Below, piece after piece: positions 1-64,000 of a stretch of DNA of 64,000 nucleotides. A program made the translations under genes and the position numbers. The notes under the pieces are model-generated. The model did no database searches. It saw only the letters and a list, made by a program, of their open reading frames with translations, and was not told the origin of the DNA. Numbering within the stretch: position 1 is the first letter of the stretch; every line of letters begins with the position of its first letter. Origin of the DNA: Mycobacteroides chelonae CCUG 47445. Its GTDB lineage: Bacteria > Actinomycetota > Actinomycetes > Mycobacteriales > Mycobacteriaceae. The stretch is taken from assembly GCF_001632805.1 (NCBI RefSeq), contig NZ_CP007220.1, positions 4,402,001 through 4,466,000 on the forward strand, in the 5' to 3' direction.

Positions 1-345
1 ATCGGGCGGCGTCGCAGGGTCCAGCCGCGCCAGCAGATACTGTCCGCCGTTGAAAAGTGCGATCCGTGCGTTGGCAGCGCTGGCCAGCGTCCCCACCACG
101 CCGGCGTTCTCGGGAAGCGCCCGGTTGGTGTTCAGCATGACAGCGTTACGAACCAAACTCGCGCTGGCACACGCCTGCGTCTTCGCATCGGCCCGCTGCG
201 CCGCCGTGTAATCAGCTTGAGCCGGTGCCCGCCCACGGGATAGGACCAGCACCAACGCCGTCACCGCCAGCACGAGTGCGACCAGGGCCGCCACTCCCGC
301 CGACCGCTCAAGGACCACCAGAACTTTCCGCCAGAGATCCGCCAC
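1..345 (-). CDS. Membrane protein, truncated at window edge
   Basis: Only the first 115 codons are inside the window. The start is GTG at 345, with a purine-rich ribosome binding site (GAGGGAGT) just upstream. A short basic N-terminus is followed by one strongly hydrophobic segment at about residues 16-35. An Ala/Gln-rich extracytoplasmic part with one Cys follows, in the topology of a single-pass anchored protein. The neighbourhood of fba in M. tuberculosis also contains a small membrane protein (Rv0361), but I cannot show homology. Mce-associated proteins have the same topology and are an alternative. Function unknown. Confidence 0.6.
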   Translation of the reverse strand, partial: MADLWRKVLVVLERSAGVAALVALVLAVTALVLVLSRGRAPAQADYTAAQRADAKTQACASASLVRNAVMLNTNRALPENAGVVGTLASAANARIALFNGGQYLLARLDPATPPD

Positions 346-356
346 GACTCCCTCTT

Positions 357-380
357 CCCGCGGACGTGATCACCCGCGGG
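357..380. terminator. GC-rich hairpin between fba and the truncated gene
   Basis: CCCGCGG at 357-363 and CCGCGGG at 374-380 form a 7-bp stem with a 10-nt loop. It lies downstream of the fba stop on the minus strand. No U-tract follows, as is usual for mycobacterial hairpin terminators. It could also simply be a chance GC palindrome. Confidence 0.3.
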
Positions 381-438
381 AGGAAGTCTCCCACCAGTTG
401 TTGGCCGCTGACAGGAGAACGGGAACGACCGGAGGCGA

Positions 439-1482
439 CTAGGCCAATCCGGCCGAGACCGACCGGCCCGCCGACTTCAGGTCGTTGCAGGCCTCGATGA
501 CACGCTCAGTCATGTTGGCCTCGGCCTTCTTCAGGTAGCTGCGCGGGTCGTAGGTCTTCTTGTTGCCCACCTCGCCGTCGATCTTGAGCACACCGTCATA
601 GTTGGCGAACATGTGCCCGGCGATCGGCCGGGTGAATGCGTACTGGGTATCGGTGTCGACATTCATCTTCACGACGCCGTAGCGCAGCGAGTCCTCGATC
701 TCGGACTTCAGCGAGCCCGACCCGCCGTGGAACACGAAGTCGAACGGCTTGGAGCCCTCTGCCAGACCAAGTTTGGCCGAGGCAACGCGCTGCCCCTCGG
801 CCAGCACCTCCGGCTTGAGCTTCACGTTTCCGGGCTTGTACACACCGTGCACGTTGCCGAAGGTCGCGGCCAGGAGATACCGGCCGTTCTCGCCGACACC
901 AAGTGCCTCGACGGTCTTCTCGAAGTCCTCCGACGAGGTGTAGAGCTTCTCGTTGATCTCGGCCTCGACGCCGTCTTCTTCACCGCCGACCACACCGATC
1001 TCCACCTCGAGGATGATGTGCGCCTTCGCGGTCGCCGCCAGCAGTTCCTGCGCGATCTCGAGGTTCTCGCCGATCGGCACCGCCGAGCCGTCCCACATAT
1101 GGGACTGGAACAGCGGGTTCTGCCCGGCGACCACCCGCTCCTGAGAGATGGCGATGAGCGGACGCACAAAGCTGTCCAGCTTGTCCTTGGGGCAGTGATC
1201 GGTGTGCAGGGCGACGGTGATGCCGTACTTGGCGGCGACCACGTGCGCGAACTCGGCGAGCGCGACCGCGCCGGTCACCATGTCCTTGATGCCCAGACCC
1301 GAACCGAATTCCGCACCACCGGTGGAGAACTGGATGATGCCGTCGCTACCCGCGTCGGCGAAACCTTTGATCGCGGCGTTGATGGTTTCCGATGAGGTGC
1401 AGTTGATGGCCGGGAAGGCAAAGGAATGCTCCTTGGCCCGGTCCAGCATTTCGGCGTAGACCTCGGGCGTGGCGATGGGCAC
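439..1482 (-). CDS. fba: Class II fructose-1,6-bisphosphate aldolase
   Basis: Cytosolic zinc-dependent aldolase of glycolysis and gluconeogenesis. It cleaves fructose-1,6-bisphosphate to dihydroxyacetone phosphate and glyceraldehyde-3-phosphate. The protein is nearly colinear with mycobacterial Rv0363c. Visible hallmarks are the zinc-site segment ALHTDHCPKDK, the glycine-rich VFHGGSGS phosphate loop and the NVDTDTQYAF segment. I place the start at GTG 1482 (protein MPIATPEV...), giving 347 aa. GGAGGT lies 7 nt upstream of this GTG, and the family begins at this residue. The in-frame ATG at 1497 would add five residues and has a poorer ribosome site. The DedA gene is transcribed divergently upstream, as in M. 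tuberculosis. Confidence 0.96.
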   Translation of the reverse strand: MPIATPEVYAEMLDRAKEHSFAFPAINCTSSETINAAIKGFADAGSDGIIQFSTGGAEFGSGLGIKDMVTGAVALAEFAHVVAAKYGITVALHTDHCPKDKLDSFVRPLIAISQERVVAGQNPLFQSHMWDGSAVPIGENLEIAQELLAATAKAHIILEVEIGVVGGEEDGVEAEINEKLYTSSEDFEKTVEALGVGENGRYLLAATFGNVHGVYKPGNVKLKPEVLAEGQRVASAKLGLAEGSKPFDFVFHGGSGSLKSEIEDSLRYGVVKMNVDTDTQYAFTRPIAGHMFANYDGVLKIDGEVGNKKTYDPRSYLKKAEANMTERVIEACNDLKSAGRSVSAGLA

Positions 1483-1571
1483 TTCGACGACCTCCATGTC
1501 AGCTCTGCGGATTCGCCCCTCACCATAAGGCAGCCAGGTTTACGACAGATATCGACGGTACTGTTGGCGCC

Positions 1572-2276
1572 GTGAACTTGCTGGCAGCACCCGGATCCGT
1601 CACCACCCTGGCACTCATGCCGGATTTCCTGGATCCGGTCAAATTACTCGGCCACTTCGGAACCCTCGCGCTGCTCGGGTTGCTGGTAGTGATCTTCGTG
1701 GAGTCGGGCGTGCTGTTTCCGGTGCTACCCGGTGATTCCTTGTTGTTCGTGGCAGGGATGCTGGCGGCCGGTACCGCAGCCGCCGCCGCGGACGGTGCCC
1801 CGCAGGCCAATTTCCAGCTGTGGCAGCTGCTGGTCTTCATTCCCATCGCCGCCATCCTGGGCGGTCAGGTCGGCTACTGGATTGGTCGCGGCATCGGCAC
1901 GTCGATGTTCAAGCCCGATGCCCGCTTCCTGAAGCAGAAGTACCTCGAGGAAGCGCACGCCTTCTTCGAGAAGCGCGGCCCGTTTGCCATCGTGATCGCC
2001 CGGTTCGTTCCGATCGTGCGCACCCTGGCGCCGATCACGGCAGGCGCGGCCAAGATGAGCTACCCGATCTTCGCCCTGTACAACATCCTGGGCGCGGTCG
2101 TCTGGGGCGTCGGTCTCACGCTGCTGGGCTACTGGTTGGGTCAGTTCGAGATCATTCAGAAGCTGCTCGAACCCATCTTCATCCTGATCGTGCTGGTCTC
2201 GGTGGCCCCGATGTTCTTCGAATGGATGCGCCGCCGTAAGGCCGCGAAGCAGCCGGAGGCCGCTCCCGAGGCTTAG
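1572..2276 (+). CDS. DedA/SNARE-associated (VTT-domain) membrane protein
   Basis: 234-aa polytopic membrane protein of the DedA family, members of which act in lipid flipping and envelope homeostasis. The family signature is present: a membrane-embedded acidic residue (E44) in FVESGVLFPVLPGDSLL and the second re-entrant motif RFVPIVRTLAPITAG at about residues 144-158. A basic, Ala-rich tail ends the protein. It is the positional and sequence equivalent of Rv0364, divergent from fba. The annotated GTG start lacks a clear ribosome binding site. An ATG at 1617 (MPDFLDPV) is a possible shorter start. The substrate is unknown. Confidence 0.9.
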   Translation: MNLLAAPGSVTTLALMPDFLDPVKLLGHFGTLALLGLLVVIFVESGVLFPVLPGDSLLFVAGMLAAGTAAAAADGAPQANFQLWQLLVFIPIAAILGGQVGYWIGRGIGTSMFKPDARFLKQKYLEEAHAFFEKRGPFAIVIARFVPIVRTLAPITAGAAKMSYPIFALYNILGAVVWGVGLTLLGYWLGQFEIIQKLLEPIFILIVLVSVAPMFFEWMRRRKAAKQPEAAPEA

Positions 2277-2378
2277 TACGCACTCGAAACAACTCGCCAG
2301 CCAGATCCACGGCTACCCGCTAAATACGGGTGAATGTGCCCAGGTGTGCGCGATAGCAAACTACGCTAATGTCGCGCT

Positions 2379-2834
2379 GTGGGGAAGATCAACAGTTATC
2401 TGACGGCGATCGCGCTGATGGGTTGGGGCTTTGCGGCGCCCGCCGGCGCCGAGCCCGCACCGGCGGATGTCGCGGGTGCGTCGGAGGCTGTGCAGACGTA
2501 CATAAACGCAACCAACAATGTCGACGTGCCCCTGATGCGTGCCACGGTGTGCGGTCGCCTTGCCGCCGCCACCTCCGCGGGCACCGACGAACAGGTCCGC
2601 CAGGTCATGCAGTCTCAGCGCGACCGCATCGGGTTGGCACACATAGAGGTCTTGCGCCCTGTGGAGCTGGGATCACCGCCCGGTCAGGTCGACCTGCTGG
2701 CCCAGTTGACTTCCGAGCACCACCCCCAGGATCCGGGCGGCAACGGGATCAACCTGGTCTATCACACCGAGAAGGTCGATGGCTCGTGGAAGGTATGCCA
2801 TGCCCGCAACGAGGGGCACCTCGACGAACCCTGA
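2379..2834 (+). CDS. Small exported protein of unknown function
   Basis: 151-aa protein with a Sec-type signal: a short charged N-terminus, a hydrophobic stretch (about residues 8-20) and a likely cleavage after AGA-EP. The mature part, with two Cys and the pattern VQTYINATNN...VYHTEKVDGSWKVCH, resembles small NTF2-like/DUF4878-like secreted mycobacterial proteins. That assignment is by general shape only. The start is GTG and no convincing ribosome site precedes it. An AT-rich stretch directly upstream could instead hold a promoter for a near-leaderless message. The gene converges with the thioesterase gene, with 15 bp between them. Confidence 0.75.
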   Translation: MGKINSYLTAIALMGWGFAAPAGAEPAPADVAGASEAVQTYINATNNVDVPLMRATVCGRLAAATSAGTDEQVRQVMQSQRDRIGLAHIEVLRPVELGSPPGQVDLLAQLTSEHHPQDPGGNGINLVYHTEKVDGSWKVCHARNEGHLDEP

Positions 2835-2849
2835 TAAGGCCCGTCTCAA

Positions 2850-3278
2850 CTAGGCACGCACCGGCGTCGTCTCGAACGCGGCCACCTTGCCCCGAAAATC
2901 ATCCGGGAACGGGGTGGAGGTGCCGTCGATCGCGTGCACGTACACCGTCTCGCCGGTGATGAGATGTTCTCCGCCGCGGTGTATTTCGAAGTGACAGGTC
3001 ATGCTCGCCGTCCCCATCCGGGCGATGCGCACCCCGATGTCGAGGACGTCGTCGAAGCGGGCGGGCGCGTGATAATCGATGACCGACCTCACCACGTACA
3101 TGTGCTCAAAGATCCCGTCGCCCTCGGCATTACGCGCACCGGTCAACGCGGCCCAGTATTCGGTGAGCGCGGCGTCGAAAAACGCCAGATAGTGGGCGTT
3201 GAAGACGACGCCCTGCATATCGACCTCGGCCCACCGCACGCGCAAAGGATGAAAGAAGCTGAAATCCTCACGCGCCAT
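2850..3278 (-). CDS. Hot-dog fold acyl-CoA thioesterase (4HBT family)
   Basis: 142-aa cytosolic protein starting MAREDFSFF. The motif AEVDMQGVVFNAHYLAFFD (around residues 17-35) is the classical 4-hydroxybenzoyl-CoA/YbgC-type thioesterase signature, with the catalytic Asp at about residue 20. It would hydrolyse an acyl-CoA thioester; the substrate is not predictable. The ATG sits one base after the stop codon of the upstream glycosidase gene, so the two are surely co-transcribed and translationally coupled. An ORF extension to 3437 exists but overlaps that gene and carries low-complexity Arg/Pro residues, so I rejected it. Confidence 0.9.
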   Translation of the reverse strand: MAREDFSFFHPLRVRWAEVDMQGVVFNAHYLAFFDAALTEYWAALTGARNAEGDGIFEHMYVVRSVIDYHAPARFDDVLDIGVRIARMGTASMTCHFEIHRGGEHLITGETVYVHAIDGTSTPFPDDFRGKVAAFETTPVRA

Positions 3279-3279
3279 G

Positions 3280-4377
3280 TCAGGCCACCACGTGCGCGGC
3301 CTCGAGGAGCATCCACCCGGACAGCTGCACCGACAGATCACGCTCGGGGACCTTCGACGGATTGACCGCACCGGCGATGAACTGCGACGCCTGGGACTGC
3401 ACGGTCGGCAACGCGGCCGTGCGCGTCCAATCCGCACCGAACAGCGGAAGGTCTTCCACTGTCAGCCGGTTGGTCCAGGCGGCCTCGGCCGAGGTCAGCA
3501 GGATGTCACGGGCGACGGCTCGGGCATCGGTGTCCCGCGGGGAGTTCTCCGGCAGCGTGGTGACCACCAACGCCAGATAACGAGCCAGAATGCCGTTGAA
3601 GAGCCCGCCATCTCCGCCACCGCTACCACGAATCACGCCTTCGGCCGTCATGTGATCCTTGACCGCGTGCACAAGCCGATGCACACGCTCGGCATGCCGG
3701 GACTCCCCGGTCCGCACGGCAAGCTCGGTCTCCAGCCCCAGCACCACACCCTGGCAATAGGTGTAGGTAGCCCGTTCCAGGGTGCCGTCCTCCTGGATGC
3801 CGTCGATTACCAGATGCGATTCGGGGTCGACGAGGGTGTTGTCGATCCAGTCGGACATCACCTCGGCCCGCCACACTCTTCCGGTGCGCGCCAACACGAT
3901 TGCCGCCGGGCCGTTGGCTGGGGTGTTGAAGAACTTGTCCTGTTTGCGCCACGGTATGCCGCCGCCGTACTGCGGCATCCAGGCATCGAGGAACTGCTGG
4001 CGCAGCCGGTTGAGCGCACGCGGACGCTCCAGACCCAACAGCTCAGATGCGCGCTGCATGGCCAGTGCCAACCAGGCCATGTCGTCGTAGTACTGGTTGG
4101 TCCACATGAAGACGTTGCGGAAGCGGTGTGCGCGTTGCATATCCGCGATGTACTTGAGCCGGTCCGGGCGCGGGTCGCGCAGCTGCGCATCGATCAGGCA
4201 GTCCTGCAGATGCGCCTGCCACCAGTAGTGCCAGTTCTTGAACCAGGTAGCGCCCGGCGCGGGCGGCCAGGTCACGATGCCCAGGCGCATGCGCGGCAGG
4301 TGCCACAGTGGCGAGAAGTGTCTGGCGGTGATTGCGGCTTCGGCGCTACTGGCGCGGTTGGCCCACAGCACATCCAT
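3280..4377 (-). CDS. Glycoside hydrolase family 76-like protein
   Basis: 365-aa protein starting MDVLWANRA, equivalent in position and sequence type to Rv0365c. It looks like an (alpha/alpha)6 barrel of the GH76 alpha-1,6-mannanase type. The sequence is rich in aromatic patches (WFKNWHYWWQAH, WTNQYYDDMAWLALA) and contains the Asp pair YYDDMAW, typical of GH76 catalytic sites. No signal peptide is seen, so it probably acts in the cytosol on a mannosylated glycan or glycolipid intermediate. It is coupled to the downstream thioesterase gene with 1-bp spacing. A longer upstream start to 4464 reads into the region between genes and is not supported. Confidence 0.85.
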   Translation of the reverse strand: MDVLWANRASSAEAAITARHFSPLWHLPRMRLGIVTWPPAPGATWFKNWHYWWQAHLQDCLIDAQLRDPRPDRLKYIADMQRAHRFRNVFMWTNQYYDDMAWLALAMQRASELLGLERPRALNRLRQQFLDAWMPQYGGGIPWRKQDKFFNTPANGPAAIVLARTGRVWRAEVMSDWIDNTLVDPESHLVIDGIQEDGTLERATYTYCQGVVLGLETELAVRTGESRHAERVHRLVHAVKDHMTAEGVIRGSGGGDGGLFNGILARYLALVVTTLPENSPRDTDARAVARDILLTSAEAAWTNRLTVEDLPLFGADWTRTAALPTVQSQASQFIAGAVNPSKVPERDLSVQLSGWMLLEAAHVVA

Positions 4378-4408
4378 GCACTTGATACTAGGGGTGGCCC
4401 GCCCCGGG

Positions 4409-5092
4409 CTACCACGCCTTGGTCGGGTCGGCGTGCTGGCGGATCCAGGCATGCATGGCCACACCCGCGGCGACCCCGGCGTTGATGCTGCGGGTAGACC
4501 CGAATTGTGCGATCGAAACCGTCATCACCGCACCGACTTTCGATACATCGGTGACACCCGGACCCTCCTGTCCGAACACCATCAAGCAGTCTGCGGGCAA
4601 CACCGCGGTCTCCAGGGGCACCGATCCCGGGACGTTGTCGACGGCCACCACCGTCAGGCCGGTCAGCTTCGCGTACTCCAGAAGCTGCTCGGTGCTGTCA
4701 TGGTGCATCAGACGCTGGTAGCGATCGGTGACCATGGCGCCGCGCCGGTTCCAGCGGCGCCGGCCGACAATGTGCACGGTGTGCACCGCGAACGCGTTGG
4801 CCGTGCGCACCACCGTGCCGATGTTGGCATCGTTCTCGAAATTCTCGATAGCGATGTGCAGTCGATGGCGCCGCGTGTCGATATCGGCGACGATTGCCTC
4901 CCGGCGCCAATAACGATAGGCATCAACCACATTGCGGGCATCACCATCGCGCAACAGCTCCGGGTCGTAGCGCGGGTCTGTCGGCAGCGGCAGGCCCCGT
5001 TCGTCCGCCCACGGTCCCACGCCATTGCCGGTGGCGCCCCACAAAGACGGCTCGGCCGGCTCATCCCCGCGAGCCTTGGGAGCCTCACTCAC
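4409..5092 (-). CDS. SPOUT-class (TrmH/SpoU) RNA methyltransferase
   Basis: 227-aa SAM-dependent RNA 2'-O-methyltransferase family protein, orthologous by context to Rv0380c. The three SpoU motifs are present in order: NDANIGTVVRTANAF (motif 1), FGQEGPGV (motif 2) and STRSINAGVAAGVAMHAW (motif 3, the SAM-binding knot). The N-terminal ~70 residues are variable and probably bind RNA. The target, tRNA or rRNA, cannot be told from sequence. Its start overlaps the stop of the upstream lipoprotein gene by 8 bp, placing it last in the pyrE-lipoprotein-methylase operon. Confidence 0.9.
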   Translation of the reverse strand: MSEAPKARGDEPAEPSLWGATGNGVGPWADERGLPLPTDPRYDPELLRDGDARNVVDAYRYWRREAIVADIDTRRHRLHIAIENFENDANIGTVVRTANAFAVHTVHIVGRRRWNRRGAMVTDRYQRLMHHDSTEQLLEYAKLTGLTVVAVDNVPGSVPLETAVLPADCLMVFGQEGPGVTDVSKVGAVMTVSIAQFGSTRSINAGVAAGVAMHAWIRQHADPTKAW

Positions 5093-5999
5093 GAGTCGTC
5101 CACACCGCGGCGTGGGTGCCGATCACCGAGAGGGTGCCGGCGAGCACCGCGGCGTTGATCTCGCCCTGCAGACATAACGACGGCTGCATCTGCACGGCAT
5201 CCAGGGATGCGTCCGGTAGCACCAGCACGGATGCCCCGTAGAGGGCGCAGCTGCGCGCCAGCCCCTCCCCAGGCAATGTCGGCGCCACGGTCACCATGAG
5301 CGGTCCACCACGCGCCGCCGACTCGTCCCGGTAGCGTGCCGCGACTCCCGAAATACTCAGACCCAGCAGCGAGAATCCGTTGCCGTTGAATGCATTCGGA
5401 TCGCCCAGGTCCACCTGGCTGATCTGCTGCCCGCTGGCCCGCCAGGCCTCCATGCTCTTGGTGACGATCACCAGACCGGAGTCGTTCTGCGGCGTGGGCA
5501 GCAGTCCCATCGGGTAGGCCACCGGGTACGCCACGGTGGACCCGGCGATGCGGTCCTTGGCCGAGTACGCGTACACCCCCCGTACCGCGCTCTGGTTCTG
5601 CATCGGCCCCAGGCACACCGTGCCGGTGAGGCCGGTCGCGGCGCCCGCCGAGGGGGTCGCGGTCAGCGGATGCACGGAAAGGTCGGCCACGTCGCGGCAA
5701 CTGCCCAGGGCCGGCACCTCCAATGGATGCGCCAACGACCCGTACAGCCCGAAACGCAGATCACCGGCAGCGGCGGGCTTCTCCTCCGGTTTCGCGGCCG
5801 CCCCCGTGATATCGACCAGCACATACCCGTTCTGGAACCGCAGGTTCGCGACGCTGAGATTCCAGCCCAGCAGGCTCTGCGTCTCACCGACCTTGGCAGT
5901 CGGTGCGCCGTAAACCAGTTCCTTCTCAAGGTCTTTCGAGCAGCCCGTCAAGACCAGGACCCCGGCGACCAGCGCGGCGAGGGCCCGACGGAAGGTCAC
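5085..5999 (-). CDS. Lipoprotein of unknown function (Rv0381c-like)
   Basis: 304-aa protein with a lipoprotein signal: MTFRR, a hydrophobic stretch, and the lipobox LTGC with Cys20 as the expected lipidated residue. It is therefore probably anchored on the outer face of the cytoplasmic membrane. The mature part is Gly/Ser/Ala-rich with several Cys and no domain that I recognise. Gene order (SDR, pyrE, this gene, RNA methylase) parallels Rv0380c-Rv0382c. It overlaps pyrE by 4 bp (ATGA) and the methylase by 8 bp, so it is translationally coupled on both sides. Confidence 0.85.
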   Translation of the reverse strand: MTFRRALAALVAGVLVLTGCSKDLEKELVYGAPTAKVGETQSLLGWNLSVANLRFQNGYVLVDITGAAAKPEEKPAAAGDLRFGLYGSLAHPLEVPALGSCRDVADLSVHPLTATPSAGAATGLTGTVCLGPMQNQSAVRGVYAYSAKDRIAGSTVAYPVAYPMGLLPTPQNDSGLVIVTKSMEAWRASGQQISQVDLGDPNAFNGNGFSLLGLSISGVAARYRDESAARGGPLMVTVAPTLPGEGLARSCALYGASVLVLPDASLDAVQMQPSLCLQGEINAAVLAGTLSVIGTHAAVWTTRE

Positions 6000-6568
6000 G
6001 ATCCGGCCAGGCCGAGATCCGCCAGTCCCAGCACGTACCGATAGGGAACACCTTCGGCGCGAATCGCCTCGGCGGCGCCGGTATCACGGTCCACGACGGT
6101 GGCCACCCCGATCACCTCGCCTCCGGCCTCGCGGACCGCCTGCACGGCCGTGAGTGCGGACCCACCAGTGGTGCTGGTGTCTTCGACCACCAGCACCCGC
6201 TGCCCGGTCACCTCAAATCCCTCGATAAGCCGTTGCATGCCATGAGCTTTCACTGACTTGCGCACAACGAACGCGTCGATGGGCCGTCCCGGGGCATGCA
6301 TGACAGCCGTCGCGACGGGATCGGCTCCCAGGGTGAGTCCGCCGACACCGGCGTAGTCCCAGTCATTGGTCAGCTCGCGCACCAGCCGACCGATCAGGGC
6401 GCCCGCCCGGTGATGCAAGGTGGCGCGGCGCAGATCGACGTAGTAGTCGGCTTCCTTGCCCGACGACAACGTCACCTTGCCGTGCACCACCGCGATATCG
6501 CGGACCAGGGCCGCCAACTCATCACGCTCGGCCGCATTGAGATCCGGTCCTAAATCAAGTTCTGCCAC
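5996..6568 (-). CDS. pyrE: Orotate phosphoribosyltransferase
   Basis: 190-aa cytosolic enzyme that transfers phosphoribose from PRPP to orotate, making OMP in de novo pyrimidine synthesis. The PRPP-binding signature VLVVEDTSTTGGS is at residues 125-137. The catalytic loop VVRKSVKAHG is at about 101-110. Length is normal for the family. It overlaps the downstream lipoprotein gene by 4 bp. Its start lies inside the 3' end of the upstream SDR gene (14-bp overlap), so all four genes form one unit. A nearby pyrE is also seen at Rv0382c. Confidence 0.96.
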   Translation of the reverse strand: MAELDLGPDLNAAERDELAALVRDIAVVHGKVTLSSGKEADYYVDLRRATLHHRAGALIGRLVRELTNDWDYAGVGGLTLGADPVATAVMHAPGRPIDAFVVRKSVKAHGMQRLIEGFEVTGQRVLVVEDTSTTGGSALTAVQAVREAGGEVIGVATVVDRDTGAAEAIRAEGVPYRYVLGLADLGLAGS

Positions 6569-7346
6569 GACCCCGTCCTACCACACTATTGAATTTCCGC
6601 ACCAAACCTCTTGGTATTACCCGTGTTACCGAGGTGATCGCCTTGTACTGGATGCCCGGAACGCTGAGCACCTTACCTGCCGCAATGTCCTGCAGACATG
6701 CGTTGACCACATCGTCGACCTGGAGCCACATGAATTCCGGGATGGTGCCCATCTCGATTCCGGCCCGCTCGTGAAACTCGGTGTGGATGAATCCCGGGCA
6801 CAACACGTGCATACCAACTCCGGTGCCCAACAACCCATTTGCCAATCCCTCGGTGAAGGAAACCACCCAGGCCTTGGAGGCCGAGTACGTCGACCCGCGC
6901 CCGGAAACCAGGCCCGCCACGCTCGCCACGTTGATGACGGTGCCGGCGCCCGCCGCGACCATCGACGGAAGGGCCGCACGGGTGAGCTCCATGACCGCGG
7001 TGACATTGACGTCCAGTTGCGAGTGCAACAGCTCGGGCGCCGCCGTCCAGAACTCGCCGGCGGTCGCGAATCCGGCGTTGTTGATCAACACCGATATTCC
7101 GGCAGCGATGCGCTCGGCGACCTTCGCGCGATCGGCGGCATCGGCGAGGTCGGCGGACAGTACCTCCGCGTGCACGCCATACCGGCAGGTGAGTTCGTCG
7201 GCGAGGGCGCTCAGGCGCTGCTCGTCGCGGGCGACGAGCACCACGTCGTATCCGAGTGAGGCGTACTTACGGGCGAAACCACCCCCCAGGCCCGAGGTGG
7301 GGCCGGTGACCAGCGCCACGGGGCGCACGGAATTCGTGGCTGCCAT
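6555..7346 (-). CDS. Short-chain dehydrogenase/reductase
   Basis: 263-aa classical SDR. The cofactor loop TGPTSGLG is at residues 14-21 and the NNAG motif at about 89-92. The catalytic triad is Ser142 in NVASVAG, Tyr154 and Lys158 in YSASK. The Arg in VLVARDEQR after beta-2 suggests NADP(H). The C-terminal half (GIQYKAITSVTRVIPRGL) resembles the DltE/very-long-chain 3-oxoacyl-reductase group, so a lipid substrate is plausible but unproven. It is first in the operon with pyrE and divergent from mmpS. Confidence 0.93.
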   Translation of the reverse strand: MAATNSVRPVALVTGPTSGLGGGFARKYASLGYDVVLVARDEQRLSALADELTCRYGVHAEVLSADLADAADRAKVAERIAAGISVLINNAGFATAGEFWTAAPELLHSQLDVNVTAVMELTRAALPSMVAAGAGTVINVASVAGLVSGRGSTYSASKAWVVSFTEGLANGLLGTGVGMHVLCPGFIHTEFHERAGIEMGTIPEFMWLQVDDVVNACLQDIAAGKVLSVPGIQYKAITSVTRVIPRGLVRKFNSVVGRGRGRT

Positions 7347-7434
7347 GGTTGGTCAGCGTACCGGCTGGCCGCGCACCTCAACCCGCCGTATAACCGGTAC
7401 TAAATGTTACTGGTACAAATTGTCCGGAAACTGC

Positions 7435-7452
7435 CGCTTGCGGGAGCAAGCG
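7435..7452. promoter_or_regulatory. 18-bp inverted repeat in mmpS leader
   Basis: CGCTTGC-GGGA-GCAAGCG is a perfect 7-4-7 inverted repeat, 16 bp before the mmpS ATG. A few bases upstream lie two direct GGTAC words (about 7395-7416) in an AT-richer stretch. The palindrome could be a repressor operator or an mRNA hairpin shielding the ribosome site. Mycobacterial mmpS/mmpL pairs are often controlled by TetR or MarR proteins, but no such regulator gene is adjacent here. Confidence 0.4.
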
Positions 7453-7468
7453 TTGCTAGCATCGCGAA

Positions 7469-7936
7469 ATGTTTGACCGGCTGGTGGTGTGGCTCATCGA
7501 GCGTCAGCGCTGGATTTACCCGGTACTCGCCGTGTTGTGGGTCGCCGCGGGCACCTACATAACCACCGCGCCAAAGGTTGCACTGCCGACACCCGAGGTC
7601 ACCCCGACCACACAAGCGGTGAGCGCCATGTCGCTGAGCCAACCCAAGACGGTGACGTACGAGGTGTCCAGCGAAGGCCGTCCCGTCACGGTCTCCTACC
7701 TCGACGAAAAGGGCCAATCCAAGCTCTTCAACGGCCCCGCGCCGTGGCGCACCAGCCTGACCACCAGCGACTTGGCATTCGCGGCAGGTGTCACGGCGAT
7801 ATCGACCAACACCGTCACCTGCCGCATCACCGTGGACGGCAAGGTGGCCGACGAGAAGACCGACACCGGTCGCACGCCCTCGGTGAGCTGCAACCTCGTC
7901 GCCTTCCAGAAACTCGACCCACAAGGTGGTCACTGA
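7469..7936 (+). CDS. MmpS-family accessory membrane protein
   Basis: 155-aa single-pass membrane protein. An N-terminal hydrophobic segment (about residues 15-33) is followed by a periplasmic beta-rich domain with the MmpS pattern: VTYEVSSEGRPVTVSYLDE..., a PWRTSL motif and a Cys pair (VTCRITVDGK and VSCNL). MmpS proteins partner MmpL RND transporters in exporting siderophores or lipids. It overlaps the mmpL gene by one base (TGATG), so the pair is co-translated. The exact substrate class cannot be assigned. Confidence 0.93.
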   Translation: MFDRLVVWLIERQRWIYPVLAVLWVAAGTYITTAPKVALPTPEVTPTTQAVSAMSLSQPKTVTYEVSSEGRPVTVSYLDEKGQSKLFNGPAPWRTSLTTSDLAFAAGVTAISTNTVTCRITVDGKVADEKTDTGRTPSVSCNLVAFQKLDPQGGH

Positions 7937-10734
7937 TGCACGACAGTCCCCTATTCGGACGCTTCGCCGGCATCATCAGCAGGCACGCCGTCGTGGTCAT
8001 CGGGCTCCTGATGATGGTGGCCGGCGGCCTGATGGCCTCGGCGCCGAACCTCGAAGAACTGGCCCTTACCCACGGCAGTCCCATGATGCCGACCAACACG
8101 CAATCGGCGGCGGCGCTCAAACACATGGCCAAGGCCTTCGGGGAGTCCGAATCGAACAACACCGCCGCGGTGGTTGTCGTCAAGGATCAACCGTTCACCG
8201 AGCACGACCGTCAGTTCCGTGCCGAACTGATGAAAAAGCTGCGGGCCGATACCGCGCACGTGGAACCGGGCATGGACATGTGGTCCGATCCACAGTTCGC
8301 CACCGCATCGGAGAGCCCCGATAAGAAGGTGGCACTGGCGCAGCTGCAGCTGGCCGGGGAGATCGGCGGCCCCAAGGCCATGGAATCGGCCAAGGCCGTG
8401 CAGCACATCATCGATGACATCGAGAAGCCGCCGGGAACCACGATCTATGCCACCGGAACAAGTCAGGCCGCCGCCGACCAGATCAACACGATGATGCGGG
8501 ATGTCGTGATCATCGGAGGACTCTCGCTGGTGCTCGTGGGTGGTCTGCTGCTCTTGGTCTACCGCTCACTCGTGGTCGCGTTCCTGCCGCTGATCACCGT
8601 GGGTGTTGCCGTCGGTATCGCGACCCCGATCGCCAGCTTCCTCACCTTGGCGGGGCTGATTCCCACATCCATGATGACCAATGCATTGATGGGTGCGCTG
8701 GCGCTGGGCGCCGGCACCGACTACTCCATCTTTTTCATCGGCCGCTATCAGGAAGGTCGACGTGCCGGCCTCAGCGTCGACGACGCGTTCCGCGCCAGTT
8801 ACCGGGGCGTGGCACCGGTGGTGATCGCGTCCGGGCTGACCGTCGCGGGTGCGTTGTCCTGCATGTCATTCGCGCAACTGGACATGATGAAATCGATGGG
8901 CATACCGGGGGCCATCACCATGATCTTCACCGTGCTGTCCGCGGTGACCGTGACGCCCGGCGCACTACTCATCGGGGCACGCCGATTCGGCTGGTTCGAG
9001 CCCCGCTCGACCGTCCGATCGACTCGGCTGTGGCGCCGGGTCGGTATTCGCGTGGCACGTTGGCCCAGACCGATATTCGTCACGACCTTCGCCGCCTTGA
9101 TCCTGCTCATGATGGTGATCCCCACCGCCTCCTTCAACTATGACGAACTGCAGTTCATCCCCAAGGACATGCCCAGTGCGGCCGGTATGCACGCGATTCA
9201 GGAGCACTTTCCCGCAGGGCAGATGAACCCCGACATGATTTTGATCCGGGCTCCCGAAGACCTGCGTACCTCGGCCAACATCGGGCTCCTGGAGAAGGCC
9301 GCACAGCAGATCACCAAGCTGGACAGCGTGGCATCGGTGCAGTGGATCACCCGGCCCACCGGCACGCCGATGGATCAAACCTCGCTCATGTACAGCGTGG
9401 GGATGGCCGGAACGATGATGTCGCAGAACAAGATTGTGATGGAGCAACGGCAGCAGCGGATGCACGCCATGACCGACGACATGAACTCGATGATGTCCAC
9501 GCTCCAGGGCCTGCAAGGCACCTTGCGGACCGCGCAGCAGGGCGCCAAGCAATTCAGTGCCGCCGCACAGCCCATCCAGTCCAGCCTGAATCAGCTTAAG
9601 TCACAGCTAAATTCGGCAATGGGTCCCGTCCGCGAGGCAGTACGTGCGCAACCCAACTGCGCCGCCGACCCGATGTGCGTGGGTGCGCAATCAACCTTGT
9701 CGAACTTCGAGAACATGTCCAGCGTCACCGACCAGATGCGCAGCCTCGTCAGCACATCGGGTTCCATGACCGGAGGTTTGACCCAGGCCGCGCGGACGAT
9801 GCCACGCATGCTCGAATCCATGTCCTCGATGCAGGATCTGATGACCGAGACCAATGAGCAGATGACGCAGATGATGTCGCAGATCGACACCATGACCTCG
9901 CTCATGCAGGACCTCGGCCGAAGCAGCGCCGGCACCGGGGACTACTTCTACTTCCCCGCGCAAATGCTCTCGGACCCGCGATTCAAGCCGTACCTGAAGA
10001 TGATGTTCTCCGAAGACGGCACCACCACCCGCATGATCGTCATCGGCAGCGGCAGCAGCTACGGAGACGAAGGCATCCAGCGCGTCCGGGATCTGGCCCA
10101 TGAGATGAAGTACGCCCTCAAGGGCACCCGCCTGGAAGGCAGCGTGATCGAGATCGCCGGCCCGGCCGCGCTCATCGGCGATATGCGGGTGATGCTCGAT
10201 CGCGACGAGAAGCTGATCATGATCGGCTGCCTGACGGTGATCTTCACAGTGGTACTGCTGCTGCTGCGCGGTTTGGTGGCCTCGCTGATCGTCATCGGCT
10301 CGGTGCTGGTGTCCTTTGCCTCAACCCTCGGGCTGGCCCTGGTGATCTGGCAGCACGTGCTCGGCATTCAGCTGCACTGGTCGGTGCCGGTGGCGGTCTT
10401 CGCGATTCTGATATCGGTGGGGGCCGACTACAACCTGCTGGTCGCGTCGCGCTTCAAGGAAGAGATGAGCGCCGGTATCCGCACGGGGGTCATCCGTGCC
10501 ATCGCCGGCACCGGCGGAGTGGTGACCACGGCGGGCCTGGTGTTCGCGATGACGCAGTTCGCCATGATGGGGTCGAGTCTGATCAACATCGCGCAGATGG
10601 GTTCGACGATCGGGTTGGGCTTGATCATCGATACGTTCGTGGTGCGCACCTTCACGGTGCCGACCCTCGCGGTGATTCTCGACAAGAAGTTCTGGTGGCC
10701 GCTGCCGATGAGCCAGCTCTGGCGGCGTTCCTAG
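7936..10734 (+). CDS. MmpL-family RND transporter
   Basis: 932-aa inner-membrane transporter powered by the proton gradient. The RND plan is visible: an N-terminal TM, a periplasmic loop, a TM2-6 cluster with GAGTDYSIFFIGRYQE (the GxxxDY proton-relay motif), a second TM, a large periplasmic loop with a Met/Gln-rich coiled coil (MEQRQQRMHAMTDDMNSMM...), and TM8-12 with GADYNLLVASR. The coiled-coil insert is typical of the MmpL4/5 group that works with MmpS. The start is ATG 7936, fixed by the overlap with the mmpS stop. The last 4 bp overlap the convergent gene at 10731. MmpL proteins carry lipids or siderophores, and some efflux drugs. Confidence 0.95.
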   Translation: MHDSPLFGRFAGIISRHAVVVIGLLMMVAGGLMASAPNLEELALTHGSPMMPTNTQSAAALKHMAKAFGESESNNTAAVVVVKDQPFTEHDRQFRAELMKKLRADTAHVEPGMDMWSDPQFATASESPDKKVALAQLQLAGEIGGPKAMESAKAVQHIIDDIEKPPGTTIYATGTSQAAADQINTMMRDVVIIGGLSLVLVGGLLLLVYRSLVVAFLPLITVGVAVGIATPIASFLTLAGLIPTSMMTNALMGALALGAGTDYSIFFIGRYQEGRRAGLSVDDAFRASYRGVAPVVIASGLTVAGALSCMSFAQLDMMKSMGIPGAITMIFTVLSAVTVTPGALLIGARRFGWFEPRSTVRSTRLWRRVGIRVARWPRPIFVTTFAALILLMMVIPTASFNYDELQFIPKDMPSAAGMHAIQEHFPAGQMNPDMILIRAPEDLRTSANIGLLEKAAQQITKLDSVASVQWITRPTGTPMDQTSLMYSVGMAGTMMSQNKIVMEQRQQRMHAMTDDMNSMMSTLQGLQGTLRTAQQGAKQFSAAAQPIQSSLNQLKSQLNSAMGPVREAVRAQPNCAADPMCVGAQSTLSNFENMSSVTDQMRSLVSTSGSMTGGLTQAARTMPRMLESMSSMQDLMTETNEQMTQMMSQIDTMTSLMQDLGRSSAGTGDYFYFPAQMLSDPRFKPYLKMMFSEDGTTTRMIVIGSGSSYGDEGIQRVRDLAHEMKYALKGTRLEGSVIEIAGPAALIGDMRVMLDRDEKLIMIGCLTVIFTVVLLLLRGLVASLIVIGSVLVSFASTLGLALVIWQHVLGIQLHWSVPVAVFAILISVGADYNLLVASRFKEEMSAGIRTGVIRAIAGTGGVVTTAGLVFAMTQFAMMGSSLINIAQMGSTIGLGLIIDTFVVRTFTVPTLAVILDKKFWWPLPMSQLWRRS

Positions 10735-11465
10735 TGGCCGAGCGGCTGGCCGCCCTGACCCACGGGAGCGGGCTGCCGATCTACGGCGGGGGCGGAACTG
10801 CTACCGACAGGCCGGCTGGGGCGCTCGGCGGCCTGGATGGGCGAGGGTGCCGATTCCCCGGAGGGAGGCAGCACCCGTAGCAGGTCGTTGAACTGGCGGA
10901 CGGCCTTGAGGCCCTCGTCCCACTGCTCACGGTTGCTGTTGATGGGTAGCGCGGCCAGCGTCCAGTGCTGTTCATTCCACAACACCTCCGCGGTCTCGGT
11001 CGCGGTGTGGGCGAAGGTGACCATGCGCCGGTCACAGGCCCGACGGGCGGCGTCCAGGTTGGTGGAGTACACCATGCGCGGGCCGATGGCGCCGAGCAGC
11101 CAGATATCGGCTTCGCGGGGCTCCTGCATGACCTTGAGTCGCAGGTCCACCATGACGTTGGTGCCGACCTTGCGGTGCAGCGCGATGATGGTCGCGACGT
11201 CCTCCAGGTCGAAGACGTAAACGGCCTCGCCGCGGATCTGTCCGAGGACCACATTGGCGGCCGCGGCCGATCCCGCGCTCGACATCACGCCGCGGTTCCA
11301 GCGCTTGACGATCTCTTTGTCCTGCGACATGTAGTCGAAGCCGTGGGATCGCGCCCAGGCCTTTCGGCGATGTCCGCGACTGCGGCGGCGTCCGATATCG
11401 ACATACAGCAGCACGGCCGCACAGACGAAGCACAGTGCGGACAGCGTGAACCAGAGTAGAGCCAT
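10731..11465 (-). CDS. Membrane-anchored protein of unknown function (Rv0383c-like)
   Basis: 244-aa protein with an uncleaved N-terminal membrane segment (about residues 3-23) followed by a basic RRRSRGHRRK stretch, so the body is probably cytoplasmic. The middle part is well conserved in style across mycobacteria. The last ~45 residues are Pro/Ser-rich and look disordered. Position between pyrE-type genes and clpB matches Rv0383c. The 3' end overlaps mmpL by 4 bp. In M. tuberculosis this gene lies next to pyrE and clpB without mmpS/mmpL, which suggests the transporter pair was inserted here. Confidence 0.8.
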   Translation of the reverse strand: MALLWFTLSALCFVCAAVLLYVDIGRRRSRGHRRKAWARSHGFDYMSQDKEIVKRWNRGVMSSAGSAAAANVVLGQIRGEAVYVFDLEDVATIIALHRKVGTNVMVDLRLKVMQEPREADIWLLGAIGPRMVYSTNLDAARRACDRRMVTFAHTATETAEVLWNEQHWTLAALPINSNREQWDEGLKAVRQFNDLLRVLPPSGESAPSPIQAAERPSRPVGSSSAPAVDRQPAPVGQGGQPLGH

Positions 11466-11558
11466 CCGCGACAGCCTAACCGGTACCGGCCAAACTGCTG
11501 CGCACAGCGCTCGGATCGTGACCCAGAGTTACCGCTCCGTGATGAGCCCAGACAGCAG

Positions 11559-11615
11559 CGAGTGTCGACTTATCGCGGGAAAGTCCCCATGGACACCGCG
11601 ATAAGTCGACACTCG
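11559..11615. terminator. Long hairpin downstream of clpB
   Basis: Two perfectly complementary 20-nt arms (11559-11578 and 11596-11615) flank a 17-nt loop. The left arm begins CGAGTG and ends CGCGG. It lies 9 bp after the clpB stop on the minus strand and fits a strong transcription terminator without U-tract. A closely similar hairpin occurs at 18185-18242. Confidence 0.7.
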
Positions 11616-11623
11616 ACAGCTAC

Positions 11624-14170
<2,547 letters not shown>

Positions 14171-14223
14171 AACACCTCCATGGGTTGAGAGAAATGCTTG
14201 TCAGTAGTTCCAACGCAGCCAAC

Positions 14224-14244
14224 CTTGAGTCTGTTCCGCTCAAC
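14224..14244. promoter_or_regulatory. HAIR element (HspR operator) upstream of clpB
   Basis: CTTGAGT at 14224-14230, seven bases, then GCTCAAC at 14238-14244. This matches the actinobacterial HAIR consensus CTTGAGT-N7-ACTCAAG at 12 of 14 half-site bases. It lies 54 bp upstream of the clpB start codon, where HspR binding would block transcription. Confidence 0.8.
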
Positions 14245-14311
14245 TTTGAGAATTTTCGCGGTGCCGTGTCTAGCTCATCACACCCCGGGGTGCTCCGAAC
14301 CGAATCGGAGA

Positions 14312-15229
14312 TCACACGCGGTCGCCGCGCCCCTCGAGCAGCTCGCCGACACGCGACAACACGGGAAGCGCTCCGCCACGCAGAACCGACCGCAGCTGGC
14401 GATTGAGCGGCGACTGGGGATCGAACCCGCTCAGCGTGAACCAGAGCTGAGTACCGCCATCCCTGGGAATCAGTCGCCAGGTCATCCGCAGCGTGGTGAT
14501 TCCACCCAGGATCGGAATCTCGAAGGTGCTGTCGATGAGCTCGGGCTCGTGCACCTCCAGGAACTCCATCTCGACCCGTCCGGCGAATCCGACGAGCGGA
14601 ATCGCATAGGTGCTGATGACCAGCCGGCTCCCGGCTTCCACCGACACCAAATCGTGGTCGTTCACCAGGTCGCCCACGAACTCCTTCGAGGTGACCACCT
14701 GCCAAACCGTGCGCGGCGGATGGCGATAGAACTCGCCCAAACTGAAGGCCGTCGCATCGTCGGGCGGCGGATCCGCGCCGGACTCGGGGAAGGCCAAGAG
14801 CTCTTCGATACGTGACATGACCAACGCCCATAAATCCCGAACGAGCGCGCGAAGTCTCACATGCGCGGGGTTGGCGAGGTCAAATCCGGTGTGCACGACC
14901 AGTAATCGCGTTCCTCCGGGCTCGGGGTGAAGCGTCCACGTAACCCGCAGATCCCAGGAGTCCTCCGGTGTGGTGAATCTGTAGACCATGCGTTCACCGG
15001 GTACGACGTCGGTGAACTCACAGTTCCCGCGGCCACCGAAATTCACCTCGGGCATCGGAAAGGTGGTGAATGAGAACGACCTGCCCGCCTCGACCGCATC
15101 CCTGTCGACCTCGGTGGTCCAGTCTGAAACCGAAGCGGCCGAGGTGATGGCAAGCCAGACCTGCTCGGCTGGATATGGGAAGAACTGCCCGACCGTCACC
15201 GATGTCAGGTCGTCCCGCGAGGCGGTCAT
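14312..15229 (-). CDS. Tandem-domain SRPBCC/AHSA1-like protein
   Basis: 305-aa protein with two START-like (SRPBCC) folds in tandem, about residues 8-145 and 158-300. Each begins with the family signature of an aromatic-Pro segment before a Trp (QFFPYPAEQVWLAITS, EFYRHPPRTVWQVVTS). Such folds form a hydrophobic pocket, but no catalytic residues are evident and the ligand is unknown. It is the last of three neighbouring minus-strand genes with the same fold (15269, 15865), and 39 bp separates it from the next. The array probably arose by duplication and fusion. Cytosolic. Confidence 0.88.
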   Translation of the reverse strand: MTASRDDLTSVTVGQFFPYPAEQVWLAITSAASVSDWTTEVDRDAVEAGRSFSFTTFPMPEVNFGGRGNCEFTDVVPGERMVYRFTTPEDSWDLRVTWTLHPEPGGTRLLVVHTGFDLANPAHVRLRALVRDLWALVMSRIEELLAFPESGADPPPDDATAFSLGEFYRHPPRTVWQVVTSKEFVGDLVNDHDLVSVEAGSRLVISTYAIPLVGFAGRVEMEFLEVHEPELIDSTFEIPILGGITTLRMTWRLIPRDGGTQLWFTLSGFDPQSPLNRQLRSVLRGGALPVLSRVGELLEGRGDRV

Positions 15230-15268
15230 ACCCCTGGGATACCGCAGATGCGTGATGTGTGCGGACGA

Positions 15269-15805
15269 TCAGGCGGATACATCGGTGACCAAACGGCACG
15301 GAGGCTGATTCCCGGCGCGCGATGCGGTGTCGATACATCGCCCGAGCCGGCCCATCGTGCCGGGCCAACCAAGCTCGGAGATCTTCCGGTAGATACGCGA
15401 CGCGGAATCGCTGAGATCGAACCCTTCGTGCCGGAACGTGACCATGGTGCCGCCCGGAACCTCGTGCAGCGTCCACGTCACCGTCGACACCCTCTGCGTG
15501 GACGATTTCATATCCCACCAGCGGATCGACAGCACCCTGTTCGGGGTAGCCGCGAGGACCTCGCAGGACAGCGCGCCCGAGAAGTCGGCCATGGGCAGGG
15601 GGAACGCCTTGAAACGGAAACGGGTTCCGACCTGGGGCCGAAATCCAACCGGGTCCATCAGCCATTCCTCCATGGCGTCTGGGCACGCCATCACGCTCCA
15701 CACCCGCGCGGGCGGATGCGGATAGAAATGGTCGAGAAGAATGGTGGCGATGTCGTTCGCGTCGTCGAGCACGGCACTCTCCAGGTTGATGGGGTTATCT
15801 TTCAT
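15269..15805 (-). CDS. SRPBCC/AHSA1-like protein
   Basis: 178-aa single-domain START-like protein. The characteristic opening is LDHFYPHPPARVWSVMACPDAMEEWL, split by the usual Pro-x-x-x-Val-Trp. The core pattern FSGALSCEVLAATPNRVLSIRWWDMKSS and WTLHEVPGGTMVTFRHEGF closely parallels the adjacent 15865 gene, so the two are recent paralogues. Ligand unknown. The upstream region shares a 37-bp conserved block with that of the 15865 gene. Cytosolic, probably co-regulated by the TetR gene upstream. Confidence 0.88.
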   Translation of the reverse strand: MKDNPINLESAVLDDANDIATILLDHFYPHPPARVWSVMACPDAMEEWLMDPVGFRPQVGTRFRFKAFPLPMADFSGALSCEVLAATPNRVLSIRWWDMKSSTQRVSTVTWTLHEVPGGTMVTFRHEGFDLSDSASRIYRKISELGWPGTMGRLGRCIDTASRAGNQPPCRLVTDVSA

Positions 15806-15823
15806 ACCCCACCAATCTGGGTT

Positions 15824-15860
15824 ACCGCCGTGTTCGCATCTGTTAGCCAGGCAAACTCAC
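15824..15860 (-). promoter_or_regulatory. Conserved upstream block, copy 2 (before 15805 gene)
   Basis: This 37-bp segment matches 25 of 37 bases of 16404-16440. The core GTTAGCyArGCAAAC is conserved in both copies (plus-strand reading). It lies just upstream of the 15805 start. It may be a shared operator or promoter, or a duplicated gene-flanking remnant. Confidence 0.4.
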
Positions 15861-15864
15861 CCGA

Positions 15865-16359
15865 CTAGAGCTCAACGGAGCCCCCGTCGACCGGGGTGGT
15901 CGCTGCACGATCGATCAGGCGTCCGAGCTTGGCCATCGCCGTCGGCCAGAACCGATCGGAAAGAGCAGCCATCCTGCGCACAGCAGGGTCATCGCTACTG
16001 AATGCCGGTCGGCTCACGGTGACCACGGTGCCGCCAGGAACCTCGCACAACGTCCACGCGGTTCGCCAGGCCACCGGGTCTGACGATTTCGTATCCCACC
16101 AGGAAATTGCCAGCATTTCGTTGCGAATAGCCACCAAGACTTCGCACGCGATGTCCCCGGAATAGTTGGCAATGGGCATCGGAAGATCCGTGAGCCGGAA
16201 CCGCATACCTTCCACCGCGCGGAACCCAACCTGTTCGACGAACCAATCTCCCATGGCATCGGGGTCGACCAAGACGTTCCATACGCGTTCGGGAGCGTGC
16301 GGATAGAAGAAATCGGCGACGGCATCCAGCCGATCATCGAGATCGCCCACGGCACACAC
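15865..16359 (-). CDS. SRPBCC/AHSA1-like protein
   Basis: 164-aa START-like protein, paralogue of the preceding gene. Shared segments include ADFFYPHAPERVWNVLVDPD, SGDIACEVLVA, ISWWDTKSSDP and TLCEVPGGTVVTV. These proteins bind hydrophobic ligands or act in stress responses, and nothing more specific can be read. The gene sits 63 bp downstream of the TetR gene and likely shares its transcription or its operator. The start is ATG at 16359. Confidence 0.87.
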   Translation of the reverse strand: MCAVGDLDDRLDAVADFFYPHAPERVWNVLVDPDAMGDWFVEQVGFRAVEGMRFRLTDLPMPIANYSGDIACEVLVAIRNEMLAISWWDTKSSDPVAWRTAWTLCEVPGGTVVTVSRPAFSSDDPAVRRMAALSDRFWPTAMAKLGRLIDRAATTPVDGGSVEL

Positions 16360-16403
16360 TCCATTGTTGGTGGTGAGACCTTTGTACTCCGTGAACCTGG
16401 GCG

Positions 16404-16440
16404 ACTGCCGTAATTAGATCGGTTAGCTAAGCAAACCTAA
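16404..16440 (-). promoter_or_regulatory. Conserved upstream block, copy 1 (before 16359 gene)
   Basis: 37-bp segment overlapping the TetR stop codon, repeated in diverged form at 15824-15860. Read on the minus strand it contains TTAGGTTTGCTTAGCTAA, which resembles an IdeR iron box but is one base short of the 19-bp spacing. Its position right before two paralogous START-domain genes suggests co-regulation. Confidence 0.4.
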
Positions 16441-17046
16441 TTCGGAAGCATCGGCCGTGAGATACCGATCAACGGTCGGGGCCAATATGGCGACCATCTG
16501 CTCCCTGGTCAACGCGACCAATGGATCGATCTTGAGCGCGTATCGCAGCAGCGCGGTCCCAACCATTGAGGTGGCCGCCAGCGCGAATCGCGTCCGCACC
16601 TCTGGCCCCCCACCCAGTTCCTCGCTGATCGCCGCCAACACGTAGTTCTGCATGAAATCCCGAAACGCGCGATGCGCATCGTCGTTGGTGGTGGCCGACT
16701 GCAGGATCGCAAGCATCGTGTCGACCGTGCCTGCCTGTTCCCATATCGACAGGTACGCGTTGACAAAGCGTTGACCGACCGTGCCCTCGCCATCGCGAAT
16801 AGCGAGCACCAGCTCGTTGGGGTCGATCACCAGCTGGATCGACTGACGAAACAGCTCATCCTTCGATCCGAAGAGGTACACGACCATGGACGGATCGATA
16901 CCCGCGTCGCGGGCAACACCCCTGATGGTCGTCTTCTCATAGCCACGCTCGGCGAATGAGCGCTTCGCAACGTCGAGCACATGCTCTCGCGAGACCGCTT
17001 CCCCACGGCGCCGGCCCCGTCGGGCGGTATTCGTGCTGGTTGCCAT
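16423..17046 (-). CDS. TetR-family transcriptional regulator
   Basis: 207-aa repressor. After a basic N-terminal tail, the TetR helix-turn-helix spans about residues 20-66 (ERGYEKTTIRGVARDAGIDPSMVVYLFGSKDEL). The remainder is an all-helical ligand-binding and dimer domain. It is divergent from a putative transporter at 17144, with 97 bp between the starts, and leads the row of START-domain genes. It most likely controls both directions through the inverted repeats between them. The inducer is unknown; a hydrophobic compound would fit the neighbours. Confidence 0.93.
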   Translation of the reverse strand: MATSTNTARRGRRRGEAVSREHVLDVAKRSFAERGYEKTTIRGVARDAGIDPSMVVYLFGSKDELFRQSIQLVIDPNELVLAIRDGEGTVGQRFVNAYLSIWEQAGTVDTMLAILQSATTNDDAHRAFRDFMQNYVLAAISEELGGGPEVRTRFALAATSMVGTALLRYALKIDPLVALTREQMVAILAPTVDRYLTADASELGLLS

Positions 17047-17070
17047 GCTCTACAGTACCAATTTTCCACA

Positions 17071-17124
17071 AGTGTTGAAAAAAGGCACCGTGCGATCTAC
17101 TCTCATCTCAATTAATTCAACACT
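17071..17124. promoter_or_regulatory. Separated inverted repeat between TetR gene and transporter gene
   Basis: AGTGTTGAA at 17071-17079 and TTCAACACT at 17116-17124 are perfect complements 36 bp apart in the divergent promoter region. They may be two half-operators, or two separate sites read by the adjacent TetR protein. AT-rich sequence between them could carry the -10 elements. Confidence 0.55.
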
Positions 17125-17143
17125 CAATGAAATGGAGGGTGAC

Positions 17144-18178
17144 ATGACGGGCCAACACGAACTCCAACCAGGCGCTCATCACCAAGTGCCGGACTGGGCG
17201 CGGGCCACATCCGTTGCCGTCCTGCTGACGTGCGCGCTCGGCGTCATCTTCATCGCCTTCGCCTGGCCCTCGGCACGCACCGCACCGCGGGACGTGCCGA
17301 TCGGCGTCACTGGATCGGCGGCGCAGGTGGCCATGCTCACCGAGCGACTGGCGGGTGCCTCACCCGGCGCGTTCGCCGTCACCCACTACCCGAGTCAAAC
17401 CAAACTCGAGGAAGCGACCAAAAACCGCTCCGTCTATGGCGGATTCGTCCTCATGCCCCCGGCACCGACCGTCGTGATCGCGACGGGCGGCAGTCCTGCC
17501 GTCGCCCAAGCACTGACCGGTATCGGTCAACAAATCGGTAGGCAGAGCGGGATGGCGGTGTCCATCAAGGACCTCGCTCCACTGCCATCCTCGGATTCGC
17601 GCGGGATCGGCCTGGCCGCGGCGGCCCTGCCCATGACCTTGGGCGGACTGCTTCCGGCGGTCGCTCTCACATTGTTGTTTCCCGGCAGAACCTGGCTCAA
17701 AGCGGCCACCGCCGTCGGGTTCTCATTCCTGGCGGCACTCACCATCTGCGTCATCCTGGATTCGTGGCTGGGAGTCATCACCGAAAACTTCTGGGGAGTG
17801 ACCGCCGGCCTCACACTGGGCATGATGGCGATGTCATTGAGCATCACCGGCCTTGGCGCCCTGCTGGGATATCCCGGAATCGGATTGGGAGCGGCGGTCG
17901 CCGTGTTGATCGGGAATCCGCTCTCGGGGTTGACCAGTGCACCCGAGTTCCTACCCAAAGGCCTTGGTCTACTTGGGCAATTCCTGCCCCCCGGGGCCAA
18001 CGGCACGCTGCTGCGGTCCATGGCCTACTTCGACGGGGCGGGTTCGGCCGGAGTGATCCTGATCCTGTGCTGCTGGGTGGGCCTCGGTGTCGCGATGCTG
18101 GCGCTCGACGGGGCTCGGCAGCGTGCGATGGTGCGCGGCGCGAACGTGGCAGAACTTCGTAAACCGGAGCTGGTCTGA
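17144..18178 (+). CDS. ABC-2/YhgE-type polytopic membrane protein
   Basis: 344-aa inner-membrane protein. One TM near the N-terminus (about residues 26-46) is followed by a periplasmic domain of about 130 residues and then five or six TMs. This is the topology of ABC-2 permeases and YhgE/Pip-like exporters. No ATPase gene is adjacent. ATG 17144 was chosen because GGAGGG lies 4 nt upstream; the longer ORF start at 17033 falls in the TetR coding region. It is divergent from TetR and is probably the repressor's main target, perhaps an efflux component. Confidence 0.82.
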   Translation: MTGQHELQPGAHHQVPDWARATSVAVLLTCALGVIFIAFAWPSARTAPRDVPIGVTGSAAQVAMLTERLAGASPGAFAVTHYPSQTKLEEATKNRSVYGGFVLMPPAPTVVIATGGSPAVAQALTGIGQQIGRQSGMAVSIKDLAPLPSSDSRGIGLAAAALPMTLGGLLPAVALTLLFPGRTWLKAATAVGFSFLAALTICVILDSWLGVITENFWGVTAGLTLGMMAMSLSITGLGALLGYPGIGLGAAVAVLIGNPLSGLTSAPEFLPKGLGLLGQFLPPGANGTLLRSMAYFDGAGSAGVILILCCWVGLGVAMLALDGARQRAMVRGANVAELRKPELV

Positions 18179-18491
18179 CAACTGTCGAGTGCGAACCTGA
18201 CGCGGTTTTCGAGCCCAACACCCGCGTCAGGCTCGCACTCGATCGGCCCAGAAGGTCCTCGGTGATTCCCCCCACGCCGCCGTCGTAACACTCGGCAAAA
18301 GTATTCAATCTGCAGACATGCGCCTGTAGTGCAGACAATTGGACCTGATAGTTTTTCAGCACACGAATATGCGGCCCGCGAATCCCCCGCTTCCCCATCT
18401 GACCTCGCGCAGTCCCAGACGGTCCACAAACTTCCCTCCTAGACTGGCCTCTCGGTGGGCAGGACCAGGAAAGGCGAGGCAACGGAAGCTC
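18179..18491. other. 313-bp intergenic stretch before the globin gene
   Basis: Contains the long hairpin at 18185-18242 and then a moderately AT-rich stretch (about 18290-18365) that could hold the promoter of the globin-reductase gene. The reading frame of the globin gene is open back to 18339, but those extra residues are Arg/Pro-rich and not conserved in type. I see no other gene here. Confidence 0.5.
18185..18242. terminator. Long hairpin downstream of the membrane protein gene
   Basis: Arms 18185-18205 and 18222-18242 are complementary at 20 of 21 positions, with a 16-nt loop. The left arm reads TCGAGTGCGAACCTGACGCGG apart from the single mismatch at its eleventh base. It starts 6 bp after the stop codon. 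The outer CGAGTG and inner CGCGG are shared with the hairpin behind clpB, which suggests a repeated terminator family. Confidence 0.7.
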
Positions 18492-19646
18492 GTGGGGCTT
18501 GAGGACGTCGAAGCACTGCACGACTTGGTCGGCGGGGTCGAGCTATCGGGAGACAAACTTGTCCGAAGCTTCTACAGCCGCTGGTTCGCCGTCGACCCCA
18601 CCGTCGGCGACCTCTTCCCTGCCGACATGTCGACACCGCGCGAACACTTCCGTCAGGCGCTGCAGTTCGTGCTCTGGGAGATGGCGGCCTACCGCACCGA
18701 GGGCCTGGTCAATTTCCTGGCGCAGCTAGGCCGCGATCATCGGAAGTTCGGGGCCACCGAGAGCCAGTACGGCACCATGCGCCAGGCCCTATTGGACGCC
18801 ACACGCGAGGTGCTGCAACCGATCTGGGACCAGCGGATGGAGGCCACCGCCACCGAGGTCTACACGGTGATGGTCGAGGTGATGCGCAGCGCCGCCGCCT
18901 CGGACAGCGGCCAGCCCTGGTGGGACGGGAAGGTCATCGAATACCACCGCACCTCACGGGATCTTGCGTTGATCCGGCTGAAACTCAACGCACCCATGGA
19001 CTACCACTGTGGACAGTACGTACATGTCCAGGTGCCGCAGAGCCCCCGGAATTGGCGCTATCTGAGCTTGGCGATTCCGCCGGACCCTGAGGGCTACATC
19101 GAATTTCACGTCAAGGCCGTACCCGGCGGGCTTGTCAGCGGTGACATGGTCAACAAGACGAAAGTCGGTGACACCTGGCGAATTTCGCCGCCATTGGGCG
19201 CGCTGTCGGTGAACCGCAACGGTGGAGATGTGCTGATGGTCGCGGGCAGCACCGGCATCGCACCGCTGCGGTGTCTCATCATGGAGCTGTCGCAATGGGC
19301 CGAGAATCCGCGGGTTCACCTGTTCTACGGGGCACGCTATCCGCAGGAACTCTACGACCTGTGGACCCTGTGGCATATCGCCTCGACGAATCCGTGGCTG
19401 TCGGTCACACCAGTGTCCGAGTACCCCCGAAACCCGGACTGGGCCAACGAATACCACGATCCGACACCGCCCCGGGGCCTGCACGTCCGCCAGACGGGAT
19501 TGCTCTCCGAGGTGGTGACGGCCTACGGCGGCTGGGGTGATCGCCAGATTCTGCTCGGCGGCTCGGCATCGATGATCCAGGCCACCAAAGAGGCACTCGT
19601 CTCAAAGGGGGCCGACGCCTCCAGAATCCAGCACGACCCGCTCTAG
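18492..19646 (+). CDS. Globin-FAD/NAD reductase fusion (type II flavohemoglobin, Rv0385-like)
   Basis: 384-aa protein from GTG 18492. The N-terminal globin (about 1-135) contains the proximal-His segment LGRDHRKFG. The C-terminal ferredoxin-reductase-like module has an FAD motif WRYLSLAI and the NAD-binding GSTGIAPLRCL. Canonical flavohemoglobins detoxify nitric oxide. The mycobacterial Rv0385 type is the divergent type II group, reported to use other electron donors such as D-lactate. Length from this start agrees with Rv0385; an upstream start at 18339 would add 51 odd residues. Its place between clpB and the hspR operon recalls Rv0384c-Rv0385. Cytosolic. Confidence 0.85.
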   Translation: MGLEDVEALHDLVGGVELSGDKLVRSFYSRWFAVDPTVGDLFPADMSTPREHFRQALQFVLWEMAAYRTEGLVNFLAQLGRDHRKFGATESQYGTMRQALLDATREVLQPIWDQRMEATATEVYTVMVEVMRSAAASDSGQPWWDGKVIEYHRTSRDLALIRLKLNAPMDYHCGQYVHVQVPQSPRNWRYLSLAIPPDPEGYIEFHVKAVPGGLVSGDMVNKTKVGDTWRISPPLGALSVNRNGGDVLMVAGSTGIAPLRCLIMELSQWAENPRVHLFYGARYPQELYDLWTLWHIASTNPWLSVTPVSEYPRNPDWANEYHDPTPPRGLHVRQTGLLSEVVTAYGGWGDRQILLGGSASMIQATKEALVSKGADASRIQHDPL

Positions 19647-20035
19647 CGTTGTTGACGCGGCTGCCAGACGACGACCGCGGTGCTCTTGGGGATGATTGCG
19701 ACCTCACGACCCGCGGTCGCCGCGCGCAACTGGGCCACCTCGGCCGTGAGCTCTGCGACCTTGGCCTGCAAAGCCTCCACCTGATTGCTCAGCTCGATAA
19801 CGCGTTTGATACCAGCGAGATTGACGCCCTCATCTTGCGACAGCCGCTGCACCTCGCGCAGCAGGTCCACATCACGCTGGGAGTAGCGCCGACCGCCACC
19901 ACTGGTGCGTTCGGGGATGACCAGCCCTAGCCGGTCATAAGTTCGCAGGGTCTGCGCGTGCATTCCGGCGAGCTCGGCGGCCACGGAGATCAGAAAAGTG
20001 CGAGCACCTCGCTCCGGCTGACGGCGGGGCGTCAT
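19643..20035 (-). CDS. hspR: Heat-shock repressor HspR (MerR family)
   Basis: 130-aa regulator. A MerR-type winged helix-turn-helix is at about residues 14-80 ([33 protein letters not shown]), followed by a coiled coil ([18 protein letters not shown]). HspR binds HAIR boxes with DnaK as co-repressor and represses the dnaK operon and clpB. It is the last gene of dnaK-grpE-dnaJ-hspR and overlaps dnaJ by 4 bp, giving the usual feedback loop. Its 3' end overlaps that of the convergent globin gene by 4 bp. Confidence 0.95.
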
Positions 20036-21216
20036 CGTGCACCCGCCCAGCCGGCGCGCGGATCAAATCCGCTGGCCTTCTCGGCTACCTGATAGCGCTG
20101 CAATGCCTCCAGCGCACTGTCTTCCAGCTTCGAGGGCACTGCCACCTTGACGGTGACCAGCAGGTCGCCGTTACCGCCCGCACGCTTCGGAATGCCGCGT
20201 CCACGCACCCGCAGGATGCGCCCGTCGGAGGTACCCGCGGGCACCTTCACCCCGACGCGACCTTCCAGTGTCGGCACGGAAACCGTGGCACCCAAAGCTA
20301 ATTCGGTAAAGCTCACCGGAACGGTGAGCAGCAGGTCGTCCCCGTCGCGGCTGAACACCTTGTCGGGCCGCACGTGCACGGTGACGTACAGATCGCCCGA
20401 AGGGGCGCCGCGCAGTCCGGCCTCACCCTGTCCGGCCAGCCGAATCCGTTGTCCGTCGTCTACTCCCGGCGGGATCCGCACGGTGATGGTGCGGGTTCGG
20501 GTGGTGACGCCCGTTCCCTGGCAGTCGGTGCAAGGGTTCTCGATGATCGAGCCCGTGCCACGGCAATCGGCGCACGGTTCGGAGAATCCGAACGCACCCT
20601 GGTTGCGATTGATGACGCCGCTGCCATTACAGGAGCCACAAACCTTCGGGCTGGTGCCCGGGCGGGCGCCACTGCCGTGGCAGGTGGTGCACGGGGCGGG
20701 GCTGGTGAGCCGCAGCGGAACCGATACGCCCTTGCATGCTTCGACGAAGTCCAGCTGGGTCTCGGTTTCCAGATCGTTGCCGCGGCGCGGGCGGCTGGCA
20801 CGCGGCTGCGCACGCTGCCCGAACAGACCGCCGAAAAGATCGCCGATTCCGCCGCCACCAGAGGTGTCGGCGTTACCGAAGAGGTCATTCAGGTTGAACT
20901 CGGCGCTGTTGGTGCCGCCGCTGAATCCCCCGCCGCCACCAAATCCGTTGTCGCCGAAGCGCCGTCCGAAACCGCCACCGGCGAAGAGCCGACGGGTCTC
21001 GTCGTACTCCTTGCGCTTGGCCGGGTCTGACAGCACATCCTTGGCCTCGCTGACGGCCTTGTAACGGTCTTCGGCGGCCTGATTTCCCGGGTTTCTGTCC
21101 GGGTGATTTTCGGCCAGCAGCTTGCGTGCGGCCTTCTTGATCTCGTCCTGGCTCGCGGTGGAGGCGAGGCCGAGCTCCTTGTAGAAGTCCTTCTCGACCC
21201 ATTCACGTTGCGTCAC
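20032..21216 (-). CDS. dnaJ1: Chaperone DnaJ (type A Hsp40)
   Basis: 394-aa co-chaperone that stimulates the DnaK ATPase and delivers clients. The J-domain is at residues 10-75 with HPDR at 38-41. A Gly/Phe-rich linker spans about 80-135. The zinc domain has four CxxCxGxG-type repeats ([32 protein letters not shown]), and two beta-barrel client domains follow. The position after grpE and before hspR identifies it as the operon-borne dnaJ1. Cytosolic. Confidence 0.96.
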
Positions 21217-21261
21217 CCGACATCACCTCCTTCGCGTCCATCGGGTATTGCTATGCAGTTC

Positions 21262-21950
21262 TTACTCTGATTCTGTCTTGGATTGCGTTTCGGCACCCGT
21301 TGTTTCGGGTTCCTGCTGAGCCGTGTCGCCGCCTTCGGGGCTTGCCGGATCACTGGGACTTCCGTCGGTTACCACGACCATCGCAGTACGGAGCACCCGA
21401 TCGCCCATCTTGTAGCCCTTGCGCAGCACCGCCGCCAGCACGGGATGGCCGTCCTGGCCGTCGTGCTGAACAGCCTCATGCAGCGAGGGATCGAAGTCGT
21501 CCCCTTCGGCACCGAATGTCGCCAATCCCAGCCCCTCGAGGGCCGCGGACAGCTTGTCCGAAACACTGCGCAGCGGACCTGATTCCAGGTCGCCGTGCTC
21601 GCGCGCGCGGTCGAGATCGTCGAGCACGCCCAGAAGCTGAGCCACCACGGATGCCTTGGCCGAATCGATGACGGCCTGCCGGTCCCGTTCCACCCGCTTG
21701 CGGTAGTTGGCGAAGTCGGCGTGCGCACGCTGCAGGTCGGCCGTCAGTTCGGCCACCTTGGCATCCGCATCCGACTCGCCCCCGGAGGCCGCGGACCCGG
21801 GTGCCGAAGCACCCGGTTCCGCTGCGGTGGCTGGCTTTTCAGCCACCTTCGCCTCTTCGCGAACCGCGCCGGTGTTGGGATCGATCCGGCGCTTATCGGT
21901 AACGGTCACCGGTTCGCGTTCTTCATCCCGATCTTGCCCACCTGACGAGG

Positions 21951-21954
<4 letters not shown>
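21262..21954 (-). CDS. grpE: Nucleotide exchange factor GrpE
   Basis: 230-aa exchange factor that releases ADP from DnaK. A disordered, acidic N-terminal ~70 residues precedes a long coiled coil ([24 protein letters not shown]). The four-helix and beta domain then carries VLDDLDRA and [13 protein letters not shown] motifs. An acidic, Gln/Thr-rich tail ends it, as in other mycobacteria. The start is GTG overlapping the dnaK stop (GTGA), so the two are co-translated. Confidence 0.95.
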
Positions 21955-23819
<1,865 letters not shown>

Positions 23820-23850
23820 AGTTCATTCCTCCTGTTGGTTACCTCAATGC

Positions 23851-23871
23851 CTTCAGTGAGATCCGCTCAAG
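23851..23871. promoter_or_regulatory. HAIR element (HspR operator) upstream of dnaK
   Basis: On the minus strand CTTGAGC, seven bases, ACTGAAG, matching CTTGAGT-N7-ACTCAAG at 12 of 14 half-site positions. It lies 32 bp before the dnaK start, the expected place for HspR autoregulation of the dnaK-grpE-dnaJ-hspR operon. Confidence 0.8.
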
Positions 23872-23915
23872 TTTGCCTCGTCCGGATCTTTTCGTCAAGC
23901 CATAGTTGAGCCTAC

Positions 23916-24098
23916 ATGACTCAAGTTCGACATACTGGTCAACGGACCACCCCCGACATTTGTTCCCGGTACCCGCTCACCGGCACCCACGACGCATCGA
24001 TGCAGGTGGTCCCCATGAAATGCCGGTGCAGTGCCACCCTCGATCCCGAAACAGGCGAGCGCGCAGATCCTCAGTTCGTTCCCAGAATTCCTCACTAG
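23916..24098 (+). CDS. Possible 60-aa small protein
   Basis: Open frame in the 322-bp gap between dnaK and the secreted protein at 24142. The product has three Cys (one alone, then CRC) and no similarity that I recognise. The middle third has high GC in third codon positions, as coding DNA does here, but no good ribosome site is seen. An antisense frame also runs through the region. It may be a real small gene or chance. Confidence 0.3.
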   Translation: MTQVRHTGQRTTPDICSRYPLTGTHDASMQVVPMKCRCSATLDPETGERADPQFVPRIPH

Positions 24099-24141
24099 CT
24101 TGATTCGGTGAGAGAACAAATCTTCCAGTGAGAGGCGGGCC

Positions 24142-24615
24142 ATGGTTTCCCGAAGGACTGTCGCGGCTTCTGTCATCTTGGCTGGTATCGCAGGAGGTGT
24201 GCTGACACCGAGCGCGTGGGCTGATGACCCCGCGCCATCCCAGCCCGTGTGCACAGCATTAGGGCAGATCGCTGAAAGCCTTAACGATGACATCGGTGCG
24301 GGCCTTCAGCCTCGCGGCCTCAGAAGGTACGACATCACGCAACTCACTCACGGGGTGAGCTACATGAACCAGGTGAACGCTAACGCCCGCATCAGTGCTC
24401 TTGACGTTCCGTTGCGCAATCTGACCAGCACGATCAACGACCTGCAGAATCAGTACCAACTAGTCACCGTGTCCGATGAGGACGGGACCTGGCACCCCAT
24501 GTCCGCCTCGCAAGAGCAGGATCTCGATCAGGCGTCCGCCCAGCAAGACACACTGACGGGCCTGGTCAGCCAATTGCAACAAAGCAACCACTGCCCAGCT
24601 CCGCCGGCCGGCTGA
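24142..24615 (+). CDS. Small secreted protein of unknown function
   Basis: 157-aa protein with a Sec signal: MVSRRTVAA, a hydrophobic core, and likely cleavage at AWA-DD near residue 27. The mature domain is helical and Gln/Asp/Leu-rich with two Cys (in PVCTALG and NHCPAPP) that could pair. The pattern of helical repeats ending ALDVPLRNLTSTINDLQNQYQ looks like a small four-helix exported protein, but no family is recognised. A good ribosome site (GAGAGGCGGG) precedes the ATG. It is convergent with the ccdA-like gene, with 2 bp between stops. Confidence 0.8.
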   Translation: MVSRRTVAASVILAGIAGGVLTPSAWADDPAPSQPVCTALGQIAESLNDDIGAGLQPRGLRRYDITQLTHGVSYMNQVNANARISALDVPLRNLTSTINDLQNQYQLVTVSDEDGTWHPMSASQEQDLDQASAQQDTLTGLVSQLQQSNHCPAPPAG

Positions 24616-24617
24616 GG

Positions 24618-25469
24618 TCAGCGCCGTCTGCGCACGGCGTACGAACTCGCCGCCGCGACAACCACAATGAGCGCGATGCCGCCCACCAGCGGCCACACGC
24701 CGGTCTCGTCCACCACGTTCACCAGCCAGGTCTGCACCTTGCTCGCCGCATTGATCACCGGATCGTCGGCGCTGCCGTCACCGAAGTTCAGCCGAATCTC
24801 GTAATAGCCGTAGTAGGTGACGTACAGCCCGGTCAGCAGCACGATCACCCCGGCGATGCGGCCCACATACGGCAAGACCTTCCGCATGGTGGCCTGCACC
24901 GAATTTCCCAGCAGCGCAACGGCTAATGCCGCGACGCCGACCGTCGCGGCCATTCCCGCCCCGTACGCGACGAAGGCCAGCACCCCCGAGACGATGGACC
25001 CCTGTTTGAAGGTGGTGCTGATGACCGCCAAAAACGGGCCGACGGTGCAGGACAGTGATGCCACCGCGTAGGTCAGCCCGTAGCCGTACATGGACAACAG
25101 CGAGGCAGTGGGCGCGCCGCCGGAAACCCTGGGCAGCACCACGGTGAGCTCACGCCCGGACAACAGCCAGAGGGACAGGGCTACCAGCGCGACACCGATG
25201 ACCACGGTGGCGAAGGGCATGTAGCGGCCGGCCGAGGCGACCACCGGCGAGATCACCAGCCCGAAAATCCCGAACACCGTCAGGAAACCGGCGGCCATCG
25301 CCACCGTCGCGGTCGCTGCCCGCGCCACCGCGGTCAGCCTCGATGCGGTGCCGTCACTACCGGCGATCACCAGCCCGAGATAACCCGGGAGAAAGGCGAA
25401 GCCGCACGGATTAAGTGCGGCCACCAACCCCGCTCCCAGCGCGAAAGTCAGTGCTGCGGTATCAATCAC
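24618..25469 (-). CDS. CcdA/DsbD-like thiol-disulfide membrane transporter
   Basis: 283-aa membrane protein with six or more TMs. The two conserved half-sites are present: NPCGFAFLPGY (about residues 20-30) and SLSCTVGPFL (around 140), each giving one redox-active intramembrane Cys. Such proteins pass reducing power from cytosolic thioredoxin to extracytoplasmic thioredoxin-like partners. The upstream gene, 15 bp away, encodes such a partner, so the two form a functional pair like Rv2877c/Rv2878c. A longer C-terminal extension (two extra hydrophobic segments) is present. Confidence 0.92.
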   Translation of the reverse strand: MIDTAALTFALGAGLVAALNPCGFAFLPGYLGLVIAGSDGTASRLTAVARAATATVAMAAGFLTVFGIFGLVISPVVASAGRYMPFATVVIGVALVALSLWLLSGRELTVVLPRVSGGAPTASLLSMYGYGLTYAVASLSCTVGPFLAVISTTFKQGSIVSGVLAFVAYGAGMAATVGVAALAVALLGNSVQATMRKVLPYVGRIAGVIVLLTGLYVTYYGYYEIRLNFGDGSADDPVINAASKVQTWLVNVVDETGVWPLVGGIALIVVVAAASSYAVRRRR

Positions 25470-25484
25470 GCCAATACCGCAGCA

Positions 25485-26000
25485 TCAATGCAGCTGCCCG
25501 ATTCTCTTGTCGAGTTCTGGTCCTGACAGCGGGCTCTTGACCACCTGGGCATTGCCGTCAGATCCCAGGAACGCAAACGCCGGTTGATGGGTGACGTCAT
25601 ACAGCGCCCACACCGCGGCATCGGTATCAGCCAGCTGAACAAAGGTGAGGCCGTATTTGGTCACGAAGTCCCGCATCGCGGACACCTGATCCTGCGCCGC
25701 CACGCCCACAAAAGTGACGTCCGGATGCGCAGTGGCCGCCCGCTGCAGATCGGGGGCTTCCTTCTGACAGGTCGGGCACCACGGCGCCCAAAACCACAGC
25801 ACCGCCTTCTTACCCGTCAGACTGCTGCCCGCGAAGTCGGCGCCATCGATGGTCTTGGCGCTGAAGTTCAGCAATCGTGAGGACTGCGACGACGACGAGC
25901 CAGCCGTGGCGGTGTCGTTCTTGTCGGTGCCAGAGCAACCGGCCAGCCCCATACCCAGAGCCAGTACCGCGATAGCCGAAACCGCAACGCGTGATATCAC
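25485..26000 (-). CDS. Lipid-anchored thioredoxin-like protein (TlpA/DsbE/MPT53 type)
   Basis: 171-aa extracytoplasmic protein. A lipobox LAGC gives Cys22 for lipidation, after which a Ser-rich linker leads to a thioredoxin fold with active site WCPTC (Cys75 and Cys78) and the cis-Pro loop HQPAFAFL. The mature part resembles secreted mycobacterial DsbE (MPT53), but here it is probably membrane tethered. It would reduce or oxidise disulfides of exported proteins, with its redox state set by the CcdA-like protein in the same operon. Confidence 0.92.
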   Translation of the reverse strand: MISRVAVSAIAVLALGMGLAGCSGTDKNDTATAGSSSSQSSRLLNFSAKTIDGADFAGSSLTGKKAVLWFWAPWCPTCQKEAPDLQRAATAHPDVTFVGVAAQDQVSAMRDFVTKYGLTFVQLADTDAAVWALYDVTHQPAFAFLGSDGNAQVVKSPLSGPELDKRIGQLH

Positions 26001-26113
26001 TTTCCCTCGTTTCGCCGCATTCTCATCAACTCACGCTCATCTCGCTCACCCACCGTAACCATCGACGCAACGCGCCCGCGCTCGGGTGTGCGGCCTTACG
26101 TACGCTGGCAGTC

Positions 26114-27049
26114 ATGGACTTCCGGGTATTCGTTGAACCGCAGCAGGGCGCCACCTACTCCGATCAGCTGCGGGTGGCGCAGGCCGCCGAAGAACTGGGA
26201 TTCTCCGCGTTCTTCCGGTCCGATCACTACCTGGCGATGGGCGGTGCCGACGGGCTGCCCGGCCCCACCGACACCTGGGTGACACTGGGAGCCATCGCCC
26301 GGGAGACCACCAGCATCCGGCTGGGCACTCTGGTCACCTCGGCTACCTTCCGCCATCCGGGACCGCTTGCCATCACTGTTGCGCAGGTCGACGAGATGAG
26401 CAGCGGCAGAGTCGATCTCGGCCTGGGCGCCGGGTGGTTCAGCGAGGAGCACGAGGCGTACGCCATTCCCTTCCCGCCGCTGGGCGAGCGGTTCGATCGG
26501 CTGGAAGAGCAGCTCGACATCCTCACCGGCCTGTGGTCCACACCCACCGGCGACACCTACTCCTATGCGGGCAAGCACTACACGGTGACCGACTCCCCCG
26601 CGCTGCCCAAACCTGTGCAGGAGCCGCATCCGCCGATCGTGATCGGCGGGCTCGGCGCCAAGCGCACTCCGGCACTCGCCGCCCGTTTTGCCGCCGAGTT
26701 CAACGTGCCGTTTCAGCCCGTCGATGTCGTCACCGGCCAGTACGCACGAGTGGCGCAGGCGGTCGAAGTCGCTGGGCGGCCAGCAGATTCGATGATCTAC
26801 TCGGCGGCCTTCGCGTTGTGCGTCGGCGATACGGATACCGATATCGCGCGCCGCGCGGCCAATGCCCGCCGCGAGGTGGACGAGATCACCGAGAACAGCC
26901 CGCTCGCGGGCACTCCCGACGCGGTGGCGGACAAGCTGGGCACCTACATCGACGCCGGGGTCCAGCGGGTCTACGCGCAACTACTCGACATACGCGATCT
27001 GGATCACCTGGAGTTCTTCGCTTCGACGGTAATCCCGCAGTTCGGCTGA
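26114..27049 (+). CDS. LLM-class (F420-type) oxidoreductase
   Basis: 311-aa bacterial luciferase-like TIM-barrel protein. The start is ATG 26114 (MDFRVFVEPQ); the open frame reaching back to 25991 overlaps the thioredoxin-gene promoter and is not supported. Motifs FFRSDHYLAMGG, LGTLVTSATFRHPGPLA, VDLGLGAGWFSEEH and GGLGAKRTPALAARFA are typical of mycobacterial F420-dependent oxidoreductases. Substrate unknown. It is divergent from the thioredoxin/ccdA pair. Confidence 0.92.
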   Translation: MDFRVFVEPQQGATYSDQLRVAQAAEELGFSAFFRSDHYLAMGGADGLPGPTDTWVTLGAIARETTSIRLGTLVTSATFRHPGPLAITVAQVDEMSSGRVDLGLGAGWFSEEHEAYAIPFPPLGERFDRLEEQLDILTGLWSTPTGDTYSYAGKHYTVTDSPALPKPVQEPHPPIVIGGLGAKRTPALAARFAAEFNVPFQPVDVVTGQYARVAQAVEVAGRPADSMIYSAAFALCVGDTDTDIARRAANARREVDEITENSPLAGTPDAVADKLGTYIDAGVQRVYAQLLDIRDLDHLEFFASTVIPQFG

Positions 27050-27073
27050 CATTCTTCGGTTAGGCTCCGCGCG

Positions 27074-27547
27074 ATGAGTGAGCACGAGACACCGAACGCT
27101 CCCGACGACGACGAGAGCTACTTCTCGGGGATGATCGGGGAGAGCGAGAAGCCGACGCCCTGGTATCGAACGGGGCCGGCGATCGTCGGCACCATCGCTG
27201 CCATCATCGCGATCGTCGCGGTGCTCATGACCATCGTGTTGTCCACGGATAAGCGCGTGGTCAACGACAACACACCGCTGACGACGACATCGCCGACGCC
27301 GAGTACCACCACCACTGAGCCTTCACCTGAATCGTCGTCGACGACCACCGAGACCACGACCATCGAATCGACGCAGGAGCCAGTGCCGCCCGCGCCGACC
27401 TCCGAGCCCACGTACTACGACACCCCGACCTCGACGACGTACCAGTGGCAGGCCCCCGCGATCCCCTCACCGCCAGCTATTCCGCCGATTCCGCAGATCC
27501 CACAAATCCCGCCTATTCCACAGATCCCGCAAATACCGGGGCTCTAA
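27074..27547 (+). CDS. Single-pass membrane protein with Pro/Thr-rich exterior
   Basis: 157-aa protein. A cytoplasmic acidic N-terminus with YFSGMIGES is followed by one TM (about residues 37-57) and an exterior of Thr/Ser/Pro-rich sequence. It ends in a striking Pro-Ile-Gln periodicity (PPIPQIPQIPPIPQ). Such regions are often disordered, glycosylated or cell-wall spanning. The next gene has the same architecture and is probably co-transcribed, with a 24-bp gap. No function is known. Confidence 0.75.
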   Translation: MSEHETPNAPDDDESYFSGMIGESEKPTPWYRTGPAIVGTIAAIIAIVAVLMTIVLSTDKRVVNDNTPLTTTSPTPSTTTTEPSPESSSTTTETTTIESTQEPVPPAPTSEPTYYDTPTSTTYQWQAPAIPSPPAIPPIPQIPQIPPIPQIPQIPGL

Positions 27548-27571
27548 GGGAGTTGGGTTACGCTCCGGATC

Positions 27572-28087
27572 ATGTCCTACCCGGAGCCGCCAGAAGACCC
27601 GACGATGTACAACGAGCAGTACCACGATCAGGGACCTGATGGACCCAACCCCTGGTACAAGCAGCCGGCCGTGCTCATTGCCCTGGCAGGAGCCGCGGTG
27701 GCGGTCATTGCGGTGATCATCGCCTTCGTGATTACCCGAAGCGACAAGCCTGCTCCCGCCGGGAGCACCACCTCGGTGACATCCTCGACGACCAGCAGTT
27801 CGGCACCGGCCAACTCCGGCGGCCACGAGGGGCATGGCGGCTCCGGTAGCACCACCGGCGGCAACTCCACGGTGACCGAGACCGTCTCCGAGTCGCCGAG
27901 TCAGAGCGCCGAAACGACGACCACTGCGCCGACGACCACGACCACCACCACGGATACGACAACCACCACGACCACTCAGCCGACGACTACCACGACGACC
28001 AACCCGCCGACCACCACCACCGGACGCTCAGTGGTGATCCCGATTCCCGGCGGCGGCAACGTCCAAGTGCCCGTTGGCGGTCAGTGA
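27572..28087 (+). CDS. Single-pass membrane protein with Thr-rich exterior
   Basis: 171-aa protein. The soluble N-terminus is Pro/Tyr/Gln/Asp-rich (MSYPEPPEDPTMYNEQ); one TM follows (about residues 34-53), then a low-complexity exterior with long Thr runs, ending in VVIPIPGGGNVQVPVGG. The N-terminal half resembles that of the preceding gene (GPNPWYKQPAVL versus KPTPWYRTGPAI), indicating paralogy. It is plausibly a surface-exposed, O-mannosylated anchor protein. The 3' end overlaps the convergent gene by 7 bp. Confidence 0.75.
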   Translation: MSYPEPPEDPTMYNEQYHDQGPDGPNPWYKQPAVLIALAGAAVAVIAVIIAFVITRSDKPAPAGSTTSVTSSTTSSSAPANSGGHEGHGGSGSTTGGNSTVTETVSESPSQSAETTTTAPTTTTTTTDTTTTTTTQPTTTTTTNPPTTTTGRSVVIPIPGGGNVQVPVGGQ

Positions 28088-28464
28088 GCCATTCGGATTC
28101 CCGGCGGACCTGTGACTCCCTGACGGGTCCTGCCGGGTTTTTCGGGTGAGGCCTCGTTCCACAGGTGACCTGCTGCGCACAGCGCAACCACGAAGGACAG
28201 CACACCGATCGGGATCGCCCAGAGTCGACGCGTATCGAGCTTGGCGGCGCACTGGTCGTGGTAGTTGGTCGACTGATTCGCACCGGAACTCATCTTGTCC
28301 AGCTCCGCGCTCCGGGTAAGCCGGGGCCCCACGGGCATACCGCAGGTCACCGACTGGGTGGCACCGCCCGTGTCGACTTGAATAGACACCGGTGTGAGCA
28401 GGACGGCCATCGCGATGATCGTCGCGATACCGCATACGCCTGAAAGGACTCCGCGTCCGTGCAT
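28081..28464 (-). CDS. Small two-TM membrane protein
   Basis: 127-aa protein with hydrophobic segments at about residues 7-27 and 83-102, and an exterior loop containing two Cys (VTCGMPVG and HDQCAAKL) that may form a disulfide. The loop pattern (a CGMP-like segment and ...STNYHDQCAAKLDTRR) is recurrent in mycobacterial small membrane proteins. I cannot attach a function. It stands alone on the minus strand, 78 bp after the FF-type secreted gene stop. Confidence 0.7.
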   Translation of the reverse strand: MHGRGVLSGVCGIATIIAMAVLLTPVSIQVDTGGATQSVTCGMPVGPRLTRSAELDKMSSGANQSTNYHDQCAAKLDTRRLWAIPIGVLSFVVALCAAGHLWNEASPEKPGRTRQGVTGPPGIRMAH

Positions 28465-28542
28465 ACCGGGGACGCTACGCCGTCAAGGGCACGCAATGAT
28501 GGTGATTCGGTATCCGAAGCGACAAAAAACTGGACGTGAATT

Positions 28543-29202
28543 TCAGCAGGCTGCGCTCTTGGCGGTGCGGCAGATCGGTGTCGCCACATTGCGCAGAACC
28601 TGCTGCTCATCGGCCTCTACCCAGGGCGAACCGACAGCACCCGTGACGGCGTTGGTGACGGTCAGCTCGGCCACTGTTCCGGTACCGGGCGGCTCCACGA
28701 CATACAGCCGGTACTGCGGCTGCTTGCCACCTTGCGCCGGCAGCGTCACCGTGGCCGCATGACCATTGGGTAGGTCGACCACGTTGACCTGGGCGCCAAC
28801 GGCGTTGAAGCAGTGATCCAGCCGTGCACGCAGCGACCGATACACGGTCGACGCGTACTGGTCTGTCACCGAGGTGTCGCCGGGCCAGTGTGCGATCACC
28901 TCCACCGCCGTCCACCCGGAATCATCCGAAGTGACTGTCGAGGAAGCAGATTCGGGCGATTGCGGCAGACTCTCTCCTAACGAGAAGCAGAGATTCGCCG
29001 ACCAGAAGGCCGGGCGGTCAACCGACGTTGCGTTGCGCGACAAGGGAGCCCAGTGTGAGACGTGATCCATGGGAACGTCCCGCGGGTTGATCCACACGGT
29101 GTCGGGCACAGGCTTCGGATCCGCGGCGGCTGGAGCCGCGGTGCCCAGGCAGGCGATCACAGCGATCGCCGGAATTGCCCGCCGCCACCCGCGCATCGTC
29201 AC
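28543..29202 (-). CDS. Secreted protein of unknown function (paralogue of 29215 gene)
   Basis: 219-aa protein with a clear signal peptide (hydrophobic about 9-26, cleavage near AAA-DP). The mature part contains VWINPRDVPMDHVSHW, Cys residues at FWSANLCFSLG and LDHCFNAVG, a beta-rich core, and a terminal Cys. The neighbouring gene at 29215-29871 has the same length and equivalent segments (VWISPGEIPMNGEYHW, LCGATS, LNYCPGVGD), so the two are tandem duplicates. Both follow iniC on the same strand. Function unknown; a cell-envelope role is inferred only from context. Confidence 0.8.
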   Translation of the reverse strand: MTMRGWRRAIPAIAVIACLGTAAPAAADPKPVPDTVWINPRDVPMDHVSHWAPLSRNATSVDRPAFWSANLCFSLGESLPQSPESASSTVTSDDSGWTAVEVIAHWPGDTSVTDQYASTVYRSLRARLDHCFNAVGAQVNVVDLPNGHAATVTLPAQGGKQPQYRLYVVEPPGTGTVAELTVTNAVTGAVGSPWVEADEQQVLRNVATPICRTAKSAAC

Positions 29203-29214
29203 AGAAATCCCTCG

Positions 29215-29871
29215 CTAGCAGGAGCCCTTGCACAGCGGCTGGGCAAGGGCGCGCAGAACCGTCGCGTCATCGACGGGCTTCCATGGCGAGGGCTCGCGGC
29301 CGGTGCGGGGCACGGTGACCGCAAGCTCGGAAACGGTGCCCGACTCCGGCGGTACCACGTTGTAGATGTGCACCTCGCTCGTGGGGTTGTCGCGCTCCTT
29401 GCCGACCAGCAGGGTCGCCGCGAAGCCGTACCACGAGGGTGCCGGGCGCAGGTCGACGCTGATGACATCGCCTACTCCCGGGCAGTAGTTGAGCTGAGAT
29501 CGAATACCACTCTGGAAGGCCGCGGCCCCATCGGTGTTTCCTTCGGGCCACTGTCCCGCCGCCTGCACCACGGATGCCGCGACGCCCGACGCAGCCTGGG
29601 TGGCGATGGCCGAGGCCGGCGGAAGGACGTCCGTCGACGTGGCGCCACAGAGCCGCATGCTGAGGAAGGACGCCCTGCCTGTCGCGGTCGGGTTGGCCGC
29701 TGACCAGTGATATTCGCCGTTCATGGGGATCTCACCGGGGCTGATCCACACGCTGGCGGGCACCGGCCTCGGGGCGGGCCCGGCCGGATTGGGAGTGGGA
29801 TCCGCCGTTGCCGTCGCCGTGCCGAATCCGGCCACAAGGATCACGGTCGCGGCAGACAGGCGCATCATCAT
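29215..29871 (-). CDS. Secreted protein of unknown function, downstream of iniC
   Basis: 218-aa secreted protein starting MMMRLSAAT at 29871, with signal cleavage near ATA-DP. A longer frame (to 29928) runs into iniC and was not chosen. The start is only 4 nt after the iniC stop, which strongly suggests one transcript iniB-iniA-iniC followed by the two secreted proteins. It is the paralogue of the 28543 gene. In M. tuberculosis iniC is followed by the lipoprotein lpqJ; this protein has no lipobox, so it is not an obvious equivalent. Confidence 0.82.
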   Translation of the reverse strand: MMMRLSAATVILVAGFGTATATADPTPNPAGPAPRPVPASVWISPGEIPMNGEYHWSAANPTATGRASFLSMRLCGATSTDVLPPASAIATQAASGVAASVVQAAGQWPEGNTDGAAAFQSGIRSQLNYCPGVGDVISVDLRPAPSWYGFAATLLVGKERDNPTSEVHIYNVVPPESGTVSELAVTVPRTGREPSPWKPVDDATVLRALAQPLCKGSC

Positions 29872-29875
29872 CTGC

Positions 29876-31378
29876 TCAGTATGCCGGGCGCTCGTGCGCA
29901 GACAACTGGGTGAGTATGCCTTCGGCACTGCGGGCAGCCGCTAAACACAGCCGGCTGGTGAACGGATCATTGAGTGGATACGCCGCCCGCGCCCGCCAGC
30001 GTCCCACCGCGTCCAGCGCGGCACGCCGCGGATCCGGGCGGGTCTCGTCCAGACCCAGGCGGGCGGCCGCCTCCGTGCCGGAGGCTCCCAGCAGCCTGCG
30101 GATGAGCACCGTCTCGTGTTCGGTGAGCGTGGTGGTTCGCGAGGACAACTCCGCCAACAGCCGTAGTTCATCGAAGGCGTGAGTGTCAGCGAGCAGTGGG
30201 TCGATGTCGTCGATCACTGGGCGGCCGCCCTGGACCGGGTAGGACGTCAGCACCTGACGGGCCGAGAGCAGCGCGGTATGAGATTTCAGGACGCCTGCAC
30301 GCTGACCGAATTGGTTGGCGATGATGTTGTGCAGTTCCACCAGTCCACTGCGTTCGAGGAGCTCCTCGGCCAGCCCGGTGGCGGTGATCTCGGAGGTGCC
30401 TGCGACCCGGATGACGGCCACCGCGATCCGGATACCGAACATCCCGAACCGATGTAGCAGTGCGGCACGGGTCTGTGGATCAACCGGAAGTGAATCATCT
30501 TCGCGCACAAACCTATCCACGGACAGCAGCGCCTTGGCCAGCACCTGCGGGTCCACTTCTGCGAGCTTCTGCAGCGCGACGAACTCCGCTTGCCTCAGTG
30601 TGCGGGCGGTCAGCGCCAGCAGCCCGGCGACCGGCACGACGGCCTGACAGATCCCGGTGCGTTCCATCTCGCCGGCGAACCGGGCGGACACCTCGCGCGC
30701 GGACAGCATCGCATCGAGCCGGCCCACCCCGATCTCGTCGGCACGCGATACGACGCCAATTACGCCGACAGCTCCCCCGCGCTCTCCACCCACAAGCTTG
30801 CCGATCTGGGTGAGCAAGCCGATATCGGCGGCGTTCAGGCTGCGCAGCAGGAATATCACCGCGTCCACCCGTGGTACTCCGTCCTCGGGCACCAGCAGCG
30901 CCAGGCTGCGCTCTGAGACCTCGGTGGACAACGACGAAGTCCCCGGGGTGTCTATCAGGGTGATCTCATTCAATTCCGGTGCGGGCCAGTGAACATCGAG
31001 GTCCGACACCGAAGCCGGGTCCAGCCTGTCGAGTTCGAAGGAAAGGCCGCCGTCACGACGGATCGGGATGTCCTGGCGTACGCCGCTGAACAGATTGGCC
31101 GTGACCTGCGGAGCGGCGCCATGACGGAACCACGCCACGATCCGGGTGGCCTCGGTGGCATCGGTAGGTGCAATGTCTTCTCCGACAAGTGCATTGACCA
31201 GCGTTGACTTGCCGGCGTTGAGAGTTCCGGCGACGGCGACTCGGATCGGTTCGTCAAGCCGGGCGGCAATGCGGCTCAGCTCGTCATGAGGCTCCGCGAT
31301 CCGCGCGTACCGCGGATCACGCTGGTAGGCACGCATGGCCTCACCGATGATGGCGCGGGCCTGCTCGATGGTGCTCAT
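29876..31378 (-). CDS. iniC: IniC, dynamin-like GTPase
   Basis: 500-aa GTPase of the dynamin-like group induced by cell-wall inhibitors. G1 is GTLNAGKST at residues 51-59, the G2 region is TDATEATR, G3 is DTPGTSS, and G4 probably SRADE. The C-terminal half is helical. IniA and IniC act at the inner membrane in maintaining it under envelope stress; IniA has been shown structurally to be a membrane-fission dynamin. It overlaps iniA by 4 bp, and the operon order B-A-C is conserved. Confidence 0.94.
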   Translation of the reverse strand: MSTIEQARAIIGEAMRAYQRDPRYARIAEPHDELSRIAARLDEPIRVAVAGTLNAGKSTLVNALVGEDIAPTDATEATRIVAWFRHGAAPQVTANLFSGVRQDIPIRRDGGLSFELDRLDPASVSDLDVHWPAPELNEITLIDTPGTSSLSTEVSERSLALLVPEDGVPRVDAVIFLLRSLNAADIGLLTQIGKLVGGERGGAVGVIGVVSRADEIGVGRLDAMLSAREVSARFAGEMERTGICQAVVPVAGLLALTARTLRQAEFVALQKLAEVDPQVLAKALLSVDRFVREDDSLPVDPQTRAALLHRFGMFGIRIAVAVIRVAGTSEITATGLAEELLERSGLVELHNIIANQFGQRAGVLKSHTALLSARQVLTSYPVQGGRPVIDDIDPLLADTHAFDELRLLAELSSRTTTLTEHETVLIRRLLGASGTEAAARLGLDETRPDPRRAALDAVGRWRARAAYPLNDPFTSRLCLAAARSAEGILTQLSAHERPAY

Positions 31379-33234
31379 GCGGACGGACGCAGCCCTTCCA
31401 GTCCGTCGATATGCGTGTTGACCTGGCGCAGGATATGCAATTGACGCTCCACCTCGCGGGTACGCGCATCGCGATCCTCGGCCTCCAGCCGCGCCGATGC
31501 GATGGCCGCCTGTAACGATTCGTTGAGCGAGCGCGTGGTCTGGTTGGCGATATCTCGGAAATGATCCCGGAGCTGGCGCTGCACCAGACGCAGCCGGTCG
31601 CGTGATTCCTTGAGCACCACAAACGACACGTCGTCGAGGAAGCGGCGGACGTTCGTCTTGGCCTCACCCCGGATGCGCAGCATCCGGTTCTCCATGTCCT
31701 CGTTGTACGTCTTCTTTCCGAGCATCGCACCGGCCCCCAACGAGATCAGGTTGAACATCCCGAGCCCCGCGACGGTGGTCAGCATGCCGAACATGATGAC
31801 ACCGCCGTAGGAACCACGCAGCCCGGTGATGGCCTTGTGCCCCAACTTGATCGGCTTGGCTTCCAGCTTAGAAAGCGACTTCAGATCACTCAGATCTGCG
31901 CCCATCTCACTGGCCCGCAGCCGGGGCATCTTCACCGAGTCCATACCGGCGGTGGCGAAGGTCTCGGCCACCTGAGCGGCCAGGTGCATCGCCCGCTGAT
32001 GTGCCCAGACGAAGTTGTTTCCCACCGAGTTGGCCACGGCCTGCTCGAGTTTGGCGCCGACCTCGGCCCAGTTCTTGGTGGGATCGGTACGGTCGATCAC
32101 CTCTTCGGTCCGCTGCAGGATCCGCCGGAATCGTGATTGCAGATCGTGCTCGACATCGGTCGACACGTCGGAGATGCCATCGCCGAGAACCTGCTGCCAC
32201 AGTGCGGTATGAGCCAGCGCCTCCTCGGCCTCACGCTTACGCCTTTCCAGATCCGAGGTGAGCTCATCACGGCTCTGCGGATCCTGCAGAGCGCTGAGCT
32301 CGGCGTCCAAAGTAAGCGTGAGATGCTCCGATGCCGAACCGATCTCGGCCACCGCCTGCTGTCGCGAGCTGGCCTGGTGGTCCGCGATGGCATTACTGAG
32401 GAATGTCACCAATGCGGGGAAGTTGGACTCCGCATTGAGTTCCTTGTCGTTGAGCTGCAATGCATGCGAACGCAGCGCCGACGACACCGTGATGGCGGGC
32501 ACGGTGATCTTGGCCTGGTGCAGATGCGCGGAGTTGGCGGCCACCACCTCACGCCAGTGCGGGTACAGATCCGTCTTGGTGTTGACAATGGCCGCGACGG
32601 GGCACAGGTCGAGTGCCTGCTGGATGAAAACCAGTTCGGGTTCGGTGAATTCGGAACTGAGATCGCTGACCATGAGCATGACATCGGCATCCGGCAGCAG
32701 CCCGAGGGTGCTCGACAGGTGCGGCTGACCGAATCCGCCGACACCGGGCGTATCCACCAGGCACAAGCCACTTTTAAGCATCGGGCTGGCAACCTTGATT
32801 TCCACCCGCAGCACCTCTCGGCCCTGTGCCTGCGGTGCACGCTTGAGGTCTTTGCCGATATCGGCCACCGGAATCGGGATGATCTCGGGTTCTCCGGCCA
32901 GCCCCCCACCGTCATATTGTTCGGCGGGGGCAACCACCAGGGCCGCCGACGGCTGCTCGCCGTAGCTGATAACGGTTGTCACCGAGGTGGTTTCGTCATC
33001 GCCCACCCGCGCGACCGGCATGTTGAGTAGCGAGTTCACCAGCTGACTCTTGCCCTGTTTGAGCTGTCCCGCCACCACCACGCGCAGCGGGCGGTCCACC
33101 AGAAGGCTGTCCACCCGGTCCAGGCGGTCGATCAGATCGCCCCGATCGTTCTCGCCCGCGATCTTGCGCACATGCCCCAGCAGCTCGTTGACGAGCGCCA
33201 GCTGCTGCTGGCCGTCCTGCGCGGTGTCCGACAC
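31375..33234 (-). CDS. iniA: IniA, dynamin-like membrane-remodelling GTPase
   Basis: 619-aa dynamin-like protein. The GTPase domain has G1 GQLKQGKSQ at residues 56-64, the DTPGVGGFG G3 loop and the NTKTDLY G4. A long helical bundle follows. A hydrophobic patch (VIMFGMLTTVAGLGMFNLISL, about residues 480-500) can insert into the membrane. The C-terminus is a helical stalk. It is induced by isoniazid and ethambutol in M. tuberculosis. It is separated from iniB by 126 bp containing a strong hairpin, and overlaps iniC by 4 bp. Confidence 0.95.
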   Translation of the reverse strand: MSDTAQDGQQQLALVNELLGHVRKIAGENDRGDLIDRLDRVDSLLVDRPLRVVVAGQLKQGKSQLVNSLLNMPVARVGDDETTSVTTVISYGEQPSAALVVAPAEQYDGGGLAGEPEIIPIPVADIGKDLKRAPQAQGREVLRVEIKVASPMLKSGLCLVDTPGVGGFGQPHLSSTLGLLPDADVMLMVSDLSSEFTEPELVFIQQALDLCPVAAIVNTKTDLYPHWREVVAANSAHLHQAKITVPAITVSSALRSHALQLNDKELNAESNFPALVTFLSNAIADHQASSRQQAVAEIGSASEHLTLTLDAELSALQDPQSRDELTSDLERRKREAEEALAHTALWQQVLGDGISDVSTDVEHDLQSRFRRILQRTEEVIDRTDPTKNWAEVGAKLEQAVANSVGNNFVWAHQRAMHLAAQVAETFATAGMDSVKMPRLRASEMGADLSDLKSLSKLEAKPIKLGHKAITGLRGSYGGVIMFGMLTTVAGLGMFNLISLGAGAMLGKKTYNEDMENRMLRIRGEAKTNVRRFLDDVSFVVLKESRDRLRLVQRQLRDHFRDIANQTTRSLNESLQAAIASARLEAEDRDARTREVERQLHILRQVNTHIDGLEGLRPSA

Positions 33235-33316
33235 GGTTCCCTAACCCTTCTGGCTTGAAATTCCTCATTACTGTGCCATTTCTTCTGGCAGGCACAGTTC
33301 AATCCGGCGTCCACGC

Positions 33317-33350
33317 CGATGCCCCGCACCATTACTGGTGCGGGGCATCG
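33317..33350. terminator. Hairpin in the iniB-iniA gap
   Basis: A perfect 15-bp stem (33317-33331 and 33336-33350) with the 4-nt loop TTAC, 11 bp after the iniB stop on the minus strand. It lacks a U-tract. It probably terminates or attenuates transcription after iniB, or stabilises the iniB mRNA 3' end, setting IniB at higher levels than IniA/IniC. Confidence 0.75.
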
Positions 33351-33360
33351 CGCCCGGGGA

Positions 33361-34578
33361 CTAGTGGTGCTCGGTTCCCGGAAGGGTGGTGTGGTCGGCG
33401 ACCGACGCGTGACCCTGGGCCTGTGCCTGGGCTTCGAATCCGGTACCAGCCGCGCCATGCGAGCCCAACGAGGAGTTGAACGACTCGTTCATCGAGGAGC
33501 TGTGCGAAGCGCCCAGCGGGCTGCTCAAGGAATCGTTGATGGCGCTGCTGTGCGAGTTGCTCACCGCGGTGCTGCTGGATGCGGAGTGCGAGGTGTTCAG
33601 CGAGTCGTTGATCGCGTTGGTGTGCGAGTTGCTCAGCGAGGTGCCGGTGTGCGCCTGGTTGTTGGACGCGATGTCGGTGTTCACCTTGTTGTGCGACGCG
33701 ATATCGGTGTTGGTGCTGGTGCTCGTCTGGTTGTGCGAGCCAATATCGGTCTGTGTCTTCACCTGGTTGTGCGAGGCGATATCGGTGTGGGTGGTGTTAC
33801 CCGAGCCGATGTTCGTCGAGCGATCGGTGTTGAACGAATCGTTGATGTTGGTGGTGTTGCGCTGCGAGTGGTCGTCGACGACGGTCACGCTCTTGTCGAT
33901 ACCGGCCGAGCCGTGCCCGCTGACGTTGGTGTAGTCGCCGCCGACCCGGGTCTGGCTCTGGTCCACGCCGACCTTGCTGCCGTGGTCGGCGTTGATGATG
34001 TTGCTATCGCGCACATCGCCGTTGACCGCGGTGGATCCCTTGCCGGAGGCGATGGGTCCGGAGTTGCTTCCGCCCACGGCCACCGCGCCGTCACCGATGG
34101 CGTTGGTGTCGCGGTTACCGAACTGCAGGTCGCCGAAGTTCAGGTCCAGTAGCGGGCCACGGTTGAAGCTGTCGACGTTGCCGCTCGGGCTCATGACCTG
34201 GTTACCGCTCGCGATCGGGTTGTGGCTCGCGAACTCGGTGTCGTTGTGGCTCATGAAGTCGTTGTTGCGGGGGCTGAAGTTGTCCCGGGGGCTCAGCAGA
34301 GACGGCGACAGGATGCTCGGGGCATCGGGCTGTGCGGCGTAGTAGTTCTGCAGGTTGCCCGACAGGTCGTTCATCGGGTTGCCGGTGTTGACCCACTGCG
34401 ACTGGTAGCCGTAGTTGGAGGCCACCGATTCGGCGACGACCGGCATGACCGCACCCACCTGTGCGGCGGTGACGGCCGACAGCCCGGCGTTGGCCAGCGA
34501 GGTCTGCGGGTCGGCGACGTAGCTTGCGGCCTGCACGGGGTCGCGGAAGAGGTTGAGGATGAAGTCGATAATGGACAT
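33361..34578 (-). CDS. iniB: IniB, repetitive cell-wall-stress protein
   Basis: 405-aa protein, the first iniBAC gene. The N-terminal ~45 residues (IIDFILNLFRDPVQAASYVADPQ) are the conserved IniB/Rv0340 domain. The remainder is low complexity, Asn/Ser/His/Asp-rich, with imperfect repeats such as DIASHNQV/DIGSHNQT and NSHTNAINDSLNTSH/NSHSSAINDSLSS. It probably forms an extended beta-rich or disordered structure. No signal peptide is visible. A good ribosome site (AGGAGA) precedes the ATG. The upstream region holds GGGGAT-type repeats likely to bind the ini regulator. Confidence 0.9.
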   Translation of the reverse strand: MSIIDFILNLFRDPVQAASYVADPQTSLANAGLSAVTAAQVGAVMPVVAESVASNYGYQSQWVNTGNPMNDLSGNLQNYYAAQPDAPSILSPSLLSPRDNFSPRNNDFMSHNDTEFASHNPIASGNQVMSPSGNVDSFNRGPLLDLNFGDLQFGNRDTNAIGDGAVAVGGSNSGPIASGKGSTAVNGDVRDSNIINADHGSKVGVDQSQTRVGGDYTNVSGHGSAGIDKSVTVVDDHSQRNTTNINDSFNTDRSTNIGSGNTTHTDIASHNQVKTQTDIGSHNQTSTSTNTDIASHNKVNTDIASNNQAHTGTSLSNSHTNAINDSLNTSHSASSSTAVSNSHSSAINDSLSSPLGASHSSSMNESFNSSLGSHGAAGTGFEAQAQAQGHASVADHTTLPGTEHH

Positions 34579-34691
34579 TTGAGGTCTCCTTGGGGGATCG
34601 GAGTCAACCGGGTCTGTCCGGTCGAACTGAATACAAACCTACGAACCTGCAAGTGCCCTGGAAACGGGAGAACTTCCCCTTCTCGGCCAAT

Positions 34692-34746
34692 CCCCCATGG
34701 GGGTCCGCAGTCATCCCCATTAGGGGATTAGGGGGCTGCTAGGGGC
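34692..34746 (-). promoter_or_regulatory. GGGG/CCCC repeat cluster upstream of iniB
   Basis: Includes CCCCCATGGGGG (34692-34703, a perfect palindrome), ATCCCC-ATTA-GGGGAT (34713-34728), TTAGGGGG (34728-34735) and AGGGG (about 34741-34745). Closely similar words occur between the IniB-like gene and the Hsp70-like gene (38941-39004). This suggests a common regulator of ini-type genes, possibly IniR encoded at 40898-43372. Confidence 0.5.
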
Positions 34747-34837
34747 CAGGCTCTCGGGCCACTCATTGCCACACCATCGCCCGGTTACCACCGCCGGCGG
34801 CTGGACGGCCACAACGCGCTGACCAGCAGAGACGTTC

Positions 34838-34904
34838 TAAATACTATCGTCCTTAGTATTTATCTACTATCTTTCTTAGTAGTTAAATACTAAGTCGGAT
34901 AGTA
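34838..34904 (+). promoter_or_regulatory. Three tandem BlaI/MecI-type operators
   Basis: TACTA-N7-TAGTA occurs three times, beginning at 34842, 34865 and 34888, exactly 23 bp apart. The first box extends to 9-bp arms (34838-34862) and the second to 6-bp arms. TACTA/TAGTA half-sites are those of BlaI/MecI repressors, and a BlaI-like gene is encoded in the same operon at 36508. The boxes end 18 bp before the GTG start of the first gene and overlap any possible -10/-35, implying strong autoregulated repression. Confidence 0.85.
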
Positions 34905-34922
34905 GATCGGAAGAGGGAAACC

Positions 34923-35612
34923 GTGCGGCGAAGCGAGAACCGTCAGCGTGATATCTGGATCGCCGGAATCTTGGGCGTCGTGATTGTCGTGCTGGCCACG
35001 TACCTGTTCTTCGATCACAGCGGCAAGAGCACCGCATCGGTCGGCTCACCGGCGGCCACCGCCCACCACAACAGCCTGGCTCGGCTGCACACGAATGATC
35101 CGATGGCACTTGGCCCAATCGATGCGCCGGTAGTGCTGGTCATCTACTCGGATTACCGCTGCCCTTTCTGCGCGAAATTCAGCCGGGATACCGAACCGCA
35201 GCTCGTCGAGCGGTACGTCAACACCGGGAAGCTGCGCATCGAATGGCGTGATCTCCCGATCTTCGGGGCGCAATCAGTGCAGGCCGCCAAGGCCGGCAGA
35301 GCAGCAGCGGAACAAGGCCGGTTCTGGGAATTCAACCGGGCCGTGTATCGGCACGCACCGGATCGCGGCCACGCCGAGCTGACTGACGAGGTCCTCCTCG
35401 AACGAGCTCGCGAAGCTGGGGTGCCGGACCTGGCCCGGTTCCAGGCAGCGGTCGCGGGCGATCGGCTACTGCCTGCCGTACAACAAGATATTCAGGAAGC
35501 TGTTGCGATCGGCGCGGCCTCGACGCCCGTCTTCGTGATCAACGATCAGCCGGTGGTGGGTGCGCAGCCCATGGACGTCTTCGTATCGGTCATCGAACAG
35601 GCTCAGCGGTGA
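34923..35612 (+). CDS. Membrane-anchored DsbA-family thiol-disulfide oxidoreductase
   Basis: 229-aa protein with an uncleaved N-terminal anchor (about residues 11-30) and an extracytoplasmic DsbA/DsbG-like thioredoxin domain. The active site CPFC is Cys80 and Cys83 and the cis-Pro loop is STPVFVIND. The start is GTG 34923 with AGAGGG upstream. It is the first gene of a five-gene operon with a CcdA-like redox transporter (4-bp overlap), a BlaI-like repressor, an M56 peptidase and DoxX. Its probable role is oxidising or isomerising disulfides in exported proteins under a stress sensed by the M56/BlaI pair. Confidence 0.92.
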   Translation: MRRSENRQRDIWIAGILGVVIVVLATYLFFDHSGKSTASVGSPAATAHHNSLARLHTNDPMALGPIDAPVVLVIYSDYRCPFCAKFSRDTEPQLVERYVNTGKLRIEWRDLPIFGAQSVQAAKAGRAAAEQGRFWEFNRAVYRHAPDRGHAELTDEVLLERAREAGVPDLARFQAAVAGDRLLPAVQQDIQEAVAIGAASTPVFVINDQPVVGAQPMDVFVSVIEQAQR

Positions 35613-36490
35613 TCGATGTCGGGGTACTCGGCGCTCTACTCGGTGGGCTTCTGACGCTGGTCAGCCCGTGCTCGGCGATGCTCCTGCCGTCGTTCTTCGC
35701 GTACTCGTTCGACCGAGCCGGCCTGCTACTGCGCAGGACCGGGCTCTTCTACCTGGGCATGCTCACCGTGCTGGTGCCGTTAGGAGCGGGCGTAGGCGCC
35801 ATCGGCGCGCTACTCACCGAATACCGTCCCCAGGTGACAACGGTGGGAGGCCTGCTGATGATCGCGCTCGGTGTGGCGATCATCGCCGGATTCGGTTTCC
35901 GCATCGGCCCGGCAGCGCGGGTGGCGGCTCGCCTCGATCTGTCCTCGGGCCTGTCGGTGCTGATGCTCGGCACCGTCTACGCGCTCGCGGGGTTCTGCTC
36001 CGGGCCAATACTCGGGAGTGTGTTGACGGTGGCCGCCATCGGCTCCAGCCCGGTCTATGGCGCTCTGCTCATGGCGCTGTACTCACTGGGAATGGCGGCG
36101 CCCTTGTTCGTACTGGCATTCGTCTGGGGACGGTTGAGGCTGGCTGACCGACGCTGGGTGCGCGGCACCGAGATCCGGATCGGACGGCTGCGAACCCACA
36201 CCACGAACCTGCTCTCCGGTGGGATGTTCATCGTGATCGGCATATTTTTTGTGGCCACCGACGGGACGGCTGCACTCGGTGGGATCACCGGCAGCGATAC
36301 TCAATTCGACATGCAAGCGAGGCTGCAAGATCTCACCTCGCATCTGCCGAACGCGGCCGTGGGACTCGGGATCGCCTGCGCTGCATTCGTCGTAGTCCTG
36401 ATGCGTCTGCTGTATCCCCGCGCCACCGCGGTGCGCGGGGCCCGAAGGCAACGTGACAGAACGAGAGAGGACGCCGATGACCGCGTCTAG
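35609..36490 (+). CDS. CcdA/DsbD-like thiol-disulfide membrane transporter
   Basis: 293-aa polytopic protein with six or seven TMs. Paired intramembrane Cys appear in VSPCSAMLLPSFFAY (about residues 18-33) and AGFCSGPILGSV. This fits electron transfer across the membrane to the DsbA-like protein encoded just upstream. The start is GTG overlapping the upstream stop by 4 bp. The C-terminus is a basic, Arg-rich tail. It is distinct from the other CcdA-like protein at 24618 in spacing and sequence, so the window holds two separate thiol relay systems. Confidence 0.9.
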   Translation: MIDVGVLGALLGGLLTLVSPCSAMLLPSFFAYSFDRAGLLLRRTGLFYLGMLTVLVPLGAGVGAIGALLTEYRPQVTTVGGLLMIALGVAIIAGFGFRIGPAARVAARLDLSSGLSVLMLGTVYALAGFCSGPILGSVLTVAAIGSSPVYGALLMALYSLGMAAPLFVLAFVWGRLRLADRRWVRGTEIRIGRLRTHTTNLLSGGMFIVIGIFFVATDGTAALGGITGSDTQFDMQARLQDLTSHLPNAAVGLGIACAAFVVVLMRLLYPRATAVRGARRQRDRTREDADDRV

Positions 36491-36507
36491 CCAGAAGGAG
36501 ACAACGC

Positions 36508-36870
36508 GTGCGTGACATGTTCGGCCTCGGTGAGCGGGAGTCGACAATCATGGAGGTGCTCTGGTCCGTGGCCGAGCCGGTGACTGTCCGTGATGTCCTG
36601 GATCGACTGGACCGCCCCTTGGCGTACACGACAGTTATGACGGTCCTCGACAACCTGCACAACAAAGGGCACGTCACCCGCGAAAAGGTTGGTCGGGCGT
36701 TCCGCTACCGAGCGGCGCAAACCCGCGAAGCCGTAGCAGCACAAATGGTCCGGGAAGTCCTGGCCGCCAGCGGCGATGCCGAAGGGGTGCTTTTGCACTT
36801 CGCCGGATCAGCCTCCCCGGAGGAATCCACGGTGCTGCGCAGAATCCTGCGCCGGGGCGGCCTGACATGA
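36508..36870 (+). CDS. BlaI/MecI/CopY-family repressor
   Basis: 120-aa winged-helix repressor (GERESTIMEVLWSVAEPVTVRDVLDRL...AYTTVMTVLDNLHNKGHVTREKVGRAFRY), the full BlaI DNA-binding signature with a C-terminal dimer helix. In beta-lactam systems BlaI is removed when the partner M56 peptidase is activated. Here the peptidase gene follows with a 4-bp overlap. GAAGGAG is 7 nt upstream of the GTG start. The three TACTA-N7-TAGTA boxes at 34838-34904 are its obvious targets. Confidence 0.94.
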   Translation: MRDMFGLGERESTIMEVLWSVAEPVTVRDVLDRLDRPLAYTTVMTVLDNLHNKGHVTREKVGRAFRYRAAQTREAVAAQMVREVLAASGDAEGVLLHFAGSASPEESTVLRRILRRGGLT

Positions 36871-37790
36871 CCGTCGCCCTGGTGATGATGGCAAGTGCAG
36901 CCCTCATTGGTGTCGCTGGACCGGCATGTCTGCGGCCGACCGTGCGTCCTACCTTGCTGCCGGCCGCTGCGCTGGCGGCGTGGCTCGGAGCGCTGATGGC
37001 CTTCCTCGTACTCACGGCCTTGTCCGCGATGTTGCTGCTTTTTCCTCACATACTGGACAGCCGCGGCGTCACCACGCTGGTAGGCGGGTGCCTGAGCGGA
37101 ACCATCCCGCACTCATCCTTCGGAACCCTTGTTCAGCTTGGGATATCACTACTGCCGCTGAGCATCCTGGCTCGAGTCGGATTTGTGGCAATTCGGTGCC
37201 TGCGCTCCGCGCGGCGACTCCGCGCCCGCCACTTCTGGATGCTGCGGGCGGCAACGTGTCGCTCCGGACAAGTCCATTGGATCGACGATCCGCGGCCGAT
37301 CGCTTACAGCCTCGGGGGTGCTCACGGGGCAGTGGTCGCCACTCATGGCATCCGCCGCCTCGGCGAAAAACAGTGCGCGGCAGTGATCGAGCATGAATTG
37401 GCGCACATTCGCGGCAGGCACCACGTGGCCGTGTTGTGTGCCGATATCGCGGCGGCGGCACTTCCGATACTGCCGTTGATGCGCCGTGCACCAGGAATGG
37501 TGCGGCTGATGGTGGAGCTGGCAGCCGATGATGCGGCGGCGCGGGCTCATGGTCCGCGTACCGTGCACGCCGCACTACTGGCCATGAGCAAGTCTGGCGT
37601 GGCCGTGCGTGGTGCGCTGAACATGTCCAGTGAGTCGGTGGCGGTGCGACTCATCTGGCTGCGGGCCCAAGGACCTACCTGCCGTGCGTCGATAGGACGC
37701 CGCCGACTGATGCTCGGCTTCGCTTTACTTCCGACGGCCCTTGCCGGTGCGGTATTGGTGGCGCTGTTCAGGGCGTATTGCACGTTCTAA
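36867..37790 (+). CDS. M56-family (BlaR1-type) membrane metallopeptidase
   Basis: 307-aa membrane protease. Several N-terminal TMs (about 1-20, 32-60, 88-110) precede the zinc motif HELAH at residues 176-180, with a downstream Glu/Asp-rich segment (MVELAADDAAARAHG) that supplies the third ligand. A C-terminal TM ends the protein (about 283-302). It lacks the extracellular penicillin-binding sensor of true BlaR1, so the signal is not obviously a beta-lactam. It very likely triggers cleavage of the adjacent BlaI and thereby relieves repression. Confidence 0.92.
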   Translation: MTVALVMMASAALIGVAGPACLRPTVRPTLLPAAALAAWLGALMAFLVLTALSAMLLLFPHILDSRGVTTLVGGCLSGTIPHSSFGTLVQLGISLLPLSILARVGFVAIRCLRSARRLRARHFWMLRAATCRSGQVHWIDDPRPIAYSLGGAHGAVVATHGIRRLGEKQCAAVIEHELAHIRGRHHVAVLCADIAAAALPILPLMRRAPGMVRLMVELAADDAAARAHGPRTVHAALLAMSKSGVAVRGALNMSSESVAVRLIWLRAQGPTCRASIGRRRLMLGFALLPTALAGAVLVALFRAYCTF

Positions 37791-37818
37791 GACCCGGTCG
37801 GATCGACGAGGAGAGTTC

Positions 37819-38235
37819 ATGAACATTCAGCGCGCCGGTCAGATCGCGCATTGGGCCATTCCCACCGGCGCCCGCCTGGTGTTCGGCGTCATCTTACTTT
37901 TGGAGGGGACCCAGAAAATCTTCGGCTGGTGGAGCGGATCACCTACCGGTTCCGGACATCCCGAGCCATTCCTCAACTGGCCGTACTGGTGGGCGGGCGT
38001 GTTCGAGCTGACACTCGGCGTCCTGCTGACAGTGGGATTGTGGACACGAGTGTCCGCAGTTCTCGCGGCGGGAATGATGGCGTACGCATACTTCTTCGAA
38101 CACCTGCCGGTGCACTGGGAGCCCATGCAAAACGGTGGAGCCTTCGCGGCCACATTCTGCTGGGGGTTCCTGCTCCTGGCCCTGGTGGCAGATGACACCC
38201 GGCTATCGCTCGACCGTGTGCGCGCGCAGCGCTAG
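37819..38235 (+). CDS. DoxX-family membrane protein
   Basis: 138-aa protein with four TMs. The DoxX pattern is present: TGARLVFGVILLLEGTQKIFGWW, a WAGVFELTLGVLLTVGLWTR segment and a C-terminal GFLLLALVADDTRLS. DoxX proteins are linked to thiol and oxidative-stress defence; in M. tuberculosis DoxX associates with SodA and SseA. GAGGAGA precedes ATG 37819; an earlier in-frame start overlaps the peptidase gene and was not chosen. It closes the redox operon and overlaps the convergent 38232 gene by 4 bp. Confidence 0.9.
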   Translation: MNIQRAGQIAHWAIPTGARLVFGVILLLEGTQKIFGWWSGSPTGSGHPEPFLNWPYWWAGVFELTLGVLLTVGLWTRVSAVLAAGMMAYAYFFEHLPVHWEPMQNGGAFAATFCWGFLLLALVADDTRLSLDRVRAQR

Positions 38236-38876
38236 AACTGGTCGATTCCGGGATCGTGATCGATTCCGGCCTGATGTCCAAGGTCTCCATGATCGAAGAA
38301 CGGATCCTGCAGACCCGCATCGCCGGAACCGCCGGCGCCCAGTTCGGAACCGAAATGCTGGGGCTCGAACCCGGCTGCGTCCAACCCGGACGGGGATGCG
38401 TGCAACGGAGCCTGGAACTGGTCGATCGCGGCGACCGCGCTGTCGACCGGTGGACCGAACTGGTCGGGAACGGTGATCGCGTCCTGACGAACGCTCAGGT
38501 CCGATACCGCATTGGTCGCAGCGTGCAGACCCGCATCCAGGCTCGGATCATGCGTCGGCGCGGTGAACGGCGAATCGAACGCCGCGAAGGCACTGGTCGC
38601 CGCACCACTTGCCCAGATGTTGTCGGCAGGAATTGCCGTATGCACCGCATGCGTCAGATCGGCGGCTGCCGGGTTCGCTGCGAACTGCGAGGCCTGTGTT
38701 CCCAGCGCCGCCGGTATCGACTCGCTGACCACCGGGATTAGCGCGGAGACATCTGCGGGCTGGACCCCGTCCAGGTGCGCATCGGCAATGACTTGTTCGG
38801 GATTGGCCGCGTATTGCGCAGCCATGTCCTGGTCACGGACCAGTGCCATGACGAAATCCAACAGGTTATTGCCCAT
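38232..38876 (-). CDS. IniB-domain protein (Rv0340-like)
   Basis: 214-aa protein from ATG 38876. The first ~60 residues (LLDFVMALVRDQDMAAQYAANPEQVIADAHL...) match the IniB N-terminal domain encoded at 34578 (LNLFRDPVQAASYVADPQTSLANAGL). The rest is Ala/Asp/Gly/His-rich and disordered, ending in Asp-His-Gly patches. A GTG at 38897 with a better ribosome site would add 7 residues. In M. tuberculosis Rv0340 precedes iniB; here the redox operon lies between them. It is divergent from the Hsp70-like gene. Confidence 0.82.
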   Translation of the reverse strand: MGNNLLDFVMALVRDQDMAAQYAANPEQVIADAHLDGVQPADVSALIPVVSESIPAALGTQASQFAANPAAADLTHAVHTAIPADNIWASGAATSAFAAFDSPFTAPTHDPSLDAGLHAATNAVSDLSVRQDAITVPDQFGPPVDSAVAAIDQFQAPLHASPSGLDAAGFEPQHFGSELGAGGSGDAGLQDPFFDHGDLGHQAGIDHDPGIDQF

Positions 38877-38940
38877 GTCTGCGATGGTAGGAGCCACCGA
38901 GAACCTCGGCTACGGGGCGCGACCCGTTTCCCACCAGCGC

Positions 38941-39004
38941 CCATTGGGGGACGCGCGTTAGGGGATGTGTCGTCATTAGGGGGTGTGACGACCGTCATCC
39001 CCTA
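38941..39004. promoter_or_regulatory. TAGGGGATG/CATCCCCTA repeats in the divergent promoter
   Basis: CCATTGGGGG (38941-38950), TAGGGGATG (38959-38967), CATTAGGGGG (38974-38983) and CATCCCCTA (38996-39004) lie between the IniB-domain gene and the Hsp70-like gene. The first and last 9-mers are perfect complements. The same words occur upstream of iniB, arguing for one shared DNA-binding regulator. Confidence 0.5.
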
Positions 39005-39056
39005 CTGTTGGGCTGCGGGGTGAAACGCCACAGCGCCGCAAAACGAACGGATAGGT

Positions 39057-40901
39057 ATGGCCAACGCACTGGGACTGTCGATCGGCGCCACTCAACTGGT
39101 CGCGACCCCCGACGACCCGCAGAGCCAACCCGTGGTGCGCAGTTCGATCCTCACCCTGCATGAGGACGGTCCACCCGAGGTTGGGGTACCGAGCCATCCA
39201 GGGTTGACGCTCACCGGATTCGTCGGCAGGGTCGGCGACCCCGTCGGCATCGTGGCGGCGGACGGATCGGTTCACCGGGCCGAATGGGCACTCACCGAAG
39301 CCATGCGCGTACTGATCGCCGACGCGGCCTCCGCTGCCGAATTCACCGCGCCTCCGGCGTTGTCCGCCTCGGTCCCCGCGCATTGGAGCCCGCAGACCGT
39401 CGCCACGCTCCGGGACGCGATCGACCGCGTTCCCGCGCTCGCTCCGGGCGGTCGGCAGCTCAAGTTGATCCCCGACGCGCGCGCTGCCCTCGAGTCGCTG
39501 GCCGCGGGGCCGGGCGTACCCGACCGCGGCGTCGTGGTGGTGTGCGATCTCGGCGGCTCGGGCACCAGCATCACCCTGGCCGATGCGGCACGGGGATTCC
39601 AGCAGATCGGGCAGACCGTCCGATTTGTCGAGTTCTCCGGCCAGCAGATTGACCAGATGCTCCTGACGCAGGTCCTCACCGACCTGAACCAGGATCCCGA
39701 GGGCACCACGTCGGTCGGCGCGCTGACCAGACTGCGCGATCAGTGCCGGTTGGCCAAGGAGCGGCTCTCCGGCGAGACCGCGACCTCGGTACCGGTGGCG
39801 CTTCCCGGAATCACCACCGACGTTCGGCTCACCCGCGCCGAACTCGAGGACCACCTGCGCGGCCCGCTCTCCAACTTGATCAACGCCATTCAGGACACCG
39901 TGGAACGCAACGGTATTCATCCGGCGAACATCAACGCGATCGCCTCGGTGGGTGGCGGTGCCAACATTCCTCTTGTCACCCAACAACTTTCCGAGCGGAT
40001 GCGAGTACCGGTCATCACCGGCCCCCAGCCACAGCTTGCGGCCGCGCAGGGCGTGGCCTTGCTGGCGACCCGCCCCGATCTGCCGCCGCAAGACGCCACC
40101 GCGATGCGGCCGGTCGAGCAACCGGCGGGCGATGCCACCATGATGCGCCCAGCACCCACCGGTACCGGAACCTTCGCCGCTCCGGTAGCCGCGGCTGCCA
40201 GCGATGCGCCGGAATTGGCTTGGTCCCAAGATGATTCGGCCCCCGACCTGGCTCCGCTGCAAGAGACCGGCTACCAGAGCGGATACAGCACCGGATACAC
40301 GGTTGACCTCGATGACGAGTACCACGGCCCGGCCGAACCCACCACCGCCCGCCCCGAGCTTCAGTTCAGCCACGAACCGTACGCGGCCGAGGACGATTAC
40401 GACGACTACCCGCCGCTGCCGTGGTACCGCCGTCCGCTGGTGTGGTTCATCGCAGCGGCCGCGGTGGCCGGCATCGCCTTTACCGGAATGATGGTGTCGC
40501 TGACCAGTAGTGAGTCACCGGCCCCCGCCCCGACCACACCGAGCGTGAGCGTGGTGCCGAGCACAGGCGATGCCCCGGTCGAGCCGCCACCGTCGCCCGA
40601 ACCGCCGCCACCACCGCAGACCCACACCGTGACGCAGTCGGTGCAACCGCCGCCGCCCTCACCGGAGCCACCTCCGCCGCCACCACCGACGACCACAACC
40701 ACACCCCCGACGACCACAACAACCACCACCACAACGACGACAACGACCACCACGACCCCGCCGACCACCACGACGACGCCACCAACCACGACGACGACCC
40801 AGCCGACGACAACGACCACACAACCCGCCTCCACGTCCACGTCGCGCCCCATGATCACGATCCCGGGGTTGCCGCCGATCCCGATCGGTCCGCGCAACTG
40901 A
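39057..40901 (+). CDS. Hsp70-like membrane protein with Pro/Thr tail (Rv0312-like)
   Basis: 614-aa protein. Residues 1-350 form a divergent actin/Hsp70 ATPase fold: LGLSIGATQLVA at the N-terminus, VVVVCDLGGSGTSITLAD (phosphate loop) and ASVGGGANIPLVTQQL. A cytoplasmic acidic linker follows, then one TM (about residues 463-482, after YRRPLVWF). The exterior is almost wholly Pro and Thr, ending in ITIPGLPPIPIGPRN. The design matches Rv0312/Rv2264c of M. tuberculosis. It may sense or couple to the cell wall across the membrane; the function is unknown. It overlaps the iniR frame by 4 bp. Confidence 0.85.
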   Translation: MANALGLSIGATQLVATPDDPQSQPVVRSSILTLHEDGPPEVGVPSHPGLTLTGFVGRVGDPVGIVAADGSVHRAEWALTEAMRVLIADAASAAEFTAPPALSASVPAHWSPQTVATLRDAIDRVPALAPGGRQLKLIPDARAALESLAAGPGVPDRGVVVVCDLGGSGTSITLADAARGFQQIGQTVRFVEFSGQQIDQMLLTQVLTDLNQDPEGTTSVGALTRLRDQCRLAKERLSGETATSVPVALPGITTDVRLTRAELEDHLRGPLSNLINAIQDTVERNGIHPANINAIASVGGGANIPLVTQQLSERMRVPVITGPQPQLAAAQGVALLATRPDLPPQDATAMRPVEQPAGDATMMRPAPTGTGTFAAPVAAAASDAPELAWSQDDSAPDLAPLQETGYQSGYSTGYTVDLDDEYHGPAEPTTARPELQFSHEPYAAEDDYDDYPPLPWYRRPLVWFIAAAAVAGIAFTGMMVSLTSSESPAPAPTTPSVSVVPSTGDAPVEPPPSPEPPPPPQTHTVTQSVQPPPPSPEPPPPPPPTTTTTPPTTTTTTTTTTTTTTTTPPTTTTTPPTTTTTQPTTTTTQPASTSTSRPMITIPGLPPIPIGPRN

Positions 40902-43372
40902 ACGCCCCTCGGGAAAACGGACTCTCCGGGACATTCGACGGAATCGCCTCGGCGGTAACGACGATCACGCAGGCGTTGTCCGCGGGCGGTGCGACGAAGG
41001 TGCTTGTCAGCGGCACCGCCGGTAGCGGAAAGACGTCGATCCTGGCGCGGGTTCGAGACGTCCTGAGCACCACGGGCCCTGCACCGGTCAACCATGTCCC
41101 CGAGACAACGGCCGGAAAAAGCGTGGGCCCATTCGTCATCGACGACGCCGACTCGCTGACCGGCCCACAGCTCGACACCCTGCGTGGCGTCGTGGAGAAC
41201 GATCCGACGGCCATCGTGGTAGTGGCCGCGACACCCCGGCGCCAGCCTGCGCTACGTGCACTGTTTCAGTCCTTGGAGCGCGAATCACCCACCATCGCAC
41301 TAGGTCCCGTCGACAAGGGTGATATCGCCAGGCTTTCGGCTCGCTCAGCAGCCTTCGCCGATGAGATCGCGACCGCCACCGGCGGGGTGCTGGCACTGGT
41401 GGCAGCGGCCGTGGATCGCCTGGACGAAGCGGATTCACTCGAATTGGCACTGCGTGCGATCGATTCCCGCATCGACGAACAACTGCGCCGCCTCTCGCCG
41501 TCGGCTCAGGCCACCGTGCTGCTGATGTCCCTGGACCCCGGCATCGGGGCCTCAGATATCGCTGCGGCGCTTGCACTTTCCGACGCCGGAGATCCGGTCG
41601 ATGAGGCTCTGGGAAGCGGGCTGGTGCCCTCCCCCGGACAGATCGCCTTCGCGGCCAGAGTGCACGGCTGCGCCACACGACTGCTCGGTGCGGCGCGGCA
41701 CCTCGACCTCGAACGATCGCTGTTGCGCACGCAGCTCGACATCGGTTCGGTATCCACCGACCTGGCTCTGGCCCTGGTAGCCCACGGATTGCGCGATACG
41801 CAGATCGCCGGGCTGCTAGCTGAGTGGGCTGCAACCGAATCCGACCCCCTCACCGCGGCAGACCTGTATCGCGCCGCCCTGACCGCGGGCGCCGAGCCGG
41901 GCCCGATCAGGGTGCCGCTAGCCGAGTCGCTGGCGCGCGCGGGTGACCTGGCCGCGGCTGCCGCTCAGGCCGATGAGGTGCTTAACGCCACCGATCCAGG
42001 ACATCGCGCGGCAGCCGTGCGTATTGCGGCGGCCATCGCGTGCCACAACGGGGACTCCGGTCAGGCGGTCGCGTTGTACGACTGGCTGGGTACCGGCCTG
42101 GACGGCCTAACGGCCCTGTCCGCTGCGCCGGTTTTCGTGGGCATCGGCCAGTTGACCAGTGCACGGAAAGTGTTGGACGACAACCTGGGAGCGCCGCCTA
42201 CGACATCGGCCACCGCGACGCGAAATGCCGCCCAGGGGGTCATCGCTTCTGTTGAGGGCCGTGGCCACGAGGCGCTGTCCCTGCTCGGTCAGGCCGTCAC
42301 ACAGCAGCCCTCGACATCTTCCTTCACCCCTGACAGCACCATCGCCCTGGCCGCGTTGACCATGCTGCACAGCGGTGAGACGGCGCGGGCCCGGGGCGTT
42401 CTCGCCGGTGCGATCCGCAACGACCTGCCCCATGACGTCTTCGCGGTGCGACATCGTCTGCTCGCCGCCTGGATTGCCATGCTGTCCGGTGATCTGACCG
42501 GTGCCGCGCAATGGCTACCTGAGGCCGACGCCGAGCTCTCCCGGCGCGATCGCCTGTTCGCCGAATCGCTACGGACCGGCATCGCCCGGCGCCACGGCGA
42601 CACCGGTCCGCTACGCCAGCATTGGCAGGCCTCCATGGATGCGTTGTCGGCGTATTCGATCGACCTCTACACGTTGCTTCCGGTTGGCGAGCTCTGGGTG
42701 GCCGCGGCACGGCTGCGCACCCTGGATGCCGTCACGCATCATGTCGACCGCGCATTCGCGGTTCTGGCGCAGCTCGGCGATCCCATCGCCTGGTCTGCCT
42801 CCCTGCGATGGGCCGGCGTGCATGCCGCGATCCTGACCAACTCTCCGGAGAATCTCGCCCCGCACGGGCAGGCGCTCGCCGCGGCCGCGGGAGTCAGCCC
42901 GTACGCACGCACCCTGGCGACGGCCGGGCGCACGTGGCTGCGGGTGCTCGCCAACCAGGTGGACGGGACCGAGGTCGACGGCGCCGCGAGGATGCTGGCC
43001 GATACCGGCCTCGGCTGGGATGCGACCCGCTTGGCCAGCCAGGCCGCGCTGCACGCGAACGACCCGAAGGTGGCCGCCGCGATGCTCGCACTCGCCCGCG
43101 ATCTGCGGACGCCGACGGCCAACACCGACAGCCCCGACCCGGCCGCGGCACCGTCCTCGGCCGCCCACTCGCCAACATCCACGCGTCTGTCAGATCGCGA
43201 GCGCGAGGTCGCCGAGCTGCTGCTACGCGGCCTTCCCTATCGCGATATCGGTGCGCAGCTGTTCATTTCGGCGAAGACCGTCGAGCATCACGTCGCCCGC
43301 ATTCGCCGTCGCCTCGGGGCCGAATCACGCTCCGACATGTTCTCGATGTTGCGGTCGATCTTGACCCCATAA
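40898..43372 (+). CDS. iniR: IniR, signal-transduction ATPase with LuxR-type helix-turn-helix
   Basis: STAND/LuxR-type regulator equivalent to Rv0339c, reported as IniR, the activator of iniBAC in response to trehalose. A P-loop (VSGTAGSGKTS) lies near the N-terminus, with the Walker B FVIDDADS. Alpha-helical repeats fill the middle. The C-terminal LuxR HTH is LSDREREVAELLLRGLPYRDIGAQL...KTVEHHVARIRRRLG. The conventional TTG start at 40976 would cut into an upstream stretch that reads as protein (NGLSGTFDGIASAV). The nearest possible start is a CTG at 40898 forming a CTGA overlap with the preceding stop. The latter gives 824 aa, close to the ~832 aa I recall for Rv0339c. Confidence 0.8.
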   Translation: MNAPRENGLSGTFDGIASAVTTITQALSAGGATKVLVSGTAGSGKTSILARVRDVLSTTGPAPVNHVPETTAGKSVGPFVIDDADSLTGPQLDTLRGVVENDPTAIVVVAATPRRQPALRALFQSLERESPTIALGPVDKGDIARLSARSAAFADEIATATGGVLALVAAAVDRLDEADSLELALRAIDSRIDEQLRRLSPSAQATVLLMSLDPGIGASDIAAALALSDAGDPVDEALGSGLVPSPGQIAFAARVHGCATRLLGAARHLDLERSLLRTQLDIGSVSTDLALALVAHGLRDTQIAGLLAEWAATESDPLTAADLYRAALTAGAEPGPIRVPLAESLARAGDLAAAAAQADEVLNATDPGHRAAAVRIAAAIACHNGDSGQAVALYDWLGTGLDGLTALSAAPVFVGIGQLTSARKVLDDNLGAPPTTSATATRNAAQGVIASVEGRGHEALSLLGQAVTQQPSTSSFTPDSTIALAALTMLHSGETARARGVLAGAIRNDLPHDVFAVRHRLLAAWIAMLSGDLTGAAQWLPEADAELSRRDRLFAESLRTGIARRHGDTGPLRQHWQASMDALSAYSIDLYTLLPVGELWVAAARLRTLDAVTHHVDRAFAVLAQLGDPIAWSASLRWAGVHAAILTNSPENLAPHGQALAAAAGVSPYARTLATAGRTWLRVLANQVDGTEVDGAARMLADTGLGWDATRLASQAALHANDPKVAAAMLALARDLRTPTANTDSPDPAAAPSSAAHSPTSTRLSDREREVAELLLRGLPYRDIGAQLFISAKTVEHHVARIRRRLGAESRSDMFSMLRSILTP

Positions 43373-43401
43373 ATGCGACAAAGTTCACCCTGTACGGCGG
43401 G

Positions 43402-43420
43402 TTAGGTAAGCCTGACTAGG
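43402..43420 (+). promoter_or_regulatory. Iron-box-like site upstream of etfD
   Basis: TTAGGTAAGCCTGACTAGG agrees with the IdeR/DtxR 19-bp consensus at 13 of 19 positions, with a near-perfect left half. IdeR control of an iron-sulfur protein would be sensible, but the right half is weak. Confidence 0.4.
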
Positions 43421-43463
43421 ACTTTCGACCCTGTCAATGCGACGATGACCTCGCATCGGACAC

Positions 43464-43508
43464 AAGTTACCCGCAAGTAACATTACACTTGTTACTGACG
43501 AGTAACTT
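43464..43508 (+). promoter_or_regulatory. Paired GTTAC-N6-GTAAC palindromes upstream of etfD
   Basis: GTTAC-N6-GTAAC at 43466-43481 and again at 43491-43506, with starts 25 bp apart, 28 bp before the etfD GTG. The outer parts AAGTTAC and GTAACTT are also complementary. The shape is that of a TetR- or GntR-type operator pair. Since EtfD serves fatty-acid beta-oxidation, a lipid-responsive regulator is the natural candidate. Confidence 0.65.
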
Positions 43509-43534
43509 CTCGGGACCGGGAGGTCAGCACCACC

Positions 43535-46723
<3,189 letters not shown>

Positions 46724-46757
46724 ATATTGGCTGGACAGCAATGCCACCATTGAGACC

Positions 46758-48041
46758 GTGAGTACCGATAACTTGCCGACTGACGTGCCCCCGCGCGTGC
46801 CCGGTCTTTCCCCGCGGCAGCATCAACGGGTCTTTGCTCAGTCCACCAAGCTGCAAGACGTCCTGTACGAAATCAGGGGTCCGGTACACGCGCACGCCGC
46901 CCGGCTGGAGGCCGAGGGGCACCGCATCCTCAAGCTCAATATCGGCAACCCGGCACCGTTCGGTTTCGAGGCGCCCGATGTCATCATGCGCGACATCATC
47001 CAGGCGCTCCCCTACGCGCAGGGGTACTCGGACTCCAAGGGCATCCTGCCCGCGCGGCGGGCGGTGGTGACTCGCTACGAACTGGTCGACGGATTCCCGT
47101 ACCTGGACGTGGACGACGTCTACCTGGGCAACGGGGTATCCGAGCTCATCACCATGACCACCCAGGCGCTGCTCGACAACGGCGATCAGGTGCTCATCCC
47201 TGCGCCCGACTATCCGCTCTGGACCGCCGCGACATCGCTGGCCGGGGGCACCGCGGTGCATTACCTGTGCGACGAGACCAACGGCTGGATGCCGGACATC
47301 GAGGATCTGGAATCCAAGATCACCGAGCGCACCAAGGCCCTGGTCATCATCAATCCGAACAACCCCACCGGCGCGGTGTATACGCGCGAAATCCTCACCA
47401 AGATGGTGGAACTGGCACGCAAGCATCAGCTGCTGCTGCTGGCCGACGAGATCTACGACAAGATCCTCTACGACGACGCCGAGCACATCAGCGTCGCCTC
47501 GCTGGCCCCGGACCTGTTGTGTTTCACCTTCAATGGCCTGTCCAAGGCCTACCGGGTGGCGGGCTACCGATCGGCATGGCTGGCCATCACCGGCCCCAAG
47601 GATCACGCCGCCAGCCTGCTGGAGGGCGTCAATCTGCTGGCCAACATGCGTCTGTGCCCGAATGTTCCTGCGCAGCATGCGATTCAGGTTGCCCTTGGCG
47701 GGCATCAAAGCATCGACGATCTGGTGCTGCCGGGCGGTCGGCTCCTGGAGCAGCGCGATGTGGCCTGGACCAAGCTCAACGAGATTCCCGGCGTCTCCTG
47801 CGTGAAGCCGAAGGGTGCGCTGTACGCCTTCCCGCGGCTGGACCCCGAGGTGCACGAGATCCACGATGACGACCAGCTGGTCCTGGATCTGCTGCTCAAC
47901 GAGAAGATCCTGCTCACGCAGGGCACGGGCTTCAATTGGCCTGAGCCCGATCATCTTCGGATCGTCACGCTGCCGTGGGCCCGCGACCTTGCGGTCGCTA
48001 TCGAGCGGCTCGGTAACTTCCTGGTGAGCTACCGCCAGTAG
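46758..48041 (+). CDS. aspC: PLP-dependent aminotransferase (AspC/AlaA type)
   Basis: 427-aa class I aminotransferase, equivalent of Rv0337c (named aspC, though the type is close to alanine transaminase AlaA). PLP lysine in FNGLSKAYRVAGYR, the NPNNPTGAVY substrate segment, Asp/Tyr in ADEIYDKILYDD and the Arg in HLRIVTLPW are all present. It transfers amino groups between alanine/aspartate-type amino acids and 2-oxoglutarate. The start is GTG 46758, 34 bp after etfD, so co-transcription is likely. The gene order is conserved with M. tuberculosis. Confidence 0.94.
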   Translation: MSTDNLPTDVPPRVPGLSPRQHQRVFAQSTKLQDVLYEIRGPVHAHAARLEAEGHRILKLNIGNPAPFGFEAPDVIMRDIIQALPYAQGYSDSKGILPARRAVVTRYELVDGFPYLDVDDVYLGNGVSELITMTTQALLDNGDQVLIPAPDYPLWTAATSLAGGTAVHYLCDETNGWMPDIEDLESKITERTKALVIINPNNPTGAVYTREILTKMVELARKHQLLLLADEIYDKILYDDAEHISVASLAPDLLCFTFNGLSKAYRVAGYRSAWLAITGPKDHAASLLEGVNLLANMRLCPNVPAQHAIQVALGGHQSIDDLVLPGGRLLEQRDVAWTKLNEIPGVSCVKPKGALYAFPRLDPEVHEIHDDDQLVLDLLLNEKILLTQGTGFNWPEPDHLRIVTLPWARDLAVAIERLGNFLVSYRQ

Positions 48042-48051
48042 GCGCACCCGT

Positions 48052-48115
48052 CCTCGACACGCCCGTTTGTGGCGAACATATGCGAGACGGAATCGCCGCA
48101 ACACGACGTGTCGGG
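48052..48115. terminator. Bulged hairpin downstream of aspC
   Basis: Arms at 48052-48075 and 48093-48115 pair as CGACACG with CGTGTCG and TGTGGCGA with TCGCCGCA, separated by a mismatched internal loop, around a 17-nt terminal loop. It lies 10 bp after the stop. Dimensions match the hairpins at 11559 and 18185, again at a gene end and at the left border of the accessory insert. Confidence 0.5.
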
Positions 48116-48425
48116 GGTTCGTTCCCGCACGGCGGCATTCCTACCCCGGCAAACCAATCACGAGTGCTTACTTCAACAAGAACACATTAAAATGCATTGC
48201 TAGCAATTTAGTTGAATACCGAGAATATTTATAGACAATATGAACATTCACGGTATGCCGATTCGTGCATAGGGATAGGTATTGCGCATAGGCACTCCAG
48301 TTGATAACTTTCGTCCGCGCGAGTGAATAGGGTATTTCACAGCGTTTGATGCGGCGGGAGAATTACTCAGGGCGGCGGCCCACAATGCGCTTATCTGCGC
48401 ATTGTGGATTTGAGGGGTGACTTGT
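48116..48425. other. AT-rich intergenic region at left edge of the toxin insert
   Basis: Positions about 48150-48330 are markedly AT-richer than the rest of the window (for example ACATTAAAATGCATT and GAATATTTATAG), typical of horizontally acquired DNA bound by Lsr2. No gene is seen on either strand apart from a chance antisense frame. It probably contains the promoter of the toxin gene. No transposase remnant, att repeat or tRNA could be identified. Confidence 0.7.
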
Positions 48426-50783
48426 ATGAATACTTGTCGTTTTTGCGTGAACGCATTGACAGCGGGTTTTTTGGTGGCGGCTGGCTCGGTTGCGGTATCG
48501 GATTTGGTGGCGATAGCTTCCGCGGAACCAACTGGCGGGGGCGGCACGCACAGTTCCGATTCGGGCAGTTCACATGGTGGCTCATCGGAGTCGGCGTCTA
48601 AAACGTCTGGTGCCGCCTCATCGAGCACAACCAAGACATCCGGCGGAGCCGAGAGCAAGGCCTCGGGGGCTACCGGGGTTTCGTCTACCGGACAGCGTGA
48701 AGCGGGCAGTCATGCCGGAGTGGACTCTCCCAGCAGCACCGATGCTTCCGCTCGTTCAGCGGGAACGGCGCCGAAGCCTGCGGCGTCACGCCCGGCAGAC
48801 TCAGCCGCTGCCACGGGTCACAGCACTGTTGGTGACGCGGCGCCTGCCAAGAAGACGCGAGCACTCACCGACCCCAAACCCGCTACCTCCGGCCAATCCA
48901 ATCCCTCGAGCAGCCAGTCGACTTCTCAAAGTCCCGTTGGGGCTTCTCATGAGGCGAAACCACAACCCGACGGCCAAGCTGCGCGCAGCGGACTCAGCGT
49001 CACGGCTGCAACCGATTCGCCAACAAAGAGCACCGACACAACCGATGCTCACAGCGCGTCAGCGTCCAAACACAAGTCTGATACGTCGTCGGCCCGCGCA
49101 GATGCCAATGCCACGACGTCCAACGGAATTTCCGGCGGCAAGGACTCGGGCAAGCAGAGCACCGCTAAAGCTGTCGAGCCTGGTGTGACCTCGACCGTCC
49201 GGATCAGCCACCCCGCACCCGACGCTGCAGCAGTCACGAACGTGAAGGTTCCTGACCACCTGGCGACCCTGCAGATCCGAACTCAAGACAACGTGGCCGC
49301 GCGGGCTGAAACCCTGAAGGCGACGGCGGATCCGCTGGCGCCGCCAGCGTCGGTCCCCTCAGTCCCGGTACGCCCGCTGCCCGCACCTGTACCCGTGCCG
49401 GTGGTGCCCGCCAATGCGCCCACAGCGCCTGGTGCGACAGGCTCGATCACTTCGGCACTGGCTGACGTGCGTAAACGCGGTGACGCCAGCGGAGATACCG
49501 TCACCCAAGAACCCGCGAACAGCGCCCCTCTAGCCGCACGCTCCCTGGGGGCCACCGAAACATTTGCAGCGGGCGCGGTCGAGACCCGCGGTGCGGCAGA
49601 AGCAACAGCAAGTTCCATGGCCCAGGAAGTCGACGACGTCCCGCGACGGCTGTCTGTACGAAGTGCCGGTGATGCGCTCCCAGCGCCCGATCCCGGCGCT
49701 TCCAGTGCAAGGGCCGCCGAGTTCCGTGCGGCGAAGACAAAGATCGAGACCGACAAGACGACCCTCAAGCAAAAACAGCAGACTCTCGAAACCGAGAAGC
49801 AGCAGTTCCAGGCTGCGGTCGATCAGTACAACAAAGATGCCACCGCACTCAATACCGAGAACGGCCCGATACAGCAGGAGAATGCGGCGCTCACTGCGGC
49901 CATCACGGCCCATAACGCGACATCGTGGCTGTTCAAAGTGTGGCCGCTCAATGGTCCTTACAACGCCGAGGGTGCCGCGCTCGCAACTCGGCAGGCGGCG
50001 TTCAATGCCCGCGTCATTGCCCACAATCTGGCCAAGACCCAGCTCGACGCGCGCGCATTGACGATCAAGTCTCAGGAAGCCAGCATCAATGCCCGCACCC
50101 TGCAGAACCTGGCAGAGGGCATGCAACTGGCGCAAAGCGACCAAGACCTGTCCAACAACATCGCCAACGAGGCACGCAGCATCCACCGTGCGGCCCTTGA
50201 CGCGCAGGAGTGGGCCAAAGGCGAGCAGAATCTGGCTAACATCGCCGCCCAGCACGGTGTCCCCGCCGACCAGCTACCGCGCACTAGCCAGTACAGCCTG
50301 GATCTACCTCAGTTCACCGAGAAACTCGATGCGGCGCACGCTCCGGAAGTGACGCGCCAGGCTGATCTGTGGCAACACGGATTCAACACACAAACCGTGC
50401 AGCAGGCACTCGACAACACCACTAACCCCCGACCAGTAACTACCGAATTGCGCAACAAGCTGCGGGACGAGTTGGAAATTCGGGCACAGAACGATCTTGT
50501 TGGCGCCGGGTACGGCGTCGCGGAAGCCGCGAAGCTGGCGCAAGATTATGCCCTTCAGCAGTTCCCGAAAGAGTCTGGACTGATCCCACAGCCGGTGCTG
50601 CATAACCCCGACATGGCCATTGGGGGGTCGCCGGATGCCTACACCTACGGGGACTGGCAGGTCAACAATGCCCTTGCTACCCTGACGAAACAAGAAAAAG
50701 ACGCGTTCATCGCCTGGCTGAAAACCCAAGACCCGAATGCGGTCCTGAACGTCAAACTCGAAAGGCCCGCTACTAATGCCTGA
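48426..50783 (+). CDS. Secreted polymorphic toxin with Ntox15-like (HxxD) nuclease domain
   Basis: 785-aa protein from ATG 48426 (GAGGGG 8 nt upstream). A Sec signal peptide (hydrophobic about 10-26, cleavage near ASA-EP at 37) is followed by a Ser/Thr/Ala/Gly low-complexity region (about 38-330) and a Pro-rich linker. A helical coiled-coil section rich in Lys/Gln/Glu spans about 430-620, with the C-terminal domain at about 650-785. That domain carries LHNPDMAIGGSPDAYTYGDW with HNPD at 726-729, the HxxD signature of Ntox15/Tde1-type DNases. The overlapping next gene encodes the matching immunity type. The likely role is DNA cleavage in rival cells after export. The nuclease assignment is by motif; the delivery route is unknown. 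Confidence 0.75.
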   Translation: MNTCRFCVNALTAGFLVAAGSVAVSDLVAIASAEPTGGGGTHSSDSGSSHGGSSESASKTSGAASSSTTKTSGGAESKASGATGVSSTGQREAGSHAGVDSPSSTDASARSAGTAPKPAASRPADSAAATGHSTVGDAAPAKKTRALTDPKPATSGQSNPSSSQSTSQSPVGASHEAKPQPDGQAARSGLSVTAATDSPTKSTDTTDAHSASASKHKSDTSSARADANATTSNGISGGKDSGKQSTAKAVEPGVTSTVRISHPAPDAAAVTNVKVPDHLATLQIRTQDNVAARAETLKATADPLAPPASVPSVPVRPLPAPVPVPVVPANAPTAPGATGSITSALADVRKRGDASGDTVTQEPANSAPLAARSLGATETFAAGAVETRGAAEATASSMAQEVDDVPRRLSVRSAGDALPAPDPGASSARAAEFRAAKTKIETDKTTLKQKQQTLETEKQQFQAAVDQYNKDATALNTENGPIQQENAALTAAITAHNATSWLFKVWPLNGPYNAEGAALATRQAAFNARVIAHNLAKTQLDARALTIKSQEASINARTLQNLAEGMQLAQSDQDLSNNIANEARSIHRAALDAQEWAKGEQNLANIAAQHGVPADQLPRTSQYSLDLPQFTEKLDAAHAPEVTRQADLWQHGFNTQTVQQALDNTTNPRPVTTELRNKLRDELEIRAQNDLVGAGYGVAEAAKLAQDYALQQFPKESGLIPQPVLHNPDMAIGGSPDAYTYGDWQVNNALATLTKQEKDAFIAWLKTQDPNAVLNVKLERPATNA

Positions 50784-51525
50784 CGAGAGTTTCGAATACT
50801 TCCTGTCCAAGCTCCCGTTAGCGGTACAAGGACCAGCGTGCACCGACACGCATGTCAACACCTTTACAGGCCTAGTGCCTAACGCACTGATTTCCTACTG
50901 GCAGGAATTCGGGTTCTCCGGGTTTGGCGACGGCGTCATTTGGCTGATTGACCCAATGGAGTGGGCCACAACCACCGAAATCCTCCTTGATGGCCTTCAA
51001 CATCCGCAACTGCCTCCAGACGCGCAATTCATACCCTTCGCCCGCAGCGCCTTCGGCAAGGTCTGGTTCTGGACACCCGGCTACGGCATCACTCTCATCC
51101 TCGACCCAGCTGACGGAACCGCATTCTTCGGATCGCTGATGGATCCTTCCAGAGACACTGACGGGTTACTGACAGCTTTCTTCGCGACAGCGAAGAAGGA
51201 TCGGTTCGATTTTCTGGACAATAGTGAGGAGTACATGTTTGATCGTGTCTCCAAGCGTCTCGGGCCGCTGCAGTTCGACCAGGTCTATGGATTCGCCCCC
51301 GGCATTGTGCTCGGCGGGCCGGTCGTCCCGGAAAACACCCATCTGTTCGAGATTCACGCGCACATGGCGTTGCTGCGTGCTGCGATAGCCGATAGGGAAG
51401 CGTTCGTGGCCTGGTTGAAAACCCAGGATCCCGACGCGCCAGTAAGCATCAAGGCCTTCTGGTCGGACTCGGCTAGCACATCAGCAACCCCCAAGCCGAT
51501 CAACGGTGGCTGGCGGACGTATTAG
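50776..51525 (+). CDS. Tdi1-type immunity protein (GAD-like + DUF1851)
   Basis: 249-aa cytosolic protein with no signal peptide. The N-terminal half (VPNALISYWQEFGFSGFGDGVIWLIDP) fits the GAD-like domain and the C-terminal half (RLGPLQFDQVYGFAPGIVLGGP...) fits DUF1851. This combination defines the immunity proteins of Tde1-type DNases. It overlaps the toxin gene by 8 bp, so toxin and antidote are co-translated. An extra C-terminal tail (about residues 205-249) contains AFVAWLKTQDPDA, almost identical to the last part of the toxin. It should bind and block the C-terminal nuclease domain. Confidence 0.8.
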   Translation: MPDESFEYFLSKLPLAVQGPACTDTHVNTFTGLVPNALISYWQEFGFSGFGDGVIWLIDPMEWATTTEILLDGLQHPQLPPDAQFIPFARSAFGKVWFWTPGYGITLILDPADGTAFFGSLMDPSRDTDGLLTAFFATAKKDRFDFLDNSEEYMFDRVSKRLGPLQFDQVYGFAPGIVLGGPVVPENTHLFEIHAHMALLRAAIADREAFVAWLKTQDPDAPVSIKAFWSDSASTSATPKPINGGWRTY

Positions 51526-51564
51526 CCCCTCGCTATCACCGGGCAGTCCGACAGGGAACACGTG

Positions 51565-52236
51565 ATGGAGTTGGTGAAGGCCTTCCATGACGGCGCAGTC
51601 ATCGACCTCGACGAAGATGATTTTCTTCGTCTGTTCGATGCGCTCCAACACGCCACCGTCGCCGGCTCAACGTCCCGAGGCCCGAACCGAGGTATTGGAC
51701 GTGCTTCACACGTTTTCCATCTCATCGACTGGCTAGTTGTGAACTGCCCCGGTCCGACCTTCTTTGACCGTGGCTTCGGCGTGCATGAAGCTGCCGCCAG
51801 AATCGGTGCTGCCAGCATGGCCGAACAACGATTGGCGGTCAGGATCGATCGTCCCGACACGTCTGCAGTGCGGGCACTGTTCAGCGCAGACGCGCTCACC
51901 ACTCTGGCCGCGGCTACTGACGCCCTGCTCGATGCGTTTGACACCGCCAGACCCGCGAAATGGAAACCGGCAGGTAAGCCCCGGCGCCGGATGCCCTGGC
52001 GAAAGCATGTGTCACTGGCGGCAGGATCGACCACACCGCAACGTTATCCGCGCCGCACGTCTCCAGGCACACTGCCTTCTTGGGAACTGATCTCCATGCA
52101 GCGGATTCAGGAAAAGCTGAATCTAGTAGATGCCCAGCTCGTACGTACGCAACATTTTTCACCTAACACCATGCACATCGGCATGTCGTCGGCCCACAAG
52201 GCGAAATGGTGGAGGCGACTATTCCGTAAAGGGTGA
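51565..52236 (+). CDS. Unknown protein in the toxin insert
   Basis: 223-aa protein, 39 bp after the immunity gene on the same strand. Start ATG 51565 (or GTG 51562) with AGGGA upstream. Sequence is helical, with a leading MELVKAFHDGAVIDLDEDDFLRLFDALQ, a stretch rich in Pro/Arg around residues 128-150, and a very basic C-terminus (KAKWWRRLFRKG). No family is recognised. It could be a further immunity or adaptor protein, or a passenger. It is convergent with udgA, 13 bp apart. Confidence 0.7.
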   Translation: MELVKAFHDGAVIDLDEDDFLRLFDALQHATVAGSTSRGPNRGIGRASHVFHLIDWLVVNCPGPTFFDRGFGVHEAAARIGAASMAEQRLAVRIDRPDTSAVRALFSADALTTLAAATDALLDAFDTARPAKWKPAGKPRRRMPWRKHVSLAAGSTTPQRYPRRTSPGTLPSWELISMQRIQEKLNLVDAQLVRTQHFSPNTMHIGMSSAHKAKWWRRLFRKG

Positions 52237-52249
52237 TATCCCGCGCCGG

Positions 52250-53590
52250 TCAGGCGTGGGCTAGCTCTTCCACGCGCTTGCCTAGACAGAACACCCGCCA
52301 TCCGGCGTTGACCCATTTGGCGGCGTCCAGGCAATTGCGCCCGTCCACAATGACTTTGGTGCGCACAACCTTGGCCAGCTCGTCCGGGTCGAAGTCGACG
52401 AACTCCTGCCATTCGGTGAGCAGCAGCACGGCGTCGGCACGGTCGGCGGCCTCCACCACCGAGGTGGCGTAGTTCAGCGTCGGGAACAGCCGGCGCGAGT
52501 TGTCCAGGGCCTTGGGGTCATACACATTGACCGCGGCACCGTTGAGCTGCAGCAGCCCCGCGACATTCAGCGCGGGTGAGTCGCGGACGTCATCGGATTC
52601 GGGTTTGAAGGCCGCACCCAGCACCGCGATATTGGCACCGAGCAGCGATCCGCCGCAGGCCTTGGTGGCGAGCTCCACCATCCGGGTGCGCCGGCGCATG
52701 TTGATGCTGTCGACCTCACGCAGGAAGGTCAGGGCGTGGCTGGCCCCCAGCTCGCCCGCGCGGGCCATGAAGGCCCGGATGTCCTTGGGCAGGCATCCGC
52801 CACCGAAACCCAAGCCCGCGTTGAGGAATCGCCGCCCGATGCGCGGGTCGTACCCCAGCGCGTCGGCCAGTGTGGTGACGTCGGCACCCACCGCCTCGCA
52901 CACCTCGGAGATGGCGTTGATGAACGAGATCTTGGTGGCCAGGAAGGCGTTGGCCGAAACCTTCACCAGCTCGGCGGTTTCCAGATCGGTGACCAGGAAG
53001 GGAACCTCCTCGTCGAGGATCGGCCCGTACAGTTCGCGAACCAGCTTCTCGGCGCGGTCAGAACTCTGCTGCACACCCAGCACGATGCGGTCCGGATGCA
53101 GGGTGTCCTTGACGGCATAGCCTTCGCGCAGGAACTCGGGGTTCCAGGCCACCTCGACATCGACGCCTTCGGCCGCGAATCCAGCTGCTCGCTGACCAAG
53201 TTCGCGTGCGGTGCCCACGGGAACGGTCGACTTGCCGATGATGACCGCCGACTGGGTCAGTAGTGGCACCAGGGTGTCGATCACCGAGTGGACGTGGCTC
53301 AGGTCCGCGCCGTATTCACCCTTCTTCTGCGGCGTACCGACGCCCAGAAAATGCACATCGGCGAATTCCGCGGCCTCGGCATAGCTCGTGGTGAAACGCA
53401 GCCGACCCGATGCGATGTTGCTCTGCAAGATCTTTCGAAGGCCGGGTTCGTAGAACGGAATGTCGCCGCCAGAGAGTTTGGCGACCTTACCTGGGTCGAT
53501 GTCAATGCCGAGCACCTCGTGGCCAAGCTCGGCCATGCAGGCCGCATGGGTGGCGCCGAGGTATCCGGTTCCGAAAACGGTGCATCTCAT
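52250..53590 (-). CDS. udgA: UDP-glucose 6-dehydrogenase
   Basis: 446-aa NAD-dependent enzyme (Rv0322 type) that oxidises UDP-glucose twice to UDP-glucuronate, a precursor for envelope sugars. Rossmann loop GTGYLG at residues 7-12, conserved catalytic Cys in GFGGGCLPKD, and the Lys in LVKVSANAFLATKISFINAI. The start is ATG 53590 (MRCTVFGTG); the longer frame to 53674 adds a non-family leader. Cytosolic. It is followed upstream by the Pro/Gly-rich surface-protein gene. Confidence 0.95.
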   Translation of the reverse strand: MRCTVFGTGYLGATHAACMAELGHEVLGIDIDPGKVAKLSGGDIPFYEPGLRKILQSNIASGRLRFTTSYAEAAEFADVHFLGVGTPQKKGEYGADLSHVHSVIDTLVPLLTQSAVIIGKSTVPVGTARELGQRAAGFAAEGVDVEVAWNPEFLREGYAVKDTLHPDRIVLGVQQSSDRAEKLVRELYGPILDEEVPFLVTDLETAELVKVSANAFLATKISFINAISEVCEAVGADVTTLADALGYDPRIGRRFLNAGLGFGGGCLPKDIRAFMARAGELGASHALTFLREVDSINMRRRTRMVELATKACGGSLLGANIAVLGAAFKPESDDVRDSPALNVAGLLQLNGAAVNVYDPKALDNSRRLFPTLNYATSVVEAADRADAVLLLTEWQEFVDFDPDELAKVVRTKVIVDGRNCLDAAKWVNAGWRVFCLGKRVEELAHA

Positions 53591-53687
53591 ACTGCCTATA
53601 TAGGCCTCCAGGGTTAGCAACCTGGATACGCCGCACCATCGGTGTCCTAACGCCGGATGTACGGCGAAAAGCACTGTGAATTACGGA

Positions 53688-55421
53688 TTAATGGCCGCCA
53701 AACTGCCAGGGAAAACCCGAGTTGGAGCCGCCGCCGGATCCGCTGCCCGATCCACCTCCGCGGGAGCCGCCGCTGTCACCCCACCCGCCACGAGAACTGC
53801 CGCTGTCGCCCCATCCACCACGAGACCCGCCTTGATCGCCCCAGCCGCCGCGTGAGGACCCATTATCGGAGCCACCACGCGAGTTATCGGAGCCGCCGCG
53901 CGAGCCGCTGTCGCCCCAACCACCGCGACCTGATCCGCCGTCCGAGCCACCGCGCGAGCCGCCACGGGATCCGCCGTCGGAGTTTCCACCGCCAATGGGA
54001 GGCAGGCCCGGAATCGAGATGATGGGCGGCTGCTGCGTCTGAGCGGGCGGTGTCCACGTCGGGGTGTACTCCGGCGGCGTGTAGGTCGGCCGGTTACGTG
54101 GGGGTGCCCACCACGGATTCTCCTGGCGCCTCGGCTGTTCCCACACAGGCGGGAAGAGCGGAATCGGCACCGGCACGATGGCCGGTGGGGGTGCTACCGG
54201 CGCGGGTTCCTCGGGTGCTGGTGCGGCAGGTGGCGGGGGCGCCTCCGGCGCGGGCGCCGGGGCCTGGGGTGCGGGCTGTACAGGTGCGGGCTGCACGGGT
54301 GCAGGGGCGGCGGGCTTCGCTGCCGCCGGCACGGGGTTGCGCTGCGGTGCCACCACTTGCTGCACCGGCGCGGGTGCGACAGGCGCCGGCGCCTCGGCCA
54401 CCGGCGGCGGGGCTTGTTTGGGCGCCTCAGGCGGCAGCGGATTCTGCACCGGGTTCTGCACCACCGCACGGTCCGGTGAGGACGGGCCCTGATCCACCGT
54501 GGAACGCACCGTTACGGTCAGCGAGACGGCCAGCGCTATCGAGCAGATGCCGAAGACCAGCAGCAGCGGCGCCCCCACCAGCAGGAACGGTTTGCGTTCG
54601 GCGGGCTGGTCATCAAGGTCGTCGTATTCGCTCAGTTCGGTCTTGGCGTCCCCGAACTCGTCGGCACTCTCGGTGACGGCGTCGGGGTGCGCGAAGCCGG
54701 TCCCTGTGGGGCCCTCGAGCGAGTAGGCCTGTCCCAGCAGCGCGGTGCTGGCCTCGAAATCCGGTTCCTGCGCCGACGCCAGCGCGGCGCCGCGGGCCAA
54801 TGCCAGCTCGGGCTGGTCCGGGGAGTTCACCGGCAGGGCGATCGCCTCGCCGAGAGGGTCGGTGAGGTCGGAGACATCGGTGCCCAGGCCCAGCAGGAAC
54901 ACCCCGTCGGGCGCGTTGTCGTGGCCCTTGAGCGGGTTCACCAGGCTCGCCAGTACCCCGGGGGTGACTCCGGTGATGAGCGGCTCGCTGGCCAGACCGA
55001 CGATCGATCCGTCGGCGGAGTCGACCACCGCCAGCGTCGCGTTCTCCGGCTCGATCACCAGCAGCGCCGACTTGTCGTATCCGGTGACATTGCTGGCGGC
55101 CTTGGCCAGCGCGCCTCCGGCGTGCAGTGCGGAGAAGAATTCGACACCGTCGATCCCGCGGCTGGCCAGGGAATCGCGTAGCGCGGCGGCTTCGGCGTGA
55201 TCGCTCCACACCACGCCGGTGGACACCAGGTGGTGGCCGCCGTCGAGCATCCCGTCGCGGGTACCGACGATCGCGGAAAGAACCTGTTCGGAGGCGGTGC
55301 CTTCGCCGTCGGAGACGATGATGGTGTCGGTGTCGACGATCCTGCCGTCGGCACCCGCGCCCTCGACCAACACCAGCCGGGCAGTCGTCGGTGTCATCGA
55401 GACACCAAGTACGACGTCCAC
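53688..55421 (-). CDS. Membrane protein with Pro/Ala and Gly/Ser-Arg repeat exterior
   Basis: 577-aa protein from GTG 55421 (GGAGG 8 nt upstream). N-terminal domain (about 1-225; VDVVLGVSMTPTTARLVLVEG...) resembles the DUF7159 domain of mycobacterial Pro-rich proteins, a fold distantly like nucleotide-binding actin/Hsp70-type. One TM lies at about residues 286-308. The exterior is Pro/Ala-rich, then has a Pro-Trp segment, a IISIPGLPPIGGG motif, and some ten SRGGWGDSG/GGSD repeats. It is probably wall-associated. The IPGLPPI motif recurs at the end of the 39057 protein. Confidence 0.75.
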   Translation of the reverse strand: MDVVLGVSMTPTTARLVLVEGAGADGRIVDTDTIIVSDGEGTASEQVLSAIVGTRDGMLDGGHHLVSTGVVWSDHAEAAALRDSLASRGIDGVEFFSALHAGGALAKAASNVTGYDKSALLVIEPENATLAVVDSADGSIVGLASEPLITGVTPGVLASLVNPLKGHDNAPDGVFLLGLGTDVSDLTDPLGEAIALPVNSPDQPELALARGAALASAQEPDFEASTALLGQAYSLEGPTGTGFAHPDAVTESADEFGDAKTELSEYDDLDDQPAERKPFLLVGAPLLLVFGICSIALAVSLTVTVRSTVDQGPSSPDRAVVQNPVQNPLPPEAPKQAPPPVAEAPAPVAPAPVQQVVAPQRNPVPAAAKPAAPAPVQPAPVQPAPQAPAPAPEAPPPPAAPAPEEPAPVAPPPAIVPVPIPLFPPVWEQPRRQENPWWAPPRNRPTYTPPEYTPTWTPPAQTQQPPIISIPGLPPIGGGNSDGGSRGGSRGGSDGGSGRGGWGDSGSRGGSDNSRGGSDNGSSRGGWGDQGGSRGGWGDSGSSRGGWGDSGGSRGGGSGSGSGGGSNSGFPWQFGGH

Positions 55422-55537
55422 GTCAGATCCTCCGCTACATATCGAGACGGTCACCCGAACAAACGCGCCAAGGCCGTCAAAAAGTTCGAGTTGTTGCCGA
55501 TTGTGTATCGGTGCGGCGCGTTTCCCCGTTACCCCAG

Positions 55538-56107
55538 CTAGGGGTTGATGAAGTTCTGGTAGGAGCGCGACGGGGTCGGACCGCGCTGCCCCTGGTACTT
55601 CGACCCTACCCCGGCACTTCCGTAGGGGTGCTCGGCCGGCGATGTCAGGCGCAGCAGACACAGCTGCCCGATCTTCATGCCCGGCCACAACGTGATGGGC
55701 AGGTTGGCGACGTTCGAAAGCTCCAGGGTGATGTGCCCGGAAAAGCCGGGGTCGATGAATCCGGCGGTGGAGTGGGTCAACAGGCCCAGCCGCCCCAACG
55801 AGGACTTCCCTTCCAACCGTCCGGCAAGGTCGTCGGGTAGCGAGCAGACCTCCAGCGTGGACCCGAGCACGAACTCGCCGGGATGCAGCACAAACGGCTC
55901 ACCCTCGTCCGGCTCCACCAGGCTGGTCAGCTCGTCCTGGCGTTGTTTGGGGTCGATATGCGTGTAGCGGGTGTTGTTGAACACCCGGAACAGGCTGTCG
56001 AGCCGAACATCGATGCTCGACGGCTGGATGAGGGCTGGATCAAGGGGCTCGATGCCAAGACGCCCGGCGTCGAGCTCGGCGCGAATATCGCGATCGGACA
56101 GCAGCAC
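55538..56107 (-). CDS. dcd: dCTP deaminase (DCD/dUTPase family)
   Basis: 189-aa cytosolic enzyme of dUMP synthesis. All-beta DCD fold with the motifs [39 protein letters not shown] and the C-terminal [19 protein letters not shown] that closes over the active site. Mycobacterial Dcd is bifunctional, converting dCTP to dUMP with deaminase and dUTPase activities. Order dcd - udgA is the same as Rv0321-Rv0322, but the Pro/Gly-rich surface gene is inserted between. Length as expected. Confidence 0.96.
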
Positions 56108-56159
56108 GCGACGAGCCTACCGAGGAGCTGCCGGAACGCAGGGGCTCGGGCGGATGCGG

Positions 56160-56840
56160 CTACCCCGTGATGGCGATGACAGCTCCTGGCCGCAGCCAAC
56201 CGATGAGTCGTACCAGCGCGGCATCGTCGAGTGTCACGCATCCGGCGGAGGGCCCACCGTCAGAGGCGTGCACGAAGAATGCCGACCCGCCGCCGGGTGT
56301 GCGTGATTTGTTGACGCCCATGACGATCGCGCGGGGGTATCCGTCCAGCTCTTCACTCAGCGACGTGTCGAACGGGCATGCGGATTGCGCGCACCGTTGG
56401 TGAGAGTTGTAACCCGGGCTGGCGGGATCGCCGTCCCACCAGTCGTCGGCATCCACCTGTAGATAGTTCAGGCCGTGCGCCACCGACGGTTCGGTGCCAA
56501 AGGCGTAGTCCAAGCTGAAGACCCCGGTGGGGGTCGCCGGATTGTCGTCGCTGGCGGTGGCCGCGAATCCGGCCGCACCGACATCGGAGGGCACGTTCTG
56601 TTCGACCGGTTCCCAGGTATTGCCCGAGCGCTGCCAGATGCCGATGACGGCCTTGGCGCCACCGGTCCCCTGCACCGATACCACTTGTGTTGCGGTGCCG
56701 ACAGATTCGGAAAACCATGGCGGCGGCGTGGCCTGTGCCGCGGCAGCCGGAACCACAGCGACCGGATGCACCTCGGGGGCGGTGCCGCACCCGCCGGCCA
56801 GCAGCACAACGCTCAGCGGCAGCAGGCGGATCGGGCGCAC
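56160..56840 (-). CDS. Secreted lipoprotein, YkuD-like L,D-transpeptidase fold (Rv0320-like)
   Basis: 226-aa protein with a lipobox (VLLAGGC) near residue 18 and therefore probably membrane tethered. The C-terminal half has FFVHASDGGPSAGCVTLDD, which resembles the His...Ser-Gly-Cys catalytic region of YkuD-type L,D-transpeptidases that cross-link peptidoglycan, although the spacing differs from the canonical SHGC. A paralogue lies 43 bp upstream (56884). It corresponds to Rv0320 beside dcd. Activity is likely but unproven. Confidence 0.82.
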   Translation of the reverse strand: MRPIRLLPLSVVLLAGGCGTAPEVHPVAVVPAAAAQATPPPWFSESVGTATQVVSVQGTGGAKAVIGIWQRSGNTWEPVEQNVPSDVGAAGFAATASDDNPATPTGVFSLDYAFGTEPSVAHGLNYLQVDADDWWDGDPASPGYNSHQRCAQSACPFDTSLSEELDGYPRAIVMGVNKSRTPGGGSAFFVHASDGGPSAGCVTLDDAALVRLIGWLRPGAVIAITG

Positions 56841-56883
56841 TCATCCATGGTGCGGGTCAAACCTGAAAACCGCCTGTTAGTAA

Positions 56884-57531
56884 CTAACCCTTAATGGCAA
56901 TGACCGCACCGGGCCGCAGCCAGCCGATCAACTGCACGAGCATCCCGTCGTCGAGGGATACGCAGCCCGCGGTCGGTCCGCCGTCGGTGCTGTGTACGAA
57001 GAAGGCCGAACCACCGCCGGGAACCCGGTCCTTGTTCACACCCATGACGATGGCGTGCTTGTACTGCGGTATCGGCAGGTTCTCGCTCTGCGCGGTGTTG
57101 AACGGGCACTCGGCCTTGGCGCACTGCTGATGCGTGTTGTAGGTGGGGCTGTTGCTATCACCGTCCCACCAGTCGTTGGGCCCGATTTGGAGGTAACGCA
57201 GCCCGCTCGGGGGCGGCGCTGCGGTGCCAAAGGCCCAGTCCAGTGAGTAGACGCCGTTGGGGGTGGCCGAGGCTCCCTCGCGTGCCTTGTCGATGAATCC
57301 GGCCGAGCCCACGTGAGCGGGAATCCCGGTGGATACGGCTTTCCATTCGTTGCCGCTGCGCTGGAACACGTCGATCTTGGCTTTCGAGCCGCCGGCGCCG
57401 TTGACCGCGACCACCTGGGTCGCGTTGCCGACGGACTGGGCGAACCAGGGCACGAAGGGTTCCGCGGCAGCAGATGTTGAGGTCGCCAGGGCGAGTATCG
57501 CCGCACACAGCAGCGTCACAAGACGGAACAC
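56884..57531 (-). CDS. Secreted YkuD-like protein (paralogue of 56160 gene)
   Basis: 215-aa protein from GTG 57531 (GAGG 8 nt upstream). A longer frame to 57591 lacks a signal peptide at its N-terminus. Signal peptide hydrophobic about 3-18, cleavage near AAA-EP. The body is about 55 percent identical by eye to the neighbour (WFAQSVGNATQVVAVNG, NKDRVPGGGSAFFVHSTDGG, TAGCVSLDDGMLVQLIGWLRPG). It carries no lipobox, so it would be free in the periplasm. Probable L,D-transpeptidase-like wall enzyme. Confidence 0.82.
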   Translation of the reverse strand: MFRLVTLLCAAILALATSTSAAAEPFVPWFAQSVGNATQVVAVNGAGGSKAKIDVFQRSGNEWKAVSTGIPAHVGSAGFIDKAREGASATPNGVYSLDWAFGTAAPPPSGLRYLQIGPNDWWDGDSNSPTYNTHQQCAKAECPFNTAQSENLPIPQYKHAIVMGVNKDRVPGGGSAFFVHSTDGGPTAGCVSLDDGMLVQLIGWLRPGAVIAIKG

Positions 57532-57614
57532 GAGACCATCCTCGCTGATGTTGTTCTCGAATCCTTCAAGGTTGGGACACGGTTGCGCCACGGACCGATC
57601 GGTATAGTTCGGCC

Positions 57615-58514
57615 ATGGACGCCGAGCTCGAAGAATGGAAAGTCGCCGGGCATTACTTCGATTACCTGGGTTTCGACATCTTCTACCGCGTTGAGGGCAG
57701 TGGGCCTCCCCTGTTACTCGTACACGGGTATCCCTTCAACTCGTGGGATTGGGCACTGATCTGGCCCACGCTGGTGCAGCGGTTCACGGTCATCGCGCCG
57801 GACATGATCGGGATGGGCTTCTCCGACAAACCCGTTCAGTACGGATATTCAGTTCTCGATCACGCCGATATGCACGAGGCGCTGCTGTCCTATCTGGGTA
57901 TCGAGCGAATGCACCTGCTCACCCATGATCTGGGCAACTCGGTCGGCCAGGAGTTGTTGGCGCGCTTCGAGTTCGAAGAGCAGTCTCGCGGCCGGGTGCC
58001 CATCGACTCGGTCACCTGGCTCAACGGCGGGCTCTTCATCGAGGCCTACCGGCCCCGTATCGCCCAGACCTTGATGTCTCGAACACCGTTGGGCGACTTG
58101 GTGAGCCGGTTCCAGGGCACCCCGCTGTCGCGCCGGATCCTGGATGCCGCCGTCAGCGAGATGTTCGGTCCGGACACCAAACCGTCACCACGACTGCTCT
58201 CTTTGTTTCAGCAGGTGTTGGAGTACAACGACGGCGCTCGCGTCACCCATCAGGTGGGCCGGTTCATCAACGACCGCTATGACAACCGGAGTCGATGGGT
58301 GCGGGCCATGCGTGAAACCGCCGTGCCGATGCGGATGATCGACGGACCGATCGACCCGAACTCCGGGTTGCATATGGCCGAGCGCTACCTCGAGGTCATT
58401 CACGACCCCGACGTGGTGCTGCTCGACGACAACATCGGCCATTGGCCACAGATCGAGGCGCCCGAGGCGGTGCTCACGCACTTTCTCGCACACATCGATC
58501 GGGTCACGACTTAG
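57615..58514 (+). CDS. Alpha/beta-hydrolase (epoxide hydrolase/dehalogenase-like)
   Basis: 299-aa cytosolic hydrolase. Nucleophile elbow HDLGNSVG with Asp105 as nucleophile, as in epoxide hydrolases and haloalkane dehalogenases rather than Ser-type lipases. The oxyanion segment LLLVHGYPFNSWDWAL is at about 34-48. Catalytic His276 lies in NIGHWPQIE. The lid region is variable, so the substrate is unknown. It is divergent from the 57531 YkuD gene, and its 3' end overlaps the convergent 58504 gene by 11 bp. Confidence 0.9.
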   Translation: MDAELEEWKVAGHYFDYLGFDIFYRVEGSGPPLLLVHGYPFNSWDWALIWPTLVQRFTVIAPDMIGMGFSDKPVQYGYSVLDHADMHEALLSYLGIERMHLLTHDLGNSVGQELLARFEFEEQSRGRVPIDSVTWLNGGLFIEAYRPRIAQTLMSRTPLGDLVSRFQGTPLSRRILDAAVSEMFGPDTKPSPRLLSLFQQVLEYNDGARVTHQVGRFINDRYDNRSRWVRAMRETAVPMRMIDGPIDPNSGLHMAERYLEVIHDPDVVLLDDNIGHWPQIEAPEAVLTHFLAHIDRVTT

Positions 58515-58917
58515 GCGGGGCCGTGTCCAGGTACGAGGAGAAGGTCGCGTAGTTACAGTCGGCCTCTCCGGTGCCGGTCGTGCTCTGGCACACCACCTTG
58601 TCGTTCAGGTAGATGCGCACTGTCACCGCTGCGTCTGGGGTCGCGGTGGAACGCCAGTCGGCCTTGATCTCCGCGTGGTTGGGCGTCTTGGCGCCACGAG
58701 ACAAATCGCCGACGGGCGCGTCGACCTTCCAGGGCAGGGTGACACCGTCGGCGGGCTGCATCTCGGTGCCGTCCCAGTACTGCACATTCGCCGTAGTCGC
58801 GGTGGAGGAAGTGACTTCGTAGGTCACCGTCTTGTCATCCGCGTGTGCCGCCGCCGGGAAGCTAAGCGCGCAGGCTGAGGCCACGACAGACGCGGCAAGT
58901 AGTTGACGGACGGTCAT
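58504..58917 (-). CDS. Stand-alone secreted MmpS-like protein
   Basis: 137-aa protein with a Sec signal (hydrophobic about 6-22, cleavage near AHA-DD). The mature part is the beta-rich MmpS domain (KTVTYEVTSSTATTANVQYWDG, a LPWKVDA motif, and a VVCQST...ADCNYATF Cys pair). Compared with MmpS at 7469 the membrane anchor is replaced by a cleavable signal, and no mmpL gene is near. It may be a solo periplasmic partner for a distant transporter. No operon partner on the minus strand. Confidence 0.82.
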   Translation of the reverse strand: MTVRQLLAASVVASACALSFPAAAHADDKTVTYEVTSSTATTANVQYWDGTEMQPADGVTLPWKVDAPVGDLSRGAKTPNHAEIKADWRSTATPDAAVTVRIYLNDKVVCQSTTGTGEADCNYATFSSYLDTAPPKS

Positions 58918-59033
58918 GGAACACCTCGAGATGTCAGTTAGGTTTACAGATCGTTAGGCAGGCTACAGGGATTTTCTGGGTGTCTGCTGAGGCCGCGATC
59001 CAGGGGCTTCCGCCCGACTACGTCAGCAAATCG

Positions 59034-59603
59034 TCAAGCGCCCGAACGGTGAGGCGAGTCGATTGGGGGATCGGCCCCGCAACAGGGACGCAGGGTGACG
59101 CCGGCGGCAAGAAGGATTCTCCTGACCGCGGAGTACGGGGCCCCGGACGCGGTAGCCAGGTCGCGGATACTGGCGCCGGCTTGGTATCCCGCCGCGAGCT
59201 GCGCACGTTCAGGGCTCATCACGGGTGGCGGTTTGGGGCGCTGTCCACGCCGGCGTTCAGTTTCCGTGGCACCACCCCAAATTCCGTAGGGCTGGCGCGT
59301 CTGCAGCGCGTAGGTGAGACAGACCGCGGCAACGGGACATCGACGGCAGATGCTTTTCGCCTGTTGTTCGCGCATACGGCGCACGGATCTGAGCTCGCGA
59401 TCGCATGGGAAGAACAGCTCCGGGTCCACGGAGGCGTGCCGACATCGACCGTACGTTTGCCAATGCGCATCATGGATATCTGGCGGTGGTGATTGCATAA
59501 CCAGCTTTCGTTCTCGATACGCCGGGCAATCAACGGTTGCCGCGTCCGGACCACCAGCCGGTTGAGGCCCGATCTCCGAGCAAGGCCCAGCGCGGTCGGA
59601 CAT
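59034..59603 (-). CDS. WhiB-family protein with a C-terminal helix-turn-helix
   Basis: 189-aa protein. The WhiB iron-sulfur core has Cys54, Cys86, Cys89 and Cys95 (CRRCPVAAVC) and the G-I/V-W-G-G turn GIWGGATETERRRG. Beyond the usual length, residues about 129-170 (SPERAQLAAGYQAGASIRDLATASGAPYSAVRRILLAAG) look like a resolvase-type helix-turn-helix. WhiB proteins usually modulate sigma-A-RNA polymerase, sensing NO or oxygen; the added HTH would give direct DNA contact. Start ATG 59603 has GAAGG 6 nt upstream and lies in a small inverted repeat; ATG 59498 is an alternative. Confidence 0.88.
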   Translation of the reverse strand: MSDRAGPCSEIGPQPAGGPDAATVDCPAYRERKLVMQSPPPDIHDAHWQTYGRCRHASVDPELFFPCDRELRSVRRMREQQAKSICRRCPVAAVCLTYALQTRQPYGIWGGATETERRRGQRPKPPPVMSPERAQLAAGYQAGASIRDLATASGAPYSAVRRILLAAGVTLRPCCGADPPIDSPHRSGA

Positions 59604-59611
59604 CTCCGACC
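59594..59611. promoter_or_regulatory. 7-4-7 inverted repeat over the WhiB start codon
   Basis: GGTCGGA at 59594-59600 and TCCGACC at 59605-59611 pair around a 4-nt loop that contains the start codon of the WhiB gene (minus strand). In the message it would hide the start codon, or in DNA it may be an operator. Confidence 0.4.
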
Positions 59612-59650
59612 TTCACCCTTGCGACGATAGGAAGCGATCGGTTCCGCGCC

Positions 59651-59669
59651 ATCATCCTTTTCGGGTGAT
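59651..59669. promoter_or_regulatory. 19-bp palindrome, copy 1 (WhiB/sulfatase-modifier region)
   Basis: On the minus strand ATCACCCGAAAAGGATGAT. The 7-bp arms flank GAAAA. It matches at 18 of 19 bases the element at 61984-62002 on the opposite strand. It lies in the divergent promoter between the WhiB gene and the formylglycine-generating enzyme gene. Confidence 0.6.
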
Positions 59670-59766
59670 CTTCCGGCGCAGGCGATAACGCCGGGCGCGG
59701 GAAGTGACCTAGGCCCTAGTGGGTAGGGTCGGCCATCTGCGACGTCTCGAGAAGGAGGACTCGCCG

Positions 59767-60660
59767 GTGGATCGAGTCGACGGGCCGCTGACTGAGTTGG
59801 TGGAATTGCCGGGCGGGCCATTTTTCATGGGCTGCAACAACTTCTACCCGGAGGAGCGGCCGGAGCGCACCGCGTCGGTCGATGCTTTCGCCATCGAGCG
59901 CCACCCGGTCACCAATGCCCAGTTCGCCGATTTCGTCGCCGAGACCGGCTACGTCACGGTGGCCGAGAAAGCACCCGACCCGGCGCTGTACCCGGGCGCC
60001 TCTCCCGACGACCTGGTCCCCGGCGCGATGGTGTTCCGGGCCACCGGCGGACCGGTGAACCTGCACGACTGGCAACAGTGGTGGGACTGGGTTCCCGGCG
60101 CTTGCTGGCGGCAGCCATTCGGGCCGGACAGCGATATCGACGGCGCCCCAGATCATCCCGTTGTGCAGGTCGCCTACACCGATGCAGCGGCTTATGCCCG
60201 CTGGGCGGGCAGGCGGCTGCCCACTGAGGCCGAATGGGAGTACGCCGCGCGCGGTGGCAGCACGACGATCTATACCTGGGGCGACGAGGTGTCACCCGGG
60301 GGCCAACTGATGGCCAATACGTGGCAGGGCAGATTCCCGTACCGTAGCGACGGCGCGCTGGGCTGGCACGGCACCTCCCCCGTCGGCACCTTCCCGCCCA
60401 ATGACTTTGGTCTTCTGGACATGATCGGCAATGTGTGGGAATGGACGTCCACGCGCTTCGAACCGGGCGCCGAAGCGCCCCCATCATGCTGCAGTCCCTC
60501 CGAAAATCCCGACCCGGCGGTGATACAGGCTCTCAAGGGCGGCTCGCATCTCTGCGCGCCCGAGTACTGCCACCGCTATCGCCCGGCAGCGCGCTCCCCC
60601 CAGTCACAGGACAGCGCGACCACCCATATCGGATTCCGCTGCGTGAAGAGCCGGTCATAA
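59767..60660 (+). CDS. Formylglycine-generating enzyme (sulfatase modifier, SUMF1 family)
   Basis: 297-aa enzyme from GTG 59767 (AAGGAGG 8 nt upstream). It converts the active-site Cys of sulfatases to formylglycine. Family signatures: VELPGGPFFMGCNNFYPEERP at the N-terminus, LPTEAEWEYAARGG, IGNVWEWTSTRF and GGSHLCAPEYCHRYRPAAR, with catalytic Cys263 and Cys268. A start at 59719 would add 16 residues and lacks a ribosome site. The sulfatase 1.5 kb downstream has the CxPTR target motif. Cytosolic. Confidence 0.94.
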   Translation: MDRVDGPLTELVELPGGPFFMGCNNFYPEERPERTASVDAFAIERHPVTNAQFADFVAETGYVTVAEKAPDPALYPGASPDDLVPGAMVFRATGGPVNLHDWQQWWDWVPGACWRQPFGPDSDIDGAPDHPVVQVAYTDAAAYARWAGRRLPTEAEWEYAARGGSTTIYTWGDEVSPGGQLMANTWQGRFPYRSDGALGWHGTSPVGTFPPNDFGLLDMIGNVWEWTSTRFEPGAEAPPSCCSPSENPDPAVIQALKGGSHLCAPEYCHRYRPAARSPQSQDSATTHIGFRCVKSRS

Positions 60661-60790
60661 CTCTCACCCGGTCGTGACACCCACCGGCGCGCCCGTGATG
60701 GGGACGGCAAGCACATACATGGTTCCGATGTCAGACTGATTCCGCGCCACGGCAACGCACGTGGCGGTATTGACTTGTCGGAGGATCTGT

Positions 60791-61594
60791 ATGAAACGTG
60801 ACGTTCGAGCCCAACTCGACGTAGACATCTTGGCGCCGTCAACCTTGGAGTTCCAGATCGCTGTGTCGCCGCTTCCCGGCGCGCAGGTGACGGAAACCAT
60901 GTCGCTGGAGCTGAATGGACAACCGGTCGAGGCCCAGGAGGTCGCGGGCGAGCACGGCAACCGTATCCATCGGCTCTACGTCGGGCAGGGCAACCTCCAA
61001 GTCACCTATGAGGCAACCATTCTCGGACAGGCGGACGAAGTTCCGGTCGAAGCCGCAGATCTGTCGACGTACTTGCGCCCGAGCCGCTACGCCGAAGCCG
61101 ACAAGTTTTACGGTTTCGCGGCAACCGAATTCGGTGAACACACCGAACCCACGGTTCTGCTGGAGAAGGTCTCGTCCTGGGTCGGCTCACGGTTGACGTA
61201 TTCACCGGGATCCAGCGATCCCATCGACGGTGCCGTCGATACCCTGCTAGCGGCCGCCGGCGTCTGCCGCGACTACGCGCACCTGGTGGTGGCATTGCTT
61301 CGGGCCGTCAAGGTGCCCGCCCGGCTGGTCGCGGTGTACGCACCCGGCTGTGATCCGATGGACTTCCACGCCGTAGCCGAGGCCGTCGTCGACAATCGCT
61401 GGCGTGTGGTGGACGCTACCTGCCTGGCGCCGCGACAAACGATGGTGCGTATCACCACCGGACGCGACGCCGCCGACACGGCGTTCCTCGACAACCACGG
61501 GGGGCAGATCGTGCTGAATGGAACGTTCGTGTCCGCGGTGGTCGACGGTGAGTTACCTCAGGATCCTGTCGATCAGCTCATCTCCCTGCGATGA
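60791..61594 (+). CDS. Transglutaminase-like protein
   Basis: 267-aa protein from ATG 60791 (GGAGGA upstream). The papain-like triad of the transglutaminase core is Cys159 in AAGVCRDYAHLVVALLRA, His193 in DFHAVAEAVVDNRW and Asp208 in VVDATCL. The N-terminal ~110 residues form a beta-sandwich. No signal peptide. Such proteins act as proteases, peptidases or amide hydrolases of unclear substrate. 130 bp after the FGE gene on the same strand, so possibly co-transcribed. Confidence 0.88.
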   Translation: MKRDVRAQLDVDILAPSTLEFQIAVSPLPGAQVTETMSLELNGQPVEAQEVAGEHGNRIHRLYVGQGNLQVTYEATILGQADEVPVEAADLSTYLRPSRYAEADKFYGFAATEFGEHTEPTVLLEKVSSWVGSRLTYSPGSSDPIDGAVDTLLAAAGVCRDYAHLVVALLRAVKVPARLVAVYAPGCDPMDFHAVAEAVVDNRWRVVDATCLAPRQTMVRITTGRDAADTAFLDNHGGQIVLNGTFVSAVVDGELPQDPVDQLISLR

Positions 61595-61612
61595 CCACAG
61601 GGAGATGAGCTG
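61574..61612. terminator. Bidirectional terminator between transglutaminase and CsbD genes
   Basis: Arms 61574-61588 and 61598-61612 are perfect 15-bp complements around a 9-nt loop, covering the end of the transglutaminase frame (stop 61592-61594). It serves the convergent CsbD-like gene (stop at 61620) as well. Confidence 0.75.
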
Positions 61613-61619
61613 ACGACGG

Positions 61620-61832
61620 CTAGGAGTTCCCGGTCAACTTGTCCTTGACGGCGTCCACGCCTTCCTTGAGCTTGTCCGCGGCTTCAGTCAGCTTTTCCTT
61701 GACCGCGGCTATCCCCTGATCAAGCTGGCCCTCGGCCTTCAGGTCCTCATCGCCGGTGGCAGCTCCAACGGCTTCCTTGGCACGGCCCTTGAGGTCCTCG
61801 GCCGTGTTCTTTGCGTCGTCAGCAATTCCCAT
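61620..61832 (-). CDS. CsbD-family stress protein
   Basis: 70-aa small hydrophilic protein starting MGIADDAKNTAEDLKGRAKEAVG at 61832. The CsbD pattern of Lys/Glu/Ala-rich helices with KGRAKEAVGAATGDEDLKAEGQLDQ is clear. These proteins are general-stress proteins of unknown biochemical role. The longer frame (to 61889) has a hydrophobic Pro/Ala leader and is not preferred; AAAGG precedes the chosen ATG. The 19-bp palindrome of 61984-62002 lies upstream. Confidence 0.88.
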   Translation of the reverse strand: MGIADDAKNTAEDLKGRAKEAVGAATGDEDLKAEGQLDQGIAAVKEKLTEAADKLKEGVDAVKDKLTGNS

Positions 61833-62180
61833 GTGTTTCAAACCTTTCTGTATTCCGGCCGCTGCAGGAGCGGGCGGAAGGTTCATCACATCGACTTCCG
61901 GCAGTTGTCGTCAACGCCATCTTCGACAGTACCCACGGATTCCCTCCGCTGCGATGAGTTCCTTCACGGCACTGCCCCGAAGAATCACCCGAAAAGGGTG
62001 ATGCTCACCTCCGCCCCTGTCATTAGCGTCGATGCAAGCATGTCTATTCATATATTCACGCCCATCTTCGCGATCACCCTCCGTTTCCGGATCTTGGCGA
62101 GACACAATGAATCACGTTGATGAATAGCGCCGCGGTGACGCCACTGCAGACCCAGATTCTTCGCCTCGAGAGGACTACAC
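61833..62180. other. 348-bp divergent region between CsbD and sulfatase genes
   Basis: No gene is seen. It contains the 19-bp palindrome at 61984-62002 and a modestly AT-rich stretch (about 62030-62110, for example TCTATTCATATATTCACG) that could hold the sulfatase promoter. A ribosome site GAGAGGA lies just before the sulfatase ATG. Confidence 0.6.
61984..62002. promoter_or_regulatory. 19-bp palindrome, copy 2 (CsbD/sulfatase region)
   Basis: ATCACCCGAAAAGGGTGAT, perfect 7-bp arms around GAAAA, in the divergent promoter between the CsbD gene and the sulfatase gene. It is repeated with one mismatch and on the other strand at 59651-59669, upstream of the FGE gene. Confidence 0.6.
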
Positions 62181-64000
62181 ATGGAACCCAATAACGGGGA
62201 CAGCGCCGAATCCACCGAGAACAACAAACGCGGAGGCCTCTCGCGGCGTTCGATTCTGGGTGGTATCGCGGCCGCCGGTGTCGGTGCCGCCGCGGCGACC
62301 GCCGCGATCAAGGGGTTTGAGGGCTCCGATCATGCGACGGGTGCCGGTACACCGGGAACCGGGCCGACCAATGAGGACTTCCACGGGAAGATCGCCCTCG
62401 ACGTGCGCGACTCCACACCCGACTGGACTCCGTACGAATTGAAGCGCGCACCGGAGGGTGCGCCCAACATCCTGGTGGTGTTGTACGACGACACCGGGCT
62501 GGCGGCCTGGTCGCCATTCGGCGGACGTATCAACATGCCGGTGATGCAGCGCCTCGCCGATAACGGGCTGCGGTACTCGCAATGGCACACCACGGCGCTG
62601 TGTTCGCCGACGCGGTCCTGCCTGCTGACCGGCCGCAATCATCACGTGAACCGTTCGGCGTCGATCACCGAGGCCTCCAACGGATTTCCCGGCGCCGCGG
62701 GCCGGCTGCCCGCCGAGTGCGCCACCATCGGGCAGGTGCTGCAGGACAACGGGTACAGCACATTCTGGGTGGGCAAGAACCACAATGTGCCCGAAGAAGA
62801 CGTCGCCGGTGGCGGTAGCCGGTCCGAGTGGCCCCTGCAGAAGGGCTTCGACCGCTACTACGGGTTCCTGGGCGGCGAGACCAACAACTGGTATCCCGAC
62901 CTGGTCGAGGACAACCGGTTCATCGAGCCGCCGTACACCCCTGAAGAGGGCTATCACCTGTCCAAAGACCTTGCCGATCAGGCCCTTCGGATGCTGCGGG
63001 ATCAGCGGGCCACCAACCCGTCCAAGCCCTGGTACCTGTGGTTCTGCCCCGGCGCCAACCACGCTCCCCATCACAGCCCCGCCGAGTACACCGAGAAGTA
63101 CAAGGGCAAGTTCGATGACGGCTACGAGGCCTACCGCGAATGGGTGCTGGCCCGCATGATCGAGAAGGGTGTCATCCCGAAGGACACCAAGCTCACCCCG
63201 CTCAACCCGATGCCCGCAGAGGTCGCCAACGAGGCAGACTCCGTGCGGCCGTGGAACACCCTGAATGCCGACGAGAAGCGCCTCTTCTCCCGGATGGCCG
63301 AGGTGTATGCCGGGTTCTCCGAGTACACCGATGCCCAGGTCGGCCGGATCGTCGACTACCTGGAACAGACCGGCCAGCTGGACAACACCATCGTGTTCTA
63401 CTGCGCGGACAACGGCGCCTCCGGCGAGGGCTCCCCCAACGGCTCGGTGAACGAGAACAAATTCTTCAACGGCTATCCCGATGAGCTGTCCGAGAACATG
63501 CAGTACCTGGACAAGTTGGGCAGCCCCGACACCTATAACCACTACCCCACCGGGTGGGCGGTGGCCTTCTCCACGCCGTTCCAGATGTTCAAGCGCTACT
63601 CGCAGTTCTCGGGCGGCACGTGCGATCCGCTGGTGATCCACTGGCCCAAGGGCATCAAGGACAAGGGCCAGGTACGCCACCAGTACCACCACGTCACCGA
63701 TATCGTGCCCACCATTCTCGACGTGACGGGCCTGCAGATGCCGGAGACCTACCGCGGCGTCACGCAGTATCCGGTGAATGGTGTCTCGATGCGGTACAGC
63801 TTCGAGAAGGCCGATGCCCCCACCACCAAGAAGCGCCAGTACTACGCCATGCTGGGTACCCGCGGAATCTGGGAGGACGGCTGGAAGGCCGCGGCCCTGC
63901 ATGCACCGATCAGCGGTAAGGGCCACTTCGACCAGGACAAGTGGGAGCTGTACCACGTCGACGAAGACCGCTCCGAGTCAACGAATCTGGCCGATAAGTA
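62181..64000 (+). CDS. Tat-exported arylsulfatase (3' end beyond window)
   Basis: At least 606 residues from ATG 62181. The frame is open to the window end, so it is truncated. The N-terminus has a twin-arginine signal (GLSRRSILGG at 19-28, then an Ala-rich hydrophobic stretch), meaning it is exported folded. The sulfatase core follows: metal ligands NILVVLYDDTG at about 96-106, formylglycine motif CSPTRSCLLTGR with the modified Cys at 141, and VFYCADNGASGEG further on. It hydrolyses sulfate esters outside the cell. Activation must occur in the cytosol by the FGE encoded at 59767, before Tat export. Confidence 0.93.
   Translation, partial: MEPNNGDSAESTENNKRGGLSRRSILGGIAAAGVGAAAATAAIKGFEGSDHATGAGTPGTGPTNEDFHGKIALDVRDSTPDWTPYELKRAPEGAPNILVVLYDDTGLAAWSPFGGRINMPVMQRLADNGLRYSQWHTTALCSPTRSCLLTGRNHHVNRSASITEASNGFPGAAGRLPAECATIGQVLQDNGYSTFWVGKNHNVPEEDVAGGGSRSEWPLQKGFDRYYGFLGGETNNWYPDLVEDNRFIEPPYTPEEGYHLSKDLADQALRMLRDQRATNPSKPWYLWFCPGANHAPHHSPAEYTEKYKGKFDDGYEAYREWVLARMIEKGVIPKDTKLTPLNPMPAEVANEADSVRPWNTLNADEKRLFSRMAEVYAGFSEYTDAQVGRIVDYLEQTGQLDNTIVFYCADNGASGEGSPNGSVNENKFFNGYPDELSENMQYLDKLGSPDTYNHYPTGWAVAFSTPFQMFKRYSQFSGGTCDPLVIHWPKGIKDKGQVRHQYHHVTDIVPTILDVTGLQMPETYRGVTQYPVNGVSMRYSFEKADAPTTKKRQYYAMLGTRGIWEDGWKAAALHAPISGKGHFDQDKWELYHVDEDRSESTNLADK

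Follow-up and report, generated by a model that had tools for sequence, protein, structure and literature searches.

A putatively Sec-exported, tip-swapping carrier for an Ntox15-like DNase toxin with a Tdi1-type immunity gene in Mycobacteroides chelonae

How would a Tde-type DNase toxin, which other bacteria deliver by T6SS, leave a mycobacterium? Pairs of tde and tdi genes were noted in T6SS-negative M. abscessus in 2014, with alternative secretion or other functions implied (PMC4096383). T7SS is one proposed answer to that puzzle. A locus in the window, the whole 64,000-nucleotide stretch of M. chelonae CCUG 47445 analyzed here, points to Sec as a second answer within the same cell. A sequence-only reading had placed a mycobacterial DNase toxin with a Tdi1-type immunity gene at this locus. 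Both components are supported; the novelty of the pair is not, given the 2014 report and the T7SS toxin versions already described in prophages as the PT-Imm or PEST system (PMC9434293, PMC10654092, PMC8191103). The locus is real and intact, and its DNase and immunity part is known in mycobacteria. A Sec-type, tip-swapping carrier that shares a warhead family with phage T7SS toxins appears undescribed in the open-access literature searched. From sequence comparison, we hold with high confidence that the pair is a toxin and its immunity gene, we think it probable that it belongs to a Sec-routed polymorphic-toxin family, and we lean, with more reserve, toward the whole account developed below, entry into neighboring cells included.

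The toxin gene (48426..50783; ORF-list frame, + strand, as are the other parts of the pair below) encodes 785 residues, and the immunity gene (50776..51525, 249 aa) overlaps it by 8 bp (50776-50783); frames, lengths, strand and overlap had all been read correctly. A putative Sec signal peptide (residues 1-33, 48426..48524), ending in A-S-A followed by E-P, precedes a Ser/Thr/Ala/Gly-rich region recognized by composition (residues 36-250, 48531..49175) and a conserved Pro/Ala stalk module delimited by sequence comparison (residues 255-363, 49188..49514), with GDTVTQEP at its end. A coiled-coil module placed by alignment and modeling follows (residues 425-575, 49698..50150), then a pre-toxin segment defined by alignments that falls outside the match with the Ntox15 fold (residues 576-618, 50151..50279), and a domain that is Ntox15-like by profile and fold (residues 619-785, 50280..50780). 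Serine and threonine make up 35% of residues 36-250, in agreement with the long Ser/Thr-rich region originally proposed. The signal peptide, also proposed, is called from hydropathy and the A-x-A motif only: the leader is the strongest hydrophobic stretch of the toxin (top 19-residue mean 1.93 within residues 1-45, versus at most 0.93 after residue 45), and of 9 N-terminal stretches compared, 8 show A-x-A followed by [ED]P, the exception (L009) having a different leader. Residues 425-575 are modeled within a long helical hairpin of helices 426-503 and 510-610. Pfam and NCBIfam assigned no family directly to the full-length toxin; at E ≤ 10, neither database returned a TNT domain or WXG-type N-terminus, and Pfam returned no WXG or PPE domain. 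In Pfam, the toxin thus resembles neither WXG/T7SS proteins nor CpnT, which sustains the view that this carrier is unlike CpnT.

The proposed Ntox15 identity of the C-terminal domain holds by profile and by fold; plain sequence backs it less than the earlier reading had suggested. Ntox15 (PF15604) was absent from a Pfam search of the full-length toxin at E ≤ 10, and the isolated tip scored 17.5 bits, below the Pfam cut-off of 22.5 (E 0.0043). At E ≤ 1, PF15604 matched 4 of 39 tip-family members and missed the published paralogue P0046; a PF15604 search of the window's own genome gave no match anywhere, control loci being equally silent, and so carries no information. When a tip profile was compared with the PDB, the HNPD of the toxin aligned with the HNPD of 8fzz_A. 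This HxxD motif (residues 726-729, 50601..50612), seen in the translation and pointed out from the start, is kept in 49 of 50 aligned tips, the remaining one having HNQD. The tip is predicted to adopt the mostly alpha-helical Ntox15 fold, at 17-18% identity in structural alignments with the Tde/Tdi set (6itw, 8fzy, 8fzz). VIA-align with a second model gave mostly generic coiled coils, a few of them level with or above 8fzy. Foldseek gave 82 matches; all had E values above 0.001, and the best 50 of the 82 did not include an Ntox15 entry. A profile of full-length homologues (A2) returned five PDB rows, none of them Ntox15. The sequence-only reading had suggested checking similarity to Ntox15 by profile and structure; the profile alignment with 8fzz_A and the fold match answer in its favor. 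A tree built from 50 tips places that of the window with P0003-P0005 (support 0.95), separate from the remainder. P0003 also matches the toxin throughout its architecture (41% over 833 columns).

The immunity protein carries a GAD-like domain (PF08887; residues 5-109, 50788..51102; 89.1 bits against a cut-off of 25, 2.1e-25) and a T6SS_Tdi1_C domain (PF08906, the DUF1851 of the earlier reading; residues 134-200, 51175..51375; 41.7 bits against 27.4, 1.1e-10), so that the anticipated GAD-like plus DUF1851 arrangement is found with both Pfam domains above cut-off. Its score against the TaeI equivalog NF041834 was 108.3 bits, under the NCBIfam cut-off of 450, and its solved relatives are 6itw (Atu4351), 8fzz_B and 8g0k_B. 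No signal-peptide-like stretch was seen in it by hydropathy. The Tde/Tdi systems of Agrobacterium and Bacteroidales (PMC4096383, PMC10470768; 6itw, 8fzy, 8fzz) share with the window pair the Ntox15 fold, the HxxD motif and GAD-like plus DUF1851-type immunity, but are delivered by T6SS and, in the accessible accounts, lack a leader and stalk of the window type.

Near its 3′ end, the immunity gene contains a piece resembling the 3′ end of the Ntox15 toxin gene (residues 206-226, 51391..51453): 12 of 21 residues are identical to the toxin tail (E 4e-6), with 84% DNA identity over 38 bp, and the match to the tails of P0003-P0005 is slightly better than to its own toxin. This tail is missing from 13 related immunity C-termini, several of them near copies, which instead show ...IG(D/N)(D/N)W(Y/H)V.. 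at their ends. By this comparison, the 3′ end looks like a fossil of exchange. The toxin-like tail region as a whole (51391-51522) may be a recombination scar or may mark an altered immunity protein. A scar that records past rearrangement, and a tip under the Pfam cut-off, would suit a decaying remnant without function, which we consider the least credible of the alternatives: neither frame is interrupted, the motif has been kept, and the full architecture recurs in P0003. Elsewhere, a Tdi1-type immunity gene follows an ORF with a different C-terminus and is possibly an orphan (L003:1471-2142, G077).

Which exporter, then, serves this tip family? Among the at least 51 tip-homologue matches listed, 43 are stalkless with W-x-[GS] near the N-terminus, 7 have a stalk and 1 is truncated; the W-x-[GS] motif is loose, and at E ≤ 1 Pfam WXG100 was matched by 4 of the 39 sequences searched. 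In 14 related loci (13 viral contigs and L010, several being near copies), a W-x-[GS] toxin with an upstream ORF of at least 70 aa occurred in 14 of 14 and, by the criterion applied, an immunity ORF in 13, L033 lacking one. The tip family is present in three phage records, two of them annotated 'WXG-100 motif and Tde-like DNAse', and a protein search with the tip profile added two further proteins only. A 732-aa paralogue in the window's own genome, P0046, matches at C1:1,586,836-1,587,444. McProf, the prophage of M. chelonae CCUG 47445, spans 1,521,426-1,589,648, and its gp97 has 732 residues (PMC8191103); P0046 (C1:1586-1589 kb), within that published interval, is evidently gp97. McProf gp97 and gp96 (PMC8191103, PMC9434293) share with the window pair the tip family (54% across 203 residues) as well as that of the immunity protein (59% across 210). 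They differ in their WXG-type carrier, the small WXG100-like gene upstream and the prophage location, whereas the window locus has a putative signal peptide, stalk and coiled coil and lies in a chromosomal island. The PEST cassettes of Mycobacterium prophages (PMC10654092) likewise combine an immunity gene with a toxin whose C-terminal tip varies. One has a short Ntox15-like stretch, and in M. smegmatis transformability was lost without the immunity gene for two cassettes; unlike the window carrier, theirs are described as ESX/T7SS carriers on prophages. Export of the window toxin by T7SS after all, as in these prophage homologues, would accord with the tip family shared with the 43 W-x-[GS] proteins among the 51 matches listed and with a Y-x-x-x-D seen by eye in the tip. 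We nonetheless find it improbable: the toxin has a leader of classical appearance, Pfam at E ≤ 10 gives it neither a WXG nor a PPE domain, and the 48042-48416 interval holds no + strand ORF of at least 80 aa that could be a small upstream WXG100 gene, against an upstream ORF of at least 70 aa in all 14 T7SS-type loci.

The carrier itself is modular. P0050 and P0052, with the same carrier and other tips, align with the toxin over residues 254-575 and 249-575, whereas alignments of four T7SS-type toxins with it start at 576 or 579. By these comparisons and the models, a 210-residue C-terminal cassette appears interchangeable at 575/576. The stalk module (residues 255-363) is common to proteins with different C-termini, and the at least 18 carrier proteins listed comprise 5 with a window-type tip (P0001 and P0002 being later-start versions of the window gene itself, and P0004 and P0005 probably one gene) and 13 with other tips; 3 of the 18 have a source name, in each case M. 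abscessus. The at least 13 other-tip carriers fall, grouped by eye, into three tip classes. In the genome G219, a carrier with a different tip is followed directly after its stop by a 201-aa gene and then by a 183-aa ORF that has no leader and repeats both coiled coil and tip (38% across 143 aa, 8e-15). This ORF would be an orphan cassette of the kind from which tips could be swapped. The constant carrier, variable tips and sharp 575/576 junction, together with an immunity gene beside the toxin and the orphan tip cassette in G219, are features of polymorphic toxins.

The tip classes are P0050 with P0061, P0051 with P0052, and P0053-P0060 with P0062, and they gave no convincing Pfam family. The first two may resemble small RNase-type toxin folds; against the PDB at E ≤ 1, P0061 returned zero rows and P0052 two weak ones. 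In G219, the 201-aa gene without a known family and the orphan coiled-coil and tip ORF lie at L016:4787-5968.

A sister protein in the window's genome (L008:979-2310, − strand; G000 C1:2494.7-2496.0 kb) starts with a leader resembling that of the toxin (57% across 35 aa), carries an ALTDPKP motif and lacks such a coiled coil. At its C-terminus, it matches 8vx3, the exported alarmone synthetase SaSAS/SaEAS, at 1.5e-39. A 91-aa ORF on the same strand (L008:707-982), without a Pfam or NCBIfam family, overlaps its end by 4 bp and is a possible immunity gene. SaEAS (PMC12691689; 8vx3) resembles the sister in this tip match and in a Sec-type leader; its crystallized piece, G36-P248, would not accommodate a stalk, and it has no immunity gene in the accessible description. 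A related stalk (GESAGDTVTQEP) precedes a type I phosphodiesterase domain in L009 (L009:1450-3795), 1.5 kb past the right end of the window; stalks of this kind therefore also occur outside toxins. An alternative reading is an extracellular DNase, acting on nutrient or biofilm DNA or in a host compartment, with the immunity protein only guarding the producer's cytoplasm against molecules folded ahead of export. Leader and stalk would be apt for an enzyme that is secreted or kept at the surface, the phosphodiesterase-type enzyme in L009 sits on a related stalk, and SaEAS acts outside cells (PMC12691689). We judge this unlikely, though the strongest of the alternatives, as the window has an immunity gene where SaEAS and VpEAS are described without one (PMC12691689), the carrier is constant while the tips vary, and G219 holds an orphan tip cassette.

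The same features bear on the phagosome-directed role that the sequence-only reading had left as an option. Both M. chelonae and M. abscessus cause opportunistic infections, and one secreted toxin of mycobacteria, CpnT, comes with an antitoxin; this would suit a host-directed effector with a CpnT-like role. That role is weakened, and we give it very little credence, because a signal-less immunity gene, exchangeable tips and an orphan cassette point to interbacterial polymorphic toxins, because Pfam and NCBIfam find no TNT domain at E ≤ 10 and because no host-targeting feature was noticed in the course of the other comparisons. The 575/576 junction, the alarmone-synthetase sister, the toxin-tail fragment and the clean 4.2-kb insertion described next had escaped the initial reading.

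The locus occupies an inserted island of 4,208 bp (48042..52249, no strand assigned) flanked by aminotransferase and UDP-glucose dehydrogenase genes. In G219, these two genes are 85 bp apart, the aminotransferase is 99% identical to that of the window, and homology resumes at both island edges; the locus is thus no piece of a prophage but a small insertion, unless it was lost from G219. The window's genome is a single contig of 5,029,817 bp. At E ≤ 1e-3, the stalk profile matched 4 of 396 genus genomes, strongly in G000 and G219; the G076 match (1.8e-4) lies in a LytR-CpsA-Psr-type protein, judged by eye from its translation, and was rejected as chance, as was that of G163 (3.4e-4), with the same model range and frame length. 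The tip profile matched 2 of 396 genus genomes. As the genus searches for stalk, tip and ORF3 scored the best 7-11 candidates per genome, absences are soft, and the drawn genomes may omit M. abscessus itself. In a separate draw of 61 genomes, the stalk profile found one, the window's own; among viral contigs, 0 of 22 pattern matches to the carrier were confirmed. The immunity protein matched in 4 of 148 genomes. Among plasmids it matched 67 records, none of which reached 60% identity, with no mycobacterium among the matches and genera listed. ORF3 (51562..52236, + strand, 224 aa), inside the island and without a Pfam or NCBIfam family, was considered as a second immunity gene; this is unsupported, with matches in 4 of 392 genomes, strong only in its own. 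An intracellular toxin-antitoxin or anti-phage module might be read from the overlapping toxin and inhibitor genes and from tip relatives on prophages. It seems to us highly doubtful, since leader, stalk and coiled coil would be purposeless for a cytosolic toxin.

We return to Sec-routed interbacterial antagonism. The carrier would be a Sec-exported surface or secreted stalk in place of a T7SS (WXG) or T6SS domain. The toxin would exit unfolded via Sec, so leaving its producer unpoisoned, and the cytoplasmic immunity protein would protect producer and kin from toxin that leaks or arrives from outside; it would probably act as a wedge that forces the toxin apart, like Tdi in Bacteroidales. The tip would then enter the cytoplasm of a neighboring, probably related, mycobacterium and degrade its DNA. 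Residues 576-618 also occur in T7SS-type toxins. Across 39 sequences of A2, 9 of 43 positions in this segment are invariant, versus 54 of 167 in the rest of the cassette; in these alignments, it is conserved across Sec and T7SS versions, less so than the toxin domain. This conservation makes it a candidate for entry, release or attachment, and, being common to both versions, it may hold the entry information. Sec export of Ntox15 toxins, in phyla including actinobacteria, appears in a 2012 list of Sec/T2SS polymorphic toxins, whose accessible text does not mention a mycobacterial stalk family (PMC3482391).

More speculatively, the M. abscessus-chelonae complex might run a Sec-based, ESX-free form of contact- or proximity-dependent killing. 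The stalk, possibly glycosylated, and the hairpin would display interchangeable warheads (Ntox15 DNase, alarmone synthetase and others) at the surface of the mycobacterium, and envelope-crossing information would reside in the warhead cassette, perhaps in residues 576-618. Such information would be independent of the exporter because prophage T7SS toxins use the same warhead family. Two carriers with one warhead family in one strain constitute a natural experiment on the contributions of exporter and warhead, and the phage-borne and chromosomal pairs allow cross-immunity to be probed.

Three minor observations concern the window itself. The modeled coiled-coil hairpin (49698-50150) is similar to hairpins in Cg1735 and PcsB, two exported peptidoglycan hydrolases, perhaps just a common arrangement. 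An inverted repeat of two perfect 11-bp arms around a 6-nt loop (48380-48407), without a match in Rfam, lies right before the toxin's likely ribosome-binding site. At 43535-46723, a protein that is iron-sulphur oxidoreductase-like by eye carries many GLGMAGGAKRPGAKKA-type C-terminal repeats.
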